Of a stretch of 64,000 nt of DNA, positions 1 through 64,000 are shown one piece after another. Source of the DNA: Desulfobacterales bacterium. Its GTDB lineage: Bacteria > Desulfobacterota > Desulfobacteria > Desulfobacterales > SURF-7. The translations under genes were made by a program, and so were the position numbers. The notes beneath the pieces were generated by a model. The model was not told where the DNA came from. It ran no database searches and saw only the letters and a program-made list of their open reading frames with translations. Where the stretch lies: contig JANQFQ010000013.1 of assembly GCA_028277765.1 (NCBI GenBank), forward strand, positions 1 to 64,000, in the 5' to 3' direction. Position 1 is the first letter of the stretch. Each line of letters opens with the position of its first letter.

Positions 1-1350
1 TTTTGGAACTATGAATGTTGCAGCCCAGTGGACGCCAAGGTAAACCGAAAAAGGTTCTTTCCCGGTTGCCTGTTTGATTGTCCAGAACAGACGCTCATAA
101 AACCATTGTCCCGCGTATACGCTGATGGTTATCACAAGGTGGCCGTTATTGTTTATATGTTCCCAGGCGGAGCGTATTCCTTGTTCGGTATAAACAAAAT
201 TATCCAGTCGCAAAGACGACATTGATGAAAACATAGCATGCGAGTCAAGGAAACCATAACAAACAACATCAAAATCCTGTCCTTCATACTGTTCAAAAAA
301 AGCCCTGGCATCATTGACAACCGGAATTACTTGCGGAGAATCATACGGTTTTTCTGGGTGCAGCTTTTTGCCCAGTTTAATAATCTCTCTATCGATATCA
401 ACGGAATAGATTTCCCTGTATCCATTACGCAAGGCACCCTGGACATCGTTCCCGGTTCCCGCCCCCACTATTAACGCACGCCCCCTGGCATTATTAATGT
501 TAAAAGGAATATTATACAACTGTCGCATTTCTATAGCTGCGGCCTTTGCTTTTGGATCAAGAAAATCACTGGATAGAATGTCGTCTGAAACATTATGCAT
601 ATACTGGTGGAAATCACGATTCACGTTGAGTGTTATTTTGCTGCCGTTGTTAATAATATCAATTCTGTTGTATGGGGAAAAAATCGCTCCTCTGATTGAA
701 TACCATCCAAGTATAATGACAATGCAAAAAGCGGCTATGCTGAGCGGTTTGCGGGACAGCCATACAAAAGGAAGGGCACCTATGATAAACCAGATTGGCG
801 GAGAAGCATTGAAAAAAGTTGCGGCTGTAAATATGACGATGCCAAGCAGGGATCCAAGAAGGTCGGCAGAATAGGCTTTCAGTGCAGGAATTTGTGTAAA
901 CAGATAGCCTAGGGGCGTTCCCGCACATATAAAGACAAAAACAATTAACAGCCATATAACACCAAAGATTGTCAGGTTCCTAATAAAGACACCGAGCCCG
1001 TTTCCTATCTCACCACCCCACAGAGATATTGTCTTGTCTGGAAATGGCATGTTTACGATTCCAAGTGTTTCAGAAAAAGCAAGGGGGAAAGAGGCTACAA
1101 CTAGTAAGGGCAAGGTCCAGTGTATAAGCCCCGGTAACTTCTTCCCAATCGCCACACCTGTACCCATACCGAGGAAGGCGCCGATAAGAACGACATTGTT
1201 GAAATAAGCAAAGATACGTATCTGGCAGGATGTCCAGCGGATTAACGCCAGCTCAAGCGCCAGAATACCAAAAGTTGTGAGGGCTATCATTGTCGCGGTT
1301 GAGCTGGAGTTGTCAGCCCATTCGCTGTCTTTTAACCGAATAATTTTCAT
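1..1350 (-). CDS. Membrane-anchored spermidine synthase-like / SAM-dependent methyltransferase fold protein, truncated by left window edge
   Basis: Reverse-strand frame open from ATG at 1350 to base 1 (MKIIRLKDSEWADNSSSTATMIALTTFGILALELALIRW...), multiple TM segments, then RALIVGAGTGNDVQGALRNGY SAM-binding-like motif; absent from ORF track because it runs off the edge. Confidence 0.75.
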   Translation of the reverse strand, partial: MKIIRLKDSEWADNSSSTATMIALTTFGILALELALIRWTSCQIRIFAYFNNVVLIGAFLGMGTGVAIGKKLPGLIHWTLPLLVVASFPLAFSETLGIVNMPFPDKTISLWGGEIGNGLGVFIRNLTIFGVIWLLIVFVFICAGTPLGYLFTQIPALKAYSADLLGSLLGIVIFTAATFFNASPPIWFIIGALPFVWLSRKPLSIAAFCIVIILGWYSIRGAIFSPYNRIDIINNGSKITLNVNRDFHQYMHNVSDDILSSDFLDPKAKAAAIEMRQLYNIPFNINNARGRALIVGAGTGNDVQGALRNGYREIYSVDIDREIIKLGKKLHPEKPYDSPQVIPVVNDARAFFEQYEGQDFDVVCYGFLDSHAMFSSMSSLRLDNFVYTEQGIRSAWEHINNNGHLVITISVYAGQWFYERLFWTIKQATGKEPFSVYLGVHWAATFIVPK

Positions 1351-1655
1351 AAGATTCCTTCTCTTAACAGGAAAAATCCTTGAGAATACACGTAAAGTCC
1401 CGACATGAAAGCCTTCTGTTTATTAGCTTTAAAATTATTTTAAAAAAAGTACTTTACCAAGAAGGAAATAACAAGAAAATTTTTGTTCGGAAGGAATGCA
1501 TCTGATTGAAAAAACTATTAACGCTTTCCCGTATGTGATAAAAAGTGACGCCTTGAAAAACACAGGGATCAGGATCAAGTTTCCAGCATCAAACATCTTG
1601 TTTAAATTCCGGTTTCGACAAAATCCTTCATATCCTCTGAATAGGAAGGATGTAC

Positions 1656-3194
1656 TCAAGAGAAAGTATGCTTTTTCCTGTCCAGGCTCCTGTATTGAAT
1701 CGCCTCGGATATGAAACCGAGAGCAATCTCGGGAACATCTTCAAGATCGGCAATGGTTCGTGAAATTTTGAGTATACGGTTATATGCCCGCGCAGAAAAC
1801 CCCAGCTTTTCTATGGCGGCTTCCAGAAGACGGCTCGACTCGTCATCGATCCTGCAGTGCTTTTTAATATGGCGGCTGCTCATCTGGGCATTGCAGTGAA
1901 TCTTTGCCCGTGCAAATCTTCTGGATTGAATTCCCCTGGCTTTTGTCACCCGTTTCCGGATATTTTTTGACGGCTCTGCATTCGCCTCACTCATCAGGTC
2001 CTTATAAGGAACCGCCGGCACCTCTACGTGAATATCGATTCTGTCCATAAGCGGGCCGGATATCTTGGACCGGTACCGCCGAATCTGCTTAAATGTACAA
2101 GTGCATTCATGTTTTGGATCAGAATAATAACCGCAAGGACATGGATTCAACGCGGCTATCAGCATAAAGCTTGACGGGTAGGTCAAAGTGGTGGCTGCCC
2201 TTGCGATCGTTACTTTCTGATCTTCGAGGGGCTGGCGGAGCACTTCCAGGACATGTTTCTTAAACTCAGGGAGTTCATCCAGGAAAAGCACACCATTGTG
2301 GGCGAGGCTGACTTCACCCGGTTTTGGGAGATGACCGCCACCGATTAATCCAGCATCCGATATGGTATGGTGTGGTGCCCTGAAGGGTCTTTCTGTTACC
2401 AGTGCCTGCCCACTTTTCAGCATACCCACCACAGAGAATATCTTGGTTGTCTCGATGGCCTCTTCAAATGTCAGGGGAGGGAGTATGGTATGGAGACGTT
2501 TCGCAAGCATTGTTTTTCCTGATCCCGGCGGTCCGCTCATAACAAGGTTGTGCCCGCCTGCCGCAGCAATCTCCATTGCCCGCTTTACATGCTCCTGCCC
2601 CATAATTTCAGAAAAGTCCACATCTGTTTTAACCTCCCTTTCAAACAGAGCGGCAATGTCGGTCTTCTCTGGCTTTATTTTATTAAATCCGCGGAAAAAA
2701 TCGACTGCCTGGGAAAGGGTTTTCACCGGATAAACTGAAATTTCATTGACAACAGACGCCTCGCACCTGTTTTCCAGCGGAACGATAATACCCGGATACC
2801 CGGCGTCTCGTGCCGACAGCGCCATGGGCAGCGAACCCTTTACTGGTTTGATCCTTCCGTCAAGGGAAAGCTCCCCTAAAACAAGATGCTTGGATATAAT
2901 GTCCTGGGAAACGATTCCGGTTGCTGATAAAATGCCGAGGGCGATCGGCAGATCGAATCCTGTGCCTTCCTTTTTAATATCAGCCGGAGCCAGATTTACA
3001 GTGATCCTGTCCGGAGGAAACGTATAACCGGAGTTTTTCACGGCTGCTTTAACTCTCTCTTTGCTCTCCTTAACTGATGTCTCCGGGAGGCCGACTGTTG
3101 TGAATGTCGGGAGGCCCTGAGTAATATCCACCTCAACTTCGACCAGATAAGCGTCAATTCCGATAACAGCGCTGCTTAATACTCTTGCCAGCAT
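1656..3194 (-). CDS. comM: YifB/ComM family Mg-chelatase-like AAA+ ATPase
   Basis: 512 aa; N-terminal ChlI-like domain, Walker A GPPGSGKT, Walker B GVLFLDELPEF, NPCPCGY motif. Confidence 0.93.
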   Translation of the reverse strand: MLARVLSSAVIGIDAYLVEVEVDITQGLPTFTTVGLPETSVKESKERVKAAVKNSGYTFPPDRITVNLAPADIKKEGTGFDLPIALGILSATGIVSQDIISKHLVLGELSLDGRIKPVKGSLPMALSARDAGYPGIIVPLENRCEASVVNEISVYPVKTLSQAVDFFRGFNKIKPEKTDIAALFEREVKTDVDFSEIMGQEHVKRAMEIAAAGGHNLVMSGPPGSGKTMLAKRLHTILPPLTFEEAIETTKIFSVVGMLKSGQALVTERPFRAPHHTISDAGLIGGGHLPKPGEVSLAHNGVLFLDELPEFKKHVLEVLRQPLEDQKVTIARAATTLTYPSSFMLIAALNPCPCGYYSDPKHECTCTFKQIRRYRSKISGPLMDRIDIHVEVPAVPYKDLMSEANAEPSKNIRKRVTKARGIQSRRFARAKIHCNAQMSSRHIKKHCRIDDESSRLLEAAIEKLGFSARAYNRILKISRTIADLEDVPEIALGFISEAIQYRSLDRKKHTFS

Positions 3195-3262
3195 TCAACC
3201 TCCCTGTTCTATTCTGACTTTTTCAGATATCGTCCCCCTAGTAATAAACAATCATGGTTGTC

Positions 3263-3871
3263 TTACAGGGACGGTTTGGGTTCAAAAAACGCTGTTGCCA
3301 TGTATACGCCATCCATATAACATTCATTAAATCTTTTTAATGGATGCTGAATAAATTCAGATGGATCCAGATATTTGGAAAATCTTTCAAGAATAGTATC
3401 ATCATTATCCTTTTCAGTCCCTTCCACTCTTATCCCTTTAAATGGAAGTTTGCCGAAAAGAAAAAATGGTATCTCTTTTTCCATATCGTCACATTTCCCC
3501 TGCCATTTAATATCAAAAACCGTCCCCTGTCTTGAAATAAATTCTAAACTTGATTTACAGATGATACAACTTTCATAAACATATCCCTCGCCATGAATAC
3601 CAATATAAGCGTGTTCACAGTCATCAACCGTTACACTGCATCCGCTTATTTCAGTCCAGCTTTTTACTGGTAACCGCAAGTCCTCATGATTAATTTCAGG
3701 ACTCAACAAGCTACCTCCCACACTTTTTTCCTGAGTCTGCAGGGCCAGCATCCAGTATAGTTCTTTACTATAAGGTGAATTAGTGGTGTCCATAAAATAC
3801 GGGTCTGGAAGAACACCTGAAAGACCTGACCATATGATATCAAAAACATCCCTGTTGTAATGAAACTTCAT
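3263..3871 (-). CDS. Hypothetical protein
   Basis: 202 aa ORF, no recognised family. Confidence 0.6.
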   Translation of the reverse strand: MKFHYNRDVFDIIWSGLSGVLPDPYFMDTTNSPYSKELYWMLALQTQEKSVGGSLLSPEINHEDLRLPVKSWTEISGCSVTVDDCEHAYIGIHGEGYVYESCIICKSSLEFISRQGTVFDIKWQGKCDDMEKEIPFFLFGKLPFKGIRVEGTEKDNDDTILERFSKYLDPSEFIQHPLKRFNECYMDGVYMATAFFEPKPSL

Positions 3872-4405
3872 TTTTTCCTCCTTTTAATAATATTAGTATC
3901 CCGCCGCACAGCAGGACAGTGTTTATGAAGACCGGATCCGTTAACAGCCATTACCGAATGCGGACTGTCACATATGACTATATAAAATAAAACCGTACTT
4001 TTTTTTCAACTTTTTGGATGAAACGATTTTTTAAAGGGGAAGAACCATCCCTGTTTTTTGTGGCATATTAATTCCTCCCTGAATTATTGTAATGAAACAC
4101 TAAATCTTATTTCAAGCAGTGTCAAGTAAAACTCTTTTTAGAAATCAAAGACTTTACATGGCAAGAGATAACCAATTGATTTTTAATAATATAAATGCCC
4201 CTGCCAACGTTATATATGAAAACATATATGTAAACTGCCACGACTGGCTTTTTTACCCTTTCCAGCCATAACCTACTTAACTTACGAAGAAAAGTAAAAA
4301 CACACGGTATTTGTTGATTTTTTTTTTTCAATAAGCTAAACTTAACAAAAATTTAATAAGTATATAAAAAGCTGATTATCATCAGCTCTTATAATATTAG
4401 AGACC

Positions 4406-5311
4406 ATGCATTCACAACAACAAACGTTGGTAAAATCGGTAAAGTGTTCAGGTATCGGTGTTCACTCCGGTAAAGAAGTGAACTTAACCATAAAACCAGC
4501 CCCTGTTAATCACGGTATAAAATTTAAGAGAACAGACCTCCCTGGTCAGCCTGAAGTCTCTGCCCTTTTTAATATGGTTGTTGATACCAGCTTGGCCACT
4601 GTCATTGGTGATGACGGCGTTATTATTTCCACAGTAGAGCACCTTATGGCCTGTATGGCAGGTCTTTCCATAGACAATGCCATTATAGAACTTGATTCTT
4701 ATGAAATGCCAATAATGGACGGCAGTGCAGCACAATTTGCTGAGCTTATAAACAATGCGGGCATTGCAAACCAGTCAAATCCCAGATATTTTTTCGTTGT
4801 CAAACAACCGATAGAGCTGAAAAACGATGACAAAGCAGTCGTGGTTTATCCCTCCCCTACGTGTAAATTTACTTGCTCTATAGAATATGATCATCCTCTC
4901 ATAAAGAAACAGTCTCATACTATTGATCTTTCGGACATGAAATTCACAGAAGAGATAAGCAGGGCAAGAACTTACGGTTTTCTGCACGAATATGAATATC
5001 TGAAACGTCATGGTCTCGCCCGCGGGGCTTCACTTGAAAGCGGCATAGCTATCGATGGAAACAATGTAATGAATGAAGGTGGCCTGCGTTATAAAGATGA
5101 ATTTGTGCGTCATAAAGTTCTTGACTGCATTGGAGACTTTTCCCTACTCGGCATGCCGGTGTTGGGCCATGTTGTGGCATATAAATCCGGACATGCGTTT
5201 AACCAAGCATTTTTAAAGGAATTCTTCTCCAAAAAAGAAGCGTGGGAAACCAGTACAATCCCTGTTACTGATGACCATGAGCAATTACACTCAAAATCAC
5301 TTGCCATTTAA
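4406..5311 (+). CDS. lpxC: UDP-3-O-acyl-N-acetylglucosamine deacetylase
   Basis: 301 aa; QTLVKSVKCSGIGVHSGKEV, STVEHLMA, LDCIGD and GHAFNQAF motifs. Confidence 0.95.
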   Translation: MHSQQQTLVKSVKCSGIGVHSGKEVNLTIKPAPVNHGIKFKRTDLPGQPEVSALFNMVVDTSLATVIGDDGVIISTVEHLMACMAGLSIDNAIIELDSYEMPIMDGSAAQFAELINNAGIANQSNPRYFFVVKQPIELKNDDKAVVVYPSPTCKFTCSIEYDHPLIKKQSHTIDLSDMKFTEEISRARTYGFLHEYEYLKRHGLARGASLESGIAIDGNNVMNEGGLRYKDEFVRHKVLDCIGDFSLLGMPVLGHVVAYKSGHAFNQAFLKEFFSKKEAWETSTIPVTDDHEQLHSKSLAI

Positions 5312-5395
5312 AAATATATTCGATATTAAGACGATACTGCTGATAACAATATAGCATATTGCATATATTTAATTATTTTTCGCTGGCCCGGTTAA

Positions 5396-5965
5396 ATGAA
5401 ATTTGTTTTTAATAAAAAAAGACTGATCATACTGACGATAATTTTATTCCTGACGAACAATCTTGCTTTTGCCCAGGAAGCGACTCTAACCGGTCTTGTT
5501 GTTGACAATTCAAGTGATGATCTCCTGCTCTCTTTTAAAGTCGAGGGCGCCTTTAGGGAAAAAATGGAAAAGGCCATCATGAGTGGTGTTCCTGCGACGT
5601 TTTCATTTTTTATCACTCTTGATCGGAAAAGGCGTATCTGGTTTGACAAAGAGATAGCGGATTTCAGTTTTACCCATTCGATTACATATAACAATTTAAA
5701 GAAAGAATATACGGTAACCAGATCATGGAACGGCAATAAGCCTGTAGTTACGCAATCTTTTGTTGAAGCCAAAAAGCTTATGATCAACATCGATGGCTTA
5801 AAAGTCGTACCATTAAACAAATTAACAAAAGGGAAGCAGTATGAGATACAAGCCAAGGCAGAACTCAGCAAACTGACGCTTCCCCTTTATCTGCATTATA
5901 TTCTGTTCTTTGTTTCGCTCTGGGACTTTGAAACAGAGTGGTATACAATTGACTTTCCATTCTAA
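5396..5965 (+). CDS. DUF4390 domain protein with signal peptide
   Basis: 189 aa, N-terminal hydrophobic signal, located between lpxC and ntrY-like gene. Confidence 0.7.
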   Translation: MKFVFNKKRLIILTIILFLTNNLAFAQEATLTGLVVDNSSDDLLLSFKVEGAFREKMEKAIMSGVPATFSFFITLDRKRRIWFDKEIADFSFTHSITYNNLKKEYTVTRSWNGNKPVVTQSFVEAKKLMINIDGLKVVPLNKLTKGKQYEIQAKAELSKLTLPLYLHYILFFVSLWDFETEWYTIDFPF

Positions 5966-5974
5966 TATCAACAA

Positions 5975-8248
5975 TTGTATGTGGTCTCACCTGTAGCCAT
6001 GATAAAAAACAAGTATATAAAATCAGTACCCTCCCTCACCGCCGAAGAACTTCAAAGGAGAAAACGGGAGGTCATAATCATCTTTGTCATCGTTGTTGTA
6101 ATCGCTCTATTAACGTTTGCCGAGACAAGGATCGTCCATTATGGTGCGAATTTTCCTGTTTCAAACACCATCCTGATGTTTATTCTTATAAACATCAACC
6201 TTCTTCTCCTTATCCTGCTGCTATATCTGACCTTAAGGAACCTGGTAAAACTCCTGTACGACCGGAAGCGAAACTTGATGGGGGCCAAATTGCGTACAAG
6301 GCTGGTTCTCTCCTTTATCGCCCTTTCACTTCTTCCCACGATCGTGCTGTTTTATGTTTCCATCATCGTCATCACAACCAGTATCGAATTCTGGTTCAAT
6401 GTTCCGGTTGAACAGGCCCTGGCCAACTCTTTAAAGGTCGGCCAGCGCATATACAGTCATGTGGAACAAAACAATCTTTTCTTTCTTAAAAGGACCGCGT
6501 ACCAGGTTAAAATACGTAAGTATTTAAAACCGGAAAAAAGCAAAGAGCTTTCAAATTACATTAAAATTGTACAGGTTGAATTTAACCACCATGCGGTTGA
6601 GGTCTATTCCGCTGACGCTGAACGACTCTCATATGCTGTAGCGCCAATACTTGAAGACAGGCCTTTCGACGTGGTTCCTTCTGATGATCTATTGCATGAC
6701 TGGCATTCAAAAAAAGCCAAAAAAATACGTGCCCCTGTTCTTAACGGGGAACTGGTAAAGACTATTGGGACAATCCCGTTTGGGGTGAGCAGGGAAGAAG
6801 CGGAGGGGTACATTGTGATCACCATTCTTATACCCCCGGACCTGTCTGAGAATATGAAATCTATTGAAAGGGGATTTGAAGGATATCAGCGTATAAAACT
6901 ATTAAAAAAACCGATTAAACGTACTTTTTTCAGTACGATATTACTGGTTTCCCTACTGGTAGTTTTTTGTGCCATATGGTTCGGTTTTTACCTGGCAAAA
7001 ACAATTACCATCCCCATCATGGAGCTTGCCGAGGGGACACAAAAGGTCGCGGAAGGAGACCTGAGCTTTAATATCGGACTTGTGGCTGATGATGAAATCG
7101 GAAGCCTTGTTGATTCATTTAATAAAATGACCAGGGACCTTCGGATCAGCAGAGAGCAGCTAGAGCTTTCCGCCAGGAAACTCTATGAGCAGAATGTTGA
7201 AATTGAGGAGAGACGCCAGTACATGGAAATCGTGCTTAGAAATGTTTCCGCAGGTGTCATTTCTCTAGATGCCAATGGTTTCATAACCACTATAAATAAA
7301 TCTGCTGAAAAAATGCTGAATCTCAAGCCTGAAAACATTCTCAGAAAGAGTTATAAAAAAATGCTGACGGAAGAGCACCTGCATCTAGCCCGGGAAGTCC
7401 GTGACAAGCTGGCCTCATCCCGGAACGATGCAACTGAACTGCAATCAAATATCACAATAGACGGCCGCCCGCGAAGTTTTATGATGCATTTTACCACGTT
7501 AAAAGATGACACCGGCAGACACATGGGTATTGTTATGGTTTTCGATGACCTTACCGAGCTCCATAAAGCCCAGCGCATGGCTGCATGGCGGGAAGTAGCA
7601 CGCAGAATTGCCCATGAAGTCAAGAATCCGCTAACTCCCATATCTCTTTCGGCTCAACGCCTCCATCGAAAATATTCAGACCGGATCAACTCCCCTGTTT
7701 TTAACGACTGTACCAGGACGATTATCGACCACGTTGACCTTATACGAAATCTCGTCAACGAATTCTCAGCGTTTGCTAGATTCCCCAGCGCAAATCCAAA
7801 GCTCTGCGACCTGCAGCCGATTATTGAAGAAACAGTGGCCCTGTATAGAGAGGGGCATAAAGATATTGAGTTTACATTCGAAACAACTGATAACATTCCC
7901 AGGCTTAATCTTGACCGGCAACATATCAAACAGGCATTAATCAACCTGGTGGACAATGCTGTGTCTGCCATAAATAAGAAGGGGAGTATATCCATATCCA
8001 TTTCTCACAATACATCTCCAAATATAGTCCGGCTTGAAGTGGCAGACACCGGTTCTGGGGTTCCCGGCAGAGAGAAGGCCCGTCTCTTTGAACCGTACTT
8101 TTCAACAAAAAAATCCGGCATGGGACTGGGACTGGCCATTGTAACAACGATTATCACCGACCATAATGGATCAATCAAGGTCGAGGATAACAAACCAAAG
8201 GGAGCACGATTTATTATTGAATTTCCCGTGCAGCCCAGATCCTCATAA
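5975..8248 (+). CDS. NtrY-like membrane sensor histidine kinase (HAMP-PAS-HisKA-HATPase); true start may be ATG at 5999
   Basis: 757 aa; TM helices, HAMP, H-box AHEVKNPLTPI, N-box LVDNAVSAI, G-box GMGLGLAIV. Confidence 0.92.
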   Translation: MYVVSPVAMIKNKYIKSVPSLTAEELQRRKREVIIIFVIVVVIALLTFAETRIVHYGANFPVSNTILMFILININLLLLILLLYLTLRNLVKLLYDRKRNLMGAKLRTRLVLSFIALSLLPTIVLFYVSIIVITTSIEFWFNVPVEQALANSLKVGQRIYSHVEQNNLFFLKRTAYQVKIRKYLKPEKSKELSNYIKIVQVEFNHHAVEVYSADAERLSYAVAPILEDRPFDVVPSDDLLHDWHSKKAKKIRAPVLNGELVKTIGTIPFGVSREEAEGYIVITILIPPDLSENMKSIERGFEGYQRIKLLKKPIKRTFFSTILLVSLLVVFCAIWFGFYLAKTITIPIMELAEGTQKVAEGDLSFNIGLVADDEIGSLVDSFNKMTRDLRISREQLELSARKLYEQNVEIEERRQYMEIVLRNVSAGVISLDANGFITTINKSAEKMLNLKPENILRKSYKKMLTEEHLHLAREVRDKLASSRNDATELQSNITIDGRPRSFMMHFTTLKDDTGRHMGIVMVFDDLTELHKAQRMAAWREVARRIAHEVKNPLTPISLSAQRLHRKYSDRINSPVFNDCTRTIIDHVDLIRNLVNEFSAFARFPSANPKLCDLQPIIEETVALYREGHKDIEFTFETTDNIPRLNLDRQHIKQALINLVDNAVSAINKKGSISISISHNTSPNIVRLEVADTGSGVPGREKARLFEPYFSTKKSGMGLGLAIVTTIITDHNGSIKVEDNKPKGARFIIEFPVQPRSS

Positions 8249-8269
8249 ATTTGATCAGGAGCTATCCGC

Positions 8270-9628
8270 ATGTTTCCTACTATTCTTATTGTTGACGATG
8301 AACCCTCTATATTAAAATCCTTAAGTGGCATTCTTATTGACGAAGGATTTGAAGTTATTACCGCTTCCAACGGTTATGAGGCCCTGAAAATCATTGATAC
8401 AGAAGCCCCTGACTTGATTCTCCTTGATATATGGATGCCCGGCATGGACGGGATTGAAACTCTTAAGGAGATAAAAAAAGAGAACCCTTATGTCCAGGTA
8501 ATCATGATAACCGGACACGGCACCATAGAGACCGCTGTTAATGCCACAAAAATTGGCGCCTTTGACTTTATTGAAAAACCCCTTTCCATCGACAAGGTCA
8601 TTGTCTCCATAAACAATGCTCTCAATTTCAGACGCCTTGAGGAAGAAAACAGATACCTACGGAAAAAAACACTTGAAAAACATTCAATCAGCGGCAACAG
8701 CGCTGAGATACTGGCCATGAAAAAACAGATAGAAATTGCGGCGCCTACAGACGCCGTCATACTGATTACGGGTGAAAATGGTACTGGGAAGGAACTTGTT
8801 GCCCGAACCATACACCAGTACAGCGCCCGCGCAGAGCAGCCGCTCATTGCGGTTAATTGCGCGGCAATCCCCGAAGAGCTGATTGAAAGCGAACTGTACG
8901 GCCATGAAAAAGGCGCCCGGGCTGAATCTGCATCAAAATCAAGGGGAAAATTCGAACTGGCAAATAATGGTACTATCTTTCTCGATGAAGTAGGCGACAT
9001 GAGTATTAAAACCCAGTCTAAAATCCTCCGTGTACTCCAGGAACAAAAATTCCAGCGGGTAGGCGGAAGCAGAACTCTGGAAGTAGACATTCGTGTAATC
9101 GCTTCTACTAACAAAGACCTTGAAACTGAAATTGAAAACGGAAACTTCAGAGAAGAACTGTTTTTCCGTCTAAACGTCATTCCCATTGAAGTCCCTGCCC
9201 TGAGAAAGAGGATAGAAGACCTCCCCGTGCTGATTGACACATTTTTTGATAAATGCTCCAAGCAGTACCAAGCACCTGTAAAAAAAGTAAAAAAAGAAGT
9301 GCTTGATCTTTTAAGTACCTATTCATGGCCGGGCAATGTCAGGGAGCTGAAAAATCTTGTGGAACGGCTGGCAATAATGACAGAAAGTGATATTATAGAA
9401 ATATCTGATATTCCAGGGCCTTATAACACTTCACCTACTGCCTCGCAGGAATCACTTGAAACAAAATCCTTCTTAGTCAACCAGCTTAAGGATGCAAAAA
9501 AAGTGTTTGAAAAAGAATTTATCAAAAGAAAACTTCTGCAGAATGACAATAATATTACTAGAACAGCTGAAACAATTGGTGTAGCGAGAAGCTATCTGCA
9601 CAAAAAGTTAAAAGAACTCGGTTTATAG
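8270..9628 (+). CDS. NtrX-like response regulator with AAA+ and Fis-type HTH, lacking GAFTGA
   Basis: 452 aa; REC domain ILIVDDEPS, Walker A GENGTGKE, Walker B GTIFLDEVGDM, HEKGARAES where GAFTGA is expected, C-terminal HTH. Confidence 0.92.
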   Translation: MFPTILIVDDEPSILKSLSGILIDEGFEVITASNGYEALKIIDTEAPDLILLDIWMPGMDGIETLKEIKKENPYVQVIMITGHGTIETAVNATKIGAFDFIEKPLSIDKVIVSINNALNFRRLEEENRYLRKKTLEKHSISGNSAEILAMKKQIEIAAPTDAVILITGENGTGKELVARTIHQYSARAEQPLIAVNCAAIPEELIESELYGHEKGARAESASKSRGKFELANNGTIFLDEVGDMSIKTQSKILRVLQEQKFQRVGGSRTLEVDIRVIASTNKDLETEIENGNFREELFFRLNVIPIEVPALRKRIEDLPVLIDTFFDKCSKQYQAPVKKVKKEVLDLLSTYSWPGNVRELKNLVERLAIMTESDIIEISDIPGPYNTSPTASQESLETKSFLVNQLKDAKKVFEKEFIKRKLLQNDNNITRTAETIGVARSYLHKKLKELGL

Positions 9629-9632
9629 TACG

Positions 9633-10190
9633 ATGCTACGGGTAATTGCAGGTAACCTGAAAGGTAAAAAACTAAAGACCGTCAGCGGACAGCACACCAG
9701 GCCCACTTCTGACCGGTTGAGAGAATCCCTGTTCAACATCATTTCTGATGACATTCAGGGTGCTTTTGTCCTAGACCTTTTTGCCGGTACTGGCGCGCTT
9801 GGGATTGAAGCTTTGAGCCGCGGTGCACAAACAGCTGTATTTGTAGATAATTACAAACCATCACTTTCGATAATTGAAGCAAACATTAAATCATGCAGAA
9901 TGACTGCTGCCGCTAGAATTATTAACTGGAATATCATAAACAATTTAAACTGTCTTAGATCAAAAAAACCTCTTTTTAATATTGTCTTTATGGATCCGCC
10001 TTATGATGAGGATGCCATTGAAAAATCTCTTTCTAATCTTCACGAATCCGGTTCTCTTTTTAAGGAGGCGAAAATTATTGTGGAACATTCCATCAAAGAA
10101 ATGATTCCTGAAAATGAGGTGTTCTTTAAAACAATCGACAACAGAAAATATGGAAAAACAATTGTTTCATTTCTGTCCTATGTGATATAG
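9633..10190 (+). CDS. rsmD: 16S rRNA (guanine(966)-N(2))-methyltransferase RsmD
   Basis: 185 aa; MLRVIAGNLKGKKL, RPTSDRLRESLFNI, LDLFAGTGALGIEALSRGA, FMDPPYD. Confidence 0.95.
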   Translation: MLRVIAGNLKGKKLKTVSGQHTRPTSDRLRESLFNIISDDIQGAFVLDLFAGTGALGIEALSRGAQTAVFVDNYKPSLSIIEANIKSCRMTAAARIINWNIINNLNCLRSKKPLFNIVFMDPPYDEDAIEKSLSNLHESGSLFKEAKIIVEHSIKEMIPENEVFFKTIDNRKYGKTIVSFLSYVI

Positions 10191-10229
10191 ACTTAAACAC
10201 CAGTAACATTATTTTAAAGGAAACTGCTT

Positions 10230-10721
10230 ATGGAAAAAATCGCTATCTATCCCGGATCCTTTGACCCTGTTACAAACGGCCATATGGATATTATTGAAAG
10301 GGGACTTAACATTTTTGATAAAATTATTGTGGCCATTCTTATTAATCCTAATAAAAAATACCTTTTTTCCCTTGAAGAGCGATTGGAGATGCTTGAAAAA
10401 AGCCTGGAACAATTTTCAAATATTGAAATCGATTCTTTTAGCGGTCTTCTTGTGAACTATGCTGAGATCCGAAAGGCCAATGCCATATTGCGAGGTATGC
10501 GGGCAGTCTCAGATTTTGAATATGAATTTCAGCTGGCGCTCATGAACCGCAAACTAAACCGGGACGTTCAATCGGTATTTCTCATGACCGGTCTTAGATG
10601 GATTTTTACAAGTTCATCAATAATAAAAGAAGCCGCCCGCTTTGGCGGGGATATCACAAGTATGGTCCCTCCCCTTGTAGATAAAAAATTGAAAGAAAAA
10701 ATGAAGGAAACGCTGCCTTAG
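10230..10721 (+). CDS. coaD: Pantetheine-phosphate adenylyltransferase
   Basis: 163 aa; AIYPGSFDPVTNGHMDIIERG, RGMRAVSDFEYEFQLALMNR. Confidence 0.97.
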   Translation: MEKIAIYPGSFDPVTNGHMDIIERGLNIFDKIIVAILINPNKKYLFSLEERLEMLEKSLEQFSNIEIDSFSGLLVNYAEIRKANAILRGMRAVSDFEYEFQLALMNRKLNRDVQSVFLMTGLRWIFTSSSIIKEAARFGGDITSMVPPLVDKKLKEKMKETLP

Positions 10722-10812
10722 AAAAGAATAGATTACAGGGTGTCGGGTGTTGATTCTGGGATTGAGGATTTGTGGAATTGTAAGGGCAGGATTTCCCCGC
10801 CTAATAGGTTTT

Positions 10813-10847
10813 CATCTAGTATCCAGTTTCTAGTATCTAGATTCTAG
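10813..10847. repeat. Interspersed CTAG-rich repeat (family B) abutting the pcm stop codon
   Basis: catctagtatccagtttctagtatctagattctag; related copies at 16014-16100, 16222-16320, 26453-26475, 36596-36634. Confidence 0.7.
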
Positions 10848-11590
10848 CCCTTCCATCCTTCCTCGCCGACAAGTTTAACAAATCTGCAGCCGCCGAGGTT
10901 CGACTCCTGAATGCCCTGCTCATCCTTAAACATCTTGATAAGTTCCTGGGAATGCTGACTTCCTACTGGTACAATCATGCGCCCGGTAGGGGCCAACTGT
11001 TTTAAAAGGGCCTGTGGGACCTCAGGCGCCCCTGCAGTTACAATTATTGCATCAAAAGGGCTTTCCGCTTCCCAGCCAAGGGTCCCGTCCGAATATCTGG
11101 TCACAATATTATGATAATTGAGTTCATCAAAAAGCTTTCTAGCTTTAACAAAAAGAGAATTAATCCTTTCAATCGTATATACGCGGTATGCTATCTGTGA
11201 TAAAATAGCGGCTTGGTACCCGGATCCCGTTCCGATTTCAAGAACACGGTCATCCTTACCCAATTGCAGCGCCTGTGTCATCTCAGCAACAATATAAGGC
11301 TGTGAAATTGTTTGCTGTTCCCCGATAGGAAGAGGAAAATCACCATACGCCTGGTCCATCAATGCTTCGCTTACAAAAAAATGCCTAGGTACCTTGAGCA
11401 TCGCCTCAATGACACTGGGATCTGTAATGCCTCGGGATTTAATCTGGCGGTTGACCATCTCATGCCGCCGGCGTTCAAATTTTAAAGCGTTTTTATCCAT
11501 AACTTCTGGGGCCGAGACCTCGTCACTGGTAAGTGTCCTGATTAAATGTAAACGGTGAAAACCGGTGGGCATGCACTGTCCAGCAGGCAA
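10844..11590 (-). CDS. pcm: Protein-L-isoaspartate(D-aspartate) O-methyltransferase
   Basis: 248 aa; [49 protein letters not shown]. Confidence 0.95.
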
Positions 11591-11600
11591 TCAACAGTCA

Positions 11601-12188
11601 TCATATTTTATAGATGATACGATCTTCTGAAATTATGATATCAACATGTTTGTCATGGGATTCCATCGGAACCTGCGGAATAACCTGGCGCTCAAAAGCA
11701 AGGGCCACTTTTCGTGTTGTAGCAGGAAGCTGCGGAATAAGACGGTCATAATTTCCTTCTCCTGACCCAATTCTGCCGCCTTTTTCATCAAATGCGAGCC
11801 CAGGAACCAGAACGATGTCTATACAATCAATTGGCATCTGCTTACACTTTATCGGATTCGGCTCAAGTGAGTCGCCAAGGCCGTTAGTCAGATCATTATC
11901 CAGATCATCAATTTTCATCAATACGGTTTCATGCTTTTCAGTGTCAAAAGATGGAAGTGCAACAATTTTATTCTGGTTCAGACATCGTTCAATAATGTTC
12001 CGCATATTAATTTCACCATTACGGTTCATGTAAAGCAAAACAATATTGGATTCCATAAAATTCGCTAATTCAAAAAGTCTTTCTTCCACGGATATAGCTT
12101 TTTCAGATATCTTCTTATTAGACAAAGCCTTAAGCCGTTTTGAAATATTCGTACGAATTTCCTTTTTTTTCTCTTTAATATCCTCCAT
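11601..12188 (-). CDS. 5-formyltetrahydrofolate cyclo-ligase
   Basis: 195 aa; LVPGLAFDEKGGRIGSGEGNYDRLI motif. Confidence 0.93.
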   Translation of the reverse strand: MEDIKEKKKEIRTNISKRLKALSNKKISEKAISVEERLFELANFMESNIVLLYMNRNGEINMRNIIERCLNQNKIVALPSFDTEKHETVLMKIDDLDNDLTNGLGDSLEPNPIKCKQMPIDCIDIVLVPGLAFDEKGGRIGSGEGNYDRLIPQLPATTRKVALAFERQVIPQVPMESHDKHVDIIISEDRIIYKI

Positions 12189-12418
12189 ATAAACACTCCA
12201 AAAATTTTCATTCTATTAGCAGAACTGCGAATTAAAGTCAACTTATAATAATCATTGACTAAATACCTTTGTCATGATATTTTTTTTAATTCTTAAAAAT
12301 TAAATATCACTTTAAGTGAACAGTAAATTTCTTCATCGGGCATTCAATTATTATTATCTATAATTTCTGAATGTTATAACCATTAACAATGCTATTCTAC
12401 TAACATATAGGTATCGGA

Positions 12419-13693
12419 ATGCTGGAAGTCAAGTTTGTGCGTAAAAATTTGGATAAAATACAAAAAGCCTTGGATAACCGTGGCGCATCAGCAGATTTGG
12501 ATGCGTTTAGAAAATACGATTCATCACGGAGAGAGATACTGGTTGAAGTGGAGAATCTACGACACAATCGAAGGATTGTTTCAGAAGAAATCGCCGTTCT
12601 TAAAAAAAACAAAAAAAATGCTGATAGCCTGATAGCGGAAATGCGCGAAGTCTCTTCAAAAATCAAGGATCTTGACAGTTCCTTGTTGGAAAATGAGACC
12701 ATGCTTGACAGCATCCTTTTTCAGATCCCAAATCTGCCTCATGAGTCAGTCCCTGTGGGACAAAATGAGACGGATAATCCATGTGTCCGGCAGATCGGCG
12801 ATTTACCGGACTTTGGTTTTGATCCAAAACCTCACTGGACTGTGGGAGAAGAGCTTCAGATCCTCAACTTAGAAAAAGCAGCTGAAATCACTGGTGCCCG
12901 CTTCCCGCTTTATCTTGGAGCAGGCGCAAAGCTTGAGAGGTCGTTGATCAATTTTATGCTTGACCTTCACACATCTGAACACGGCTATACTGAAACCCTG
13001 CCGCCTTTTATTGTAAACCGAGAAAGCATGACAAATACCGGTCAGCTCCCGAAATTTGAAGAAGACCTGTTTAAACTTGAAGGATGGGACTACTTTTTGG
13101 TCCCAACTGCTGAAGTGCCTGTAACAAATATCCACAAAAATGATATCCTTGAAGAGAGTGACCTGCCCCTTTTATATACAGCTTATACACCCTGCTTCAG
13201 GTCAGAGGCCGGATCCTACGGCAAGGATACCAGGGGATTGATCAGGCAGCACCAGTTTAACAAAGTAGAATTGGTTAAATTTACCACACCCGAACAATCA
13301 TACAACGAACTTGAACGTCTCCTTGCAAATGCAGAAACCGTCTTAAAGCGCCTCAGGCTTCCATATCAGGTAGTTTCCCTTTGCACTGGGGATTTAGGCT
13401 TTTCGTCTGCCAAAACTTATGATATAGAAGTATGGATGCCATCACAGGGTATTTACAGGGAAATCTCTTCATGCAGCAATTTTGAGAATTTTCAGTCAAG
13501 ACGGGGGAATATCAGATTTAGAAGAAAGGGCAAAAAGGGGACCGAACTGGTCCATACACTGAACGGTTCCGGTCTGGCTGTCGGGCGAACTGTTGCCGCT
13601 ATACTTGAAAACTGCCAGCAGGCTGACGGGTCGGTTGTCATACCGGATGTTCTGCAAGGCTACATGGGCAATATGGAAAGAATTGAGCTGTGA
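12419..13693 (+). CDS. serS: Seryl-tRNA synthetase
   Basis: 424 aa; [14 protein letters not shown] coiled coil, class II motifs [25 protein letters not shown]. Confidence 0.97.
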
Positions 13694-15192
13694 AACCAGA
13701 AGATTTTCCACAAAAAATAAAACCATTTATTATTCCAGCTCAAAGCGGAGACGTTGCATACCGTTGTCTGGGATGCGGCCAGGAATACGGGATTGAGAAA
13801 CTTCTTTATACCTGCCCTGACTGCCGTGAAGTACTCCTGCTCTATGATAAAGAGTTCGACCGCTTAAAGGAAATCCCCGGCGAAACATGGAGAAAAATCT
13901 TTGATTACAGGAGAATGCTGAATATCCCGTCTTTAAAGGGAATCTATCTTTATCATGAATTTATCGGCCCGATAGTACCGCTGGAATCGATCGTTTACCT
14001 CGGTGAGGGACGTACCCCGGTGATTGAAGCAAGCACGTATCTTCAGGAAAAGGCTGGGGCCAGGTTCTGGTTTAAAAATGATGGACAGAATCCAAGCGCT
14101 TCTTTTAAGGACCGTGGGATGGCCAGCGCATTAAGCTACATCAACCATCTGGTTCAAAAAGGCTCTGTCAAGGATGTTCTGGCCATATGCGCTTCAACTG
14201 GCGACACTTCAGCCGCGGCCGCGTTGTATTCCTCATACCTTAAATCAAACGTTAAATCTGCCGTCCTCCTGCCGCATAAAAAGGTAACACCCCAACAGCT
14301 CTCCCAGCCTCTGGGAAGCGGAGCCGCTGTCTTTGAAATTCCAGGCGTTTTTGATGACTGCATGAAAGTCGTGGAGGCCTTGTCTGAAAAATACAGCGTG
14401 GCACTTTTGAATTCTAAAAATGCATGGCGTATACTGGGGCAGGAATCATATTCTTATGAGATCGCACAGGATTTTGAATACACCCTTTCAAACCTGGCTG
14501 TTTTTGTTCCGATTGGAAATGCTGGAAATATCACATCAGTTATCAGCGGATTTTTAAAATTTTACGCTATCGGCATCATTGACTCTCTCCCCAAAATAAT
14601 CGGTGTACAGTCTGAACACGCCAATCCTGTATACCGGTATTATCTTGAACCTGTTCCTGAAAAAAGGCATTTTAAACCGATAACTGTGAAACCTAGCGTT
14701 GCCCAGGCCGCCATGATAGGCAACCCTGTATCCATGCCGCGGGTAATTCATCTGGTTAATGAATACAACTCTCTAGCAGGAAGACAAAAAATCTTTTTCC
14801 TTGAAGTCACGGAACAAGATATAATAGACTGGGAACTAACAGCTAATAGAAACGGCCATATTGCATGTACGCACGGCGGAGAAACACTGGCCGGGCTTGT
14901 TAAAGCCAAGGAACTCGGCATAATTGACGCTAATGAAACAGCTGTACTTGATTCAACAGCACATGCATTGAAATTTTCCATTTTTCAGGAAATGTATTTT
15001 GAAAACTCTTTTTCTGAAGAATATAGCATTAAACCAAGGCCTGAGCTTATCAACAAACCGGTTTTTGTTTACCCGGAAGACTTGGAAAACGTTCCAGCTC
15101 CAGGTAACCCCCTTAAAGGGAAAGAATTTGAGCTTTTTGTAAACCGGGTTGCTGATGAAATTGCCAAAAGCCTCCGTTTAAAGCCTGTTTAA
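13690..15192 (+). CDS. thrC: Threonine synthase with N-terminal Cys-rich segment
   Basis: 500 aa; [10 protein letters not shown]...[22 protein letters not shown] motif. Confidence 0.93.
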
Positions 15193-15225
15193 TACAAGAT
15201 TATAATTTTTTGCAAGGAAAGCTGG

Positions 15226-16002
15226 ATGAAAAAAAACCTGATTAACTTAATAGCGCTATTACTTGTTGTATGTTGTTCTGCATCATGCATGACATTAAAG
15301 AAAAAAAACCGGCTTCTACGGGCGGAAGCAGCAAGAAAACTGGGGGAAGCTTATCTGGCTGAAGGCAAACACTCTTCAGCATATATTGAATTAAAAAAAT
15401 CTAAAGAACTGAATCCCAAAGATCCTTATCTGTACCTTGCCTTTGGTGATTTTTATTTTTCAAAGGAAAAATACGATCTTGCCATTGATAATTTTAAAAA
15501 AGCAAAAAAAATAAAACCGGATCTGCCTGCTGTCTGGAATAATATGGGAATGGTATATGTTGCGATGGAAGAATGGGATAACGCGATTAAATGTTTTAAT
15601 AAAGTTCTCGATAGTTTTATTTACGCTACACCCCATTATCCCCTTTTTGGCTTGGGTCGCGCTTATTTCGGAAAAAAGGATTACAAAACAGCTTTAAAAT
15701 ACTTTAAAGAAAGTATTGATGAAAAACCCGGTTTTTTAGTCGCATTGCACTGGCTGGGTCTCACTCACCTTGAATTGGGTAACGGGCCGGAAGCTGTCAA
15801 TACATTAATTAAAGCGATAAAAATAAATTCAGAGGCTTCTATCCTCTTTTTAGATCTCGGCAAAGCCTATATTCTCAGCAAAAAATTTAAACTAGCCTCT
15901 ATGTCACTGAATAAAGTCATCAAGCTTGATAAAAAAAGTCCTGAAGCTGTGGAAGCAAAAACCATACTCAATCAAATTAAAACTATTGATTTTGAACGGT
16001 AG
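15226..16002 (+). CDS. TPR-repeat lipoprotein (type IV pilus PilF/PilW-like)
   Basis: 258 aa; lipobox SASC, several TPR repeats; near pil operon. Confidence 0.75.
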   Translation: MKKNLINLIALLLVVCCSASCMTLKKKNRLLRAEAARKLGEAYLAEGKHSSAYIELKKSKELNPKDPYLYLAFGDFYFSKEKYDLAIDNFKKAKKIKPDLPAVWNNMGMVYVAMEEWDNAIKCFNKVLDSFIYATPHYPLFGLGRAYFGKKDYKTALKYFKESIDEKPGFLVALHWLGLTHLELGNGPEAVNTLIKAIKINSEASILFLDLGKAYILSKKFKLASMSLNKVIKLDKKSPEAVEAKTILNQIKTIDFER

Positions 16003-16030
16003 CATTATATACACAGGTCTGGTTCTAGAT

Positions 16031-16264
16031 ACTGGTCATAGCGAAGCGTAGATCCCGCTTAATTTCAGCGGGGATACTAGATACTGGATGCTAGATCCTG
16101 TTTTTTTTATTTAATAAATAATGTTGCTATATATGATAAAATTGCCAAACACAAGGTTTGCCACTACGGTGTTGTTTTTCTACACACCTTTTTCGCTATA
16201 CTCCATATTTTTACCCAGCATTCCCACTAAAACCCAGCGGGATCTACGCTTCACTATGACCAGC
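16031..16264. repeat. Family B repeat element with about 29-bp inverted arms (16031-16059 and 16236-16264)
   Basis: actggtcatagcgaagcgtagatcccgct versus reverse complement of agcgggatctacgcttcactatgaccagc, 27/29 identical by eye; flanked by ccagtatccagcatc units to 16320. Confidence 0.8.
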
Positions 16265-16365
16265 ATCCAGTATCCAGCATCCAGCATCTAGCTTCTAGCA
16301 TCCAGTATCCAGCATCTAGACATACAAACTTATTACTCAATTTCTTTTATGGAATAAACAGGCCA

Positions 16366-16394
16366 CAAAAAAAGGGGGCTTTTTCAAGCCCCCT
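16366..16394 (-). terminator. Rho-independent terminator downstream of pilQ
   Basis: Minus strand AGGGGGCTT GAAA AAGCCCCCT followed by T-tract. Confidence 0.85.
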
Positions 16395-16416
16395 AATAAA
16401 ACTTTTTAATAGGATA

Positions 16417-19400
16417 TTATCCTTCGAGATGAACAATCTTTGGAGTGAGAAAAATTAGCAGTTCTAATTTATCTCCTGTTGACTGCTTCGCCTTAAAGAG
16501 CCATCCAACAAGAGGTATATTACCAAGCCATGGCCACCTGAACTCATCATTATTTGTCGTTTCTTTAATAATGCCCCCGATCACTATTGTATCACCGTCG
16601 TTAATTAGCAGCTCTGTTTCTGCCTCACTGGTTGAAAGCGCAGGTCCGTCATCGGTAATCTGCTTGATGTCTTCTTTTAAAAGCTTAACTTTTAGTGAAA
16701 TACGGTCATCAGGGGTGATATGGGGCGTAACATGCAGTTCCAGTTTAATCTCCTTAAACTCTATTGTTATATCATCATCTTCCTCTTTAGCATATGGCCA
16801 TTCTGATCCCTGGGTTATTTTAGCAGAAACATTATCGAGTGTAACGATCTTCGGGGTTGAGATTACCTTTCCATGGCCCTCTGTTTCCGCAGCGCGAAGT
16901 TTTGCATCTAAAGTGATTGGCGTACCTTTAAGTTTTGAAAAAGTGTAGCCGATTGTTCCTGTTGGCGCTACCGCATGGTTCATTGCGACAGTCAGTGCGT
17001 GCGAATTATAGTAAGCACCGACATTAAGATCTGAACTCATGTTCCATTCCGTACCAATAGCCCTGCTGAACGTCTCAGTGACCTCAACTATTCTGGCTTC
17101 AATAACCACCTGAGGTGTTACCTTGTCAATTTTACGGACAATCTCTCTGGCCATTTCAACCTTCTTAGGAGTATCCCTTATAATAAGCTGGTTATTCCTG
17201 GTATCATGTGTAATGGTACCCCTTTCCGGTGTAAGTATCTTTTCAACATGGGGGGCTATATCACCAACCGTGGCGTAACTGATAGGAAGATATTCAGTTA
17301 TTAGATCTATAACCGCTTCCTCGCTTCTTTTACGTTCTCTCCTGGCGTCAAGAATTTCCTGTTGCCGTTGTTCTTCCTGCTGAAGTGTTTCTTGTGTTGT
17401 AATCCGTATAATTTCCCCTTCATCAATCATGCCAAGCTGATTCATCTTTACAACAAGGTCAAGAACCTGGTCCCATGGTATAGGCTGTACAAGGGTTAAA
17501 GTAACTTTACCTTTTACGTCTTTGTCTATAGCAAAATTCCGTCCACTAACATCACGGATAATACGGAGAACATTTTTTATATCAGTCTGATAGAAATCCA
17601 GCGCGATTTTCTCACCTGTATATTTCTTTTTACTAGTTGTGCGGAGTGTCTTTGGACCAAGTGCTTCAAAAAGAGACGGATCCTCTTCTTCAAGCATCTC
17701 TTCTATGTCTTCGTCAGCGACCTCCTCAGTGACCTCAAAATCTTCAACAGCTTCGTCCGTCGCTGTATCTTCGATAATTCCGGGGATTGTTTCTTCAACC
17801 TCAATTACCCCTGTATTATCTTCGACAACACCTTCTGCTGTAACAGTGCCTGGTGCTGGCACATCTGCGGTTGCTTCTGTTCCTGAAACCTCAACAGGTT
17901 CATCGGTCGCCCTGTTTAAAATAACCTGCCAGGGTGGTAATCCAGCTTCAGCCAGGGGCTTTGGTTTTATTGAAGATGCCTCAAAGTGTACAAATATCTG
18001 GCTGTCCACTTGCTCAACAACATATGGAACACTCTCACGTACTTCTACCATTATCAGTGAGTAGCCTTTCATATCTGCTTTCTGAACAGGTGTTATTCTA
18101 TCAACAGCGCTTTCAAATCGGGTAGTAATAATTGGCCTCTGCCTGTACCGAAGTATATTTGTGTCAAAAAGCTTAAGCTGTATCTCACCGCTACTTAATT
18201 TACCTATAGTGTATTTTACAGGTCTTGTCGTACCGATAATAATTGTTGATGTTCCATCTTCATTGCTTGCAAAATCCGATCTGTTAAGCAGTGCAGGTGT
18301 AGAGTAATCTATCTCCATCTCTTCATCTGGAACATACTCATCTGGCTCAGACTCCGTCAAAACCGGTTCTTCTTCATCTGTTTCTGCGGCATCAATTTCA
18401 GATGGTGTATCTTCTTGAATATCAGCCACAGCCTCAGGCTCTGCCGGTTCTTCTTGAACAATCTCAGTCGGCTCTTTTTCTACAGTATCCCCTATCTGAA
18501 TCAAAAGACCATTATTTACAGCCTTTGCCGAATATGATGAAAGAAACATTTGATCTGTTTCAATAACAAACCTAATTTTATCTGGATGTGCAAAATGCCG
18601 AACCTTTTTGACCCATCTGGAATTGACAGGCACTTTTTCTTGTTTAGTATAAGGGCTGTCAATATTATAAACATCAAAAACGATTCTGGCTGGGAGTGTG
18701 TCAGATACAGGTATCGAGAAATCTTTATAATCGGTTATAGCGCCATCAGCTTCGATCATTATTTTAACTCCGTCGTCAAGCACCTCCGCATCAACCCCTT
18801 CCAGTTCTGAACCTGTCATCAGCGCAGTTGCATCTTCTTCTGAAGCTTCATCATCTTCCTGATATATCTCATCATCGATCAATTCTGTTTCAAGCTCTGT
18901 CTCTTCCATGGCTGCATATTGTTCTGTTTCGTCGGCAGCTGTTTCAGTCACAGGAGGGGCATTGCCAAAAGCTATTCTAACTCCTGATCCCTCCCGATTC
19001 AATTCATAAGCACTATCCTGTTTAAGCCCAATAGTTATTTTTGTTGGTCCGCCTTCAATAATTTCAGATGATTTGATACCGTTGATATAATCATTATATA
19101 GCATCATTTCCGGTGTCACCGTACCTCCCAGTGCTGTATCTGGAAAATACAGAACAAGACTCGGGGGTAAGGGCTGTTTAACTGAAGTATATGTCAAAAC
19201 ACTATCGCCCCGAATCGATATCACGAAATAATCATCACCTTCTGACGTTTTGACCGCTGTTATGAGTTTTGTCTGGCCTCCGAGACTATCAGAAAAAAGC
19301 TCTGGCTGAGCTTCTGCTGCCGGAGCTTCATAGTCAGTATCTGGTTTAGCCCCCTTAGACGCGCAGCCTGAAAATACAGCCATCACCATTACCAAAAAAA

Positions 19401-19449
19401 CTGCTAATCCGCCGTTGATCAATCTTATTTTCTTTTCGCAATAAAGCAT
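16417..19449 (-). CDS. pilQ: Type IV pilus secretin PilQ
   Basis: 1010 aa; AMIN-like domains, secretin_N and secretin domain (VVIEARIVEV, PLVGWLFK, LLIFLTPKIV). Confidence 0.93.
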   Translation of the reverse strand: MLYCEKKIRLINGGLAVFLVMVMAVFSGCASKGAKPDTDYEAPAAEAQPELFSDSLGGQTKLITAVKTSEGDDYFVISIRGDSVLTYTSVKQPLPPSLVLYFPDTALGGTVTPEMMLYNDYINGIKSSEIIEGGPTKITIGLKQDSAYELNREGSGVRIAFGNAPPVTETAADETEQYAAMEETELETELIDDEIYQEDDEASEEDATALMTGSELEGVDAEVLDDGVKIMIEADGAITDYKDFSIPVSDTLPARIVFDVYNIDSPYTKQEKVPVNSRWVKKVRHFAHPDKIRFVIETDQMFLSSYSAKAVNNGLLIQIGDTVEKEPTEIVQEEPAEPEAVADIQEDTPSEIDAAETDEEEPVLTESEPDEYVPDEEMEIDYSTPALLNRSDFASNEDGTSTIIIGTTRPVKYTIGKLSSGEIQLKLFDTNILRYRQRPIITTRFESAVDRITPVQKADMKGYSLIMVEVRESVPYVVEQVDSQIFVHFEASSIKPKPLAEAGLPPWQVILNRATDEPVEVSGTEATADVPAPGTVTAEGVVEDNTGVIEVEETIPGIIEDTATDEAVEDFEVTEEVADEDIEEMLEEEDPSLFEALGPKTLRTTSKKKYTGEKIALDFYQTDIKNVLRIIRDVSGRNFAIDKDVKGKVTLTLVQPIPWDQVLDLVVKMNQLGMIDEGEIIRITTQETLQQEEQRQQEILDARRERKRSEEAVIDLITEYLPISYATVGDIAPHVEKILTPERGTITHDTRNNQLIIRDTPKKVEMAREIVRKIDKVTPQVVIEARIVEVTETFSRAIGTEWNMSSDLNVGAYYNSHALTVAMNHAVAPTGTIGYTFSKLKGTPITLDAKLRAAETEGHGKVISTPKIVTLDNVSAKITQGSEWPYAKEEDDDITIEFKEIKLELHVTPHITPDDRISLKVKLLKEDIKQITDDGPALSTSEAETELLINDGDTIVIGGIIKETTNNDEFRWPWLGNIPLVGWLFKAKQSTGDKLELLIFLTPKIVHLEG

Positions 19450-19450
19450 G

Positions 19451-20095
19451 TTATTCTCCAGGAGGTTTCTGAAGTTTAAGTTCTCTTTTATGAATAGAGA
19501 CTTTTCCTAAAATATTTTCAACCTCTTCTTCAACTACTATTTTATCCATTAAGATCTGTGAAACTCTGCCGTTATTAATACCAATATACGTGCCGACAAC
19601 AACAACATATCCTTTTCCGCTGGAATCAGTAACCATTGCCCTGTTTCCACTGGACGCAATGATTGTTGCTGTATGCTTCAGCTGACTCAAATCGACTCTT
19701 TCAAGCGGTGTAAGAGGCCGGTTGCCACCATCCCTTGGCCTTCCAACTCCGGTAATCGTCTCCTCTGAAAACAACGGTTTAAAAGGATCTATCTTGCCTG
19801 TATAATCATAATAATCATTTGCATCTCCATCTGTTATATTAGCCCCTTCTGAAGATGCAGTCCCATCATTACCAGCCACGCCTACATTAGCGGACGGATC
19901 CCCAGTAGGAACGGATTCGGATGGAACAGCCGCTGCATCATCTGTTGTTGAAGGTTTTTCTTTTTTATCAGCAAGCACCTTTTGAGCCGGTTCTTTCTTT
20001 TTTGAAGATTTCGACTCTCCTTTACAGCCCGTAAAAAAAGAAAACAAGCATATGATCATAATGATGAAAGTGATTTTAAAAAAAATACGACACAT
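19451..20095 (-). CDS. pilP: Type IV pilus lipoprotein PilP
   Basis: 214 aa; lipobox FTGC, PilP-like C-terminal domain; operon position. Confidence 0.88.
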   Translation of the reverse strand: MCRIFFKITFIIMIICLFSFFTGCKGESKSSKKKEPAQKVLADKKEKPSTTDDAAAVPSESVPTGDPSANVGVAGNDGTASSEGANITDGDANDYYDYTGKIDPFKPLFSEETITGVGRPRDGGNRPLTPLERVDLSQLKHTATIIASSGNRAMVTDSSGKGYVVVVGTYIGINNGRVSQILMDKIVVEEEVENILGKVSIHKRELKLQKPPGE

Positions 20096-20122
20096 AATTT
20101 ACCGCCATGTTTATTAATGCCT

Positions 20123-20809
20123 TTACTTCTTCTTCCTTTTCTTCTTCTTTCCATCGCCTCCTGCCCCTTGCTGGGAGTCCAAAAACTTATATGTAACCGC
20201 TTTGCAGTTTGCGCTGAGAATCGTTACTCCCAGACTTTTATCTTCCTTACCTCTTCTCCTCTTTCCTTGCCTCTTTAACCCGCCGTAGCTGATATTGACA
20301 TCCCTGACATTAACAATCCTGGGCAACCGTGACAATTTATCAAAAAACATGATAATGCTGTGATACCTTCCTGTAAATACTAGCTCAATAGGTATCTCAG
20401 CATAAAACCCTTTATTAATATCCTTAGCCGGTTGAAATGTATAGAATTCAAGTCCCGCATCCCTTCCTGCCTGTGAAATATTAGCGAGCAGTTCAGGTAT
20501 CTTCTCATCGTCAGGGAGCGTTTTCCTTACAATTTCAAACTGCGCTTTTGCAGCTTCCATCTCTTTTTGCTTTTTTTCAAGCTTTGCTGCCTTTCTGCTG
20601 GCTACTTGAAGAGAGGTTTTGAGCTTATCACTCTCATCCTTCAGTTTACTAATTTTTTCCATGTTTGGTTTAAACGACATGAAAACAAATGCTACGATGA
20701 GAAGTCCCAAGGTTCCTAGATATATCGCATATCTCTGGATCTTAGTCAGTTCACCGATTTTGTTGAACATCGGTTCTAATGAATCAGTAATATCACCTAT
20801 TTTTTTCAT
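20123..20809 (-). CDS. pilO: Type IV pilus inner membrane protein PilO
   Basis: 228 aa; TM + coiled coil + PilO domain; operon position. Confidence 0.9.
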   Translation of the reverse strand: MKKIGDITDSLEPMFNKIGELTKIQRYAIYLGTLGLLIVAFVFMSFKPNMEKISKLKDESDKLKTSLQVASRKAAKLEKKQKEMEAAKAQFEIVRKTLPDDEKIPELLANISQAGRDAGLEFYTFQPAKDINKGFYAEIPIELVFTGRYHSIIMFFDKLSRLPRIVNVRDVNISYGGLKRQGKRRRGKEDKSLGVTILSANCKAVTYKFLDSQQGAGGDGKKKKRKKK

Positions 20810-21381
20810 TTACCTGATTCTCCCGTGTCTGTCTTTCCTTTCTTTAAACAGATAATAACAAAGCTCTTCAGATTTTTTTCGCGTATCGTTATATTTTTTA
20901 CAATACTTAAGCGCACACTTGTAAAAAGGTTTGAATGCTCAAGATTTTTCATAAAGTCAGCTGTCGTTTTATTGTCAAGGGCTATACCGGTTATTGTAAG
21001 TTGGTTACTTTGTGCTGTATCAACAATGTTTGTGTACCACATCCTGTTTGGGACAACCATATTGATCAATGTATCGAAAAGAATAACTGGTTCCTTACGT
21101 CCTTTATCTAGCTGTTTCATGGTTTCATTTTTTCTTCCCAGCGTCGCAAGCTTTTCTTCAATCTTGTCAACCTGCTTGGCTTTTGCTTCGACTTTTACCA
21201 GTTCCTTCTTAGTATCTTCAATTTCATTGCTGAGTTTGCGTATCGTGGTCATCCTATTAACATGGTAAGTACCCATGAATAATAAAGATAAAATAATCGA
21301 GAGAATAAAAATCGAAACCTGTCTTCGTATATTCTCTGTTTTACGAGCAGCCCTAAAAGGAAGTAGATTTATTCGTATCAT
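20806..21381 (-). CDS. pilN: Type IV pilus assembly protein PilN
   Basis: 191 aa; MIRINLLPFRAARKTENIRRQ signature. Confidence 0.92.
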   Translation of the reverse strand: MIRINLLPFRAARKTENIRRQVSIFILSIILSLLFMGTYHVNRMTTIRKLSNEIEDTKKELVKVEAKAKQVDKIEEKLATLGRKNETMKQLDKGRKEPVILFDTLINMVVPNRMWYTNIVDTAQSNQLTITGIALDNKTTADFMKNLEHSNLFTSVRLSIVKNITIREKNLKSFVIICLKKGKTDTGESGK

Positions 21382-22436
21382 TTGTCATCCACTCTTCTTA
21401 TTGACAGACCCATGCAGATAGCCGCCTGTGGTCCCATGGTTTCTAAGTAAGATGTATCTAAACGATTTTCGTCAATAATAAATCTTTCAAAAGGATTAAT
21501 AATCGATACATTTGATGATGTCTGAACAGCCAATAATTTTACAAACTCTTTAATCTTAGACCCACCGCCACTAAGAGCAACCTTCTGTATTTGATCATCT
21601 GGGTAAGTAGAATAGAAAAAATCAAGTGCCCGCCGGATCTCAGTTGTCCAATCAGTAATAACAGAAGATTCGATCTCTCTTAAATCATCAGAAGGAATTT
21701 TATCCTGATCAGGATTCATCTTCACATCTTCCGCTTCTTCCATGGTACAGTCAATTTGGGCTGCAATCTTCTGATTTATCTGGCCACACCCGAGAGAAAC
21801 ATCACGCATGAATACAGAATCTTCACCTTTAAGAATATTAAGCGATGTTTTTGTGGCACCAATATCAATGAGCGCCACACAATCTCCGCCGGTATCATAA
21901 TTTGTTTCATAAATATTTTGAAGGGCAAAAGCGTCCACATCAATAATACATGGGTTGAGCCCCGCAATTCCCAGAACATTAAGATAATCATTTATCATAT
22001 CTTTTTTTGCGGCAACCAGGAGAACGCTCATCTGGTTCGGATTCAAATCACTCGCCCCAAGTATCTGGAAATCGAGATTGACATCACTTATATCAAAAGG
22101 AATATACTGCTCAGCTTCTAAGTGAATTGTCTCCTGAAGCTCCTCCTCACTCATGTTGTTGACAGTAATTTTTTTAACAATTACCGAGTATCCTCCGACA
22201 GAGACGGCTACATTCTGCTCCCTAACACCATACAATTTAAACAGCTGCCGGATAGAATCTCCAAGACCTTCCGGATCCTTGATACCGTCTTCTCCAACTA
22301 AATCGAGTGAAATATCAAGGGTTCCGAATTTCTTTAAAATAGGTCCATCAGCAGATGGCTCTACTTCCCCGACCTTAATCGTCCTGGAACCGATATCTAA
22401 GCCTACAAGGGTGTCTTTTTTTCCAAATAGTGCCAT
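21378..22436 (-). CDS. pilM: Type IV pilus assembly ATPase-fold protein PilM
   Basis: 352 aa; VGLDIGSRTIKVGEV, ALIDIGATKTSLNI, ALSGGGSKI. Confidence 0.95.
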   Translation of the reverse strand: MALFGKKDTLVGLDIGSRTIKVGEVEPSADGPILKKFGTLDISLDLVGEDGIKDPEGLGDSIRQLFKLYGVREQNVAVSVGGYSVIVKKITVNNMSEEELQETIHLEAEQYIPFDISDVNLDFQILGASDLNPNQMSVLLVAAKKDMINDYLNVLGIAGLNPCIIDVDAFALQNIYETNYDTGGDCVALIDIGATKTSLNILKGEDSVFMRDVSLGCGQINQKIAAQIDCTMEEAEDVKMNPDQDKIPSDDLREIESSVITDWTTEIRRALDFFYSTYPDDQIQKVALSGGGSKIKEFVKLLAVQTSSNVSIINPFERFIIDENRLDTSYLETMGPQAAICMGLSIRRVDDK

Positions 22437-22442
22437 GATGAA

Positions 22443-22640
22443 TTATCCACCAAAAATTTTTTCTTTATCAGACAGTTTAAACCCTAATGCCAACAGTATT
22501 TTCCGTTTTGTCTCCATGCGGCAGGTCATTCCCTTTTCAATACGGGCAATAGTTATTGGAGAAACATTCGCTTTTCTTGCTAGCTCTGCCTTACTCATCA
22601 ATAAAGATTCTCTGACCTTATTTAAGGAATTCTTTGTCAT
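22443..22640 (-). CDS. Small XRE-family HTH regulator, first gene of pilMNOPQ operon
   Basis: 65 aa; VRESLLMSKAELARKANVSPITIARIEKG HTH; 6 bp upstream of pilM. Confidence 0.88.
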   Translation of the reverse strand: MTKNSLNKVRESLLMSKAELARKANVSPITIARIEKGMTCRMETKRKILLALGFKLSDKEKIFGG

Positions 22641-22744
22641 TGTAATAATTCCTTCTGGTTAATACAAATAATTTTTTTTAAATTTCTAACTAGTGAAATG
22701 AATAATTAATAAACTGTATCTATTCTTATCTTCTATTAGCATCA

Positions 22745-22935
22745 ATTATACGAATTTAACGATAAGTCAAGTAAACTATACATATTTTTATTTTAATTCC
22801 TTTATATTGTGGTGCATTATCTTAATTCCAATATATGTTGTGCTGATTGAATCATAATTATTTGTCAATTAGCAGTAACCTTTAATCTTTTACCTGTTAT
22901 TATCATTAATTATACGAATTTAACGATAAGTCAAG
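22745..22935. promoter_or_regulatory. 28-bp direct repeat pair upstream of HTH-pilMNOPQ
   Basis: aattatacgaatttaacgataagtcaag at 22745-22772 and 22908-22935, identical, 163 bp apart. Confidence 0.6.
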
Positions 22936-23209
22936 CAAATTATGTATACATTTTTTTCAATTACACTATATTGTGTGACATTATGTTTAAGTATACACAT
23001 CTTGTGCCATCACCGCTTAAAACATCATTCCATAGTAAACATCTTGGCTCGGAGAACCAGGTTTTAGGTTACCACTAAAAGGGGATTGTTTATGAATACT
23101 TACGCTAAAAATCCGAAAAGATGGCGTCTCACCTGCCTTGACATCACTGTTTTGTTTTCATATATATATTTTTAATTCATAATGTAGTATAGATCCTTGC
23201 CCTAAGGGC

Positions 23210-24652
23210 TTGGGTTCTTATATCGGACAAAACGCCTTGACAACTGTTTCTCCACACGCAGACAGAGTAAAACCCTTTCGTCTTGTAAAAGTATTTACCT
23301 TCACAAGTCTGATACTAATGTTTGTTGGAACAATAGTACTCTCAGGTCTGAACGCCTACTGGGTCCAGACCATGTTAATTAAAAAAAGTGAAGACTACGC
23401 GGCTCTTTTAGTAGAGAATCTCAATCATCAAATCTTCTTACAATTTGTTGTACCAGTCGCCATGAAATACGGCAAAATCCAGCTCAGAAACAAGGAACAG
23501 TTTAAGTGGATGGATAAGGTTGTTAAAAGCACGCTTCACGGTTTTAAAGTTGAACATGTAAATATCTATGATCGGCAGAACACAATATCCTACAGTTTTG
23601 ATTCAAAACAAATCGGGAAAAAAAATATTGGCGGGACAGGTTATCAACATGCTGTTGATGGAGAATCTTCGTCGACCCTGGTACAACGCGGAAACTTTCT
23701 GGAAGTACTAATCGGTTTTCCCGAGGAAAGCCGGCTCATAACATTCGCGCCCCTGCACGCAGAACAACCGCTTTCAGCGATTGAAGGCCCGGTTCTCGGT
23801 GTGGTTGAAATCATTCAGGACCTGACAGATGATCATAAAAAAATCTTTAGGCTGCAAGTACGTATCTTGCAAACATGTTTTGTGGTGATGGTCTTTCTTT
23901 TCCTGATTCTTCGTTTTGTTGTAAAAAGAGGAGAAGGGATCATCCAAAGGAGAAGCATTGAGAGAATACGCCTTCAGGAAGAGCTTGACAGAGCAAAACA
24001 TCTCTCTTCACTTGGAGAGATGACTGCTGGGATATCACATGAAATACGCAACCCTCTAGGTATCATAAGAAGTTCTGCGGAACTCTTAAGCAAAAAGATG
24101 AAACAGACTGATCCGGACAATAGTGTTCCTGACATTATTATCGAAGAATCGAGCAGACTGGATGATATCATTTCGGACTTTCTTAATTTTGCCAGACCGA
24201 AAACGCCGAACTTTCGCTCATGCCGGGTTGAAAAAATTATCGAAAAGAATCTGACTTTTCTCGCTATGCACATTAAAGAGAACGGATATCATATAGACAA
24301 GCATTACAGCGACGACCTTCCGGAAATTAAAGCTGATTCAGACATGCTGTATCAGGCATTTCTGAACATACTGATAAATTCTATCCAGGCTATGCCCAAA
24401 GGTGGCAGGCTCAGCATAAAAGCTTTTGTGGATGAACAATCGATTGTCTTGAAATTCGAGGACGAAGGGAAAACAATCACCCAGGATGAACTGGAAAAAA
24501 TTTGGGATCCTTTTTTTACCACCAAAGAAAAAGGAACCGGACTTGGCCTCGGTATCGTAAAAAACATAATTGAAGCCCATAATGGCAGTATCAGCCTTGA
24601 CAACAGATCTTCCAGGGGCGTTTGTGTTACTATAAAACTACCGGTCATTTAA
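23210..24652 (+). CDS. Membrane sensor histidine kinase (NtrB/ZraS/AtoS type)
   Basis: 480 aa; two TMs with periplasmic domain, GISHEIRNPLGIIRSSAELL H-box, GTGLGLGIVKNII; TTG start. Confidence 0.92.
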   Translation: MGSYIGQNALTTVSPHADRVKPFRLVKVFTFTSLILMFVGTIVLSGLNAYWVQTMLIKKSEDYAALLVENLNHQIFLQFVVPVAMKYGKIQLRNKEQFKWMDKVVKSTLHGFKVEHVNIYDRQNTISYSFDSKQIGKKNIGGTGYQHAVDGESSSTLVQRGNFLEVLIGFPEESRLITFAPLHAEQPLSAIEGPVLGVVEIIQDLTDDHKKIFRLQVRILQTCFVVMVFLFLILRFVVKRGEGIIQRRSIERIRLQEELDRAKHLSSLGEMTAGISHEIRNPLGIIRSSAELLSKKMKQTDPDNSVPDIIIEESSRLDDIISDFLNFARPKTPNFRSCRVEKIIEKNLTFLAMHIKENGYHIDKHYSDDLPEIKADSDMLYQAFLNILINSIQAMPKGGRLSIKAFVDEQSIVLKFEDEGKTITQDELEKIWDPFFTTKEKGTGLGLGIVKNIIEAHNGSISLDNRSSRGVCVTIKLPVI

Positions 24653-24665
24653 AACAGGTGTCTTT

Positions 24666-26030
24666 ATGGAAACAGTCCTAATCGTTGATGATGAAAAAAA
24701 CTACCCGCCCATATTAAGCGCAATTCTCGAGGAAGAAGGCTTTGAAACACTTACAGCAGCCAGCGGCAGGCAAGCGTTAGAAATAATGGTGTCTTCTGAC
24801 ATTGACCTGGTCCTTACAGACATGAAAATGCCTCAAATGGACGGAATAGAACTGCTTGAAAAAATCAAGGAAAATGATCCAGATATCCCGGTAATAATGA
24901 TGACCGCCCACGGTACGGTTGATAAGGCGGTCGAAGCCATGCAAAAGGGGGCCTATACCTATATAATGAAGCCTTTTGATAATGAAAAGATGGTTATTTT
25001 TGTTAATAAGGCCATATCAACATATAAAGTTATAAAGGAGAACAGGCTTCTCCGAAAGGCGGTTGAATCCAGGTACAGCTTTGGAAATATTATTGGAAAA
25101 AGCAGTGTTATGCTTGATATCTATGAACTCATCAAGAAAGTATCACCAGCGTCGGCAACAGTCCTGATCGAAGGAGAAAGCGGCACAGGTAAAGAGCTTG
25201 TGGCAAAATCCATCCATTTTAACAGCCCAAGACGGAACAGGCCTTTTATCCCGGTAAACTGTTCAGCATTATCTGAAAATCTCCTCGAGAGTGAACTCTT
25301 TGGGCATGAAAAAGGAGCCTTCACCGGTGCAAATGCCATGAAAAAGGGACGGTTTGAACTTGCTGATGGTGGGACACTGTTTCTGGATGAAATTGGCGAA
25401 CTGTCTATTGGTCTTCAGGTAAAACTACTGCGCGTTCTACAGGATAAAATCCTGGAAAGAGTCGGCGGCGAAAAGACGGTACCTGTTGATTTCCGCCTGA
25501 TTGCAGCCACAAATAAAAAACTGAAGGAGGAGGTGAAGCATAATCGCTTTCGGGAAGATCTTTTTTACCGCCTCAACGTTGTCCATATTACACTTCCCCC
25601 TTTACGTGATCGAAAGGAAGACATTCATCTGCTTGTAGATCATTTTATTAACAAATACGATGATGAGAGGAAAGGCCGCCAGCCGGTTACAAACCTTGAT
25701 CTTGAATGTGAAAGACTTTTTTCCGATTATACATGGCCAGGCAATGTCCGTGAACTTGAAAACGTCATTGAAAGGACCATGGTGCTTAGCTCCGGAGGTC
25801 AGATAAAAATCTCTGACCTTCCCAAGGATTTTAAGGAAAACATTTATGATTTCGCTGACCTAGAAGGGATTCCTGAAAACGCGACCCTGAACACCACCCT
25901 TGTGGAGATTGAAAAAAATATGATAAAAAGAGCCCTGAAACTGTCAAATAATGTTCAGGCCCATGCAGCCAAGCTGCTCGGAATCGGTAAAAGCGGTCTG
26001 AATCAAAAAATCAAGAAGTATAAAATATAG
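24666..26030 (+). CDS. Sigma-54-dependent response regulator (NtrC family) with intact GAFTGA
   Basis: 454 aa; REC, Walker A GESGTGKE, ESELFGHEKGAFTGA, GTLFLDEIGELS, C-terminal Fis HTH. Confidence 0.95.
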   Translation: METVLIVDDEKNYPPILSAILEEEGFETLTAASGRQALEIMVSSDIDLVLTDMKMPQMDGIELLEKIKENDPDIPVIMMTAHGTVDKAVEAMQKGAYTYIMKPFDNEKMVIFVNKAISTYKVIKENRLLRKAVESRYSFGNIIGKSSVMLDIYELIKKVSPASATVLIEGESGTGKELVAKSIHFNSPRRNRPFIPVNCSALSENLLESELFGHEKGAFTGANAMKKGRFELADGGTLFLDEIGELSIGLQVKLLRVLQDKILERVGGEKTVPVDFRLIAATNKKLKEEVKHNRFREDLFYRLNVVHITLPPLRDRKEDIHLLVDHFINKYDDERKGRQPVTNLDLECERLFSDYTWPGNVRELENVIERTMVLSSGGQIKISDLPKDFKENIYDFADLEGIPENATLNTTLVEIEKNMIKRALKLSNNVQAHAAKLLGIGKSGLNQKIKKYKI

Positions 26031-26343
26031 TTTATGAGTAAAAATTCATAATTTTGAATCTATAATATTGTCTTATTTTTTCAAATATTTATTATATCAA
26101 AAAAATAATTTTCCAACTTAAGATTCAATATTTTAAACCCACTGTTGTCGATATAAATTATAGATAAAACAACCAGTTACAGTTGAAATGCTTGAAAAGT
26201 TTAAAATCTTTAACGTTTTACTAAAAAATAAGATACCACAAATCCTTCGATATAGTTCAAAAGAAAAATATAATCTTTATAACAGTATGTAATAACTTTA
26301 TATTTATGATTTTAAACAATAAAAAAAGGAATCAAATCGATTT

Positions 26344-26357
26344 GGCAAGTATTTTGC
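26344..26357 (+). promoter_or_regulatory. Candidate sigma-54 promoter
   Basis: tTGGCAAGtattTTGCTat; GG-N10-GC at 26344-26345/26356-26357. Confidence 0.6.
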
Positions 26358-26368
26358 TATAGTAGATA

Positions 26369-26441
26369 TCAACTGTTTTTTATCGTCTTTTTTCCCCTTA
26401 AGGCTAATCAGGCATTCCGCCTGGTTAGCCTTATCTTTTTT
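26369..26441 (+). ncRNA. Candidate short sigma-54-dependent sRNA ending in intrinsic terminator
   Basis: Predicted TSS about 12 nt after the GC element; U-rich stretch; terminator at 26400-26441; no ORF. Confidence 0.4.
26400..26441 (+). terminator. Rho-independent terminator
   Basis: AAGGCTAATCAGGC attcc GCCTGGTTAGCCTT atcTTTTTT; 14-bp stem with one G-U. Confidence 0.9.
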
Positions 26442-26452
26442 GGGAAACGTAA

Positions 26453-26475
26453 CTAGATACTAGTATCTAGCTTCC
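26453..26475. repeat. Family B repeat including perfect 18-bp palindrome ctagatactagtatctag
   Basis: 26453-26470 palindrome, overlaps stop codon region of the TPR protein gene. Confidence 0.65.
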
Positions 26476-27165
26476 AGATATCTTCTCTTTTATAATATCC
26501 ACATAGATTGAATCTTCAAAATTCTCGGCAAGTTTTTTATACGCAGCAACGCTCTTATCCTTTTCCCCAGCTTCAGCGTATAGACGCCCCAGGTTAAAAA
26601 GTGCCTCGTCCTTTAGAACAGGACTGCTGCCGTCAGCGATGAGTTTAAAGTATTTTACAGCCTCTTTGGTGTTGTTTTTAGCCGCATGAGAATGGCCAAG
26701 ACCGTTTACAATCAGATTCCTGAAAGATGATGGTTCATCAAAATCATCCAAAGCGCTCTCAAGCAGGGTAATCGCCTTTTCATAATTCCCGGTCCTGTAA
26801 CATATATCTCCGTAATGTATTCTTCCCAGCCCCCCTGCCACCGTTCCCGGATATGTTTGTATAAGGGCTTCAAAATCCTTATTTGCTGCCTTAAACGCTT
26901 TCTGGGGATCATCACCTTTTAATAACGATCCGTATTCGGTCATAATATCATTAAGCTTCTTAAACGCTTTTTCTTCATTGACATCGGAATAGTATAGAAA
27001 TCCGATCACGACAAAAAAGATAATAAGTATCGCCCCTGCAGCGGTAAATAGCTCCTTTTGATACTTTAAAGCGGCTTCTATCAGCCTCTTTGAAAAAATT
27101 AGAAATTCATCCGGTTTTTCAAGTTCCTTTTTTCGGGCAAGAGATACCCTGCTAAATTTCGACAT
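26467..27165 (-). CDS. Membrane-anchored TPR protein (YfgM-like)
   Basis: 232 aa; single N-terminal TM, TPR repeats. Confidence 0.8.
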   Translation of the reverse strand: MSKFSRVSLARKKELEKPDEFLIFSKRLIEAALKYQKELFTAAGAILIIFFVVIGFLYYSDVNEEKAFKKLNDIMTEYGSLLKGDDPQKAFKAANKDFEALIQTYPGTVAGGLGRIHYGDICYRTGNYEKAITLLESALDDFDEPSSFRNLIVNGLGHSHAAKNNTKEAVKYFKLIADGSSPVLKDEALFNLGRLYAEAGEKDKSVAAYKKLAENFEDSIYVDIIKEKISGS

Positions 27166-27169
27166 CTTT

Positions 27170-28162
27170 TTAAATATTCCTTTTTTTTATCCGTTCCCAT
27201 CCCTCTTCCGGGATTTCAGTGCCGACAACCTGGCACACTTCATAGCCGCATGCTGAGCCGATATCTCCGCATCTTTCCAGCGGATACCCTTTAACGAGTC
27301 CGAATAGAAACCCGGAAGCCCAAAGGTCTCCAGCGCCAGTGGTGTCAACAGCTTTCCCTGTACCATGCGGTTCAATCTGTACGATATCTCCGCCCCTTGA
27401 AATATAACTCCCTTCTGCCCCTACTTTTAATATCCCTATTTCCGCATTTTCAGACAGAGCACTCACGGTTTTCTTTTCATCAGTCATACCGGTAAAAACC
27501 CGTGCTTCATCTTCATTCGCTATCAGGATATCCACGTAGTCTTTGACAATCCCCTTAAGAAATTCCTTATTTTCCTCAACCACTGTAAAACTAGCAAGAT
27601 CCAGAGAGACAAGAGCGCCTTTATTCCTGGCCTCTTTTATTGCCGCAGTGATAAGCGCTTTATTATAAACCAGGTATCCTTCAATATGCACTACAGCTGT
27701 ATCATCAGAACAACATCCTGTTATCTCTGCTGGTTCCATTTCAGCGGAAGCACCGAGATATGTAAACATGGATCGCTGGGCATCAGGTGTTATAATTGAG
27801 AGTACCCTACCGGTGGGCAGATCTGATTTAAACATGCTGGTCTCAATATTATTGGAATTAAGGCTGTTTTCAAAGAGGTGGCCCAGTTCATCTTCTCCTC
27901 TTTTCCCGACAAAATGCCCGGAACCGCCCAGTTTACCTATACCGACAATTGTGTTACAGGCAGATCCACCTGGAACCACAACAGGCCTGCCAGATATGTA
28001 TCCCAACATCTGTTCAATAACATCATTGTCAACCAGCTTCATACCGCCCTTGGCACCATCAAAACGGCTCAGAAAATCATCATTCTCATTGGCAAGTATA
28101 TCAACCAAGGCAGAGCCGATCCCAGTGACAGTCTTCTTGTTTTTAAAAATGATACCTTCCAT
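27170..28162 (-). CDS. PfkB-family carbohydrate/adenosine kinase
   Basis: 330 aa; VVPGGSACNTIVGIGKLGG, DTTGAGDLWASGFLFG. Confidence 0.92.
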   Translation of the reverse strand: MEGIIFKNKKTVTGIGSALVDILANENDDFLSRFDGAKGGMKLVDNDVIEQMLGYISGRPVVVPGGSACNTIVGIGKLGGSGHFVGKRGEDELGHLFENSLNSNNIETSMFKSDLPTGRVLSIITPDAQRSMFTYLGASAEMEPAEITGCCSDDTAVVHIEGYLVYNKALITAAIKEARNKGALVSLDLASFTVVEENKEFLKGIVKDYVDILIANEDEARVFTGMTDEKKTVSALSENAEIGILKVGAEGSYISRGGDIVQIEPHGTGKAVDTTGAGDLWASGFLFGLVKGYPLERCGDIGSACGYEVCQVVGTEIPEEGWERIKKRNI

Positions 28163-28257
28163 AATTTTCTAAACCTACGGTACACCTAATAGGCATACGT
28201 TTCGTTTGAATCTTTAAAGCACAGCATATAAGGTTCACTCTCCTGTCTGATCCGTGT

Positions 28258-28719
28258 CTACCAGACCAGGGCTTTATGAATCCAGCCTGTATCCCCGTCT
28301 TCATGCTGAACCTTTATCCAACTGCCCTCCCTTTTTAATACTTTAAGGGGTATCCCTTTGACCGTTCTGAACATTACCTGGTAGCCTGTTCCTGCGCCGG
28401 ATCTAACATTACAGTTCTCCTTTTTGGTGATCACTGTTTCTTGGTCAAACAAAAGTGAACTGTGAATCCATCCTTTATCCCCTTCATAATCACTGAACTT
28501 GTACCAGTCTCCATCTTTTTCAAGGATTAAAAGAGGATGATATTTTTCAACCTGCCACAGCACCTTGGTTTGTGATCCAGGCCCAAGACGGACATTCGCC
28601 TTTGGCACTGCCACAGCCAGCCGTTCGGCAAAAGCTGTGCTGGCATTAACACCCATTAAAAACATGCAACAGAATAGAAATAGTTTTCCTGTCTGTAAAA
28701 TTCGTTTAAGAAAGCCCAT
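28258..28719 (-). CDS. Secreted bacterial SH3-domain protein
   Basis: 153 aa; signal peptide, two SH3_3-type repeats (NVRLGPGSQTKVLW..., NVRSGAGTGYQVMF...). Confidence 0.88.
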   Translation of the reverse strand: MGFLKRILQTGKLFLFCCMFLMGVNASTAFAERLAVAVPKANVRLGPGSQTKVLWQVEKYHPLLILEKDGDWYKFSDYEGDKGWIHSSLLFDQETVITKKENCNVRSGAGTGYQVMFRTVKGIPLKVLKREGSWIKVQHEDGDTGWIHKALVW

Positions 28720-28817
28720 CCTCTCCTCCAGGCTATTTCATGACAATCTTCAGCCATGCCATGCCCCGGTGAAAAAAACGTCGTTTTATTAGGTCCGAAT
28801 GTATCAATCGCGGCCAT

Positions 28818-29453
28818 TTATACTTCAAAGAACTCCATTTCAGTAAGCTCAACACAGGTTAGCTTTTTCCCATACACAGCACCGGTATCAATCCCTATTT
28901 TGTTCGGCAGTATCAATGCCTCTGGCAGGGGTGTGTGGCCAAAAATAACCAGTTTCCCGAAATCATGTTCTGATTCGATAAAGGACCTGCGTATCCAGAG
29001 CAGATCCTCGGGATCCTGCTCTTTAAGCGGGACATTATCCTTTAATCCTGCGTGCACAAAAATAAAATCTTCTGTTTCATGATATAGAATCAGGCTTTCC
29101 AAAAAATCAAAATGGTCGCTTGGTACTAGCCCATCATTGGTCCTGATATTCCGGTTCATATAGCTTTCAAGGGTCTGCTGCCCGCCGTTCGCGAGAAAAA
29201 CGAGCCTGTCTGTTCCTGAAAGATATTTTAAAAACATATCTTCATGATTGCCTTTTAAAAAAATCAGGTTTTTGTGCTGTCTCTTCAGGCCTATCAAGAA
29301 CTCTACAACTTCAAAAGAATTGGGACCGCGGTCAATATAATCCCCCAGGAAAACAACAGTATCTTCTTTAAAACTGATACTTACCTTATCCATAAGGGTG
29401 TTGAATTTATCGAAACACCCATGTATGTCACTGAAAACAAATAATTTTCCCAT
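28818..29453 (-). CDS. Calcineurin-like serine/threonine protein phosphatase
   Basis: 211 aa; FSDIHGC, LGDYIDRGPNS, KGNHEDM. Confidence 0.93.
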   Translation of the reverse strand: MGKLFVFSDIHGCFDKFNTLMDKVSISFKEDTVVFLGDYIDRGPNSFEVVEFLIGLKRQHKNLIFLKGNHEDMFLKYLSGTDRLVFLANGGQQTLESYMNRNIRTNDGLVPSDHFDFLESLILYHETEDFIFVHAGLKDNVPLKEQDPEDLLWIRRSFIESEHDFGKLVIFGHTPLPEALILPNKIGIDTGAVYGKKLTCVELTEMEFFEV

Positions 29454-29568
29454 AATCTAGTAATATCTTCCGAAGCAGTTAAAAAAAATCTCTAATTAAG
29501 TAGCAGGAAATAAAAAAACTTGCAAGACAGATGATAACTAATTTATTATTTACATGTTTCCACAAAAA

Positions 29569-30912
29569 TTAATCAAAAGAAAAATATCTCTGCAGGTCTT
29601 CCCGTATAAAAGTGTCGATGTCATCAAAATTTTTCTTATGAGGAAAAAGTATCTCCTTAAAAGCTGCATCAGACAGCAGGCTTAAAACATTACTTTTTAC
29701 CCTGAACCATGTTTGTTCCCTGTAGGCGTTTTCCAGTGAAACCAATTGATCAATATTAGACCTGCATTTTTTTATATAGCGGGGAAATGTCCATTTAAAG
29801 AAAAAAACAATCCCCAGCACCAGCACAACAATAACGCTGAGAACAGGTATAATCAGGCTGGTAACTGAAAAAGCACCTGAAAAAAGGGAAACCACAAGTG
29901 TCTGCTGCGGGAAACCGGTTGCCCACTTTAACAGTATATCAACAAACAGAAATAGTATTAAAGAAGAAAAAAGTAAACCTTTGGCTGTTCCGCGTATCAG
30001 ACTCATTCCGCCTTTGTTGAAATTGGCCATCGCTTCTGCTGCAATTTTGAGTTCATTCAGTTTTCTATCAACCCGGTGCAGAATGTGGTTGATTCTCAGT
30101 TTCGGTGCTTCAAGGATTTTCCGGAAGAGGTGTGTCCGTTCTTCAATCCATGCTTCAAGATTGACCGTGTTGTGGGCCACTTCTTTTGAAAATGTTAAAA
30201 AAATTCTGGGGATATCCTTACGGCCGGTCATTTGTGAAAGATTCCAGCACAGTGTTCCATAAGCACGTATGAGATCAGCAAGATTGTCGCATTCATCAAT
30301 GCGGCTCATAACAAAAATAATCCTGTCTTCCCTGGATGCGTCCGGAAGGGTATTTCTGATGGTCGTATATGTCTCTTTTATTGTCCCGGCCTTGTGCGGA
30401 TCAAACATCAGAATAACCAGGTCTGCCAACCGCGCGAAATCGCCTACAACCCGCGGGAAATCATACCCTCTCCCTTTTTCGGTAACGGAATCAAGCATCC
30501 CGGGACTGTCAATAATAGCCAGATTTTCAAGGAACCTGGATGCACGCAGTTTCATCTGGAAATGGGAAGACAGCCGGTCCCCATATGACTTAAAAGTAGT
30601 AAACGGAAGCCTTTCATCATTAACCAGGGTTGCCCCGGAAATCTCCCCTTCCTCTTCACCCGGTCCAGGTGCTGTAATAACGGTAAAAGAATCGTCAGTA
30701 GGTGCCTGCCCGGTTCTTTGAATCTCTCTCCCCAGAAGTTCATTAATCAGTGTTGATTTACCTGAAGAATAATTGCCGATAATCAACACAACCGGCTTCC
30801 ATTTTAGAAAAGCCTCAATCTCGGCAAAATCAAAATTATACCGCTCAAACCATGGATAGACCTCATCCATGACCCTGTTTTTTATCTCAAGCTGTAAATC
30901 TTCTTCATCCAT
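29569..30912 (-). CDS. Dynamin-family GTPase with C-terminal TM segments
   Basis: 447 aa; G1 GNYSSGKSTLIN, DSPGMLD, two hydrophobic helices. Confidence 0.85.
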   Translation of the reverse strand: MDEEDLQLEIKNRVMDEVYPWFERYNFDFAEIEAFLKWKPVVLIIGNYSSGKSTLINELLGREIQRTGQAPTDDSFTVITAPGPGEEEGEISGATLVNDERLPFTTFKSYGDRLSSHFQMKLRASRFLENLAIIDSPGMLDSVTEKGRGYDFPRVVGDFARLADLVILMFDPHKAGTIKETYTTIRNTLPDASREDRIIFVMSRIDECDNLADLIRAYGTLCWNLSQMTGRKDIPRIFLTFSKEVAHNTVNLEAWIEERTHLFRKILEAPKLRINHILHRVDRKLNELKIAAEAMANFNKGGMSLIRGTAKGLLFSSLILFLFVDILLKWATGFPQQTLVVSLFSGAFSVTSLIIPVLSVIVVLVLGIVFFFKWTFPRYIKKCRSNIDQLVSLENAYREQTWFRVKSNVLSLLSDAAFKEILFPHKKNFDDIDTFIREDLQRYFSFD

Positions 30913-30942
30913 AACAACCTGCCTGTGAATACCCTTGTCTCT

Positions 30943-31815
30943 TTATTTTCTTTCTGCATGTCCGTCCAGAAAATTCTCAACAGCTTCAAAACACGCATTC
31001 GCTTTTTCCATATAAGCAAAATGCCCGCAGTTCTGTAACAATACGAAATCTGATCCTTTTATACCATGGTGTATCTTTTCTGCCTCCTGAAAGGGAATAG
31101 GATCATAATCCCCATGAACGATCAATGTGGGACATGTAATTCTGTTTAATCTGTCAAAAAGGCTGTAATCCTGAAGGTATTCATCCAGGAAATGAGTGCA
31201 TATAAAATATTTTTGAACCATCTTATCATCAATATAATCGAGGGAAATCTTGTCCGCAAAGCTTTTATCGTAAAAATACGCCCAGAAATAAAGAGAATAA
31301 TACTTTTTAAATAGTACGGAGGTTTTCTCTTTATTTATAAAAGATTCCGCTATTTCCGTAAGCTCCTCCTTTTTTTGGGGGGGCAAACGGTCTTCTATGG
31401 CTTTACTGAACCGGGCCACATATCCCGAACTCGCGCCAGAGGACCCGATAATTATCAGTGCGTTTAAACAGTCAGAATAGTTTACAGCATAATTAAGTGA
31501 CAGCAATCCTCCCCAAGAATGTCCCAGTAAATTTAATTTCCTGATATCAAACGCTTTTCTTAAACCTTCCAAGTCCTGAATGAAACTTTCCATGGTAATT
31601 TCAGAAGGTTTTTCATGACCGGAAGATTTTCCGCTTGAACGCTGGTCATAAAATATAACCTTATAATGCTCAGCCAGCCTTGTAAGGTGGGGGTAAAGAT
31701 AATTGTGCCCAAGCCCCGGGCCTCCATGAACAATGACGACTGGTTCTCCAGTACCGATAATTTTATAAAAGATATCAATCTTGTTGATATTTTTTATACC
31801 TTCTTCCTGTTCCAA
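30943..31815 (-). CDS. Alpha/beta hydrolase (proline iminopeptidase-like)
   Basis: 290 aa; HGGPGLGHNYL, DQRSSGKSS, GHSWGG nucleophile elbow, NCGHF. Confidence 0.9.
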   Translation of the reverse strand: MEQEEGIKNINKIDIFYKIIGTGEPVVIVHGGPGLGHNYLYPHLTRLAEHYKVIFYDQRSSGKSSGHEKPSEITMESFIQDLEGLRKAFDIRKLNLLGHSWGGLLSLNYAVNYSDCLNALIIIGSSGASSGYVARFSKAIEDRLPPQKKEELTEIAESFINKEKTSVLFKKYYSLYFWAYFYDKSFADKISLDYIDDKMVQKYFICTHFLDEYLQDYSLFDRLNRITCPTLIVHGDYDPIPFQEAEKIHHGIKGSDFVLLQNCGHFAYMEKANACFEAVENFLDGHAERK

Positions 31816-31868
31816 TTGCGCCTTACCTGTTATAAAGCTTTTTAAGCCAAAGGGAAAACATATAAAGA

Positions 31869-32144
31869 TTATCTTTTCTGCTGCTGGAAGAGAAACCCCA
31901 CTAAAGCGAAAAACGCAATGGCCAGGCCAAACGCCAGATAGCTGTACACATAGTAATTCGCATTCAACATGAAATCATAAAACATGTCCTGGTTGCAAAT
32001 AAAACCCCAGTACAGCGTAAAAACATAATTGAACATTAACGCCAGCTTAACCCTTCCGAAAAGCAGCGCTATTGTACTCAGTATCAGCAGCAACATGATC
32101 TGAGTAGCTGGAATTGTAAACTCCATTGACATAAAAAAATCCAT
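31869..32144 (-). CDS. Small hypothetical membrane protein
   Basis: 91 aa, three hydrophobic segments. Confidence 0.65.
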   Translation of the reverse strand: MDFFMSMEFTIPATQIMLLLILSTIALLFGRVKLALMFNYVFTLYWGFICNQDMFYDFMLNANYYVYSYLAFGLAIAFFALVGFLFQQQKR

Positions 32145-32298
32145 AATCAGGCACCCCCATGCATTTTTTAAATATCAGGTTGGCAAACAAGTATTATCTT
32201 TTTTTATCAAATATATGTTTTTTATTGCAACAATTAAATCAGCTTCGATTACTCTTTTAGAACAAATTCTTTGTATGAAAATCAGACGAACAGTATTG

Positions 32299-32327
32299 TT
32301 GACAATAAAGCACATGTATATTATTTT
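32299..32327 (+). promoter_or_regulatory. Possible sigma-70-type promoter upstream of mtnP
   Basis: TTGACA-N17-TATTTT. Confidence 0.35.
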
Positions 32328-32368
32328 ATAAAAACTTTTTTTATTTCTAAAAAAACAGGAGAACTCAT

Positions 32369-33115
32369 TTGGTAAAAATCGGAATAATTGGCGGCTCAGG
32401 GCTTGATGATCCCAAAATACTTGACGACGAAAAAGAGATTACCGCGGATACCCCTTTTGGAAAACCGTCTTCTAGCCTAACAACAGGTAAAATAAACAAT
32501 ATCGATGTTGTACTGATTGCGCGGCATGGAAAGGCTCACAGCTTGAGCCCCTCCCAGGTCAATTACAGGGCAAATATACATGCTTTAAAAGAGCAGGGGG
32601 CAACGCATATAATAGCCACAACCGCCTGCGGGAGCCTTCGTGAAAAAATTGGACGGGGGCATTTTATTATTCTTGATCAGTTTATTGATTTTACTAAACA
32701 TAGAAAAACAACTTTCTTTGAATCGTTTGAAGATGATACCCATCACACACCTATGGCTGAACCTTTTGATCCCATGCTGAGAAAAGCCCTTTTTGAAACA
32801 GCCGGTGATCTGGGGCTTGATGCCCATGAAAAGGGAACCGTTGTAACAATTGAAGGACCCCGGTTCTCAACTAAAGCGGAATCTAATATGTTCAGGATCT
32901 GGGGAGCGGATGTCATCAACATGTCAATAGCGCCAGAGGCTACCCTGGCAAACGAGGCTGGGATCCCTTATGCTGCTGTTGCCATGTCAACCGACTATGA
33001 CTGCTGGAAAGAGGATGAGGAACCTGTATCCTGGGAAGAGATTTTAAAAGTGTTCAATCGTAATGCTGACAAGGTCAAAGCTCTCCTCATAAACGTTATA
33101 CCAAAAATCAGATAA
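32369..33115 (+). CDS. mtnP: S-methyl-5'-thioadenosine phosphorylase
   Basis: 248 aa; [39 protein letters not shown] start. Confidence 0.9.
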
Positions 33116-33124
33116 GGACCTGAA

Positions 33125-33646
33125 ATGGAAATAAAAAACAAGATAAGAACCGTGCCTGACTGGCCGATTAAGGGAGTCATGTTCCGCGATATAACAACGC
33201 TTCTCCAGGAACCTGAAGTATTCAGAGAAACAATCGACCAGTTTTATGACAGGTACAAAGATATGAAACTCGACAAGATTGTCGGGATAGACGCACGGGG
33301 ATTTATTTTCGGCGCCCCTCTTGCGTATAAAATGAACGTCGGATTTGTCCCTGTCAGAAAGAAAGGGAAGCTTCCATATAAAACCATCAGCGCTGAATAC
33401 GCCCTGGAATACGGAACTGACACAATAGAAATGCACGAGGACGGCATAAAACCAGGCGAAAAGGTACTGATCATCGATGATTTGATTGCCACTGGCGGTA
33501 CGATCGAAGCAGCTGCCCGTTTGGTTGAAAAACTCGGCGGTGACATCGTTGAGCTGGCTTTTGTTGTTGAACTGCCGGACCTAAACGGCAGAGAAAAAAT
33601 ACAAGGTTACAAAATTTTTACCCTAACAGAGTTTGAAGGGGAATAG
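33125..33646 (+). CDS. apt: Adenine phosphoribosyltransferase
   Basis: 173 aa; VLIIDDLIATGGTIEAA PRPP motif, GIDARGFIFGAPLAYK. Confidence 0.96.
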   Translation: MEIKNKIRTVPDWPIKGVMFRDITTLLQEPEVFRETIDQFYDRYKDMKLDKIVGIDARGFIFGAPLAYKMNVGFVPVRKKGKLPYKTISAEYALEYGTDTIEMHEDGIKPGEKVLIIDDLIATGGTIEAAARLVEKLGGDIVELAFVVELPDLNGREKIQGYKIFTLTEFEGE

Positions 33647-33715
33647 GTCAGCACCAATCCGGGTCCCAAAAGCCCGACCTTGTGTGCCCCTGAAAGGGAA
33701 CCCTTAATGGCCCTT

Positions 33716-33916
33716 AAGTGCCTAAAGTTATAAGTTACAAGTGCCTAAAGTTGTGGAATTCTGCCATTTTATTAAAAATCAGAGCGAAGCGAAACATGCA
33801 ATTTGAAAGTTGCAAAGTGCCTATAGTTAAGGATTTTTGCCAATTTTATTATAAGAATGGCGGAGCGAAGTGACACATTAACTTAAGGCACTTGTAACTT
33901 ATAACTTTAGGCACTT
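33716..33916. repeat. Interspersed repeat family A with 37-bp inverted arms (33716-33752 / 33880-33916)
   Basis: aagtgcctaaagttataagttacaagtgcctaaagtt versus its reverse complement, one mismatch; internal degenerate GAGCGAAGYGAMACA units. Confidence 0.85.
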
Positions 33917-33989
33917 AAAAATCATAGCCCATACCCGCCTGGCCCAGGGACCAGGTTTTAACTTTTTAAATAAACAAAGGAGAAAAGCC

Positions 33990-34928
33990 ATGAGACTCTT
34001 AACCCGTTCAGATTTTGATGGTGCTGTTTGTGGAGCACTTCTTTTAGAACTTGGAATCATTGACTCCATTCAGCATGTTCACCCAAAAGACATTCAGGAT
34101 AAAAAAGTTGATGTCACGGAAAACGATATTCTGGCAAACGTCCCTTTTATTGAAGGGTGCGGCCTTTGGTTTGATCATCACGCAAGTGAAAATGAACGGC
34201 TGGTTCTGGAGGGACAGTATAAGGGTGCCTGTGAACCAGCACCCAGCGCCGCACGTGTCGTGTATAACTTTTATGAAGCAGATGAAAAACATGCCGGCAA
34301 ACTGGAGCGTCTCATCCCTCTGGTAGAAATTGCCGACAAAGCAGATTCCGCCCAGTTTACAAAAGAGGAGATCCTTGATCCCCATGGATGGATCATGCTC
34401 TCCTTTATCGCTGATCCGCGTACCGGCCTCGGTTATCACCATTCATATAGAATCAGTAATCTGGAACTGCTGGGAACCCTTCCGGAACTTCTGAGGACAA
34501 AAACCGCGGAAGAGATTCTCGCCTTGCCTGATTTTCAGGAGCGGGTAGAACGATACAAGGAACAGACAGAGAAATACAGACAGTTCATTCTCGACCATTC
34601 AAAGGCCGAAGGGGATGCGATTATCATCGATTTGAGAGGGGTTGACGAAATCCCTAGTGGTAACCGCTTTATCGAATACACCCTCTACCCTGAGCAGAAC
34701 ATCTCCATCCGCCTTGTTGACGGAAAAGACAAGAAGTTCGCCATGGTCTCCGTGGGACATAGCATCATCAACAGGACCTCCTCGGTCGGTGTGGGCTCCA
34801 TTATGCTGCAATACGGTGGCGGCGGACATGACAAGGTCGGCACCTGCCAGGTTTCATACGAAGAAGCTGACAATGTTCTGGCAGAACTCCTGGAAATTAT
34901 TAATGCGAACACAGTGCTTATTAGTTAA
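33990..34928 (+). CDS. DHH-family phosphoesterase
   Basis: 312 aa; TRSDFDGAVCGALL, WFDHHASE, GGGGHDKVGTCQV. Confidence 0.88.
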   Translation: MRLLTRSDFDGAVCGALLLELGIIDSIQHVHPKDIQDKKVDVTENDILANVPFIEGCGLWFDHHASENERLVLEGQYKGACEPAPSAARVVYNFYEADEKHAGKLERLIPLVEIADKADSAQFTKEEILDPHGWIMLSFIADPRTGLGYHHSYRISNLELLGTLPELLRTKTAEEILALPDFQERVERYKEQTEKYRQFILDHSKAEGDAIIIDLRGVDEIPSGNRFIEYTLYPEQNISIRLVDGKDKKFAMVSVGHSIINRTSSVGVGSIMLQYGGGGHDKVGTCQVSYEEADNVLAELLEIINANTVLIS

Positions 34929-34996
34929 TTCTGAAGATCTCATAACAAAATCGGGTCCACAGGGCTCGGTTTTGTTAGCATTAAAAATTAGTTATT

Positions 34997-35165
34997 AAAT
35001 CCGAAGCACGAATATCGAAATCCGAAACAATATCAAATGACCGAAATACAAATTACTGAAACAAAAACGGTGCGTTATCAATGGATGATAAAATTGATGT
35101 TTTAAACATTTGAACATTCTAATTTTGGATATTGTTTCGGATTTCGATATTCGTGCTTCGGATTT
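34997..35165. repeat. Interspersed repeat family C, perfect 38-bp inverted arms (34997-35034 / 35128-35165)
   Basis: aaatccgaagcacgaatatcgaaatccgaaacaatatc and exact reverse complement; right arm abuts the mtaD stop codon. Confidence 0.9.
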
Positions 35166-36467
35166 TTACATAAGCCCCTTCACCTTCTTCATTATCTCCC
35201 CTACATCAACCGTCAACAGTTCACGATCACGTACAACGCATTTCCCCCCAATAACCGCATCCCTCACATCCGAACCTTTTACCGCGTACACGATATGAGA
35301 TACGGGGTTATACATGGGGACCAGGTGGGGCTGATCTGTATTGATCACAATAATGTCCGCCTGCTTCCCGACCTCAATGGAACCAATCTCTTTTTCCAGG
35401 CCAATGGCCCTTGCCCCGTCTATTGTCGCTGATTTAAGAACCGTCTTGGCATCCATGACCGCCGGATCAAGACTAACCACCTTATGGAGTTTTGCCATTG
35501 AATCCATTTCAGAAAACATATCAAGATCATTATTACTGGCACAGCTGTCTGTACCAAGGCCGACCGTAATCCCTGCGTTCAAAAGCTGGTGAACAGGGGC
35601 TGTACCGGATGCCAGTTTCATATTGCTCTCAGGATTATGGGCGATCGTTGCCCCGCTGTCGGCAATCAGAGAGATATCATCATCATCCAGCCATACAGCG
35701 TGAACCAACAGGGTCTTGCTGTCTAGCACTTCAATCCGATCTAGATATGCTATAGATGTTTCATGATGCATAGACTCTATTGGTTCATATTCCCATTTTG
35801 TCTCTGCCGCGTGGATCTGGAACATAAGCCCCAATGAAAGTGCTACTGCTTTTGCATTTTTCAGGGTAGCATTAGAACAGGTATAAGGTGAATGACAGAA
35901 GATGGACGGTTGTATCAGTGGTGTCCTGCCCATCCATTTTTCAACATATTTCACGGCATGACTGATATTATCATCCGGGTTAGGAACACCCGGCGCCGGC
36001 AGATCAATGACACCCTGGCCCAGTATCGCCCGCATACCTATCTCCTGTACTGCCTGGGCAGTGTTATCCTCAAAAAAATAACCATCACAGCAACAGGTGG
36101 TGCCGGAGAGCATCATTTCAGCGCAGGACAAAAGCGCGCCAAGCCTTACATTTTCTGGGTTAATAAATTTTAATTCAGCTGGAAAAATATGGTCATTCAG
36201 CCAGGTCATCAGGGGCAGGTCATCAGCGACCCCCCTGAACAAAGACATGGCAAGATGTGTATGGGTATTCACCAAGCCGGGCATGATAATACCGCCGTCA
36301 GCATTAATAGTATCAGCTGCTTCCGGCAGTGTTTTCCCTTTTTCACCTTTGCCAACAGATTGAATTACCCCGTCTTTAATACAGACAACACCATCTTCAA
36401 TTATATCAAAGTCAGGATTGACAGTAACAATGGTGCCGTTATGGATTACTATATCGTAAGTCATCAA
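35166..36467 (-). CDS. mtaD: Amidohydrolase, 5-methylthioadenosine/S-adenosylhomocysteine deaminase type
   Basis: 433 aa; PGLVNTHTHLAMSLFRG, HAAETKWEYE, GLGTDSCASNNDLDMF. Confidence 0.88.
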   Translation of the reverse strand: MMTYDIVIHNGTIVTVNPDFDIIEDGVVCIKDGVIQSVGKGEKGKTLPEAADTINADGGIIMPGLVNTHTHLAMSLFRGVADDLPLMTWLNDHIFPAELKFINPENVRLGALLSCAEMMLSGTTCCCDGYFFEDNTAQAVQEIGMRAILGQGVIDLPAPGVPNPDDNISHAVKYVEKWMGRTPLIQPSIFCHSPYTCSNATLKNAKAVALSLGLMFQIHAAETKWEYEPIESMHHETSIAYLDRIEVLDSKTLLVHAVWLDDDDISLIADSGATIAHNPESNMKLASGTAPVHQLLNAGITVGLGTDSCASNNDLDMFSEMDSMAKLHKVVSLDPAVMDAKTVLKSATIDGARAIGLEKEIGSIEVGKQADIIVINTDQPHLVPMYNPVSHIVYAVKGSDVRDAVIGGKCVVRDRELLTVDVGEIMKKVKGLM

Positions 36468-36595
36468 GCATTACCTTCCTTAAAATCAGAGGATACTAGT
36501 GTCGTGTGAATAATGAAACGACGTATTTTGGGATAATCGATTTCGATAAAGAGCCTTCTATCTATACATAATACCCAATTGTTACACTTTCTTTA

Positions 36596-36634
36596 TCCAG
36601 TATCTAGCATCAAGCATCTAGTATCAAGTATCAT
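36596..36634. repeat. Family B repeat overlapping 3' end of ABC transporter gene
   Basis: atccagtatctagcatcaagcatctagtatcaagtatca. Confidence 0.6.
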
Positions 36635-38498
36635 GAATACTCACCTTCTGAACATTTCGCCTACTATCCTTTATACTCTCCATCTGTTGCCGCCATGACT
36701 CTGCATACCTCCCCTCCTGTTCCAGCAGTTCTTCATGGGTGCCGGATTCCACGATTCTCCCCTTATCCATCACGTGGATCACATCCGCGTGCATGGCGGT
36801 TGTAAACCGGTGGGTAATAATAATAGCGGTCCGGTCTCTGGCCAGGGTGTGAAACCGATGCAGCCAGTCAGCTTCAGCCCAGGAATCCATGTCGCTGGTC
36901 GGTTCATCCAGGATAATAATCGCCGACTGCCGGATAAAGGCACGCGCCAGCGCGATCCGTTGCCATTCACCCACGCTCAGGTCTGTGCCACCTTCAAACC
37001 ATTTTCCTAAAAGCGTATCATACCCTTCAGGAAGGCTGCGGATAATACTTGCAGCACCAGCATCAATTGCTGCTTGTTCAAGCCCGGTTTGACCATGGTC
37101 AACAGTGATATCACCCAGGTTGATGTTTTCCGTAACCGTGGCATGGTACCTAACCGGTTCCTGAAATAGGATGGTAATCATGTTTCTCAGTTCATCTGTA
37201 TCCATATCCTTCAAATCGATCCCGTCCATATGGATACGCCCTTTGTCTGGGTCATAAAACCGGCAAAGCAGTTTAATCAGGGTGCTCTTCCCTGCGCCGT
37301 TCGCGCCCACAATCGCCAGTGTGCTGCCAGCGTCAATGGTCAGGTTAAATCCGTTCAGGGCAGTCCGCTGACTCAAGGGATAACTGAAATGAATGTTTTC
37401 AAAATAGATTCCTTTTTTCACACTTTCAGGAGGCGCCACCGGTTTTTCCGGAATAGTTATCAGGTTTTCAAGAGATAAAAACTTAAAAAGATCGTCAAGA
37501 AAAAGGGAGTTGCTGTAAATCTCACCAATATTTTCAAGCAGAGTCCGCATCATTCTCTGGCCGTTGTTAAATGCCTGATAAAAAAGGACCAGGTCTCCAA
37601 GGGTGACCAGCCCTTTTACTGCTTTTAACAGCATCCAGAGCATCACACCACAGGTTATTAAAAAAGCAAGACCGCCTGCTGCAATTTCCGCTATTTTTTG
37701 ATCCTTGATCAGGGCCAGATACTCTTTTCGAAGATATTTTCGCAGTTTTATATAGGCTCCCCGAAAATGCTTACCAATATTAAAGACACGGAGTTCAGCA
37801 GCTGTATCCCTGGAGGTAATCAGCCAGTCATAATACCATGTGGCCCGTTCCTTAGGGGTTGTTGCCACCCACCACTGATGAAAACGGAGCTTGTGGTGAA
37901 GGACAATAAAAAAAGCAGGGATAGTACTGATGATCAGGGCTGCCGGAAGCCACAACCCGTAAGGGATTAACACCCCGGCCATGGCAATAAAGGTAATACA
38001 ACTCTGCAGGAGATTCCCCATACCTTCCAAAAGTGCAAGGGGACGATGGTCTGATTCATTCTGTGCTCGGTACAGGTGGTCATAATAGTCAGAACAGTCA
38101 TAATAGGCCATATCCACAGACATGGATTTCTCATGTATCAGACCGCGTACATGGTCTTCGATAAATTCTGACAGCAGCGTCCGGATCCACCCTTCCGCGC
38201 TTTGAAGCACTTCCGTGAACAGGAGAACGCCCCCGAACAGGACCGCAAGGAAAATCACCGGCCGGACATGTTCCATTGCTCCGGGATTGTTCAGCAAAGT
38301 CACCAGGCTGTCAACAATGCATTTGGAAAGATACACAACAAAAACTGGCAGCATGCCCTGTAGGGCCAGCAGAACAACCCATGCAAGGGTCCATTTCGCT
38401 CCCGCGTCCCAGGCCAATGTTATGGCCTTTGACATCATGGGAACCTGGCGGACAAAGCTACCGAGTTTGTTTCTCAGAATATCCTTGTTGTCAGTCAT
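36624..38498 (-). CDS. ABC transporter, fused permease/ATPase (lasso-type RiPP cluster exporter, D-type)
   Basis: 624 aa; TM domain plus GANGAGKST, LSVGEWQR, IILDEPTSDMD. Confidence 0.92.
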   Translation of the reverse strand: MTDNKDILRNKLGSFVRQVPMMSKAITLAWDAGAKWTLAWVVLLALQGMLPVFVVYLSKCIVDSLVTLLNNPGAMEHVRPVIFLAVLFGGVLLFTEVLQSAEGWIRTLLSEFIEDHVRGLIHEKSMSVDMAYYDCSDYYDHLYRAQNESDHRPLALLEGMGNLLQSCITFIAMAGVLIPYGLWLPAALIISTIPAFFIVLHHKLRFHQWWVATTPKERATWYYDWLITSRDTAAELRVFNIGKHFRGAYIKLRKYLRKEYLALIKDQKIAEIAAGGLAFLITCGVMLWMLLKAVKGLVTLGDLVLFYQAFNNGQRMMRTLLENIGEIYSNSLFLDDLFKFLSLENLITIPEKPVAPPESVKKGIYFENIHFSYPLSQRTALNGFNLTIDAGSTLAIVGANGAGKSTLIKLLCRFYDPDKGRIHMDGIDLKDMDTDELRNMITILFQEPVRYHATVTENINLGDITVDHGQTGLEQAAIDAGAASIIRSLPEGYDTLLGKWFEGGTDLSVGEWQRIALARAFIRQSAIIILDEPTSDMDSWAEADWLHRFHTLARDRTAIIITHRFTTAMHADVIHVMDKGRIVESGTHEELLEQEGRYAESWRQQMESIKDSRRNVQKVSIHDT

Positions 38499-39665
38499 TT
38501 ATGATTGATCATATTTATTGGAAAGACGACCTGCCCTGGCCAGCGCCTCTTCCCAGGAAGCAAAATAATCGGGGAATTCTTCAACCAGCATCTGTGCAAT
38601 CATATCGAGTGTTCGACTGCCGTTTATGAGTTCAAGTATGAACCGGTCAATGTTTCCTTCTTTGCTGAGGACAGGTACATTTCTCGCAGACCTTTTTTTT
38701 AATGATGCGGATGTAAGTGGGACACCAAAAAAGGTGGACTGTTTGAATGCCGCCTTAACCGTCTGTGGGTCATGATCATCCAGCACCTCCGTCTTCCATA
38801 GCCAGGTATAATCTTCTCCCACCAGGTTTGCTGACAGGAAAACCTTAACCGTATCATTTATTTCAAACTTAAGCGGTTTTGAAAAAGGGAAAAAACCGCT
38901 TCCGTATACAAGTTCAGGATTGCCCGGAGCGTTACTGATCGAGATTCCGTCTAACACTGTTGAATCAAACCAGAGGGCAAAACCGTGAGCTGTTCCCGTC
39001 TTTTTCATAATCCAGCTCATATCCGCTTCACAATCCACGTTTTTAATTGAAGCATAATCAAAGGTTCCCCAGCATTGGGGTTCAGTGAGCAGATCTTTTG
39101 ACGCCGGCCGTGAATCACTCCAAGAGTTTATCGTAATCTCCAGTCCAGCTTTCATATCGATATCATAATCGTTTTTTGTCCAGGGTATAATAAATTGTTC
39201 ATATATCTTACCGCTATCCACTAAAGCAGCCCACATGGTCTCCTTTTGGGGTATTATGATCCCTCCTGGTTTTAAAAACCGTGTTCTGGCGTCTATAATT
39301 GTCGGCAGGAACTGTTCATACAAAGGTAAAATACCATGGATATCTGCTATGATGATATCCACTTTTTCAGGCAGGTCCACCCTTGTAGATACACCCTGAA
39401 TAAATTCAATCTTGTCAGAGAATCCGTTGTCGTTAGCAATTTCCCGTGCCACCTGGATGGCATCATCCGGTTCGATCGCGTAAACACGCCCCGCCCCGAA
39501 CCGGCATGCCATAAAGGCAAAAATTCCGGTACCTGTGCCGATATCGAGAACCCTGCAGCCTGGAGTAACGGCTTTACGCAATGCTTCCACATACGCATTG
39601 GTCCTGGTTTTATCAGTAATCATGCTGCCGTAACTTGCAACCGTATATCCTGAGACGTTAAACAT
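38499..39665 (-). CDS. Class I SAM-dependent methyltransferase (PRMT-like) with C-terminal PqqD-like extension
   Basis: 388 aa; VLDIGTGTGIFAFMACRFGAGRVYAIEP; C-terminal region resembles small winged-helix/PqqD-type domain; abuts exporter gene. Confidence 0.8.
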   Translation of the reverse strand: MFNVSGYTVASYGSMITDKTRTNAYVEALRKAVTPGCRVLDIGTGTGIFAFMACRFGAGRVYAIEPDDAIQVAREIANDNGFSDKIEFIQGVSTRVDLPEKVDIIIADIHGILPLYEQFLPTIIDARTRFLKPGGIIIPQKETMWAALVDSGKIYEQFIIPWTKNDYDIDMKAGLEITINSWSDSRPASKDLLTEPQCWGTFDYASIKNVDCEADMSWIMKKTGTAHGFALWFDSTVLDGISISNAPGNPELVYGSGFFPFSKPLKFEINDTVKVFLSANLVGEDYTWLWKTEVLDDHDPQTVKAAFKQSTFFGVPLTSASLKKRSARNVPVLSKEGNIDRFILELINGSRTLDMIAQMLVEEFPDYFASWEEALARAGRLSNKYDQS

Positions 39666-39775
39666 ATCATTCTCCTATTTATTTGCCTTCCGATGGCACA
39701 CGGATGACACAGATTCAATGGATCCTCACGGATAAATCATACCATTGGCCTAATCTCTTTTCCCTACGCTCTCCC

Positions 39776-39894
39776 GTCTAATATCCTCTTCAACCTCGTC
39801 GAGAACCGCCTCAAATCAATCAAAATCTTTTGGAAACGAGAGGCTCTTTACAGGGATCTTTGACATTAGGCCAGCAAAAAAATCTATTCTATCA
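39776..39894 (-). pseudogene. Decayed 3' fragment of a second HPr-kinase-like gene
   Basis: Minus strand SDRIDFFAGLMSKIPVKSLSFPKDFD*FEAVLDEVEEDIR, colinear with ADRIDFFAGLMSRIPVKQLSFPKDFERFEDVLDEIERDVR of 40101..41075; in-frame TGA and truncated upstream. Confidence 0.85.
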
Positions 39895-39898
39895 GATC

Positions 39899-39955
39899 GT
39901 AGGTCGGGTTGAGCCGACTTGCCTATGTTGGGTTGAACACCGTAACCCAACCTAC
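39899..39955. repeat. Interspersed repeat (GTAGGTYGGGTT inverted arms), family D
   Basis: gtaggtcgggtt ... aacccaacctac imperfect inverted pair; abuts the kinase fragment. Confidence 0.65.
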
Positions 39956-40100
39956 AAAACAATTATTTACAGAACAGAAAATTCCAAAGGCGAAACCCAA
40001 CAAACGCATTCAACATTCCCACTAAAAAGAAGCGGGATCTCAGTTTCACTCCGACCAGCATCCAGAAACCAGGATCTGTTTTTCCTCTCTGCTCTTCGCC

Positions 40101-41075
40101 CTAAGCTCTTCCCTGCCTAACATCCCTTTCTATCTCATCCAAGACATCTTCAAACCTCTCAAAGTCTTTTGGGAACGAAAGCTGCTTCACCGGAATCCTA
40201 GACATTAGGCCAGCAAAAAAATCTATTCTATCAGCTTTTGCCTGAATATCAAGGGCTGAAAAAGCAGGAGAATTCTGCAGACAGGTGATAATTTTTTTAT
40301 GCCCTTTTAAAGGCCTGATACTGACCCGATCATTCGCAGTCTCCTGTTTTTCAAGAATATAAACTGCCCCTACCGGGCAGGAAGCACCCCGAAATTCTGC
40401 CCAGTCATTTACAAAAGACCTATGTTTTTGCCAGTCCTGATCGATACATTCGTGATGCCTGTTTCCGAACAGGCATTCCGCGGCATCCGGCCAGAGCCTG
40501 AGCTGGGGGTACCCCGGAAAAATATGATACGTGGAAGAGAAGCGGGTAAACGCTGCCACATCATCTGTTATAAAACCTGCCCCTCTTTTTGCCAACCCCC
40601 CTGCCAGGATCGATTTCCCACCCCCTGTGGATGAAGTAAATATTACGGCATTCCCATCCACTTCAACAGCAGATGCGTGGAGTACAGGGGTTCCAGCCAT
40701 TTCCATGTACATGGGGATGACCGCATCAAGAAAATCGATCTCCGCTACGGCCCTGAGGTCATCTATCTCTATAAAACAGACAATCTCTTTTGGACGGATG
40801 ATAAAACATGCTGTCTGCTCGAATTTAATCCAGACTTCATCCTGCCACTGACGTACCTCAACACGATTTTCAGGTGAACCCGGGCTTCTTGCCAAAAGTC
40901 GTGAACTTTCCCACTGGCTGGCCGTCCACGCCGCAACACCACAAAAAATGTCATAGGTAAACTCAGGAGAAGTATTTCCGGAAAGCAACGGGCTGATAAA
41001 CCCGCAAGGAGAGGAAAACGACAGTCCATAGACCTCCCAGGTCCGATTTAAGTTTTCTTGAATGCAGTTATCCAC
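40101..41075 (-). CDS. HPr kinase/phosphorylase C-terminal-domain-like protein of lasso-type RiPP cluster
   Basis: 324 aa; PVLHASAVEVDGNAVIFTSSTGGGKSILAGGLAKRGAGFITDDVAAF P-loop and conserved region. Confidence 0.85.
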   Translation of the reverse strand: MDNCIQENLNRTWEVYGLSFSSPCGFISPLLSGNTSPEFTYDIFCGVAAWTASQWESSRLLARSPGSPENRVEVRQWQDEVWIKFEQTACFIIRPKEIVCFIEIDDLRAVAEIDFLDAVIPMYMEMAGTPVLHASAVEVDGNAVIFTSSTGGGKSILAGGLAKRGAGFITDDVAAFTRFSSTYHIFPGYPQLRLWPDAAECLFGNRHHECIDQDWQKHRSFVNDWAEFRGASCPVGAVYILEKQETANDRVSIRPLKGHKKIITCLQNSPAFSALDIQAKADRIDFFAGLMSRIPVKQLSFPKDFERFEDVLDEIERDVRQGRA

Positions 41076-41135
41076 AGGATGTTTATTTCAGGTTGTTGTG
41101 TTAATGAAGAGTCTTTTTATGCTGAGGGTAATTGT

Positions 41136-41318
41136 TTACGGCATCATCATCATCATCATCATCATTGGTTTTCCACCAGGTGCCATACCGTCCATCATTG
41201 GCCCTGTGGCGCCAAGAGTAAATTCAGTTACAGCACCGTACTTCTCAAGCACAGGGGTATGATACGGTTTCTTTCTGCCGTTAGTTTCTGAATATTCTTT
41301 TTTATATTCATCATTCAT
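41136..41318 (-). CDS. Lasso-type RiPP precursor peptide with Met-rich core
   Basis: 60 aa MNDEYKKEYSETNGRKKPYHTPVLEKYGAVTEFTL|GATGPMMDGMAPGGKPMMMMMMMMP; YxxPxLxxxG leader motif, Thr at -2, Gly at +1, Asp at core position 8; directly downstream of cyclase gene. Confidence 0.85.
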   Translation of the reverse strand: MNDEYKKEYSETNGRKKPYHTPVLEKYGAVTEFTLGATGPMMDGMAPGGKPMMMMMMMMP

Positions 41319-41341
41319 AGTTCTATATTATACAGTTTTTA

Positions 41342-43231
41342 TTATAAAAAAGCAACCTTTTCTCTTATCCACAGTTCAGTCATCAGCCAGGCATTCAGCT
41401 CCCAAGTGCTCACCGGCTTACCCTTCCAGTAAGCATCCCATGATTGTTGAAGCGCTCCTAAAGAGACCCATCCAATGTTAGCGGTTTTTGGAGAGTCGAG
41501 CAGCCTCCGGATCTTCTCTTTCTCCTTCTCGCGCCATCCGTAATCGGTCAACTCGTCACTGGTCCCATAGGTCAGACGGGTCCTGATCGGTTCTGGCAGG
41601 ATGCCGGCCATGGCTTCCCTCAGGATTACCTTGCAAAAGCCTTTACTAAATAGCAGATCCACAGGGAGTGAGAAAACAAACTCAAAAAGGTGTTTGTCAA
41701 GAAACGGGTACCGCCGTTCAATATGATTAGCGCCACTGAAGCGGTCCAGCTCAGCAATCCCTTTTTGCCAGTATCCGCCGAACAAAGCACCGAAAACAGA
41801 GGACTGCAGTTCAGTTTTATATACTGAAAACATGGTTCTGGTATTATCCGGCACTTTTTTAGCCAGCCAGTCTGGTTGTTTCTGTCCTGTTATTTCAGGG
41901 GAAAAAGAAGCCCTGAAAGCAAGCCGGAACTGTTCCGGCAGCATCTTACTGACTCTCGGCTTTAACAGGCCTGAGAAAAACAGTTTTCCCCTGTTCCATT
42001 CACTTGCTTCAGCAAAATATGGCCACTCCCGCCAAAGATCCTTCAGCAGTACATCACCAAGAAAATACGAGTTATGATAAGCACTCCCCTGGAGGAGCTG
42101 GTCCCCGCCATACCCGTTCAGCAGCACCCTGCATCCGTCTTGTTTTGCCTGTTGCGCCAGATCGATGGTCCCCCGCTGGCTTGAAATAATGTCCGGCTCA
42201 TCCGGCGGAAATCCCGGATCGCTACCATACCCTTTCAGGTCCCACATCCTGTCCCCGTCAAGGAATGAGGACTCCCAAGGTATGCACCGCTTCGCCAGCT
42301 GGTTCACATAAGATCTTTCATCTGCTTCCGGGAATGCTTTATAGACACATGAATACAGCCTGCTGTCTGTCCGGCTGATTCTGCCGGTCTCCTCAAGATG
42401 TTTTACCATACTCGCCACAGAAGAGGAATCCACTCCGCCGCTCACTTCAAATCCCATAGGGAATCCGGATCGGGCCCTGTCCGAGACCGCTCTTAAAAAA
42501 ATCTCTTTAAAATGATCGATATAGTCCTGGTTTGATTTATATGAGATTTTCGGGATGTTCATAAAATCAGCATATTGTGACAATTCCGCTTCTTCTCTAA
42601 CAACAACTCTATTGCCAGGTTTTAACTTGAATATGTCCCTATAAACTGTTTCATAATACCAGCTGTCGTATCGGTTTGCCAAGTAGTTGATAATCAGCCC
42701 TTCATTTATGACAGGGGGCGCTGGCATGGCAGCGATGACAGCAGATATATCTGTGGAAAAGATAAAACTGTTTTGGCTGACCATGTAATAAAACTGTTTA
42801 ATCCCTAGATGATCACGAGTACAAAAGAGTTCTTTTTTTTCACTGTCCCATACAGCAAAGGAGAAATCACCTGAAAGGTGATCCACACAGTCCTTCCCCC
42901 AGGCTGTGTAAGCCGTAAGAATCAGCTCAGGATCAGTCAATCCGTCGATGGGATACGTTACTTTACCCTTAAGGCTCTTCTTAAGATCTTCAATCCTGTC
43001 TATTCGGGCATCCGCCGTAATCCAGATCCGTCCGTCAAGACTGCACGGCTGTTTCTCAGTCATTGATTCAGGGGTGGTTTGCAGAAGGGTATGGACAAGA
43101 CCGGCACGGTCTTTTTTCCAGGTTTCTTGAGCGTCCGGCCCTCGATAAACGATCTTCTCCATCATCCGGTCTAGCAGGTGTTGATCAACCGGCGCGCCAT
43201 CCAGGTTTACAATGCCCGCGATACCGCTCAT
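41342..43231 (-). CDS. Asparagine synthetase-like lasso cyclase (C protein)
   Basis: 629 aa; N-terminal glutaminase-like fold starting MSGIAGIV, PP-loop EVSGGVDSSSVASM, RYPFLDKHLFEF. Confidence 0.9.
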   Translation of the reverse strand: MSGIAGIVNLDGAPVDQHLLDRMMEKIVYRGPDAQETWKKDRAGLVHTLLQTTPESMTEKQPCSLDGRIWITADARIDRIEDLKKSLKGKVTYPIDGLTDPELILTAYTAWGKDCVDHLSGDFSFAVWDSEKKELFCTRDHLGIKQFYYMVSQNSFIFSTDISAVIAAMPAPPVINEGLIINYLANRYDSWYYETVYRDIFKLKPGNRVVVREEAELSQYADFMNIPKISYKSNQDYIDHFKEIFLRAVSDRARSGFPMGFEVSGGVDSSSVASMVKHLEETGRISRTDSRLYSCVYKAFPEADERSYVNQLAKRCIPWESSFLDGDRMWDLKGYGSDPGFPPDEPDIISSQRGTIDLAQQAKQDGCRVLLNGYGGDQLLQGSAYHNSYFLGDVLLKDLWREWPYFAEASEWNRGKLFFSGLLKPRVSKMLPEQFRLAFRASFSPEITGQKQPDWLAKKVPDNTRTMFSVYKTELQSSVFGALFGGYWQKGIAELDRFSGANHIERRYPFLDKHLFEFVFSLPVDLLFSKGFCKVILREAMAGILPEPIRTRLTYGTSDELTDYGWREKEKEKIRRLLDSPKTANIGWVSLGALQQSWDAYWKGKPVSTWELNAWLMTELWIREKVAFL

Positions 43232-43233
43232 GG

Positions 43234-43542
43234 TTATTTGACGAGTTCCAGAAGCCCGTTTTCCGAAAGCTGTCCGATGAGAGCCTTTAGATCTGCTCGA
43301 AGTGTATCAGGGTCTGCGTCATATTCCGTTAAAAGAATATTGTACGCATCCTGAATCGTATCACTGGTGGTAAGCAGTTTCCACATGCGGTTCCCCACAT
43401 CATCAAGCCCGTAAAAAAATTCGGTCTCCATGTTGAAAACAACCATTTCATTACTGACAGCGCGTACCATCACATGGTGGGGTACGGCTGCCCGCATGGT
43501 AAAACTGAAAGGAGAGCCTTTATCTATTTTTTCGTTGTTCAT
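43234..43542 (-). CDS. PqqD-family RRE / lasso B1-type protein
   Basis: 102 aa; VVFNMETEFFYGLDDVGNRMWKLLTTSDTIQDAYNILLTEYDADPDTLRADLKALIGQLSENGLLEL. Confidence 0.9.
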   Translation of the reverse strand: MNNEKIDKGSPFSFTMRAAVPHHVMVRAVSNEMVVFNMETEFFYGLDDVGNRMWKLLTTSDTIQDAYNILLTEYDADPDTLRADLKALIGQLSENGLLELVK

Positions 43543-43628
43543 AATTGGATAAGGATCTAATAAGATAAATTCATAGCTTTTAATTTACAAGGATCCTATA
43601 AAATAAATCCATGGATTTCAACATACTT

Positions 43629-44861
43629 TCATATTTTATTGTTTTTTTTTCTATGAAAGATCTGTTTTAATACCCAGGAAAAGGAATGATGTATTTGCAT
43701 GAACCATCGGACCAGATAATAATGAAGGACCAACCTGCCTTCCCTAACCTGATAATGATACCGCATGTATTTAGCGGGCGGAAAAAGTGTGCGGAATGTA
43801 AGGACAACTTTTTCTTTTGTTTCCAGATGCTTAAAGTTCTGGAGCATCATTTCAAGCCCAAATCCTCTGTCTTCGAATTTAAACTTTCTCGGTATCTTCT
43901 CCCCTGGTGGACGTCTATCCTTTAGTTTAGAAAAAACATCAGACGGAACAGGCGTAGCAAACAGCTCTTCACACAACTTCAGTGCCTTTTCCGCAGTACG
44001 GTTCCACTTTAAATCTATGGCTTTCTCTACTATCATCTTCCAGGACAGCTCAGTTTTAGAAATCAGCAGATGAATATCAAAATACCAGATCAGATACAGC
44101 TGCTCCCTTTCATGATGCCAGACAGCATGGGCAATCAGGAAGAGCAGGTGGGCCTCTGGTTTTAGGATTGAAAATACTTGATCATTAAATGTTTCTGTCT
44201 GCACCTGCTCCATGAACCATTTATGATCTTTTTGAGACAGTAGCTCCTCGTCCCTTAATAACCTGAAATGAAGATCTATAAATACAGAGGCCGGTGGCCT
44301 CCCTTTTAGATGAAAGTGATGCGTAAGTTTTAAAAATATCGGGTGGTCCATGGGCAGCAGCTGTGAAGGATCATCATAAAACCGGTACTCCTTGGATTTA
44401 AGGATATCAAGGGAGGCTTCCCGCTGATCAAAAGGCACCAGAATATCCAGGTCAGCACAGGGTCTCAGAGCGGCATCAGGGTAAACCGTCCGGGAGAGCG
44501 CTGTCCCTTTCAGCCATACAGCATTAATTCCGCTTTCAGCAAACGCTTTAGCAAGCTCCAGGAATGCGTTTTCCAGGTGCATATCGTGCATGGCGTTCTT
44601 CCGGGACTCCTCTATCAACGGCTGCCAGTATACGCCGTCTGATATCTTGATATCTGTCTGTGTGACCATCCATAACAGTATCGGTCCCATACTGTGTTCC
44701 ATGGCCTGCTTAATGATACCAGGCCACTCACTCTCCGGAACAGAGCGGGGATCAAACTGACTGGATACGATTTCAGATAATTTTAATAATGCTTTATCAA
44801 ACACTTTTTTAACCAACGGACCATTGTCTATTCTTGAAAACCGGTTGAGTACGGAAAACAA
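43629..44861 (-). CDS. Nucleotidyltransferase-like protein (NTP_transf_5 type), RiPP cluster member
   Basis: 410 aa; INAVWLKGTALSRTVYPDAALRPCADLDILV. Confidence 0.85.
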   Translation of the reverse strand: MFSVLNRFSRIDNGPLVKKVFDKALLKLSEIVSSQFDPRSVPESEWPGIIKQAMEHSMGPILLWMVTQTDIKISDGVYWQPLIEESRKNAMHDMHLENAFLELAKAFAESGINAVWLKGTALSRTVYPDAALRPCADLDILVPFDQREASLDILKSKEYRFYDDPSQLLPMDHPIFLKLTHHFHLKGRPPASVFIDLHFRLLRDEELLSQKDHKWFMEQVQTETFNDQVFSILKPEAHLLFLIAHAVWHHEREQLYLIWYFDIHLLISKTELSWKMIVEKAIDLKWNRTAEKALKLCEELFATPVPSDVFSKLKDRRPPGEKIPRKFKFEDRGFGLEMMLQNFKHLETKEKVVLTFRTLFPPAKYMRYHYQVREGRLVLHYYLVRWFMQIHHSFSWVLKQIFHRKKNNKI

Positions 44862-45084
44862 TCCCTCATGCTGCAGAGTAAAACCATATTGCCAATATTT
44901 TTTTGAAATATCAAGGGAATAGAAATAATAATGCTGTTTTATACTCTAGAATCTGAAGATATTGCATTTTAAAAAAATTTAATATGTGGTATAAAATTTT
45001 TGACTTCATCAGATATATAACGGGTCTTCATACAGTAAAAGACCAATTTAATAAATTCATAACACTTATTATCAAATGGATTAA

Positions 45085-45747
45085 TTGATTACCATGAATC
45101 TCCATAAACATTTTAAAGCAAAACTGGCCATCGGCATCGCAACCATCATTCCTTTATTTATTCTATTCCACTTTTTTCTATTCCTATACGGCCTGATTAC
45201 AAAATTCATCGGACTGGAGTGGATTACAACCATAAACAATCTGTTCTTCATGACACCCGCAGATATTGCCAGGCATCTGATCAGCATCGTATTAACACTG
45301 ATCATAGCCCTTGGATCATTATTGTTTCTCGGCTACCTGGCATCTAACAAATCAGGCAAAAGGATGTTGAACTGGTTCTGGTCAAAGATGTCATCTTTTC
45401 CTGTTGTGGGACGGTTTGTGTTTCCGATCAGGGAATCGGTAAAAAGGGCTTATACAGATTATCTAAACGTAGATGATGTGTTTGAAGCGATTGTGCTCTT
45501 GAAGTCAGACGATTTTAGGGAGATCGGTTTTTTGACCGGAAAGACACATCTGATTAACGGTGAGAAAGTATATTCCGTTTTTATACCTGGTGCCCCCATA
45601 CCCACAACCGGTAAGCTTGTTTTTGTAACAGAAGATCAGTTCGAGCTTATCGATATGGAAACCACAGACGCGGTCAATACGATTCTGACACTCGGCGTGA
45701 CCAACATAAATACAGCAAAAAAAGAAAAAAAACAGCAGCAGGGATAA
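45085..45747 (+). CDS. DUF502-family membrane protein
   Basis: 220 aa; two N-terminal TMs, PVVGRFVFPIRESVKRAYTDYL, VFIPGAPIPTTGKLVFV; TTG start. Confidence 0.85.
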   Translation: MITMNLHKHFKAKLAIGIATIIPLFILFHFFLFLYGLITKFIGLEWITTINNLFFMTPADIARHLISIVLTLIIALGSLLFLGYLASNKSGKRMLNWFWSKMSSFPVVGRFVFPIRESVKRAYTDYLNVDDVFEAIVLLKSDDFREIGFLTGKTHLINGEKVYSVFIPGAPIPTTGKLVFVTEDQFELIDMETTDAVNTILTLGVTNINTAKKEKKQQQG

Positions 45748-45762
45748 ACAAACCCTGCTGCT
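45715..45762 (-). terminator. Rho-independent terminator overlapping DUF502 gene 3' end
   Basis: Minus strand AGCAGCAGGG ... CCCTGCTGCT followed by GTTTTTTTTCTTTTTTT. Confidence 0.8.
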
Positions 45763-45795
45763 ATTTGATATCATTTTAACATAAAGATAGTCTTC

Positions 45796-46242
45796 TTAAT
45801 CTGCTTTTTTTTCTGTTTTTCCCTCCTTGGAATGGCTGCAGGACTTATGGGCACGCAGCTCCTTTAAAGCTGATTGGGCATCATTCTTCAACGGGCTTTT
45901 AGGATATGCTGCCAGGAATTCTTCAAATCCTTTTTCAGCTGCCTTACCCTTTCCGTCAACCGCAAGGGAAACAGCGTTGTTAAATTTGTCAATCTCTTCC
46001 TGGGAGACATTCATCTCAATCTCCTTGTCTTTCCAGTACAGTTTGTCAGTGGATTCATCCTTTGCTCCCCTAACACCCCCGACCGCTGTTGTTGTATACG
46101 TCCTGCTCTTTTTTTTCGGAACAATTCGGGTCATCTTTTTTACCAGATTATCCCAGAAACTTTTCTCCTTTTTTTCTTCCCCAGCATAAGCAAAAGTGGC
46201 AATAAACGCGATGGTGATTAAAAAAACGATAATTTTTTTCAT
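45796..46242 (-). CDS. Secreted hypothetical protein with TPR-like region
   Basis: 148 aa, signal peptide. Confidence 0.65.
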   Translation of the reverse strand: MKKIIVFLITIAFIATFAYAGEEKKEKSFWDNLVKKMTRIVPKKKSRTYTTTAVGGVRGAKDESTDKLYWKDKEIEMNVSQEEIDKFNNAVSLAVDGKGKAAEKGFEEFLAAYPKSPLKNDAQSALKELRAHKSCSHSKEGKTEKKAD

Positions 46243-46282
46243 CTGTTCCCCCTTGCGTTGAAGATTAATGCTTTATTTCATG

Positions 46283-49200
46283 TTATATAGAACTAAGAAG
46301 CTTTAATGACATACCCCGAAATTCACTTGAAACCTTTGGCTCAATTTTATAAGCGCTGGTAAACGCTTTTCTTGCTTCCTCAATCTTTTCAAGCCTCATA
46401 TACGCCTTTGCCAGATTGACCCAGACTTTATAGTCACCCGGTTCAACATTTACCGACTGGGTGTACGCATCTGCTGCTGCTTGATACTCTCCTTTCAAAA
46501 AATAGATATTCCCCATGTTGTTCATCAGGGCTGAATTGTCATGGTCTTTTGCCTTGGCTTTTGTGAATATCCTCATTGCCTCTTCCAGTTCGCCAGCTTC
46601 AGCATAAACGATCCCTAGCTGAAGATACGCGTTAACATTATCTGGATTCTCTCTGATGGCCTTAAAATATTTTTTACTGTATATTTTTACGTTTATCTTC
46701 CGTATATCCTTAAATTCATTGTGAAACTTTTTTTCAATCTCTTCACGTGTCACTTCCTTCGGCCGCCACTTATCCAAAGGAAGACTTGCAGGCTTGTACT
46801 TTACCCAGGCAGATCGCAGGTCCATTATATCGAGGCCGTTATCTTTATACGTGTAATATGTTTTGCTCCCGTTTTCCCATGCCGCTATAAATGATTTACC
46901 CACAAGGGTCACTTCAACAGGAACCCATACAATACCGTCCTCAATCACGAGCATCCCACCCATATTATCTTTCCCAAGTTCCTCCGCAGCCCCTATGGCA
47001 AACATCATTAAAATATGACCGGGCACTTCAATAAATTTTGTATTGATGGCCAGACTCTCCAGAGCAGCCGAATAGAGGATGACAAGGTCATCACAGTCGC
47101 CTGATTTCCGTTTAAGAGTCTCCCTTGGGTACTGGAGGTAGTCTACAAAATCAGTCTTACCTGATGTGACCTGATAGGAATTCGCGGGATCGAGCATATA
47201 GGTCAACCCCATCACTCCAAGCGCGTTAAATATAACACTCCCGTAAAGCAGAGGATCAGATGCGCTACTGTACTGGGTAACAATACCCCGCGTGAACTCT
47301 AGAAGTACTGAATCCTTTGTGGTCACAAATGCTGCTATCCTCTCCCGGTCATCCCATGTCATCTTGTGTTTTTCAAAGATGTTTATTGTATGGTTTTTCG
47401 AGTAGGTCTTCAATTTCCGGTTTGAGTAATAGGAAGCGCTTATTTCTGTCTGTACCGGTGTATCCTCTGTAACGTCGAGAATTTTATTATTAAAAACCGC
47501 CTTAATCTTAAGTTCCCTGATCTCACCAACAGGGAGGTCCTCCAATTCAATCTCTGACGGGAAATCCATAAAATTCCTTATACTGAATGAAATCTTAAGC
47601 TTCGATATATCCCCGGTTGTGTTATTGGTAAGCCTTATATGTCCGATACCATCATTTTCGTATACTTTATAGGTGTTTGAAAAAACATTCTGCATTTCGA
47701 GCACTTCAATTTCAAGGGGTGGACGTGTGGCAATATTGGTCTTTGTGCTTACGGAAGCCTTCTCACCTTCAACATCATCAATACTGACCGCGGAAACATG
47801 GTATGTGTATGTCGTATCCGGTTGAAGCCCCTTATCTGTGAATAGAGGTACATCCGTTCTGCCTATTTCCTTTATCTCACCATCTTTTTCCCTGTAGATA
47901 ATATAAAAGGACAGAAATTGTTCCCCGCCTAATTGCCACTTGAGATCTGCTGTAAAATCCTTTGGATATACTTGAAGGCCCTGGGGAGGAGATGCTCGAT
48001 ATTTTTGAGGAACCGCGGAAACCGATTTTGACATGGCGCTTTCATTACCGCCTCCAGCAGCAGCCGTAACCTTGTAAAAGTAAGTTGTGCCGGTGTTGAC
48101 ATCATTGTCCTTGTAATGCGGATCAACTGTTTGCGCCAGCAGTTCAAAACCATCTGTCTCTTTTCCTGACCTGTATACCAGGTATTTATTTACAATCGAT
48201 TCCCTGTTTTTGTCCCAGGTAATATTAATACTTCTTGTGTCGCCTGTCGCAGCCACATTCCAGGGCACATCAGGTGTATATGAAATTAAAAATGACTGCA
48301 GTCTCGTATTCCCTGTGTCTGATACCAATACATTAATGTTGTCCATTGCAATGATAGAAGAAGGAGATTTTATGTCCCCGTTTCCTTTACCCTCACAGCT
48401 GAATTTTCTGACCAGGCCACCTGTCTTCGTAAATATCTTGACATCACTTGCCGACCTGTCCAAGACAAACAATTTATTGTCTGCCAGAGCAATATCGATT
48501 GGATCCAACAGTAAAGGATCCTCATAAGTCCCGGCGCCGAATTCTCCTAAAAGCTTTCCCTGAGAAGAAAGTCTCATAACAGCATGTTTGCCGCGGTCGA
48601 GCACATATAGAATTCCCTCCTTGTCCACGGTAAGGGCAACCGGCTTTTTCATAAAACAGCTCCCATCTTTACTTTTACCAATAGCACTTATAAAAACACC
48701 GTCTCTGCTGAACACCTGTACCCTTTTATTGCCGCTATCAGCCACATATACAGCACCGCTGTCTGTTACAGCTATATCGCCGGGGTTGGAAAAACTGCCG
48801 TTTGAACTGCCGGATGATCCAAACCGAAAGATCTCTTTGCCATCCGGTCCTGCTTTAATAACACCCTTTTTATGGAGAATCCATAAGTTGCTGTCATAGT
48901 CAACCGCTATGGCTCCTGCTTTTATCTCCGGGAAAACGATCTCTTTTATGGACACGCCTTTTTTTAATAAATGAACCGAGCCGATCTTCCTGTCGATTGC
49001 GTAGATCTCACCTTTTCTGCCGCGCGCTATCCTGGTTATCTGTCTGCCCTCTGTCAGAGGGATACACTCCGTCCATAAGACCGAAGTGGGAGGCGGGATG
49101 CGTTCCCGATTAACATCATGAATATTTTTCGCGGGCTGAAATATATGGACAAGGTCCCTTTTCAGATCAGAAATAAATACTTTACCCTCATGGTTTAGTG

Positions 49201-50035
49201 CGATATTGGTTATACTACCGAACTGGGCACGGCTCCTCCCTTTTGAACCGAAAAAGAATAATTTCTTTAGATTAAAATCAAATATTTTAATATTCACAGG
49301 ACCGAGATCTGATACAAAAATACCATTCCTGTCTGCAGCTATTGAACGCGCCTTTTTCACATTCTTTATTGTCCTGCTGTATCGACCCTCTTGTGTATAT
49401 ATTTTAACACAGTTCTCAAACCCGTCAGCCGCGTATATATCTCCTCGATAATCAACAGCAACACTAAGCGGTTCCTTGAGCCTTGTTTTGCCTTCACCAA
49501 CCGTCCCCACTTCTCCCAGAAATACTCCGTTGGAGCCGAGCACCTGAATCCGATTGTTCCCGGTATCTGCCACGTAGATAATACCCTTATAAACACAAAT
49601 ATCCCTGGGGCTGCTGAACTGCTTTGGCCCGGAACCGCCTCTGCCGAATTTGTCAATGAACTTTCCTTTTTTATTAAATACCGCTATATGCGAGAGAGAA
49701 CTGTCAATCACATACAGCCTGTTATTAGAATAAGCGAGGCCTACCGGCTTTCGCAGAATTGTTTTCCATTTTTTTTCCCTGCCTCCCAGTTGAGCTATCT
49801 GTTTGCCGTCAGCATCCAGAACCTGCACAATACCCTTTTTCTGAGCAACATAAATAGTGCCTGACTGGTCAAAGGTTACTGATAGAGGATCCTGGACAGA
49901 GAGTTCACCAATATAGTTCACCTGTTGCATTGCCAGGGCAAGGGGAGGAGCTATAAAGACCAGAATTATAATCAACAACGTTTTTCTCATGATCACCTCT
50001 GATAGATCTACTGGTTGGTTTCTGGAGTTCAACAA
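46283..50035 (-). CDS. Large exported NHL-repeat / fibronectin III / transglutaminase-like / TPR protein (likely start about 49990)
   Basis: 1250 aa; repeated FSSPRDICVYKGIIYVADTGNNRIQVL NHL units, two FN3 units, SGDCDDLVILYSAALESLAINTKFIEVPGHILMMF, C-terminal TPRs. Confidence 0.85.
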   Translation of the reverse strand: MLNSRNQPVDLSEVIMRKTLLIIILVFIAPPLALAMQQVNYIGELSVQDPLSVTFDQSGTIYVAQKKGIVQVLDADGKQIAQLGGREKKWKTILRKPVGLAYSNNRLYVIDSSLSHIAVFNKKGKFIDKFGRGGSGPKQFSSPRDICVYKGIIYVADTGNNRIQVLGSNGVFLGEVGTVGEGKTRLKEPLSVAVDYRGDIYAADGFENCVKIYTQEGRYSRTIKNVKKARSIAADRNGIFVSDLGPVNIKIFDFNLKKLFFFGSKGRSRAQFGSITNIALNHEGKVFISDLKRDLVHIFQPAKNIHDVNRERIPPPTSVLWTECIPLTEGRQITRIARGRKGEIYAIDRKIGSVHLLKKGVSIKEIVFPEIKAGAIAVDYDSNLWILHKKGVIKAGPDGKEIFRFGSSGSSNGSFSNPGDIAVTDSGAVYVADSGNKRVQVFSRDGVFISAIGKSKDGSCFMKKPVALTVDKEGILYVLDRGKHAVMRLSSQGKLLGEFGAGTYEDPLLLDPIDIALADNKLFVLDRSASDVKIFTKTGGLVRKFSCEGKGNGDIKSPSSIIAMDNINVLVSDTGNTRLQSFLISYTPDVPWNVAATGDTRSINITWDKNRESIVNKYLVYRSGKETDGFELLAQTVDPHYKDNDVNTGTTYFYKVTAAAGGGNESAMSKSVSAVPQKYRASPPQGLQVYPKDFTADLKWQLGGEQFLSFYIIYREKDGEIKEIGRTDVPLFTDKGLQPDTTYTYHVSAVSIDDVEGEKASVSTKTNIATRPPLEIEVLEMQNVFSNTYKVYENDGIGHIRLTNNTTGDISKLKISFSIRNFMDFPSEIELEDLPVGEIRELKIKAVFNNKILDVTEDTPVQTEISASYYSNRKLKTYSKNHTINIFEKHKMTWDDRERIAAFVTTKDSVLLEFTRGIVTQYSSASDPLLYGSVIFNALGVMGLTYMLDPANSYQVTSGKTDFVDYLQYPRETLKRKSGDCDDLVILYSAALESLAINTKFIEVPGHILMMFAIGAAEELGKDNMGGMLVIEDGIVWVPVEVTLVGKSFIAAWENGSKTYYTYKDNGLDIMDLRSAWVKYKPASLPLDKWRPKEVTREEIEKKFHNEFKDIRKINVKIYSKKYFKAIRENPDNVNAYLQLGIVYAEAGELEEAMRIFTKAKAKDHDNSALMNNMGNIYFLKGEYQAAADAYTQSVNVEPGDYKVWVNLAKAYMRLEKIEEARKAFTSAYKIEPKVSSEFRGMSLKLLSSI

Positions 50036-50190
50036 AGCTATATAATAGCATATTATTTATTATATAACAAACATGATACCAAAAGATGTTTCTTATTTGA
50101 CATTTAGGCAAAAAATGTTTTTATATATTCTGCATTCGACTTGGTTGTACTGAACCGAGAAACATTTAACAAAAATCTACTGGTAAAATT

Positions 50191-50661
50191 ATGAATAAGA
50201 ATACCACAGAACCACCGCCCATAAGTATTTTCCCTGCAAAACGGACATATATTGACTACCCCTGGCTGGTCTGGGCCATAGGATGGCTGGCAGTATATAA
50301 AGGATTGATCTGGATAACCACTGATCCACTGGCCCCTGATCCTGTGCTGAAAATAACAGGGATAAAATATCTTCTTTTCATGATACCTTACACGGTCATG
50401 GGAATCGGTATCTGGAACTTAAGGAAGTGGGCCATGCAGGGTGTCCTTATACTTGCTGCCGTGGAATTGCTTTTTTTTATCCTTTACTCCCAATCATTAT
50501 CTACCCTGGCCATTGACAAAACCAATCTTTTTATCCACATTTTTACAGCTGCAATCATGATTATTAACGGCCCAATCAGTGTTTTTATTATTCTTATTGC
50601 CGGTATAGGGCTGATGAAATATGCCGGTAAATATGAGCTTCTAGATGAACAACAGGAGTAA
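50191..50661 (+). CDS. Hypothetical four-TM membrane protein
   Basis: 156 aa, hydrophobic segments. Confidence 0.7.
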   Translation: MNKNTTEPPPISIFPAKRTYIDYPWLVWAIGWLAVYKGLIWITTDPLAPDPVLKITGIKYLLFMIPYTVMGIGIWNLRKWAMQGVLILAAVELLFFILYSQSLSTLAIDKTNLFIHIFTAAIMIINGPISVFIILIAGIGLMKYAGKYELLDEQQE

Positions 50662-50959
50662 GTGTTGAGTATTGATTGCTGGAAACAAATATTCATCTAT
50701 TTTTTTCATTATCCATTTTCGCTTTATCCTATTCTCGCCCGTTTCTGTCGCCCCAACACCCTTTCAACGATGCAATTCCTATATTTTCAATAGGTTATCA
50801 AGAAACAGACTTATAATGAACAGGAAAAACATCTTGACATAAAACCAGAATAAGTATTGAATGCATCTTTTTGGTAGCGATAATATACTGCCCGTATAAA
50901 TTCTGCATCCATGTAGTCAGAATGCGGGCCGGTTGATTATGATTTAAGGAGGTGTTGCT

Positions 50960-52177
50960 GTGCCGGAAAAAATGGAAGGAGCATTAACCGGATACCGTGT
51001 CCTGGACCTTGCAGACATTAAAGGTACATACTGTACTAAAATGATTGCCGATATGGGGGCTGAAGTCATCAAGATTGAAAACCCGGATGGAGATCCAACA
51101 AGAAATATTCCCCCTTTTGCCGGTGATATTCCACATTCTGAAAAAAGCCTTTACTTTCTGTATAGAAATGCCAACAAACAGGGCATAACCCTTAACCTGG
51201 AAACTTCAGACGGCCGGACAATCTTTAAAAAACTTATAGAAGGTGCGGACGTACTTGTTGAAACATATTCGCCAGGGTACATGAAAAGCATTGGACTCGA
51301 TTATGAAGTCCTAAAGGAGATAAATCCCGAGCTTATCATGGCCAGTATTACAGATTTTGGTCAAACCGGTCCCTACAAAGACTGGAAAGGATCGGACATA
51401 GTCGCCTACTGCATGAGCGGAGCAATGATTTCAAGCGGTTATCCTGAAGGTAGCCCTTGCCGACTGCCTGGCACGCCAGCCTATGATTCAGCCGCCATGT
51501 CTGCGGCCATATCGATCACGTTGTCTCTGTTTCACAGGGGCACAACAGGTAAAGGACAGTATATTGATGTTTCTGTCCACGAAAATGCCCGTATGGGACT
51601 CTACCCGTGGCTCCTCCCCATGTACTCATACAATGTTAATCCAGGCAGCCCACCTCCTGGTCCTGAAGGGAGACTTGGAACCGCCCTTTACCCCATATAC
51701 CCATGCAAAGACGGCAAAGTAAGAGTTGTTGCCCTGACTCCAAGACAATGGGACGCCCTTGTAAAAATCCTGGGCGAACCTGAGGTGCTCATGCTCCCTG
51801 AATGGCGAGAATTTTACTACAGGATTGGCAATGCTGACGCCATTTACGCCATCATCATCGGATTCACAATGGAATATACCATGGTTGAACTGCTCGAAGC
51901 CGGACACAGGGAGGGGGTCCCCATTGTACCGATTTATGATATCAAGGGATTTGTGGACAGCCCGCATACAAAAGCGAGAGAATTCTTTACAGAGATTGAC
52001 CACCCCGTTGCCGGTAAATACCAGACCCCATGTCCGCCGTATAAATGGACCGAAACATCATGCCAGATAAATGAGCCGGCCCCATGCCTTGGCCAGCACA
52101 ATGAAAATATTTATTGCGATGAACTGGGCTATTCAAAAGACGATCTTTCCGCCCTGAGGCGGGCGGGTGTTATATAA
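50960..52177 (+). CDS. CaiB/BaiF (class III) CoA-transferase, copy 1
   Basis: 405 aa; GYRVLDLADIKGTYCTKMIADMGAEVIKIE, GKGQYIDVSVHENA; GTG start. Confidence 0.92.
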   Translation: MPEKMEGALTGYRVLDLADIKGTYCTKMIADMGAEVIKIENPDGDPTRNIPPFAGDIPHSEKSLYFLYRNANKQGITLNLETSDGRTIFKKLIEGADVLVETYSPGYMKSIGLDYEVLKEINPELIMASITDFGQTGPYKDWKGSDIVAYCMSGAMISSGYPEGSPCRLPGTPAYDSAAMSAAISITLSLFHRGTTGKGQYIDVSVHENARMGLYPWLLPMYSYNVNPGSPPPGPEGRLGTALYPIYPCKDGKVRVVALTPRQWDALVKILGEPEVLMLPEWREFYYRIGNADAIYAIIIGFTMEYTMVELLEAGHREGVPIVPIYDIKGFVDSPHTKAREFFTEIDHPVAGKYQTPCPPYKWTETSCQINEPAPCLGQHNENIYCDELGYSKDDLSALRRAGVI

Positions 52178-52190
52178 GAAGGAGGCCTAA

Positions 52191-53417
52191 ATGACCAATT
52201 ACCCACTTGACGGCATAAGGGTTGTAAATTTCGGTACTGGTGTTGTGATACCGGACTTTGGTAAAATCCTGGGAGAATTCGGCGCTGATGTCATCAAAAT
52301 CGAATCAGGTGAGAATCTCGATTTCATGCGGACCATCGGATCGGACATCAATAACAGTCCTGGTTTTAATGAATCAAACAGAAACAAGCGGAGTTTCGGT
52401 GTGGACCTGAACACAGACAAAGGAAAAGAGCTTGTACGGGACCTGATTAAGACCGCGGATATTGTTGGTGAAAATTTCCGAGGCGGTGTGGTAAAAAACC
52501 TCGGTTTTGGTTATGAACGTGTACGTGAACTAAAACCGGACATCATTTATATAAGCAGCCAGGGATTTGGTGCTGGAGGACCTTATAGTGATTTCAAGGC
52601 TTACGGTCCCATGCTTGCTGCTGCTTCTGGGGTACTCTCCCTATGGGCCCATCCTGACGACGAATATCCTGCAGGCGCAAGTTTTCCGCACCCTGATCAT
52701 ATTGCGAGCAAACAGGCGGTTTTCGCGGTTCTCGCAGCCCTTGACTATAGGCGGCGGACAGGTAAAGGACAGTTCATTGATATGTCTCAGATCGAAGCTG
52801 CTGCTTCACTGATCGGTGAGGCATATCTCGATTATTCAATTAACCAACATGTTCAGCAGCCCCAAGGAAACCGGTCCCCGTACGCGGCGCCACACGGCTG
52901 TTACCGGTGTAAAGGCACAGACCAGTGGTGCGCCATTAGTGTGTTTACCAGTAAACAATGGATCAGCTTTTGTAATGCCCTTGAAAAGCCTGAATGGATA
53001 GAAGACCCAAAGTTCGCGGATACGGTCAGCAGGCTGAAACATATTGATGAGCTTGAAAAACATATTGAGGAATGGACCCAGCAACATGAACCCGAGGTAG
53101 TCATGCAGACCCTTCAGGCTGTTGGTGTTCCAGCGGGTATTGCACAACGGGCTGTTGACACGATTGCTGACCCTCAACTCAAATGGTCGAATGCCACCGT
53201 TGAAGTCGATCATCCTGTTGCGGGTAAAAGGCTTTATCCCAATTTGCCGTGGAAAATGTCTGATATGGAATTCTGTGAAAGCACACCACCACCTCTGCTT
53301 GGAGAACATACAGAAGAGATCTGCCGTGAGATACTCAACCTATCGGACGATGAGATCGAACAGTTGAAACAGGAAAAAATCATGGAGATCCCTTTGCTGG
53401 AAGAGGGAGAAGAATGA
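52191..53417 (+). CDS. CaiB/BaiF (class III) CoA-transferase, copy 2
   Basis: 408 aa; GIRVVNFGTGVVIPDFGKILGEFGADVIKIE, GKGQFIDMSQIEAA. Confidence 0.92.
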   Translation: MTNYPLDGIRVVNFGTGVVIPDFGKILGEFGADVIKIESGENLDFMRTIGSDINNSPGFNESNRNKRSFGVDLNTDKGKELVRDLIKTADIVGENFRGGVVKNLGFGYERVRELKPDIIYISSQGFGAGGPYSDFKAYGPMLAAASGVLSLWAHPDDEYPAGASFPHPDHIASKQAVFAVLAALDYRRRTGKGQFIDMSQIEAAASLIGEAYLDYSINQHVQQPQGNRSPYAAPHGCYRCKGTDQWCAISVFTSKQWISFCNALEKPEWIEDPKFADTVSRLKHIDELEKHIEEWTQQHEPEVVMQTLQAVGVPAGIAQRAVDTIADPQLKWSNATVEVDHPVAGKRLYPNLPWKMSDMEFCESTPPPLLGEHTEEICREILNLSDDEIEQLKQEKIMEIPLLEEGEE

Positions 53418-53454
53418 TCAACTTCTTATTACTTGCATAACTAGAATAGAGATA

Positions 53455-53487
53455 AATGGCAGAATTCTACAACTTTAGGCACTTATA
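53455..53487. repeat. Family A repeat copy
   Basis: Reverse complement aagtgcctaaagttgtagaattctgccattt matches 33740-33770 with one mismatch. Confidence 0.8.
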
Positions 53488-53497
53488 ATAATTCCCT

Positions 53498-54058
53498 TTA
53501 ATCCTTGATTGTGAGTTTTCTGATAACCTCTTTTGCTTTTTTATCAGGATTAATAAATTCAATTCCAGCTTCATATGTGCCATCAGGACTCTCTTTGCAG
53601 AAGCATACCCGTGCTTCTACTTCTACAAGATCATCCCCCAGACCCAGGGCCAGCTTTATATTATATTTTGTGTCAACAGGATTGTAAGTCTCCAGAAGAA
53701 CTCCACCCGGGCTGATATTCAGTGTCCGCCCCATACCCTGGTTAATAAGCTGCTGTTGATCATCCATACATTCATATGAAATCAATTTCAGTGAAGGAAC
53801 CCTGGTATGCTTTCTTGAAAAAACACCGCTTCCTTTCCTGTTGTAATAGGCGGAATCGGTTTTCTGTTGTGCCTTGATGAATTCATATGCGTTTTTCAGG
53901 CTGCTGAATCGCTGAATTAGAGAATGGCCGCTCATATTCACGGTAACAGTATAAAATTCTGATTTACCGTCTTCGGTTTTTTCTTTTAAAATTTTTATGT
54001 TTTCCATTTCACCAGCCGCTCTCTTGCTGTCAAATTGAAAAAAGGGTTTACCCAGCAC
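53498..54058 (-). CDS. PilZ-domain protein
   Basis: 186 aa; MGRTLNISPGGVLLETYNPV, EAGIEFINPD. Confidence 0.8.
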   Translation of the reverse strand: MLGKPFFQFDSKRAAGEMENIKILKEKTEDGKSEFYTVTVNMSGHSLIQRFSSLKNAYEFIKAQQKTDSAYYNRKGSGVFSRKHTRVPSLKLISYECMDDQQQLINQGMGRTLNISPGGVLLETYNPVDTKYNIKLALGLGDDLVEVEARVCFCKESPDGTYEAGIEFINPDKKAKEVIRKLTIKD

Positions 54059-54271
54059 TGTTACCGGCTGAGTTTTCCTTATTTAATAATTATATAAGCA
54101 TGTTAATATACCATTTTTTCTTCATAATAACAATCATCAATAATTATTAATATTAAAATGAACTTGGGATCAATACTTTTTTTAAAGGTTTTTTTGCAGG
54201 CAGCAGGGGTATGTGTTTGCCGTTCATCATAAAGAAGATAATTGTATTGCCATAAATATATTTTTTACAAT

Positions 54272-54306
54272 AAAAAAAGGGCAAATCCTTATTGGATTTG
54301 CCCTTT
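54272..54306 (-). terminator. Rho-independent terminator downstream of HesB-like selenoprotein
   Basis: Minus strand AAAGGGCAAATCC aata AGGATTTGCCCTTTTTTT. Confidence 0.88.
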
Positions 54307-54329
54307 CATAAAATGTCAGTATTCTTTAA

Positions 54330-54650
54330 CTAGCCGCAGCTGCCGTTTGTCTCTCCGCTGCAACTGCCCCCGCAGCCCGGGCCAAGGTCAATACTCGATG
54401 TAACCTGAAGATTATTGAATTGAAAATCAACTTTAATCGGTTTGGCCTGTTCCAAGAATGTTTTTTCAACAACATATTGAAAACCATCAATATCAAAAGA
54501 ATCGTCATTATCCCTTAGCTCATCCAGAGCCATCGCAAGAGAAGGCCCGCCTCAACCACCGGTATTAAGAAAAATACGTATGGGTTGGACTTCTTTATCC
54601 TTAAAATAATCTGCAATAAACTGTGTTGCAGAAGATGTTACTTCTAACAT
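54330..54650 (-). CDS. HesB/IscA-like selenoprotein (Sec at residue 33, in-frame TGA 54552-54554)
   Basis: MLEVTSSATQFIADYFKDKEVQPIRIFLNTGGUGGPSLAMALDELRDNDDSFDIDGFQYVVEKTFLEQAKPIKVDFQFNNLQVTSSIDLGPGCGGSCSGETNGSCG; RBS ggaggatatcATG; bSECIS-like hairpin downstream of UGA; ORF track lists only the post-UGA part. Confidence 0.88.
54518..54530 (-). promoter_or_regulatory. Candidate bacterial SECIS hairpin
   Basis: GCUC-UGGAU-GAGC, 21 nt after UGA, G at loop position 2, outer CUU/AAG pairing possible. Confidence 0.65.
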
Positions 54651-54785
54651 GATATCCTCCTTAAAAAACTTTATTTATATCAAACAGCAGAAAGAAAATA
54701 GTAATTGATACCCGGTTTGTCAATAAAGAAAGTTGTTTAAGAATCGAATAAGGAAAGACTTACAATCTGTGAGAAGTCACAACTA

Positions 54786-55307
54786 TCAAATATTATTGAT
54801 ATAATCAGTGTATACCCTGGAATCTTCAGGAGAAAAAAGAACAAAAACAACTTTTTCAAATCCTGAATTCTCCTTTAAAAAACGACAGGATGTATCCACA
54901 GCAATCCCGCAAGCCTCTTCAATAGGATAACCGTAAACACCACAGCTTATGGCGGGAAACGCAATAGATTTAATATTATTCTCAACAGCAAGCGTAAAAC
55001 TGTCTCTATAGCACGAAGCTAAAAGATCACTTTTATCTTTTGCCCGACTGTAAACAGGTCCCACCGTATGGATGACATGTCCGGCACGAAGGTTATACCC
55101 CTTTGTTATCCTTGCCTCGCCTGTGGGACATCCACCCAGGGTTCTGCATTCAGCAAGGAGTTCCGGTCCTGCAGCACGATGGATCGCACCATCCACACCA
55201 CCGCCGCCCAATAGTGATGTGTTTGCAGCATTAACAATGGCATCCACGTCCAGTTCTGTAATATCTCCCTGAATTACCTCAACTTTTTCTAAAATCTGAC
55301 TGTCCAT
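54786..55307 (-). CDS. Macro-domain protein (O-acetyl-ADP-ribose deacetylase type)
   Basis: 173 aa; [35 protein letters not shown]. Confidence 0.95.
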
Positions 55308-55318
55308 ATTTTCCCTTA

Positions 55319-55813
55319 TTATAGATCATACAGGGTTTCGTCCCTGAAAGGTTCAGGCCTCTTTGTTTTAGCCCCCTTCCCTTTTTTCCCTGGCATCAGA
55401 AACGGCTCTTCGCCCTCCAGAAGATCACTCATCTCCGCCTCAATTGTGTCTGGATCTTCTCCGCTTTCCAGCCGGCTAAGCGCCTCTTCCATACCTGAAC
55501 CGAGTTCGATACCGGTCATGTCAGAAAGCTTTCGCATCAGGTTTGCTACCTGGCGAGGATCATCTTCATTAATATTTCCCGCCTCTTTTGCCAGCATGTT
55601 CATGGCTTTCTCCATTTTTCCCTCGTCAACCGGGAGGTCATCCATGCTGCCATCCTCATCCGCCTTACCTGTAAATGCAAATGCGGACATCTGACGTGAA
55701 AGTGTTTTTGTTTTACACTTAGGGCATTTAGGCTTTTTTGACGTATTTATTCTCTTTGAAAAAAAATTATAAATCGTATGGCAATGCCTGCAGTAAAATT
55801 CATATATCGGCAT
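55319..55813 (-). CDS. FmdB-type zinc-ribbon protein
   Basis: 164 aa; [18 protein letters not shown]...[14 protein letters not shown]. Confidence 0.88.
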
Positions 55814-55978
55814 TCTCTTTCTCCACTGAGTTTGAACGGTTTAAGTTTTGGACCAAAATTATAAAATCTGAAAAAAACGTTGTCAACAGCATTCATCCAA
55901 GGTAAACCCTATTGCTGGGAGAATCTAAATCGTAATGAACTTCATATGATAAAACATGTAAAATGAAAGGAACACATT

Positions 55979-56395
55979 ATGGAAAAAACATTATCGATTA
56001 TCAAACCTGACGGTGTCGGCCGGGGCCTCATCGGAGAGGTTTTAAAGAGACTGGAGGAAAACAGCATAAAAATTTCCGCTATGAAGATGCTTCACCTTAC
56101 AAAAAAACAGGCTGAAGGTTTCTACGCTGTGCACAGGGAACGCCCTTTTTTTAATAGCCTAACAGACTTTATGACCTCCGGACCGATCGTTGTCATGGTG
56201 CTTGAAGGTGAAAATGTTATCACGGATTACCGAGAACTGATGGGGGCCACAAATTTTGAAGAGGCAGCAGAAGGGACGATCAGAAAAGAGTTTGCCACAA
56301 GCATTGAACAGAATGTTGTCCATGGTTCAGATGCCCCGGAAACCGCGGAATTTGAAATCGGGTATTTTTTCAACAGTTTTGAAATTATTAACTGA
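55979..56395 (+). CDS. ndk: Nucleoside diphosphate kinase
   Basis: 138 aa; [34 protein letters not shown]. Confidence 0.97.
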
Positions 56396-57183
56396 TGTCA
56401 AACGGAATTGTTCTTGATAATTTATCGATTGTGCTTCATCGGCCACGGTATCCTGAGAATATCGGCGCTGCTGCAAGAGCCATGCAGAATATGGGGCTTC
56501 AGCATTTGACAGTGGTTGATCCGGAAAATTATGATGCTGAAAAAATCAATAAAATGGCAACCCATGTTGCCGCAGATATTGTTAAGGGCATAAACCGTTT
56601 TGATACCCTTGATGAAGCCCTTTCACCTTACAATTATATTGCCGGAACCACAGCCCGTACCGGTAAACAGCGTCAGGTAACCGTGCATCCGTCAAAAGTC
56701 GCTGAGACCCTGGTACCGCTTTCACAAGAAAACCGAATCGCCCTTCTGTTCGGCCCCGAGGACAGGGGGCTTTCCAATGAAGATACCCGGTACTGCCACA
56801 CCCTTGTCAAGATACCGACCGCTGAGTTCTCCTCTCTGAACCTGGCACAGGCTGTCATGATCATGTGTTATGAAGTCTTCCGCGCTGGCAAACATGGAGC
56901 AGAAGACTATACACCCCGGCTTGCCAGCAGAGATGAACTTGAAGGGATGTACGGACATTTAAAAGATGTGTTGACCCGAATCAGTTTTCTCAATCCTGAA
57001 AATCCTGATTACTGGCTGAATAACATGCGGCGTTTTTTCGACCGCCTGCCGCTCAGGGCCAAAGAGGTAAGTATTATCCGCGGCATATGCAGACAGATAG
57101 ACTGGTATGGTGAGAAAAGATATAAAGAAGGACTGACTGATAGCAAAATCCGAAACTCGAATATCGAAATCCGAAACAAATGA
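56395..57183 (+). CDS. TrmH/SPOUT-family RNA methyltransferase (TrmJ-like)
   Basis: 262 aa; LHRPRYPENIGAAARAMQNMG, LLFGPEDRGLSNED, SSLNLAQAVMIMCYE. Confidence 0.92.
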   Translation: MSNGIVLDNLSIVLHRPRYPENIGAAARAMQNMGLQHLTVVDPENYDAEKINKMATHVAADIVKGINRFDTLDEALSPYNYIAGTTARTGKQRQVTVHPSKVAETLVPLSQENRIALLFGPEDRGLSNEDTRYCHTLVKIPTAEFSSLNLAQAVMIMCYEVFRAGKHGAEDYTPRLASRDELEGMYGHLKDVLTRISFLNPENPDYWLNNMRRFFDRLPLRAKEVSIIRGICRQIDWYGEKRYKEGLTDSKIRNSNIEIRNK

Positions 57184-57184
57184 A
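57143..57184. repeat. Family C repeat copy, partly coding for the C-terminus of the SPOUT methyltransferase
   Basis: caaaatccgaaactcgaatatcgaaatccgaaacaaatgaa versus aaatccgaagcacgaatatcgaaatccgaaacaatatc. Confidence 0.8.
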
Positions 57185-57235
57185 ACACAATGAGAGCTTA
57201 CACGATATGTAATATCAAGTACTGGTCAAGATAGA

Positions 57236-58174
57236 TTAAATCTTCGCCCACCCCCGTTTTGATGACAACCTGGCGCTGGTACCGCATTCAGGGCATTCCA
57301 CAAGGGTCGGTTTGTTGTCAAGAGATACATTAATAAAAAACTTGCATTTGGGACATTTAATCGCAACGGTTTTTTCTTGCCCTGCATCAGAAGCAGCGGG
57401 TTCAGGGGCTGTTTCCTTTCCAGCACCAGCCTCCTTTTTTTCATCGTATTTTACCTCAATCGTATCCTGAGCCCAGACACCTTTAGGGCCGTCTTCTTTC
57501 ATCTGTGACAGGTCAACCGTTTCCTCAGCCCAGCTAGCGGCCGATTCTGCCTTGATCTCTCCTACTTCATCGTCTGATGTTACCGAGCTTTCACCAACGG
57601 TTTCAGGCTGGGCCTCTTTCTCCAGGTCTACGGTCTCCACCGCCCAGCTACTCATCGGTTCAACCTCAGGTTCCTTTGAAGTATCAGTTATCTCTTCATC
57701 ACTCTCCTGTGTTTTTTCAGTTGTCTCTATGGAAATCATCTGTGGTTCTTCAGCTGCCTCTACCGAAACCACCTGTATTTCTTTAGCTGCCTCTTCAGTA
57801 TCTCCCTGTGGTTCCGCAGTCTTTTCCTCGCTGACATCTTTGGTTTCCATTGGAATCCCCATATCAGCTTGAACTGTCTCTGAAGCTGCACCATCGATAA
57901 TAAATGCCATTACAGCTTTTCTAACACACTCTTTATCATCATCCCCGCCAAGCGCTTTTAATTTCTCATACTCGTCTTTTGTGGTGACAATTTTTATATC
58001 AAGCTTATATGAATTTTCGATCGCTTTGTTCAGCTCTTCAAGGGCAGAAGCGAGCTCGGAAATTTTCATGTCGCCTGCTTCCATTTTTTTCTTAATATTG
58101 TTAGAAAGGTCGTCTTTGGAAAGCCATTCACCCTGGCAATTTATTGTACCATCATCTAAGTTTATCTCAGCCAT
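57236..58174 (-). CDS. Acidic protein with C-terminal zinc ribbon and internal SWAxETVDL-type repeats
   Basis: 312 aa; KCPKCKFFINVSLDNKPTLVECPECG; three SWAVETVDL/SWAEETVDL/VWAQDTIEV units. Confidence 0.7.
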   Translation of the reverse strand: MAEINLDDGTINCQGEWLSKDDLSNNIKKKMEAGDMKISELASALEELNKAIENSYKLDIKIVTTKDEYEKLKALGGDDDKECVRKAVMAFIIDGAASETVQADMGIPMETKDVSEEKTAEPQGDTEEAAKEIQVVSVEAAEEPQMISIETTEKTQESDEEITDTSKEPEVEPMSSWAVETVDLEKEAQPETVGESSVTSDDEVGEIKAESAASWAEETVDLSQMKEDGPKGVWAQDTIEVKYDEKKEAGAGKETAPEPAASDAGQEKTVAIKCPKCKFFINVSLDNKPTLVECPECGTSARLSSKRGWAKI

Positions 58175-58367
58175 TTTTTTATATCTCCTTATACAATCAA
58201 TTCCAACTGATCATAACCAAGTGATATTAGAGTATTTAATAAATAATTTTATGTTTGTCCACTAAATATTATAAAAAAATATTATATTCGTACTATTGGT
58301 TTCATTTGTTCAATTAATGATATTATCAAAATTTAACAAATTCAACCAACCAAAATCTATTAAACCA

Positions 58368-59156
58368 CTATATCTCCTCCCATGAAAAAACTTTTTCATC
58401 AGAAAACATCTTACATGTTTTTGCCAGCTTAATGGTTGCTGTATGCAGCATATTCACCAGGAGAATATCAAGCCCAGACACTGCAAGCATGGGCAGATAC
58501 GCCCTTTCCAGAAAAAGTTTTTTTTCATAGATGTTGCCGCCTGAAGTAAGATTTGATAGGGCTGCAGCCGTTCTGATGTCAAATCCCATCACTTCAGGAA
58601 GCAGCCTGAGGACCTGGAGTATCTCCAATGCCTGGGCCTTTCCATCCTGCCATGTTACAGGTACAATAATCGGATCCAATATCAGTTGCTCTTTCTCAAT
58701 ACCCGCCTGCAATGCGCATTCAAGTAGTTCAACCGCGATATTGAGTCTCTCCGTACTGTCAGGAGGCACATGGCTGTCAGGATAAAGGAGGTAGCCAATA
58801 ATATCTGTGTTATACTTTTTCGCCAGGGGAAGAATCGTTTCAAGTTTGGCTGGTTCCAGTGAAAAGCTATTGATAATTGCCTTTTTCCTGCTGGCCTTAA
58901 GGCCAGCCTCCATTGCGGACGGGTTTGCTGTATCTATAAAGACCGGAAGGTCTGTAACGTCCTGTACTGCTTCAACAAAAAATGCCATTTTTTTCTCAGC
59001 ATCACGCCCAAGCGGGCCGGTGTTGATATCGATAATGTCCGCCCCTGCTTTTTCGCATGTCACAACCATCTCCTGTACAGGCCCCGGATCCATTTTTTTT
59101 AAAGCCTGTTCAATGGTTTTGTCCGTTATCTGCAGGTTGTCAGCGGCAAGCAGCAT
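58368..59156 (-). CDS. Pterin-binding (DHPS-fold) methyltransferase-like protein, AcsE/MtrH-like
   Basis: 262 aa; CEKAGADIIDINTGPLGRDAEKKM, PVFIDTANPSAMEAGL, LILDPIIVPVTW. Confidence 0.82.
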   Translation of the reverse strand: MLLAADNLQITDKTIEQALKKMDPGPVQEMVVTCEKAGADIIDINTGPLGRDAEKKMAFFVEAVQDVTDLPVFIDTANPSAMEAGLKASRKKAIINSFSLEPAKLETILPLAKKYNTDIIGYLLYPDSHVPPDSTERLNIAVELLECALQAGIEKEQLILDPIIVPVTWQDGKAQALEILQVLRLLPEVMGFDIRTAAALSNLTSGGNIYEKKLFLERAYLPMLAVSGLDILLVNMLHTATIKLAKTCKMFSDEKVFSWEEI

Positions 59157-59244
59157 AGCTATCCAAATTAATGTTATTCATGCAGTTTGATCTTGGTCTT
59201 TAAGTCCGGGCCAAGAGTAGTTATGTTTAGATTTAGTAGAATAA

Positions 59245-59340
59245 GTACCTAAAGTTGAAACGTTACTCTCTGTCTTTTTTAACATCTAATTGTCAGAATT
59301 CCTCCACTTAAGGCACTTGTAACTTATAACTTAAGATACT
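59245..59340. repeat. Family A repeat copy, diverged
   Basis: aagtacctaaagttg ... acttaaggcacttgtaacttataactta. Confidence 0.7.
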
Positions 59341-59349
59341 TTGTTTAAC

Positions 59350-60378
59350 CTAAAAAGCATAAGAAACGCTGGCGGTTCCGAACATCTGCTCATCTTCCTG
59401 TTTCTTGAATTCTTCCGTTCTACAGACATAGGCAACAGAAAACCGCCACTTGCCAATAAGCCCGGCGCAACCTAGCATTAACTGGGCTCTGAAATGCTCT
59501 TTGTCAACACTGTGACTGTCAGTAACGGTGTTGCCGTCCAGTGTAATATCATGAAATACAGCCATGGTATCTAAAGAGGAGAAAAAATAAAAGCTACCCT
59601 GTTGTTCCGGGTCAGCAGCAGCGATGCTGCCGTTAAATGGTCCGATGGTGTACGTCCCCAGATCATTGGGAAGGCTCCAACCATAACGGACTTCAACACC
59701 AGCGCTCGCACAGGACAGTCCATTGCCAAGGGTCAGACGGGTAAAACCGATCAGGTCATATCCTGTACTATTCTCATTTTCAGAGCGGAGCAGACGGCGG
59801 GCATATCCATAAGTACCGCCGATGAGGAGTTCATCATTGATCTGATTATGCCATCCCTGGGGTTCATTGCTGCCGATAATATCATGAACCGCTTCCTGGC
59901 AGTCCTCTGCCTGGGTAATGGGACCTGACGCGCCTAAATAAAACTCCAAAACATGCATCCGATCACGGTTAATGTTAATGAGCCCGTACTCCAGAAAAAA
60001 GATCCCGGCATACGGCCTGTCATCCTCTATGAGTTCTTTTATCCTAATATCTTCCGGCGTATAAATAAACTGGCTAAATGCCAGGGACAAAGAATTCCGG
60101 GTGTCCGGTGTTTTGTAAAAAGGTATCCTGTCTGTCAGGGGCTTCGTAATTTTGGTCTTCCATGAATCCGTACTATATGCTGATAGGTTTTTTGAATACC
60201 AACCCATTTTTATTCCATTTGTATAATAACCATCCTCACCTACTACGCCATCGTTTTCAAGAAAAATGCTGAAATTGGAAGTTGTTTCAGACGCATATGC
60301 TGGTGTGGTGAATGAAAATGCCGTAATAATCAATATAATTAGAAAAAAAGATGTTGTCCGCATGATTTCAGCTCTCAA
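59350..60378 (-). CDS. LpxR-like (DUF2219) outer-membrane lipid A deacylase family protein
   Basis: 342 aa; signal peptide, FSIFLENDGVVGEDGYYTNGIKMGW, C-terminal aromatic. Confidence 0.82.
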   Translation of the reverse strand: MRAEIMRTTSFFLIILIITAFSFTTPAYASETTSNFSIFLENDGVVGEDGYYTNGIKMGWYSKNLSAYSTDSWKTKITKPLTDRIPFYKTPDTRNSLSLAFSQFIYTPEDIRIKELIEDDRPYAGIFFLEYGLININRDRMHVLEFYLGASGPITQAEDCQEAVHDIIGSNEPQGWHNQINDELLIGGTYGYARRLLRSENENSTGYDLIGFTRLTLGNGLSCASAGVEVRYGWSLPNDLGTYTIGPFNGSIAAADPEQQGSFYFFSSLDTMAVFHDITLDGNTVTDSHSVDKEHFRAQLMLGCAGLIGKWRFSVAYVCRTEEFKKQEDEQMFGTASVSYAF

Positions 60379-60564
60379 GATGCACAGTTTTTCTGTTTTA
60401 ATTATAAATATAATAATATAAGAACGGACGTCCTGGCCAATTCATTTTTTTTGCAACAAAATAGTATAAGCTATGCCGAAAGAAAAGGTCAAGAATGAAT
60501 CGCTGTGAATATACAGTCCTGATAAAAAAACTTATCTATTTTTTAAATTTATCAAAAAAATGGC

Positions 60565-61200
60565 TTGACTTTCTTGTGCTCATACTTTAACCATACTTTA
60601 GGATATACAGTAATGATAAAGTCAAAACCAAAACATAAGTTTGGTGAAAAACTTAGGGCGGTCAGGGTAAGAAAAGGGATAACCCTTAAGGCAGTTGCTT
60701 CCAGGGCTATGGTAAGTGAAAGCCTTGTGTCACAGATTGAACTGAATCGGGTGTCACCATCCATAGACACCCTGCTCGCAATAGCTGATGTCCTGGATAT
60801 TGATCTGGAGTATCTTTTTCAGGACTTTAAAAAAGATAAAAAAGTCTCTATTGTTCGGGCTGAAGAGAGGAACAGTGTTGTACTGAAAAAAGTGAAATAT
60901 CACCAGCTGTCCGTAATGCCTGACCCGTCGGAAAAATACGCCATTGAATCATTTTTTCTGGAGATTGATAAAGGCGGTGAAAAAGGTGATATTGAATACG
61001 GGCATATGGGACAGGAACTCGGTGTTATACTTGAAGGTAAAGGAGAACTGATATACGGTCAGAAAAGGTTCGACTTAAACAAGGGAGACAGTGTCTCTTT
61101 CCCTTCTGATATCCCTCACAGGCTTATTAATACCGGGAAGAAGACTTTAAAGGCCATCTGGGTAATTACACCGCCCAGGATGTTTTTTATGAAACGCTAA
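60565..61200 (+). CDS. HTH (XRE) - cupin transcriptional regulator (likely start 60613)
   Basis: 211 aa; HTH GITLKAVASRAMVSESLVSQIELNRVSPSIDTL, cupin GVILEGKGELIYGQKRFDLNKGDSVSFPSDIPH. Confidence 0.93.
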   Translation: MTFLCSYFNHTLGYTVMIKSKPKHKFGEKLRAVRVRKGITLKAVASRAMVSESLVSQIELNRVSPSIDTLLAIADVLDIDLEYLFQDFKKDKKVSIVRAEERNSVVLKKVKYHQLSVMPDPSEKYAIESFFLEIDKGGEKGDIEYGHMGQELGVILEGKGELIYGQKRFDLNKGDSVSFPSDIPHRLINTGKKTLKAIWVITPPRMFFMKR

Positions 61201-61210
61201 GGAGGACAAA

Positions 61211-62506
61211 ATGGGAAAAACTATTGCAGAAAAAATATTCGCTTCCCATGAAGTTGACCATCCATCAGGAGACATACATGTGATCCGTCTGGATGCGGTA
61301 TTCTGTCATGAAATAACCACGCCAATTGCGATTAATGATCTGGTTGAAAGAGGTATGGACAGGGTGTTTGATCCAGACAAGATAAAAGTGGTTATCGATC
61401 ATGTCACACCTGCAAAGGACTCAAAAACGGCCATGCAGGGAAAAATTCTCAGGGACTGGGCCGTTAGAAACAATATCAAAGATTTTTTTGATATTGGCAG
61501 AAATGGTGTGTGTCACGCTATTTTCCCTGAAAAAGGGTTTGCAAGACCCGGTTATACAATCATCATGGGTGATTCTCACACATGCACACACGGCGCGTTC
61601 GGAGCGTTTGCCGCGGGTGTGGGGACCACCGATCTTGAGGTGGGCATTCTCAAGGGTGTATGCGCGTTTAAGTATCCTGAAAGTATGAGAATAAACATCA
61701 CCGGCAGACTCTCTTCCGGCGTATTTGCAAAGGATATTATTCTTTCAATTATCGGAAAAATTGGTGTAAACGGGGCTACCAATCGAGTCATTGAATTCAC
61801 TGGGCCGGTAATAGATTCAATGACCATGGAAGCGAGGATGACCATATGCAATATGGCGGTTGAGGCAGGCGCAACATGTGGGGTATGCGCTCCGGATATG
61901 ATCACTGTTGATTATCTCTGGGATTTTATCAAAGATGAATATCCGTCAAAAGAATCTGCGCTTAAAGCATATCGTGAATATACACCAGACAATGACGCGG
62001 TCTATGCAGACATAATTGAATATGATGTAAGCGGCCTGGAACCCCAGGTAACGTTCGGATACAAGCCGGATGAGGTGAAGCCTGTCAGTGAAATGACGGG
62101 TGAAAAGATTGATCAGGTGTATATTGGTTCATGCACAAACGGAAGGATTGAAGATCTCCGGGCAGCAGCAACAGTGCTTGACGGCAAACGGATCAGCGAT
62201 TCAATCCGGGCCATTGTCTCCCCGGCAACTCCGGACATTTTCAGCCAGGCTATGGAAGAAGGGCTTTTAAAAATTTTTATGGATGCTGGATTCTGTGTCA
62301 CCAACCCGACCTGCGGCGCATGTCTGGGGATGAGCAACGGCGTACTCGCGGAAGGTGAAGTCTGCGCATCGACCACAAACAGGAACTTTAACGGCCGGAT
62401 GGGTAAAGGCGGCATGGTACATCTCATGAGCCCGGCAACTGCTGCTGCTAGCGCTGTGGCCGGCCATATAACCAACTCGAAACTGTATAAAGGTTCAGGA
62501 GGATAA
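61211..62506 (+). CDS. leuC: 3-isopropylmalate dehydratase / homoaconitase-type large subunit
   Basis: 431 aa; IIMGDSHTCTHGAFGAFAAGVGTTD, YIGSCTNGR, NPTCGACLGMSNGVLAEGEVCASTTNRNFNGRMG. Confidence 0.93.
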   Translation: MGKTIAEKIFASHEVDHPSGDIHVIRLDAVFCHEITTPIAINDLVERGMDRVFDPDKIKVVIDHVTPAKDSKTAMQGKILRDWAVRNNIKDFFDIGRNGVCHAIFPEKGFARPGYTIIMGDSHTCTHGAFGAFAAGVGTTDLEVGILKGVCAFKYPESMRINITGRLSSGVFAKDIILSIIGKIGVNGATNRVIEFTGPVIDSMTMEARMTICNMAVEAGATCGVCAPDMITVDYLWDFIKDEYPSKESALKAYREYTPDNDAVYADIIEYDVSGLEPQVTFGYKPDEVKPVSEMTGEKIDQVYIGSCTNGRIEDLRAAATVLDGKRISDSIRAIVSPATPDIFSQAMEEGLLKIFMDAGFCVTNPTCGACLGMSNGVLAEGEVCASTTNRNFNGRMGKGGMVHLMSPATAAASAVAGHITNSKLYKGSGG

Positions 62507-62508
62507 TC

Positions 62509-63033
62509 ATGAAAAACTTCAGCGGGAACGTACTCTTTCTCGACCGGTCTGATATTAATACAGATGAAATCATCCCTGCCAAGTACCTGACAGAGATTTC
62601 AAAAGAAGCCCTCAAACCATTTCTTCTGGAGGACCTTAAACTCGATGGTTTTGAACATCCACGGGACATACAGGACAAAAGCGTCATTATCACAAGGGCA
62701 AATTTCGGATGCGGCTCATCACGGGAGCACGCCCCGTGGGCCCTTGAAGTGAACGGCATCAACATGGTCATAGCGGAAAACTTTGCCAGGATTTTCAGGC
62801 AGAATATATTCAACTGCGGTATGATAGCCGCGGAACTGCCGGCTGATACCATTAACAGAATGTTCAGTTCGTTTTCAGACGTGGAAACATCAGTTCAGAC
62901 TGACCTAAAGAAAAATATGTTTACCATCAGCGGCAATGACAAAACAGAGGAGATCCCTTTTTCAATCTCCGATTTTGACCGTTCCCTTGTGGAAGCCGGC
63001 GGTTGGGTTGGATATGCAGATAAGCATTATTAG
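62509..63033 (+). CDS. leuD: 3-isopropylmalate dehydratase-type small subunit
   Basis: 174 aa; DRSDINTDEIIPAKYL, NFGCGSSREHAPWAL. Confidence 0.93.
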   Translation: MKNFSGNVLFLDRSDINTDEIIPAKYLTEISKEALKPFLLEDLKLDGFEHPRDIQDKSVIITRANFGCGSSREHAPWALEVNGINMVIAENFARIFRQNIFNCGMIAAELPADTINRMFSSFSDVETSVQTDLKKNMFTISGNDKTEEIPFSISDFDRSLVEAGGWVGYADKHY

Positions 63034-63038
63034 AATCA

Positions 63039-63464
63039 TCAGTCTCTTTTTCTTTTATAATTGCTGATATCTTTATCCTCACCATCTCCGCCTATCTGCC
63101 CATCTGCGCCAAGTGATAGGATTTCAAAGTCCCCCCATTCGCTCGGATAAATAAAGACATACTCATTCTCCCATGGATCCAGAGGGAGTTCTTTGATGTA
63201 TCGCTTTTTTGTCTTTTCATTAATTCTAGCCAGTGACTGTAAATCTGCTGGAAGTTTTCCATTATAGAGTCTGTACATTTCCACGGATGATTCAATCATC
63301 GCAATATCCATCCCCGCTTTCTCCTGTTTCGATTCAATAATATGGTGCCATATCGACCGTGCTACTACCCCTGAAAGAATACCTATGATGGCAATAACCG
63401 CAAGCATCTCTAAGAGTGTAAAACCCTGTTCGGCTTTTTGGTTCCTTAAAATCCATTTCTTCAT
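63039..63464 (-). CDS. GspG-like type II secretion/type IV pseudopilin
   Basis: 141 aa; prepilin site EQG|FTLLEMLAVIAIIGILSGVV, C-terminal GADGQIGGDGEDKDIS. Confidence 0.9.
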   Translation of the reverse strand: MKKWILRNQKAEQGFTLLEMLAVIAIIGILSGVVARSIWHHIIESKQEKAGMDIAMIESSVEMYRLYNGKLPADLQSLARINEKTKKRYIKELPLDPWENEYVFIYPSEWGDFEILSLGADGQIGGDGEDKDISNYKRKRD

Positions 63465-63771
63465 TTTTAATCTCCTTTCAATATTGGTTTATCATTATTT
63501 TCATGATATCAGAGGAATCGCATAATCGATTTTACGAACGTGTTATATTATTAGACGTACGAAACTAAATTTTTGTTTATTAAAATTGGATTTTCCAACA
63601 ACATTGTTCATTAAATCAACAAAAGGCGATCACAAGGATCGCCACTACCATGATTTAGGAAAACAGAGAAAATGAAGGCAGGGGCAGGAGGAAAAAATAA
63701 CTATTCTGGTTTTAATGATTTTGCTCATAATTATTTTGCCATAAATAGAATTAAACTATAAGCATAAAATC

Positions 63772-63978
63772 ATGCAACCCATTGACAAAGGATATACTGA
63801 CAACAGCGTAAGGATCTATTATGAAACATTTGGTGATCCACAGGATCCTGCTGTACTTTTACTCACAGGGATGGATGACCAGTGCACGTCATGGCCGCCG
63901 TTTTTCTATGAACCGATAGTCAATGCTGGTTTACGCGGGCGTGTCAACAACTCAGGGCCGAATATCCCGGTCATCTAA
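63772..63978 (+). pseudogene. Apparently truncated/frameshifted alpha/beta hydrolase fragment near right edge
   Basis: 68 aa with N-terminal IYYETFGDPQDPAVLLLTGMDDQCTSWPPFF hydrolase start, then loss of pattern; another frame reads AEYPGHLTNPEEAI. Confidence 0.5.
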
Positions 63979-64000
63979 CAAATCCGGAAGAAGCCATAGA

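Follow-up and report, generated by a model that had tools for sequence, protein, structure and literature searches.

Within the stretch of DNA from an uncultured Desulfobacterales bacterium analyzed here (64,000 nucleotides, hereafter the window), a gene for a short peptide raises the question of whether a run of eight methionines is a functional part of a lasso peptide or has another origin. The open reading frame, at 41136-41318 on the minus strand with an ATG start and a TAA stop, translates to MNDEYKKEYSETNGRKKPYHTPVLEKYGAVTEFTLGATGPMMDGMAPGGKPMMMMMMMMP (60 aa), which is made up of a leader (residues 1-35) and the predicted core GATGPMMDGMAPGGKPMMMMMMMMP. The leader features listed in a first-pass annotation of the same DNA, in which the strand was left unstated, are correct: YHTPVLEKYG matches YxxPxLxxxG exactly, Thr is found at position -2, and the core begins with Gly1 after TL. 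The sequence also confirms its count of 11 Met in the 25-residue core, of which three (M6, M7, and M10) lie outside the uninterrupted run of eight in the terminal MMMMMMMMP. Asp8 is the sole acid of the core, and G1-D8 is, as had been claimed, the only lasso ring possible; both residues are positioned for a macrolactam, with the acid inside the 7-9 interval for Asp or Glu. The core has a single hydroxyl residue, Thr3, which falls within the predicted ring, and it lacks both Ser and Arg. The NCBIfam lasso leader models match the precursor weakly and under their cut-offs (NF033528, E 0.0011; NF033521, E 0.018).

In the region ahead of the precursor (41319-41360), a perfect TATAAT is located 8 bases from the start codon, and a clear Shine-Dalgarno sequence was not seen there. 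The precursor may have a nearly leaderless transcript of its own.

Gene content of the cluster

The precursor gene (A) belongs to a cluster of seven genes, all on the minus strand, in the order nucleotidyltransferase, B1, C, A, kinase, methyltransferase, and ABC exporter, with B1, C, and A adjacent and co-directional. B1 (43234-43542) is a PqqD-like leader-binding protein (RRE; PF05402, E 6.5e-16). Among proteins of solved structure it most resembles TbiB1 (5v1u/5v1v, E 1.3e-8), which serves as the RRE in a known lasso system. C (41342-43231) is a lasso-type macrolactam synthetase with an asparagine-synthetase fold (PF00733, E 1.9e-41), and scores 400 bits against the 'lasso peptide isopeptide bond-forming cyclase' model NF033535, under the cut-off of 525. 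It begins MSGI, with Ser2 at the position where the glutaminase has Cys2, and retains an intact SGGxDS ATP motif. An alignment of eight C proteins, this one and seven from the related lasso clusters described below, shows no variation in either feature.

The nucleotidyltransferase (43629-44861) is of the NTP_transf_5 type (PF14907, E 3.9e-43), which is also found in other lasso clusters that contain a kinase. On the other side of A, the HprK-like peptide kinase (40101-41075) matches PF07475 (Hpr_kinase_C) with an E of 2.4e-5, under the cut-off, and retains the His-Lys-Asp-Asp residues (VLHAS...TGGGKS...ITDD). The next gene encodes a PRMT-like class I methyltransferase (38499-39665; PRMT6 4y2h, E 9.9e-29) with an extra C-terminal segment, which shows three helices only in the predicted structure (m9076200eec06, pLDDT 67). 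This segment was considered as a PqqD-type RRE and rejected on account of this fold and an hhalign probability of 4.6%. The ABC exporter (36624-38498; PF00005, E 2.1e-31) is without a peptidase domain, neither C39 nor transglutaminase, and is 50% identical to the ABC protein of a related lasso cluster (L045). We propose that the kinase, the methyltransferase, and the nucleotidyltransferase are putative peptide tailoring enzymes.

Signs of REARRANGEMENT were found between the kinase and the methyltransferase genes, in the form of a decayed kinase copy and a 66-bp intergenic repeat. The former, 123 bp long (39773-39895, minus strand; 77% DNA identity to 40112-40234), is what is left of the 3' end of another kinase gene and carries a frame-breaking stop; a tandem second copy of the kinase was probably once present at this locus. 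The repeat (40011-40076) recurs at 16216-16281 with 82% identity. A diverged inverted copy is located near 16019-16075, and a tandem array of the 7-bp unit CCAGCAT at 16260-16316.

Comparison with known lasso systems

Kinases of the PadeK type (PadeA/PadeK, ThcoK, SyanK) have the His-Lys-Asp-Asp residues and act on a C-terminal Ser (PMC9266682). Paeninodin-type clusters resemble the present one in having a split B1, C, a transporter, and an HprK-like kinase with these residues (PMC9266682), whereas B2 is lacking here and a PRMT-like methyltransferase is added. Paeninodin-type substrates end in a conserved Ser, unlike the Ser-free core with its poly-Met end, and the phosphorylation site typical of the kinase subtype is thus absent. 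The pseudomycoidin cluster, compared here from its description, likewise combines a kinase (PsmK) with a nucleotidyltransferase-family gene (PsmN) (PMC9266682, PMC8498205), but the C-terminal Ser that takes a phosphate and a hexose in pseudomycoidin has no counterpart here.

Related clusters in the same order

With the kinase and C as queries, 391 genomes of the order to which this bacterium belongs yielded seven lasso clusters (L036-L041 and L045), and within this order kinase homologues adjoin lasso genes. Their C proteins are 24-32% identical to the one studied here, and no close relatives of C were found in GTDB species genomes by conserved-peptide patterns. Precursors were found beside four of the lasso C genes. 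These are distant (29-33% identical), and share Y19, P22, Y27, G28, and Thr34 (Thr -2) with the present precursor; in three of the four, Asp-Gly is found at the putative 8-9 residue ring closure. With the similarity of B1 to TbiB1, the Y..P....YG and Thr-2 positions common to these four make the assignment as a lasso-type precursor well supported. The C-terminal Ser is absent in the related precursors too, and its lack is thus a feature of the group. The tail is the most variable segment among the lasso precursors compared. The four tails (...KYLGTYDLKTSK, ...NYGTARYST, ...FLPPPIRK, and ...EYDEEDDID) are unrelated to each other and unlike the tail studied here, and none of the four contains a Met run.

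Two of the seven clusters, L041 (genome G145) and L038 (genome G081), share with ours the C-A-kinase gene order, the leader motif, Thr-2, and Asp-Gly. L041 also has a nucleotidyltransferase gene and a PRMT-like methyltransferase (2290-3489 of L041, 41% identical). Both differ from the present cluster in having B2 directly upstream of C and a gene for an FAD-type oxidoreductase, as well as in their tails, which are rich in Lys, Ser, Thr, and Tyr and have no Met run. Other RiPP-like clusters, among them at least one with a radical-SAM gene (L060), contain more distant relatives of the methyltransferase. Although the enzyme has the PRMT fold, the present core offers no Arg, and no link between arginine-type methyltransferases and lasso tailoring was found in the open-access literature.

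One of the seven clusters, L039, encodes two PqqD-like proteins (8792-9112 and about 11675-11960), one adjoining B2 and the other adjoining C, which suggests divided leader binding. In a further locus (L065), a Gly/Cys-rich precursor (7497-7760) with a YEPPIVKEIG leader is found beside a PRMT-like methyltransferase and an ABC exporter, and probably represents a different RiPP class.

The missing B2 protease

Lasso maturation normally depends on B2, a cysteine protease of the transglutaminase-like type that works together with the RRE, and the invariance of Thr-2 has been attributed to their interaction (PMC10885120). A B2 gene is present in each of the seven related clusters (PF13471, E 2e-15 to 1e-25). 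No B2, separate or fused to B1, the nucleotidyltransferase, C, or the ABC protein, was found in the present cluster, and the gap of about 3 bases from the end of B1 to the start of C leaves no room for it there. Transporter-fused and nucleotidyltransferase-fused arrangements of B2 exist elsewhere; a fusion to the ABC protein (cochonodin type) or to the nucleotidyltransferase was considered and rejected, as no such domain was found. Also rejected, by size and architecture, was a 1250-aa NHL/TPR protein (46283-50035) that matches the transglutaminase-like DUF553 weakly. In the genome as a whole (assembly 92% complete), PF13471 and a profile built from seven B2 sequences retrieved a single protein, 493 aa long with a transglutaminase domain and encoded on contig C50; it was dismissed as far larger, in another context, and matching only in part.

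It is possible that B2 has been lost, that it is too distant to be recognized, or that it lies in the unassembled part of the genome. Since B2 is absent from the locus, maturation by the locus alone is conjectural. Pseudomycoidin is, by the title of the paper describing it, reportedly synthesized without leader and leader peptidase. The first-pass classification as a lasso-type precursor is strengthened by the neighboring B1 and C genes and by the distant precursors, all four of which have the leader motif and Thr-2 in common with it and three also Asp-Gly, but the absence of B2 had been overlooked. The precursor is likely of the lasso type, in a genuine cluster without B2. The class is known, and what sets this cluster apart is a striking but unconserved tail together with a missing protease.

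Origin of the methionine run

The eight-Met run is encoded by a perfect triplet repeat, (ATG)8 on the minus strand or (CAT)8 on the plus strand, at 41142-41165 (TRF and repeat counts). No other perfect trinucleotide run of at least five units exists in the window, none arose in 200 Markov shuffles of it, and (ATG)6 or longer is found at one further site in the entire 4.9-Mb genome. The Met run is well beyond chance. As Met has a single codon, any Met run is a pure (ATG)n triplet repeat, and the purity of the repeat therefore does not bear on selection either way.

The 96 nearest genomes contained no relative of the precursor other than the precursor itself, and none was found in the plasmids searched. 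A strict pattern, (ATG)5 downstream of Y..P.L..YG, had no match in viral contigs, and a looser Met-run pattern across 396 genomes of the phylum recovered this genome alone. The sole strict-pattern match in GTDB species genomes (L070, ANME-2c) proved spurious, because the opposite strand there carries a coding ORF whose product contains DDDDDD. A Met-rich lasso tail was likewise not found in the open-access literature. The Met run is a singleton among the sampled genomes of the phylum, the GTDB species genomes, and the viral contigs. As the relatives' tails are also unrelated, the economical explanation is that slippage expanded a tolerant tail, and the eight methionines most plausibly represent an in-frame (ATG)n expansion rather than a conserved metal site. 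We infer this expansion from a single genome, and no second strain shows another repeat length, which counts against it.

In the first-pass annotation, the tail had been proposed to suit Cu(I)/Ag(I) binding or redox sensing, and absence of the run from homologues had been named as evidence to the contrary. Such absence is what we observe, and it weakens the functional proposal, although the homologues are distant. As a selected soft-metal or redox-sensing element of a lasso peptide, the tail would draw on the high proportion of Met in the core, including the three residues outside the repeat, and copper proteins are known in which clustered thioethers coordinate Cu(I). The known copper sites, on the other hand, have a spaced MxM/MxxM pattern unlike eight adjacent Met, no copper or silver gene was recognized among the proteins examined around the cluster, and triplet expansion suffices to explain the run. 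A metal site in the tail has no genomic support and a low probability, and a selected element of this kind is very unlikely.

Alternative explanations

In our judgment, the gene rather probably encodes a lasso-type RiPP precursor of the kinase/nucleotidyltransferase subtype, with eight methionines acquired by slippage. The joint occurrence of kinase and nucleotidyltransferase in lasso clusters (PsmK/PsmN; PMC9266682) is in line with this reading. A point against it is B2, missing here and present in all seven relatives, which could sit in the missing part of the genome. The failure to find B2 in the genome would also fit an incomplete or decaying cluster in which, after the loss of B2, the precursor has ceased to be processed and its tail drifts freely, the Met run being debris in a relic gene. 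The degraded second kinase end and the dispersed repeats between kinase and methyltransferase point the same way, as does a kinase that is present though the core has no Ser. Yet all seven ORFs are open and of full length, B1, C, and A are tightly spaced, C and the kinase have kept their catalytic motifs, and the leader and Thr-2 are intact; we regard decay as unlikely. A missing B2 could, moreover, indicate a non-lasso RiPP of the asparagine-synthetase type, in which B1 and C operate without leader-coupled threading and yield, for example, a simple branched-cyclic peptide, and leader-like motifs and PqqD proteins do occur in non-lasso radical-SAM RiPP clusters such as L060. This is most improbable, as C aligns with the cyclases of B2-containing lasso clusters and has Ser2 in common with them, G1 and D8 are present, and Thr-2, which in lasso systems is accounted for by the action of B2 (PMC10885120), is kept here.

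A one-base indel in the AAAA run that precedes the repeat, whether real or an assembly error, could itself have put the tail in the wrong frame. By frame computation, an extra A in GGAAAACC turns poly-Met into the acidic tail ...GGKTNDDDDDDDDAVNNYPQHKKTLH, and the related precursor of L037 ends in the acidic EYDEEDDID. The frame as read, GGAAAACC(ATG)8CCGTAA, ends cleanly one codon past the repeat, however, and three of the four relatives have no acidic terminal run, leaving such an indel highly unlikely. The boldest reading would be a functional poly-Met tail, as a soft-metal ligand or redox-sensitive plug, combined with B2-independent maturation and tailoring by the PRMT-like methyltransferase, possibly on Met or Lys, and we give this combination very little probability.

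Proposed pathway

For the lasso-type precursor with a slippage-derived tail, homology suggests that B1 would bind the YxxPxLxxYG leader, which would be cleaved after TL by a protease encoded outside the cluster. C would then activate Asp8 and close the G1-D8 ring, the kinase, methyltransferase, and nucleotidyltransferase may tailor the peptide, and the ABC protein presumably exports it; the Met run of the tail would have arisen by in-frame slippage and not as a conserved metal site. If the product is made, it would be an extreme test of lasso tail content, with eight thioethers beside a threaded ring, and of the part that repeat slippage plays in diversifying RiPP cores. A cluster with a methyltransferase and without B2 also offers a direct way to ask whether an unclustered or different protease can serve in lasso maturation, and the PRMT-like methyltransferase common to two lasso clusters is a candidate for a new tailoring step.

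The same genome contains at least two further PqqD-containing RiPP-like loci, L076 (genome G000, contig C59) and L077 (contig C64), with radical-SAM-type genes and signal-peptidase-like proteins nearby.
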